Below, in pieces: positions 1 to 10,247 of a stretch of DNA of 10,247 nt. The position numbers and the translations under genes are program-made. Source of the stretch: CBDUXP01 sp965371225 [NCBI: uncultured bacterium] (GTDB taxonomy: Bacteria > Abyssobacteria > SURF-5 > CBDUXP01); NCBI GenBank assembly GCA_965371225.1, contig CBDUXP010000098.1, positions 1 to 10,247 of the forward strand. Reading direction: 5' to 3'. The notes under the pieces were generated by a model. The model was not told the origin of the DNA. It saw only the letters and a program-made list of their open reading frames with translations, and searched no databases. Positions within the stretch are counted from its first letter, which is position 1. Every line of letters begins with the position of its first letter.

Positions 1-2580
1 CCGGACGGCGGTGGCGGTGGGCGGACGGTCTGAGGGAGCTTGGGCCAGCAGTTGAAGCACCAGCGCGTCGAGGTCGGGCGGTACGGCACCGTTATGCGTA
101 GAGGGTGCATCGGGCGTGGCGTGCTTGTGCTGGTCGAGGATGGCGGCGCCGGGGCCGGTGAAAGGCAGGCGGCCGGTGAGCATTTCGTAAAGCACGACGC
201 CGAGCGCGTATAGGTCGCTCTGCGGTACCGGCGTCTCGCCGTGCGCCTGCTCCGGGGCCATGTACGCCACGGTGCCCACCACCGCGCCTTCTTCCGTGAT
301 GCGCGACTCCTCCTGCGCCAACGCCAGCCCGAAGTCGCCGAGCTTGGCGCGACTTTCGGAGCCGCCCGACCCGGCACCCGGGCTCTGCGCCTGCGGCGCA
401 ACCGCCCCCCCTGTAAACCAGACGTTGCCGGGCTTCAGATCGCGGTGCACGATCCCTTCGGCGTGCGCGACCGCAAGGGCGTCGCACAGTTCGATGGCGA
501 TGCGCACGGCGTCCGGTACGGGCATCGCCCCTGCCGCGAGCCGGTCCGTCAGATCGCCGCCGGGCATGTACTCGTTCACGATGTACAACTGCCCCGCGTC
601 CTCGCCGATGTCGTGCACGGCGACGATGTGCGCATGCGTCCCGAACCGCGCCATGGCCTGCGCCTCGCGCTCGATGCGTTTGCGGCCGGCGTCGGACAAC
701 CGTTCGGGGCGGATCATGGCGAGCGCCACGTCCCGCTGCAGCCGCGTGTCCCGCGCCAGGTAGACCCGCTTGAATCCCCCTTCGCCCAGCAGCCGCTCCG
801 CCACGAACCGCCCGCCCGCCACGCTCGGCAGCCGGATCTCTTCCGTCCCGCCGGCCGGTATCCGCTGCGTGGCGCCGGCCGTATCCGGGTCGCTGCTCCG
901 TTCGCGGAGTTGTGCGACTTCCAGCGCGCGGACGGCTTCGTGCGACAGTTCGCGCAGGAGGTCTAGCTCGGCAGGATCAAAGACGTCGCCGGACACGTGC
1001 GGCCCGACAGCCAGCCCGCCGATGACTTTCCCGTCGCGTTCGATGGGCAGCAGCACGGACGCGTTCAGCCGGTCCATGCACGCGCGGGATTCCTGCGAGA
1101 TCTTCGCGAAGCGCGGGTCCACGCGCAAGCTCTCCCGCTGGATGGCCTCCCGGCCGGCCACCAGCATCTGCACCAGCGGTTCTTCGCTGAGGTCGTGCAG
1201 CGCCGACAGGTCCGACTCGCCGCTGCCGCTGATGTGCTCCCGGTCATCAGTCACGCCGGGCAACAGGAACGCCGCGCCGCTGTCCGTGTCGCACACCCGC
1301 GGCGGCGCACCAGCCAATACGTGGAGCACATCCTCCCGGGTGGTGCAGGCCAGCAGTTCATCCCCGATAGTGCGGCGCAATTCCGGGAAGCCCGCCCGCT
1401 TCGGGTACAGCCACCTGTTCACCCGGGCGTTGAACCGCGGCAGCACAAACAGGACGGGGAGGAGTATTGCGGCAGACAACGCAGGTGAAATGGTGCCGGT
1501 GCCCCAGACGAGCACCAACAGCAAGCCTCCGGCGGCCGTGTACACCAGAACGCGCCGGACGGCGATTTGGGCGTCCACCAGATCCTGTCGCAAGGTGAGA
1601 TACGCCAGCGCAACAGGAAGCACACCAAGGGGAATCCACGTGATCCGCCAGTCGGAAATCCAGCCGGGCACAAGCAAGGCGACGACAGACGTGAGGATGT
1701 TTCCCCCGGCGCCGAAACCAACGGCAAAGAAGACGATCCACGCGCGCTGTCGAATAAGCAAGGGATAGCGACCGCGAAGCATGACCAGCGATCGGGAAAT
1801 AAAGGCGAGCACGCAGAGGGTTTGGAGGCCATACAGCAACAGCACAAGGCTGCGCAGCTCGGCCAGTGTGTGCGGCATGCGCATGGCCCAGGCCACTGCG
1901 AGCGGCACCAGGCCTGCACCATACACAGCGCCCAGCCATAGAGGCCGCCGTTGCAACGCGGGATGTACGGTGGGAAACACGAAACCGATGTGAAGGACGG
2001 TCGGCAAAGACAACGCAGACGCGCCCATTGCGAGAATTTGGGACGTGTTTCCCGCGTGCCAGGTCAGCCGGGTCAGCATGCTGAGTCCGCTACAGGCAGT
2101 CGTACCAAACACGAGGAGCGCCCAACTCCCCGGGTCATACGGCCTGATGGCAAACGTCACGAGCATGCAGAAGAAGATGGTAGCGAGACCGATACAGACG
2201 GCATTGAAATAGAAGACGTCCGTCCACGTCTGCGTCTGTACGGGCAGGGTCACTCGGACGAGGCTGCGGTCAAGGTCGCGTACCTGCAGCGTGTTTACGG
2301 CGCCGCGGTCGAGACGCTCAAGTGCAAGAATCTGGGGCCGCGTCAGTTCCGCGACGTCGACGCCGTTGAGCGTAATGAGCGTACTTCCCGCCCTCAGGCC
2401 GGCCTGCGCCACGTCCGGCCGGCCAGGAAACAGGATGTGTAACACGTACTCCACGCCGCTCCGGGGCTGCCCGATTTGACGCACGACGTCGTTCAGCCCG
2501 AGCCCAACGCTGAGCACATAGAACCCCACCAGCGCGCCGAACAGCGCCTTCTGCCGCGGTGTGCCCTCCCGTAAGCGCAT
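1..2580 (-). CDS. Membrane-anchored Ser/Thr protein kinase with PDZ-like, multi-TM and GAF-like sensor domains, WNK-like lysine placement (3' end outside window)
   Basis: One open frame of 860 codons runs from ATG 2580 to the left edge; an in-frame TAG at 2593-2595 rules out an earlier start. Domains in order: a hydrophobic helix (about 11-29); a PDZ-like region (about 42-115, with GLRAGSTLITLNGVDV); six to eight hydrophobic segments (about 122-380); a GAF-like domain (about 400-555, LLPIERDGKVIGGLAVG); a low-complexity linker; and a protein kinase domain from about 594. The kinase shows GEGGFKRVY (599-607), alpha-C Glu639, HRDLKPGN (712-719, base Asp714), DFG (749-751) and APE (775-777). The frame ends near the closing helix (SDRP), so the catalytic domain is almost complete. 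The beta3 VAIK lysine is Ala621, while Lys604 lies in the glycine loop as in eukaryotic WNK kinases. HRD and DFG are about 17 residues further apart than usual, with a Gly/Ala/Pro/Ser-rich insert. The likely role is phosphorylation of cytosolic proteins on Ser/Thr in response to a membrane or ligand signal; signal and substrates cannot be read here. Confidence 0.93.
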   Translation of the reverse strand, partial: MRLREGTPRQKALFGALVGFYVLSVGLGLNDVVRQIGQPRSGVEYVLHILFPGRPDVAQAGLRAGSTLITLNGVDVAELTRPQILALERLDRGAVNTLQVRDLDRSLVRVTLPVQTQTWTDVFYFNAVCIGLATIFFCMLVTFAIRPYDPGSWALLVFGTTACSGLSMLTRLTWHAGNTSQILAMGASALSLPTVLHIGFVFPTVHPALQRRPLWLGAVYGAGLVPLAVAWAMRMPHTLAELRSLVLLLYGLQTLCVLAFISRSLVMLRGRYPLLIRQRAWIVFFAVGFGAGGNILTSVVALLVPGWISDWRITWIPLGVLPVALAYLTLRQDLVDAQIAVRRVLVYTAAGGLLLVLVWGTGTISPALSAAILLPVLFVLPRFNARVNRWLYPKRAGFPELRRTIGDELLACTTREDVLHVLAGAPPRVCDTDSGAAFLLPGVTDDREHISGSGESDLSALHDLSEEPLVQMLVAGREAIQRESLRVDPRFAKISQESRACMDRLNASVLLPIERDGKVIGGLAVGPHVSGDVFDPAELDLLRELSHEAVRALEVAQLRERSSDPDTAGATQRIPAGGTEEIRLPSVAGGRFVAERLLGEGGFKRVYLARDTRLQRDVALAMIRPERLSDAGRKRIEREAQAMARFGTHAHIVAVHDIGEDAGQLYIVNEYMPGGDLTDRLAAGAMPVPDAVRIAIELCDALAVAHAEGIVHRDLKPGNVWFTGGAVAPQAQSPGAGSGGSESRAKLGDFGLALAQEESRITEEGAVVGTVAYMAPEQAHGETPVPQSDLYALGVVLYEMLTGRLPFTGPGAAILDQHKHATPDAPSTHNGAVPPDLDALVLQLLAQAPSDRPPTATAVR

Positions 2581-2589
2581 GGCGGGGAT

Positions 2590-2595
2590 AGTCTA
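2590..2595 (-). promoter_or_regulatory. Putative -10 box (TAGACT) of a leaderless kinase transcript
   Basis: Read on the minus strand, TAGACT lies 9 bases before the kinase ATG. There is no purine-rich Shine-Dalgarno between box and start, and no good -35 is visible. If the box is used, transcription would start at or within a few bases of the ATG. The call rests mainly on the same arrangement at 4059 and 4969. Confidence 0.4.
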
Positions 2596-2625
2596 CTGGA
2601 GGGTGCCGTGCGCGCGCGTCTCTCC

Positions 2626-2647
2626 GGGCCGGTCTGAAGACCGGCCC
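2626..2647. repeat. Perfect inverted repeat, 10-bp arms
   Basis: GGGCCGGTCT (2626-2635) is mirrored exactly by AGACCGGCCC (2638-2647), with only GA between the arms, so the real hairpin loop would be 4-6 bases. CCCTAC follows immediately. It looks like a compact REP- or MITE-type hairpin rather than a terminator, because no T-run follows on either strand. Confidence 0.85.
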
Positions 2648-2681
2648 CTACGCGGGGGAATGTGGGGCGACAGGTTTTGTA

Positions 2682-2731
2682 GGGGCGCCATTCATAGCGT
2701 CCATCTTCCTGGGCGCAATGAATGGCGCCCC
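2682..2731. repeat. Perfect inverted repeat, 14-bp arms, 22-base loop
   Basis: GGGGCGCCATTCAT (2682-2695) is the exact reverse complement of 2718-2731. The 22-base loop contains a further near-pair (GCGTCC against GGGCGC, five of six matching), so the stem can continue with interruptions. The left arm is preceded by GTA, giving a GTAGGGG border like the CCCCTAC border of the neighbouring hairpin. The arm sequence is unrelated to the other two hairpins. Confidence 0.88.
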
Positions 2732-2749
2732 GACGGAACCACGATGCGG

Positions 2750-2765
2750 GCGACGCATGCGTCGC
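2750..2765. repeat. Perfect 16-bp palindrome
   Basis: GCGACGCATGCGTCGC is identical to its own reverse complement and is followed by GCCTAC. It could be a protein-binding palindrome, but its place among other repeat units favours a dispersed repeat element. Confidence 0.85.
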
Positions 2766-2781
2766 GCCTACACGCGTGTCT

Positions 2782-2824
2782 TATCTGCGTGTATCGGCGT
2801 GCATCGACGGTTCCCGTTCCGGGC
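2782..2824. repeat. Dispersed repeat, copy A (degenerate)
   Basis: This copy aligns without gaps to copy B at 2855-2897, with 32 of 43 positions matching, and both end in TTCCGGGC. Most mismatches replace T in copy B with G or C in copy A, so copy A looks like a G+C-drifted version of the same element. Confidence 0.7.
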
Positions 2825-2854
2825 GGTCTCTCTCCCCGCCCTACAAGGTTTTCC

Positions 2855-2897
2855 TATCTGTGTTTATCCGTGTTCATCCGTGGTTTCTCTTCCGGGC
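2855..2897. repeat. Dispersed 'ATCCGTGTTCATCCGTGG' repeat, copy B
   Basis: The element has an internal period of 10 bases (TGTTTATCCG, then TGTTCATCCG, then TGGTTTCTCT) and is A/T-richer than its surroundings. From memory, this sequence and its complement (with GGATGAACACGGATAAACAC) recur many times in intergenic regions of Planctomycetota, Verrucomicrobiota, Hydrogenedentota and similar genomes, often just after stop codons, as here behind the methyltransferase. Its function is unknown to me. Confidence 0.75.
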
Positions 2898-2921
2898 CGG
2901 GTCCGGCGCGGGCGCTCGCGG

Positions 2922-3965
2922 TTACGGCTTCCGGCCCCAGGTGAGGAGCAGGCCGGTCTGCGATTCTTCCTGCCTGATGCCGGCGAACCCGTGGCGTTCG
3001 AGGAACGCACGCTGCTCGGGCGCGCTGAGGAAGACGTTGCCCATGGTCGCTTCGATCCACTGGCCCATCACGGCGAACTGATGCTTGGGCTGGCGGGCGT
3101 CCTCGATCCGGTCGGGATAATTCTCATCAATGATGAGGAGGGCGCCGCCGGGCTTCAGCGCGCGGAAGCAGTTGGCGACGATCTGCTCGCGATGTTCCAC
3201 CTTGCACTCGTGCAGCACGAGGATCATCGTCACCAGATCGAACGCGTTCTCGTGACCGATTTCCGCACCGTGTAGCACCTCGCACGCGGCCCGCGGCGCG
3301 AGGCCGTTCTCTTCGAGATGTGCGTTCGCGCGGTGCACGCCATGCTCGTCGATATCCACCCCCACCACGCGGCATAGCGGATACGCCTCGGCCTGCGCGG
3401 CGACTACGCGGCCGCTGCCGCACCCCATGTCCAGAATCGCGCCGCCCGCGCGCAGCCCCGCTTCGAGTCCGTCGATCTGCGGGATCGCCTCGGCCACGGC
3501 CATGCGACCAAAGTGCTGGGTCGCCTCGCCGACCCACGCACTGAACGCGTCGCCCTTCTCCTGATACGTGTGCACGCCGCCGGTTCGATAGAGTTCGAGC
3601 GCGCGCGGCCCGTCGGCCGCCATCTGTCCGTGGAAGAGGCGGACCATGGGGCCCAGGTCCATCAGGCTCTCGCCGTTACCGAGCATGAAGGCGATGAACG
3701 GCGCCGGCTTGAACGTGCCATCGTCTGCCGCCTCGGCCAGCTCCAGCGCGTGCGCGCCCTTGAGCCACGCGTCCACGTACGGCGGGTGCAGCCCCAGTTC
3801 GCCGGCCAGGGTTTCGGCGTCGACACCGTCGGGATGGCGATTCAGCGCTTCGAACAGCCCCAGCTCCAGCCCCACTTGCATCAGGTGGGTGCCGAGAAAA
3901 CCGGTGAGGTAGCCGAAGATGCGGCGCGTGGCATCGCGCACAGTCACGGTAGCGGTATCGGTCAT
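2922..3965 (-). CDS. SAM-dependent class I methyltransferase with winged-helix dimerisation domain
   Basis: The 347-residue protein begins with a winged-helix/dimerisation region (about 10-90; LGLFEAL, ETLAGELGLHPPYVDAWL) of the kind found in O-methyltransferase-like enzymes. The Rossmann methyltransferase core follows. Motif I is ILDMGCGSGRV (Asp179 to Gly185), the acidic motif II is VGVDIDEHG, and later motifs are DLVTMILVLHE and ALKPGGALLIIDE. It should transfer a methyl group from S-adenosylmethionine, probably to a small molecule; the substrate cannot be told. I chose ATG 3965 because the frame extension to 4082 has no methyltransferase-like content, crosses the promoter at 4005-4033 and overlaps the divergent gene. 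No Shine-Dalgarno is visible before the start. It is transcribed away from the nitrilase gene, with 106 bases between the two starts. Confidence 0.92.
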   Translation of the reverse strand: MTDTATVTVRDATRRIFGYLTGFLGTHLMQVGLELGLFEALNRHPDGVDAETLAGELGLHPPYVDAWLKGAHALELAEAADDGTFKPAPFIAFMLGNGESLMDLGPMVRLFHGQMAADGPRALELYRTGGVHTYQEKGDAFSAWVGEATQHFGRMAVAEAIPQIDGLEAGLRAGGAILDMGCGSGRVVAAQAEAYPLCRVVGVDIDEHGVHRANAHLEENGLAPRAACEVLHGAEIGHENAFDLVTMILVLHECKVEHREQIVANCFRALKPGGALLIIDENYPDRIEDARQPKHQFAVMGQWIEATMGNVFLSAPEQRAFLERHGFAGIRQEESQTGLLLTWGRKP

Positions 3966-4004
3966 GGGAACACCGTTGGGTTTGCGGGAGGAGTGAGGAG
4001 GCGC

Positions 4005-4033
4005 ATGGTACCCCGCGGCGCAGGGCCGGTCAA
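4005..4033 (-). promoter_or_regulatory. Sigma70-type promoter of the methyltransferase gene
   Basis: On the minus strand there is TTGACC (4028-4033), a spacer of exactly 17 bases, and TACCAT (4005-4010). The expected start near 3998 gives a 5' leader of about 33 bases. It matches closely in form the promoter in front of RNase R (TTGACC, 17, TACAAT). Confidence 0.75.
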
Positions 4034-4058
4034 CGCGGAGCGCGCGCGAACCGCGGGC

Positions 4059-4064
4059 TATACT
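4059..4064 (+). promoter_or_regulatory. Putative -10 box (TATACT) of a leaderless nitrilase transcript
   Basis: TATACT ends 7 bases before ATG 4072, which would put the transcription start at or next to the start codon. No Shine-Dalgarno and no clear -35 hexamer are visible. It lies in the divergent region shared with the methyltransferase promoter. Confidence 0.55.
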
Positions 4065-4071
4065 GCCGCGC

Positions 4072-4908
4072 ATGGGAGACACGCTCCGGATCGCGGGCGT
4101 TCAATTGGACCCGACGCTCGGCGACGTGGCGGCGAACCGCGCGCTGGTGCTCCGCGCCACAGGTGAGGTGATCGATTCCGGCGCGCGGTTGGTGGTGCTG
4201 CCAGAATGCGCAGTCACCGGCTACTGTTTTGAGTCGAAGGCGGAAGCGCTGGAAGTGGCCGAGGAGGTGCCGGGGCCGACGACGGACGCGCTGATCGAGC
4301 GCTGCGCCGCTAGCGGCGCAGTCGTCGTGATCGGTTTGCTGCGCCGCGTGGAAGACGCCCTGTGCAACGCGGCGGTGGTGTGCGGCCCGGAGGGCATCAT
4401 CGGCGTCTATCACAAGACGCATTTGCCTACGCTGGGGGTCGACCGGTTCGTGACGGCGGGGACCGAGGCGCTGGCGGTGTATCCCACGCCGGCGGGCCGG
4501 CTCGGCCCGCTCATCTGTTACGACGCCCGCTTTCCCGAGCCGAGCCGGGTGCTGGCGCTCGCAGGCGCACAGATCATTACGCTGCCCACCAACTGGCCGC
4601 AGGGTAGCGAGAAGGTGCCCGAGTACGTGGTGCGCACGCGCGCCCTGGAAAATTGCTGCTACTTTATCGCGGTGAACCGCTGCGGCGTCGAACGCGGCTT
4701 CACCTTCGTGGGCCGGAGCACCATCGCCGGGCCGGACGGCAGCATCCTGGCGCAGGCCCGGGCGGACGGCCCGGACACGATCACTGCGGAGATCGACGTG
4801 AGCGCGGCGGATGTGAAAGACGTGATCGTGCGGCCGGACGCGCACGAGTTCCACTTCTGGCGCGACCGCCGCACGGACCTGTACGGCCCCATCGTCGGCG
4901 AGCGCTAG
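4072..4908 (+). CDS. Nitrilase-superfamily carbon-nitrogen hydrolase (amidase)
   Basis: The 278-residue protein has the complete catalytic triad of the superfamily: Glu45 in LVVLPECAVTGY, Lys115 in VYHKTHLP, and nucleophile Cys149 in LICYDARFPE. Further family signatures are RALENCCYFIAVNRCG and VGRSTIAGPDGSILA. Length and order are those of a single-domain aliphatic-amidase or carbamoylputrescine-amidase-like member, with no fusion domain or signal peptide, so it should act in the cytosol, splitting an amide or N-carbamoyl C-N bond. The natural substrate is not readable. ATG 4072 fits the usual start (LRIAGVQLDP just after it) and the -10 box 7 bases upstream. The CinA-type gene follows 72 bases later on the same strand. 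Confidence 0.93.
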   Translation: MGDTLRIAGVQLDPTLGDVAANRALVLRATGEVIDSGARLVVLPECAVTGYCFESKAEALEVAEEVPGPTTDALIERCAASGAVVVIGLLRRVEDALCNAAVVCGPEGIIGVYHKTHLPTLGVDRFVTAGTEALAVYPTPAGRLGPLICYDARFPEPSRVLALAGAQIITLPTNWPQGSEKVPEYVVRTRALENCCYFIAVNRCGVERGFTFVGRSTIAGPDGSILAQARADGPDTITAEIDVSAADVKDVIVRPDAHEFHFWRDRRTDLYGPIVGER

Positions 4909-4968
4909 GCCGCCGCCGTCCACAAGCGCGCCACCGGTAACACGGGTGCATTGTCCGTCCGGGCTTGC

Positions 4969-4974
4969 TAGGCT
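4969..4974 (+). promoter_or_regulatory. Putative -10 box (TAGGCT) of a leaderless cinA-type transcript
   Basis: TAGGCT ends 6 bases before ATG 4981. There is no Shine-Dalgarno; TTGTCC at 4951-4956 is too close (12 bases) to be a standard -35. The evidence is the position and the likeness to the boxes before the kinase and nitrilase starts. Confidence 0.4.
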
Positions 4975-4980
4975 GGGCGC

Positions 4981-5808
4981 ATGGCGGCGGTCGAACTCCT
5001 GGTGGTGGGTAACGAGATCTTGTCCGGCGCGACGTTGGATACCAATTCCCAGTGGATGGCCCGGCGCTTGACGACCCTGGGGGCCGACGTCACGCGCCGG
5101 ACGACGGTGGCGGACCTCCCCGAGCAGATTGGCGAGGCGGTGCGGGCCGCCTTGGCGCGCGGGGCGGCGATGCTCCTGGTGACGGGCGGGCTGGGGCCTA
5201 CGTTCGACGACATTACACTGCAAGCCGTCGGCGCCGCGCTCGGGCGCCCCGTGGCGGAGCGCCCAGATGCGCTCGCGTTCGTGGCGGGGCGCTATCGCGA
5301 CCTGTGTGATGCCGGGGTGGTGGAGACGGCGGACCTCCTGCCGGGGCGGCGCAAGATGGCGGCAGTGCCCGCGGACGCCGAGCTGATCCATAATGGAGTG
5401 GGCACGGCGCCGGGCGTGGTGCTCGAGGCGGACGGCCAGTATGTGCTGTGTTTTCCCGGCGTGCCGCGCGAGCTGTACGCCATGTTCGATGAGCCGAACG
5501 TGCAGACGTTGTTCCGTGACGTGTTGGGCGCGCGGTGCGTGCGCGAGGCGGAAGTGGAGACGCCGTTCAATGACGAGTCGGTGCTCGGGCCCCTGTGCGA
5601 CGAAGTGATGCAGCGTGTGCCCGGGGCCTACCTGAAATCGCGCGCGTCGCACTTCGACCACACGACGCAGATCCCCGTGCTCATCACGTGCGCCGGCCCG
5701 GACCCGGCGGAGGTGGAGCAGCGGCTGGCTCGCGCGCGGGACATGCTCGTGGACCTGTGCGACTTGCCGGCGGGTGCCGAGGGGGAGCGTCGCGCCCCTG
5801 CGGAGTAA
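4981..5808 (+). CDS. CinA-type (COG1058) molybdopterin-binding-domain protein lacking the C-terminal amidase domain
   Basis: The 275-residue protein carries the MoaB/Mog-like fold motifs of CinA: VGNEILSGATLDTNSQWMA near the N-terminus, TGGLGPTFDDIT in the middle, then NGVGTAPGVVLE and FPGVPRELYAMF. The last 100 or so residues correspond to the small linker domain that follows in CinA. Full CinA proteins are about 400 residues and end in a PncC nicotinamide-nucleotide amidase domain; here the frame stops (TAA) before it, with no broken remnant downstream, so this is a genuine short form as in many archaea and some bacteria. Characterised CinA proteins have ADP-ribose pyrophosphatase activity in this half, suggesting a pyridine-nucleotide role. 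The often quoted 'competence/damage-inducible' name is historical. It follows the nitrilase gene by 72 bases and may be co-transcribed. Confidence 0.9.
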   Translation: MAAVELLVVGNEILSGATLDTNSQWMARRLTTLGADVTRRTTVADLPEQIGEAVRAALARGAAMLLVTGGLGPTFDDITLQAVGAALGRPVAERPDALAFVAGRYRDLCDAGVVETADLLPGRRKMAAVPADAELIHNGVGTAPGVVLEADGQYVLCFPGVPRELYAMFDEPNVQTLFRDVLGARCVREAEVETPFNDESVLGPLCDEVMQRVPGAYLKSRASHFDHTTQIPVLITCAGPDPAEVEQRLARARDMLVDLCDLPAGAEGERRAPAE

Positions 5809-5810
5809 TC

Positions 5811-5837
5811 CGGTCCGCGCCCCCCGCGGCCGGACCG
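5811..5837 (+). terminator. Possible GC-rich hairpin after the cinA-type gene
   Basis: CGGTCCG (5811-5817) pairs with CGGACCG (5831-5837) across a 13-base loop, starting two bases after the TAA stop. There is no T-tract, so termination would be weak or factor-dependent. The placement just before the promoter at 5846 makes a unit boundary plausible. Confidence 0.3.
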
Positions 5838-5845
5838 CGTCCCCG

Positions 5846-5874
5846 TTGCACCCCCAATCCGCGGATAGTACAGT
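5846..5874 (+). promoter_or_regulatory. Sigma70-type promoter upstream of the MBOAT gene
   Basis: TTGCAC (5846-5851), a 17-base spacer and TACAGT (5869-5874) form a reasonable promoter in the 175-base gap after the cinA-type gene. A start near 5881 would give a leader of about 100 bases that includes a 28-codon reading frame and a perfect 14-base palindrome. Confidence 0.55.
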
Positions 5875-5890
5875 GGAGCATTCCCTCGTG

Positions 5891-5977
5891 ATGGCAATCA
5901 TGGTGACATGGCGGGCGGGCCGGGCGCCCGGCGCAACCCCGTGGCGACTGTGGGTCGGCCGCGGCCCGACTTTGTAA
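5891..5977 (+). CDS. Possible 28-codon leader peptide ahead of the MBOAT gene
   Basis: ATG 5891 opens a 28-residue frame ending in TAA at 5975-5977, six bases before the MBOAT start. The peptide is rich in Arg (five) and Trp (three: TWR, PWRLW), unusual for a chance frame of this size, but high-G+C DNA readily gives such peptides. It begins about 10 bases after the predicted transcription start and contains the palindrome at 5919-5932. No Shine-Dalgarno is visible. It could couple or attenuate translation of the next gene, or it may be nothing. Confidence 0.2.
   Translation: MAIMVTWRAGRAPGATPWRLWVGRGPTL
5919..5932. repeat. Perfect 14-bp palindrome in the MBOAT leader
   Basis: GCCGGGCGCCCGGC equals its own reverse complement. 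It lies inside the predicted leader RNA, about 50 bases before the MBOAT start. It could be an operator or fold as a short, tight stem; high G+C makes chance occurrence possible. Confidence 0.4.
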
Positions 5978-5983
5978 CGACGC

Positions 5984-7588
5984 ATGGAGTTTCATAAGCA
6001 GGAATTTTTCCTGTTCTTTATCGCGTGTTTTCTGGTGTATCCCTGGCTGTCGCGCCGGGGCCAGAACGGGTTCCTCGTCGGCGCGAACGTGGTGTTCTAC
6101 CTGGCCTCCGGCTTGGCGGACAGCTCGATCTTCGCGTTCGTGCTCGTGGCGAATTACCTGCTGGCGCGGCGGATCGCCGGCCACCCGGATTGGCGCACGC
6201 TATTCGCGGGCTGGCTCGGCGCCAACCTCATCATGCTCGCGTCGGGCGCGGGGCTCGCGGGCATTCTGGCGCTCCTCTCGGGCACGGACGTGAGCGGGTT
6301 CGCCGGTTTCGTCGGCCGGGATTTCCTGCTGTGGAACGGCATCATCGCGGGTTGGGCGGTGTTGTACGCGCTGCTCACGCGGCTTCCTACGCGCGCCTCC
6401 GTCTGGACGGCGGTGCTTCTGAACCTGGCCAACTTGGCCACGTTCAAGTACGCCACGTTCCTGCTGGGCAACGCCGCCTCGCTCTCCACCATGGTGGGTC
6501 TCGACTGGACGCCGCCCGACGTCACGCTCTGGCTGCCGCTCGGGATCTCGTTCTACAGCTTCCAGATCATGGCGTACCAGATCGACCTGTCCCGCCAGCA
6601 GGCGCAGGCGCCCGCGCACTTCGGCCAGTTCGCGCTGTTCATCGCGTTCTTCCCCCAGCTCATCGCCGGCCCCATCCTGCGCGCGCACCAGTTCCTGCCG
6701 CAATTGCAGGAGCGCCGGCGCATCACCATGGGCCACGTGAAGATGGGCGCGCTGTTCATCCTGTGGGGCTTGGTCAAGAAGGTGGTGTTCGGCGACACCA
6801 TCGCGACGATGATCGATCCACTGTGGCGCGACGTGGGCGCGCTCACGACGGCGCAGGCGTGGCTCGCCGCCATCGGGTTCAGCTTCCAGATTTACTTCGA
6901 CTTCAGCGGGTACAGCGACATCGCAGTGGGATTGGGCTATGCCTTCGGCTTCCAACTGCCGCGCAATTTCCATCAGCCCTACCTGAGCCGGGACCCGCGG
7001 GAGTTTTGGCAGCGCTGGCACGTGACGCTGTCGCGGTGGTTGCGCGACTACCTTTACATCACGCTCGGGGGCAGCCGCGGGTCGCGCACCGCGACGCTGC
7101 GCAACCTGATGCTCACCATGCTGCTCGGCGGCCTCTGGCACGGTGCGAGCTGGACCTTCGTCATCTGGGGCGGCTTGCACGGCGTCTGGCTGGTGCTGCA
7201 TCGAGTTTGGGCGCAGACGCCGCTGGGCACGCGCCTGCGGGAGCGCGGCGGCGTGCCCTACCGCGCGCTCTGCCACGTGCTGGTGGCGGTGATGCTGGTG
7301 GTCACGTGGGTCTTCTTCCGCGCGAGCAGCGCGACCGAGGCGGTGACCCTCCTGCGCGCCATGGTCGCGTTCACGGGCGGCGGCGCCTCCACGATCCTGA
7401 TGTGGGTGCTGGCGGGGACGGCTGTGCTGCACGTGCTCGAGCAGTTCGTGTTCGAAGACATTGCGCGCACCTCGGCCCGGTGGCATCGCATCTGGGCGCC
7501 CGTGCGGGGGTTCGTCTACGCGGCCACGTGGTTGCTGATCGTGATCTTCCAGCGTGACGAAGCCCCGTTCATCTATTTCCGGTTCTAG
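5984..7588 (+). CDS. AlgI/DltB-type MBOAT family membrane O-acyltransferase
   Basis: The 534-residue, strongly hydrophobic protein has about ten membrane segments and no cleavable signal. The MBOAT core is unmistakable: LPLGISFYSFQIMAYQID, FFPQLIAGPILRAHQFLPQL, IYFDFSGYSDIAVGLGYAFG, RDPREFWQRWHVTLSRWLRDY, and the active-site region LLGGLWHGASWTF with His386, followed by GGLHG with His399. Length and motif order match AlgI, which moves acyl (commonly acetyl) groups across the cytoplasmic membrane for O-acylation of an extracytoplasmic polysaccharide or other envelope polymer. AlgI-type proteins normally work with an SGNH-type partner such as AlgJ or AlgX; none is encoded next to it here. ATG 5984 gives the typical N-terminus; no Shine-Dalgarno precedes it. 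The following amidohydrolase lies 122 bases downstream and appears to have its own signals. Confidence 0.94.
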   Translation: MEFHKQEFFLFFIACFLVYPWLSRRGQNGFLVGANVVFYLASGLADSSIFAFVLVANYLLARRIAGHPDWRTLFAGWLGANLIMLASGAGLAGILALLSGTDVSGFAGFVGRDFLLWNGIIAGWAVLYALLTRLPTRASVWTAVLLNLANLATFKYATFLLGNAASLSTMVGLDWTPPDVTLWLPLGISFYSFQIMAYQIDLSRQQAQAPAHFGQFALFIAFFPQLIAGPILRAHQFLPQLQERRRITMGHVKMGALFILWGLVKKVVFGDTIATMIDPLWRDVGALTTAQAWLAAIGFSFQIYFDFSGYSDIAVGLGYAFGFQLPRNFHQPYLSRDPREFWQRWHVTLSRWLRDYLYITLGGSRGSRTATLRNLMLTMLLGGLWHGASWTFVIWGGLHGVWLVLHRVWAQTPLGTRLRERGGVPYRALCHVLVAVMLVVTWVFFRASSATEAVTLLRAMVAFTGGGASTILMWVLAGTAVLHVLEQFVFEDIARTSARWHRIWAPVRGFVYAATWLLIVIFQRDEAPFIYFRF

Positions 7589-7625
7589 GCCGCCCCGGCC
7601 GCGGGCCCGGCACCTCGGGTTGCCA

Positions 7626-7657
7626 CGGTGTCGCACCGACCGGTTTCCCGTCCGGTG
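7626..7657. repeat. CGGTG / CACCG / CGGTG set with alternative pairings
   Basis: CGGTG (7626-7630), CACCG (7634-7638) and CGGTG (7653-7657) allow the middle element to pair with either flank. The second pairing can be extended through ACCGG/CCGGT. It sits after the MBOAT stop and before the TAGAAT box, so it may be part of the MBOAT 3' end or an operator. Five-base arms are short, and this is a weak call. Confidence 0.25.
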
Positions 7658-7668
7658 GGCTGACGGCA

Positions 7669-7674
7669 TAGAAT
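7669..7674 (+). promoter_or_regulatory. Putative -10 box (TAGAAT) of the amidohydrolase gene
   Basis: TAGAAT lies 36 bases before ATG 7711 in otherwise G/C-rich DNA. The only -35-like sequence is a poor TTTCCC at 7644-7649 (19-base spacer). A start near 7681 would give a leader of about 30 bases containing the GGAG ribosome-binding site. Confidence 0.4.
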
Positions 7675-7698
7675 CGTCCGGTTCCCCCACGCCCGCCT

Positions 7699-7702
7699 GG
7701 AG
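7699..7702 (+). promoter_or_regulatory. Ribosome-binding site (GGAG) of the amidohydrolase gene
   Basis: GGAG is placed 8 bases before ATG 7711 and supports that start. It is notable because it is the only clear Shine-Dalgarno before any gene start in this window. Confidence 0.55.
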
Positions 7703-7710
7703 ACCCCCGC

Positions 7711-9186
7711 ATGCGCCTCGATGACGACGCGGCCCCGCGCCTGCCGATCAAGCTGGACCCCACGTCAAACGGGGAATTCGTTCCGGTACCGCTGCCCCGT
7801 GCAGCGCTGTGCGCGAATGATCTAGCTGCGGCCGATGCGGCGGCGCACGCGCACCATGTGGGCTACCCGCGGCGCGCCTTCCTGGCCTCGGCGTGCGGAG
7901 CGGCCAGCACGCTGCTGGCCTTCAACCGGGCGTTCGCGCTCGGCGGTCCCCGCGGCGGGTTCTATCAGGTGGCGCCCGAGGCCGCGCTCGAACCCGCGGC
8001 GGCCGCGGTGGCAGTCGGCGGCGACGAGTTCATCTTCGACGTGCAGACCCACCACGTGAATCCGGACGGCCCCTGGCGCCGGCCGCTGGCGTTCTGGAAT
8101 ATGGCGTTGCGCACGTTCCCCCAGGCCAGGTGCGACAGCGGGCTGCTGAATTCGATCTTCGGTTCTATCGAATGCTTCTCGGCGCAGCACTTCGTAAAGA
8201 ATATCTTCCTCGACAGCGACACGGACTTGGCGGTGTTGAGTTTCGTGCCCGCGCTGCCCGAGGATGCGCCCCTCACCATTCTGGAGGGGAGTGAGACCCG
8301 GGGGATCGTCGAGGGCCTGGAGGGGACGCAGCGGCTGCTGTTGCACGGGGCCATACATCCGAACGTCCCCGGCGAGCTGGAGAAGATGGACGAGGTGGCG
8401 GAGCGGTGGCAGATCGCCGCCTGGAAGACGTACACGCAGTTCGGGCCCGGCGGCAAGGGCTACTGGCTCGACGACGAGGAGTTCGGCGTGCCGTTCATCG
8501 AGAAGGCGCGCGCGCTCGGTATCAAGATCATCTGCGTGCACAAGGGCTTGTCCTTCCCCAACATGGAGAAGCCCTACGCCGGGTGTCGCGACATCGGCGT
8601 GGTCGCCAAACGGTTCCCGGACATGACCTTCATCGTGTACCACTCCGGATTCGAACCGGATCTGACCGAGGGCCCCTACTCGGACGACGGGGAGGCGCAG
8701 GGCATCGACGGGATGATCCGCTCTCTGCGCGAGCACGACGTGCCCCCGAACAGCAACGTGTACGCCGAGCTGGGCAGTACGTGGCGGTACCTGATGCGCG
8801 ATCCCGACGCGGCCGCGCACTCGCTCGGCAAGCTGTTCACGCACGTGGGGCAGGACCGCGTGCTCTGGGGCACCGACTCCATCTGGTACGGCTCGCCCCA
8901 GGACCAGATCCAGGCGTTCCGCACGTTCCAGATTTCCGAGGCGTTCCGCGAGCAGTTCGGTTATCCCGAGATCACCCCGCACCTGCGCGCGCAGGTCTTC
9001 GGCCTCAACGCCACGGTGCCCTATCGCATCAGTCCGGAAGAGGTGCAGCGCCACGCCCGCGCCGACCGGATTCAGGCCATGAAGGCGACCTATGCCGAAG
9101 CGCCGGCGCCCACGTTTCGCACGTACGGCCCGCAGACCCGGCGCGAGTTCTTGCGCTTCCTGCGCCTCCACCCGCCGGGCGCTTAG
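7711..9186 (+). CDS. Tat-exported amidohydrolase-2 (ACMSD-like) family metal-dependent hydrolase
   Basis: The 491-residue protein has a 53-residue N-terminal leader, then a twin-arginine motif (YPRRAFLASA, Arg54-Arg55) and a hydrophobic stretch ending near FALGG, so it is probably folded in the cytosol and exported by Tat or membrane-anchored. The TIM-barrel domain shows the usual metal-site pattern: FDVQTHHV (His114, His115) on the first strand, CVHKG (His277), YHSG (His311) and LWGTDS (Asp389). This pattern fits the amidohydrolase-2 group, which includes decarboxylases and hydrolases acting on carboxylated or cyclic substrates. The specific substrate is unknown. From memory, relatives share the leader type (a conserved PIKLDPTSNGEF-like segment before the twin Arg), which supports ATG 7711 over a start nearer the twin Arg. 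No pathway partner is adjacent. Confidence 0.9.
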   Translation: MRLDDDAAPRLPIKLDPTSNGEFVPVPLPRAALCANDLAAADAAAHAHHVGYPRRAFLASACGAASTLLAFNRAFALGGPRGGFYQVAPEAALEPAAAAVAVGGDEFIFDVQTHHVNPDGPWRRPLAFWNMALRTFPQARCDSGLLNSIFGSIECFSAQHFVKNIFLDSDTDLAVLSFVPALPEDAPLTILEGSETRGIVEGLEGTQRLLLHGAIHPNVPGELEKMDEVAERWQIAAWKTYTQFGPGGKGYWLDDEEFGVPFIEKARALGIKIICVHKGLSFPNMEKPYAGCRDIGVVAKRFPDMTFIVYHSGFEPDLTEGPYSDDGEAQGIDGMIRSLREHDVPPNSNVYAELGSTWRYLMRDPDAAAHSLGKLFTHVGQDRVLWGTDSIWYGSPQDQIQAFRTFQISEAFREQFGYPEITPHLRAQVFGLNATVPYRISPEEVQRHARADRIQAMKATYAEAPAPTFRTYGPQTRREFLRFLRLHPPGA

Positions 9187-9211
9187 GGCGCCGGCCCATT
9201 TGGCGCCGGCC
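9187..9211. repeat. Direct repeat of GGCGCCGGCC after the amidohydrolase
   Basis: GGCGCCGGCC occurs at 9187-9196 and 9202-9211, separated by five bases. Because GGCGCC is itself palindromic, the pair can also fold as a hairpin. It starts directly after the stop codon and ends three bases before the -35 of the next promoter. No T-tract follows. It may serve as a weak terminator. Confidence 0.45.
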
Positions 9212-9214
9212 GCG

Positions 9215-9243
9215 TTGACCGGCTGCCGGGCCGTGCCTACAAT
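9215..9243 (+). promoter_or_regulatory. Sigma70-type promoter of the RNase R gene
   Basis: TTGACC (9215-9220), an exact 17-base spacer and TACAAT (9238-9243) form the best promoter in the window. The expected start near 9250 gives a leader of about 86 bases. That leader is pyrimidine-rich near its end and has no Shine-Dalgarno before ATG 9336. Confidence 0.8.
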
Positions 9244-9335
9244 GTGTGGTTCTGTTGTAGACGAGTCCTTTCCTCGCATTTTCGCACCTTTGGGCCCCTC
9301 GCGCCCCACGGGTTCCTATAGCCCCCCACTCCCTC

Positions 9336-10247
9336 ATGGTCACCGATTGGCAGCCGCGCGTGCTGGAAGCGTTGCACGCCAGCGCGCAGAAACCCCTCAA
9401 GCTCCGCGACCTGGTGCAGCGTCTCCACGTGACGGATGACGCGGACCGGGAGACGCTGGAGGCCGCGGTGCATCGGATGGCCGTGGACGGGGCGATCGAG
9501 CGGGTCAGCGGCCAACGGTTCGCGCTGCCCCGCATCGACGGCATCAAGGGCGTGCTGTCCGGCCATCGGGACGGGTACGCCTTCGTGACGCCCGAGCAGG
9601 CGGACGCGGACACCGTCGACATCTATATTCCCGAGGACGACCGGCACGGGGCCATGCACAAGGACCACGTGGAGGTGCGCGTGTCGGGTCCGGGGCGGTT
9701 CGGCCGCGTCAAGGGGCAGGTGACCCGCGTGCTGTTACGCGCCCACACCCAAGTGGTCGGCACCTTCCGCGTGCGGGAGGGCGCCACCGCCGTGGTGCCC
9801 GAAGAGGCCAAGCTGTACCGCCGCATCCGCATTCCCCGCGATGCCATTGGCGGGGCCGTGGATGGCCAGAAGGTGGTCTGCGAGATCACCCAGTACCCCA
9901 CGGCGCATACCGACCCAGTCGGGAGCGTAACGGCTGTGCTCGGGTTCGCGGATGAACCCGGCGTGGATACGCGGGTGCTGCTGCTCAAGCACGACCTGCC
10001 CGAGGCGTTTTCCCCCGCGGCGGAAGCGGCGGCGGAAGCGGCGCCCGCGGAGGTGACCGCGGCGGAAGCGGCGGGGCGGCTCGATCTGCGCGCGCTGCCC
10101 ATGGCCACCATCGACGGCGCGGACGCTAAGGACCTGGACGACGCCGTCTCGCTCGAACGGCTGGACGGGGGCCGGGTGCGGCTGGGAGTGCACATCGCCG
10201 ACGTGAGCCACTACGTGCGGCCCGGCAGCCCGCTGGACGCGGACGGG
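9336..10247 (+). CDS. rnr: Ribonuclease R, 5' part (3' end outside window)
   Basis: 304 codons are open to the right edge. The order is that of RNase R: an N-terminal helix-turn-helix-like region (WQPRVLEALH to RFALP, about 5-66), cold-shock/OB domains (KGVLSGHRDGYAFVTP at about 70-85, then DIYIPEDD), a second OB region (VVGTFRVREGATAVVPE), and the start of the RNB catalytic domain. The RNB metal-binding aspartates are present as TIDGADAKDLDDAV: Asp260, Asp266, Asp268 and Asp269, with the same spacing as Asp272, Asp278, Asp280 and Asp281 of E. coli RNase R. It continues with RLGVHIADVSHYVRPGS. The enzyme is a processive 3'-5' exoribonuclease acting on structured RNA. The Ala/Glu-rich stretch at about 226-247 replaces a segment of similar length in E. 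coli, so it is not an insertion. The S1 domain lies outside the window. Confidence 0.95.
   Translation, partial: MVTDWQPRVLEALHASAQKPLKLRDLVQRLHVTDDADRETLEAAVHRMAVDGAIERVSGQRFALPRIDGIKGVLSGHRDGYAFVTPEQADADTVDIYIPEDDRHGAMHKDHVEVRVSGPGRFGRVKGQVTRVLLRAHTQVVGTFRVREGATAVVPEEAKLYRRIRIPRDAIGGAVDGQKVVCEITQYPTAHTDPVGSVTAVLGFADEPGVDTRVLLLKHDLPEAFSPAAEAAAEAAPAEVTAAEAAGRLDLRALPMATIDGADAKDLDDAVSLERLDGGRVRLGVHIADVSHYVRPGSPLDADG
10017..10073 (+). repeat. Three identical 15-base units inside the RNase R gene
   Basis: GCGGCGGAAGCGGCG occurs at 10017-10031, 10029-10043 and 10059-10073. The first two overlap with a 12-base period. They encode Ala-Ala-Glu-Ala-type residues between the second OB region and the RNB domain. 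The in-frame period suggests growth by slippage or codon-biased low complexity. Confidence 0.8.

Follow-up and report, generated by a model that had tools for sequence, protein, structure and literature searches.

A bacterial receptor kinase with a WNK-type lysine relocation and the bacterial family that shares the swap

The locus and its receptor kinase

The window, by which we mean the whole 10,247-nucleotide stretch of DNA analyzed (contig CBDUXP010000098.1, from an uncultured bacterium), carries at its first edge a minus-strand ORF for a receptor kinase, in which a membrane sensor and a GAF domain precede a protein kinase domain (Table 1). Nucleotides 596–795 of the minus strand, where the original prediction was placed, correspond to residues 596 to 662 of this ORF (1–2580). 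On the plus strand, positions 4072–7588 contain ORFs for a nitrilase-family hydrolase, a MoCF_biosynth (CinA-like) protein and an MBOAT acyltransferase, for which no link to the kinase is visible. These are followed by an amidohydrolase ORF at 7711–9186 (+), a relative of which, 59% identical, is found in genome G002 (we denote genomes, contigs and loci by handles beginning with G, C and L).

Table 1. Features of the receptor kinase ORF, with positions in the window
Feature	Residues	Window	Strand	Basis or remark
Receptor kinase ORF	860 aa read	1..2580	-	C-terminus truncated at window edge; Pfam GAF + Pkinase
Membrane sensor	1-395	1396..2580	-	Hydropathy; low-confidence AF2 model (pTM 0.53); homology to 7 receptor cyclases
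GAF domain	428-554	919..1299	-	Pfam GAF_2 / GAF; Foldseek
Protein kinase domain	594-856	13..801	-	Pfam Pkinase 5.7e-43; AF2 pLDDT 84.8; PknA/PknB fold Z ~31
Glycine loop GEGGFKRVY	599-607	760..786	-	Read from translation
Relocated lysine, WNK1 K233 slot	Lys604	769..771	-	Alignment, AF2; first residue of β2 in model
Usual β3-lysine slot, WNK1 C250 slot	Ala621	718..720	-	Alignment, AF2; within β3 in model
αC glutamate, WNK1 E268 slot	Glu639	664..666	-	WNK1 alignment; E in 137/138 family domains
Catalytic loop HRDLKPGN	712-719	424..447	-	Sequence
Ala/Gly/Ser-rich insertion	~723-741	358..414	-	Separates catalytic loop from DFG; low model confidence
DFG; Phe750 at WNK chloride-site Leu369	749-751	328..336	-	WNK1 alignment
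APE	775-777	250..258	-	Within MAPEQ (774)

Hydropathy and a low-confidence AlphaFold2 (AF2) model give the sensor a layout of one helix, a stretch of mixed strand and helix (residues 43–113) and then multiple membrane helices. Our guess is that segment 43–113 may be PDZ-like. In a Foldseek search with the model of sensor plus GAF, GAF-containing structures were among the best 50 rows.

Homologues of the sensor were found in seven proteins (L184 and L197–L202) from 6 of 11 genomes of one order in the phylum of G002. Their membrane sensor and GAF domain are 32–37% identical to those of the window protein over approximately residues 1–562, and the homologous region of the window is 892–2580 (−). 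The output differs: by motif, each of the seven has a class III cyclase at its end, which Pfam confirmed in both proteins tested, whereas the window protein carries a kinase. A weaker relative of the sensor, in L107 (3240–5495; E 5.8e-8), ends in a histidine kinase. Counting the cyclases and the histidine kinase of its relatives and the kinase of the window protein, this type of sensor is found with no fewer than three kinds of output. Among the relatives examined, no second protein joining the sensor to a kinase like that of the window was seen.

In the translation, the glycine loop reads G599-E-G-G-F-K604-R-V-Y and β3 reads V618-A-L-A621, with K604 encoded by AAG at 771–769 and A621 by GCC at 720–718. 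Lys604 thus occupies the third-glycine slot of the loop, and Ala621 the slot of the usual β3 lysine. Alignment with M. tuberculosis PknB sets K604 opposite the Ser of GFGGMS and A621 opposite the β3 lysine. In the WNK1 alignment, the columns of K604, A621 and Glu639 coincide with K233, C250 and Glu268, and the 17-residue spacing is identical. The original prediction had described a VALA β3 lacking its lysine and a lysine in GEGGFKRVY, and both are as it described. Glu639, HRD, N719, DFG and APE are intact. The kinase therefore has the WNK-type configuration, with a lysine in the loop, at the third-glycine slot, and none at β3; of the features of a PknB-type (Hanks fold) domain, it has HRD, DFG and APE and lacks the β3 lysine (A621). 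A degenerate pattern for the loop has a single match in the window, and none of 200 shuffles contains one.

A bacterial family with the swapped lysine

We sampled relatives in two ways. Genome contigs were scanned with a DNA pattern in which the loop lysine was fixed and the β3 residue left free, and protein similarity to the window domain was used with no motif required. The pattern scan identified at least 119 loci; the matches listed numbered 121, of which 119 were distinct. The β3 residue in these 119 loop-lysine matches was Ala in 100, Gly in 10, Ser in 8 and Tyr in 1, and in none was it Lys. By record title, the matches listed comprise 108 Chloroflexota-type, 7 Deltaproteobacteria, 2 Actinomycetota and 2 Euryarchaeota loci, counts that come from titles alone, may include mislabelled bins and may be skewed by the order of the scan.

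The similarity sample, which depends in part on the first since eight pattern-found genomes were searched first and some recurred in later similarity searches, yielded 54 distinct domains. All 30 domains with E < 1e-60 have the loop lysine together with Ala (23) or Ser (7) at β3, which we call swapped, and the remaining 24, with weaker scores, all have the canonical layout. In the motif-found seed genomes, the 11 closest domains were all swapped and the 20 weaker ones all canonical; in genomes that were not chosen by motif, the corresponding figures were 19 of 19 and 4 of 4. The score cut between swapped and canonical domains, which was chosen post hoc, falls between neighbors at 2.3e-62 and 3.1e-58 and is thus narrow in score and clean in trait. 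Close homologues with a normal β3 lysine, named in the original prediction as grounds for doubting it, did not appear among these 30 closest domains.

The swap is family-wide and strictly reciprocal in the sampled family. Both sites are covered in 184 of 201 phmmer rows (all but 17); duplicates included, these comprise 155 swapped and 29 canonical domains. Once duplicates are removed and coverage of residue 639 is required, 167 domains remain: 138 have the loop lysine and a β3 residue other than lysine, 29 have the reverse arrangement, and none has both lysines or neither. Since the swap is conserved across the family, we reject sequencing error or decay as its cause.

The β3 residue is Ala, Ser or Gly in 137 of the 138 family domains, and the αC glutamate is retained in equally many. 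All 138 members have Lys at 604, although this set was mostly collected by that lysine; among swapped domains whose genomes were not selected by motif, the lysine is present in 19 of 19. Six catalytic residues (K604, E639, D714, N719, D749 and E777) are jointly retained in 103 of 106 members with full coverage of these positions; the other 32 of the 138 are incompletely covered. The three exceptions have Gln at 639 (L078), Val at 714 (L064), or a residue other than Glu at 777 together with HQD for HRD (L057). Of 28 further positions typical of the family, the window kinase matches 14 (M643, an extra G647, G675, D676, W721 and G748 among them) and differs at 14.

Five full-length relatives all combine the kinase with AAA_16. 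A zinc ribbon lies at the N-terminus in four of them, a class III cyclase lies at the C-terminus in three, and TPR matches occur in three. The window protein has its membrane sensor and GAF domain in place of this zinc ribbon/AAA_16 layout. L072, L099 and L046 are zinc ribbon-kinase-AAA_16 proteins in which the kinase has the swapped lysine and a class III cyclase lies at the opposite end. The AAA part of L116 resembles a TOMM kinase/cyclase fusion model (290.6 of 705.75 bits).

How widely swapped kinases occur can be given as rough frequencies, since known-positive seed genomes were included, at most 8 or 12 candidates were scored per genome and the score cut was high: 8 of 282 genomes in the phylum of G002 (a ninth match, in G180, being canonical), 2 of 201 in that of G008 (matches in G341 and G358 being canonical), 8 of 296 in that of G006, 2 of 297 in that of G005 and, within the order of G002, 12 of 79, with all 13 matches swapped. 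G005, whose record is titled Deltaproteobacteria (contigs C23, C19 and C32), has seven swapped-lysine matches (L126, L132, L140, L148 and L176–L178), five of which fall within ~34 kb of one contig. The plasmid collection held no near match to the window; 104 of its records match the N-lobe, and the four inspected were all canonical. Viral contigs gave 0 matches for the window protein and for the loop pattern. As far as these partial tests go, there is no sign that the kinase is plasmid or virus cargo.

The original prediction supposed a small, little-described bacterial group. With at least 119 loci from the scan, "small" does not hold. "Little-described" fits what we found, as no paper on a bacterial loop-lysine family was encountered: titles and abstracts among the matches listed mention none, and motif strings such as GEGGKK matched 0 papers. 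A 2025 kinase atlas, which reportedly sorts bacterial kinases into 42 families, may name one.

Predicted structure and candidate substitutes for the β3 lysine

An AlphaFold2 model of the kinase domain, built with 57 family sequences (pLDDT 84.8, pTM 0.84), places K604 at the start of β2, A621 inside β3 and E639 inside αC; pLDDT falls below 50 at residues 726–740, in the insertion, and at 754–768, in the activation segment. The closest solved folds among those listed are PknA, Stk1 and PknB (Z ~31). WNK1 (6cn9) superposes at Z 28.6, rank 21 among the structures listed and within 1 of other eukaryotic kinases. No structure of a family member was seen in the PDB among the best 60 of 600 hits of the family profile. 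The window kinase is also nearest in sequence to PknB-type kinases, M. tuberculosis PknB being its best solved relative (E 3.4e-45). PknB differs in retaining the β3 lysine and in having Ser instead of Lys at the loop slot, and the window kinase reaches only 250 of 450 bits against the NCBIfam PASTA kinase model.

How would such a kinase work? We envision a PknB-type Ser/Thr receptor kinase in the membrane whose ATP-anchoring lysine has shifted from β3 to the third-glycine position that opens β2. A small β3 residue (Ala, Ser or Gly) would leave room for the Lys604 side chain to reach across the pocket, where it would hold the α and β phosphates and pair with Glu639. Protein phosphorylation would then follow an otherwise standard mechanism, presumably under the control of the membrane sensor and GAF domain. 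In WNK1, catalysis is reported to require the relocated lysine (PMC1821047; PMC4718504). By analogy with K233 of WNK1, we infer that the side chain of Lys604 takes over the site vacated by the β3 lysine and that the enzyme is active, a reading to which we assign a probability of a little under 80%. The sequence tests bore out the original prediction of a bacterial receptor kinase in which the lysine is relocated as in WNK and the other catalytic motifs are intact.

It is also conceivable that a different basic residue substitutes for the β3 lysine. At residue 624, 135 of the 138 members have Lys or Arg, such that ALIK or AMIR could be taken for a shifted VAIK. Position 603 is likewise Lys or Arg in 133 members, and 605 in most, so that another loop residue might contribute. 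However, PknB has Arg in the 624 column beside its β3 lysine, as do 9 of the 29 canonical domains; the 17-residue spacing sets 621 on the β3 lysine; and 624 lies just beyond β3 in the model. On these grounds, we reject the reading of 624 as a shifted VAIK. As for 603, the window kinase has Phe, which is found in 0 of 138 family members. Together with the constancy of Lys604, including in genomes not chosen by its presence, these observations make substitution by another basic residue very unlikely.

A further possibility is that the family consists of pseudokinases that bind nucleotide or nothing and act as switches or scaffolds, with the loop lysine serving a structural role. The usual three-residue rule treats loss of the β3 lysine as a mark of a pseudokinase (PMC12599244). 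Several bacterial pseudokinase families described there, including DYD, DLHK and ActPs2, likewise lack this lysine, and alternative modes of ATP binding have been proposed for them. However, in the excerpted text of that paper, the seven bacterial families are characterized by other motif losses or other lysine replacements, and none is described with a loop lysine and intact HRD and DFG (PMC12599244). The joint retention of the HRD Asp, N719, DFG Asp, αC Glu and APE Glu with the loop lysine in nearly all fully covered members also argues against this reading, and we consider a family of pseudokinases unlikely.

Ancestry, the chloride site and implications

Of the 138 family domains, 94 were complete and were thinned to 57 at 85% and to 29 at 72% identity for tree building; 26 of the 29 canonical domains (three were omitted) and PknB made up 27 canonical rows. 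With columns 604 and 621 removed, the 29 family rows and the window kinase form a single clade relative to the canonical rows with support of 99/100, in a tree whose bootstrap was incompletely converged. When WNK1, PKA and CDK2 were added in a quick tree, attachment of the window kinase to the clade was weak, with support of 59, and the other 29 rows without it had 97.

Could the family be truly related to WNK, by common descent or by transfer, and have a pocket that senses chloride? The two share the lysine at the third-glycine slot, a small β3 residue, αC Glu, HRD, N, the spacing and the FK pair of the loop, and their folds superpose at Z 28.6. An AU test did not reject a family+WNK1 group (p-AU 0.482, with three long eukaryotic branches), and the six best bacterial matches of unmasked WNK1 are all in the family, the top one scoring 84.5 bits vs 80.4 for the best canonical domain. 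However, the median score of unmasked WNK1 is lower for the family (64.35 bits; 132 of 138 detected) than for canonical bacterial domains (69.5 bits; 28 of 29). With both swapped residues masked, the top match is canonical (82.5 vs 82.1 bits) and the medians are 62.1 for the family and 70.7 for canonical domains. With the usual residues restored, the non-WNK matches of WNK1 among the best 60 of 2,009 chains include CTR1, PAK, B-Raf, Nek7 and STK24 at 102–121 bits; one entry in the same set, labelled EGFR, scores 130 bits. WNK1 also clusters with PKA and CDK2 at a support of 99 in the quick tree, which carries long-branch warnings. A special kinship with WNK is thus not supported by the sequence scores. 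As the median score of WNK1 is no nearer to the family than to canonical bacterial kinases, the best reading is that the lysine relocation would be convergent and independent of eukaryotic WNK.

The chloride site also bears on this question. In WNK1, chloride is reported to touch the backbone amides of Gly370 and Leu371 and to be surrounded by Phe283, Leu299, Leu369 and Leu371; the L369F mutation is activating, and replacement of Leu by Phe leaves the kinase insensitive to chloride (PMC7606576; PMC13397483). The window kinase has F750 at 369, L752 at 371, V655 at 283 and I667 at 299, so that only L371 matches, and DFG where WNK1 has DLG. Of the 106 family members with full coverage, 104 have Phe where WNK1 has Leu369, as canonical kinases do by alignment, and the position of Phe283 is mostly Val or Ile. 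Since Phe replaces Leu369 and other residues of the site differ, a WNK-type chloride site is probably absent from the window kinase. Chloride regulation, which the original prediction had left open, is therefore disfavored, and true WNK ancestry with a chloride-sensing pocket appears highly improbable.

In the excerpted text of a 2007 kinome survey, WNK is the only functional eukaryotic-type kinase (ePK) family without a β3 lysine (PMC1821047). The same survey proposes that, in CAK-chloro small-molecule kinases, the positive charge has shifted from position 72 to 55. These kinases have Arg at 55, Met at 72 and Phe for the αC Glu, and constitute a separate family (PMC1821047).

If the convergent, active-kinase reading is correct, the lysine move would have a second instance, in bacteria and on a PknB background, represented by well over 100 natural sequences; this would show that the move is repeatable and would argue for a revised rule on calling pseudokinases. 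It would also indicate that the move is separable from chloride sensing, with which it is paired in WNK, since here the relocated lysine coexists with the chloride-insensitive Phe. A more speculative and rather unlikely extension is that this large, mostly uncultured bacterial family evolved the WNK lysine transfer separately, is active, and uses the emptied β3 pocket to bind a regulatory ion or ligand other than chloride. In that case, regulation through the pocket would be a recurring consequence of moving the lysine.
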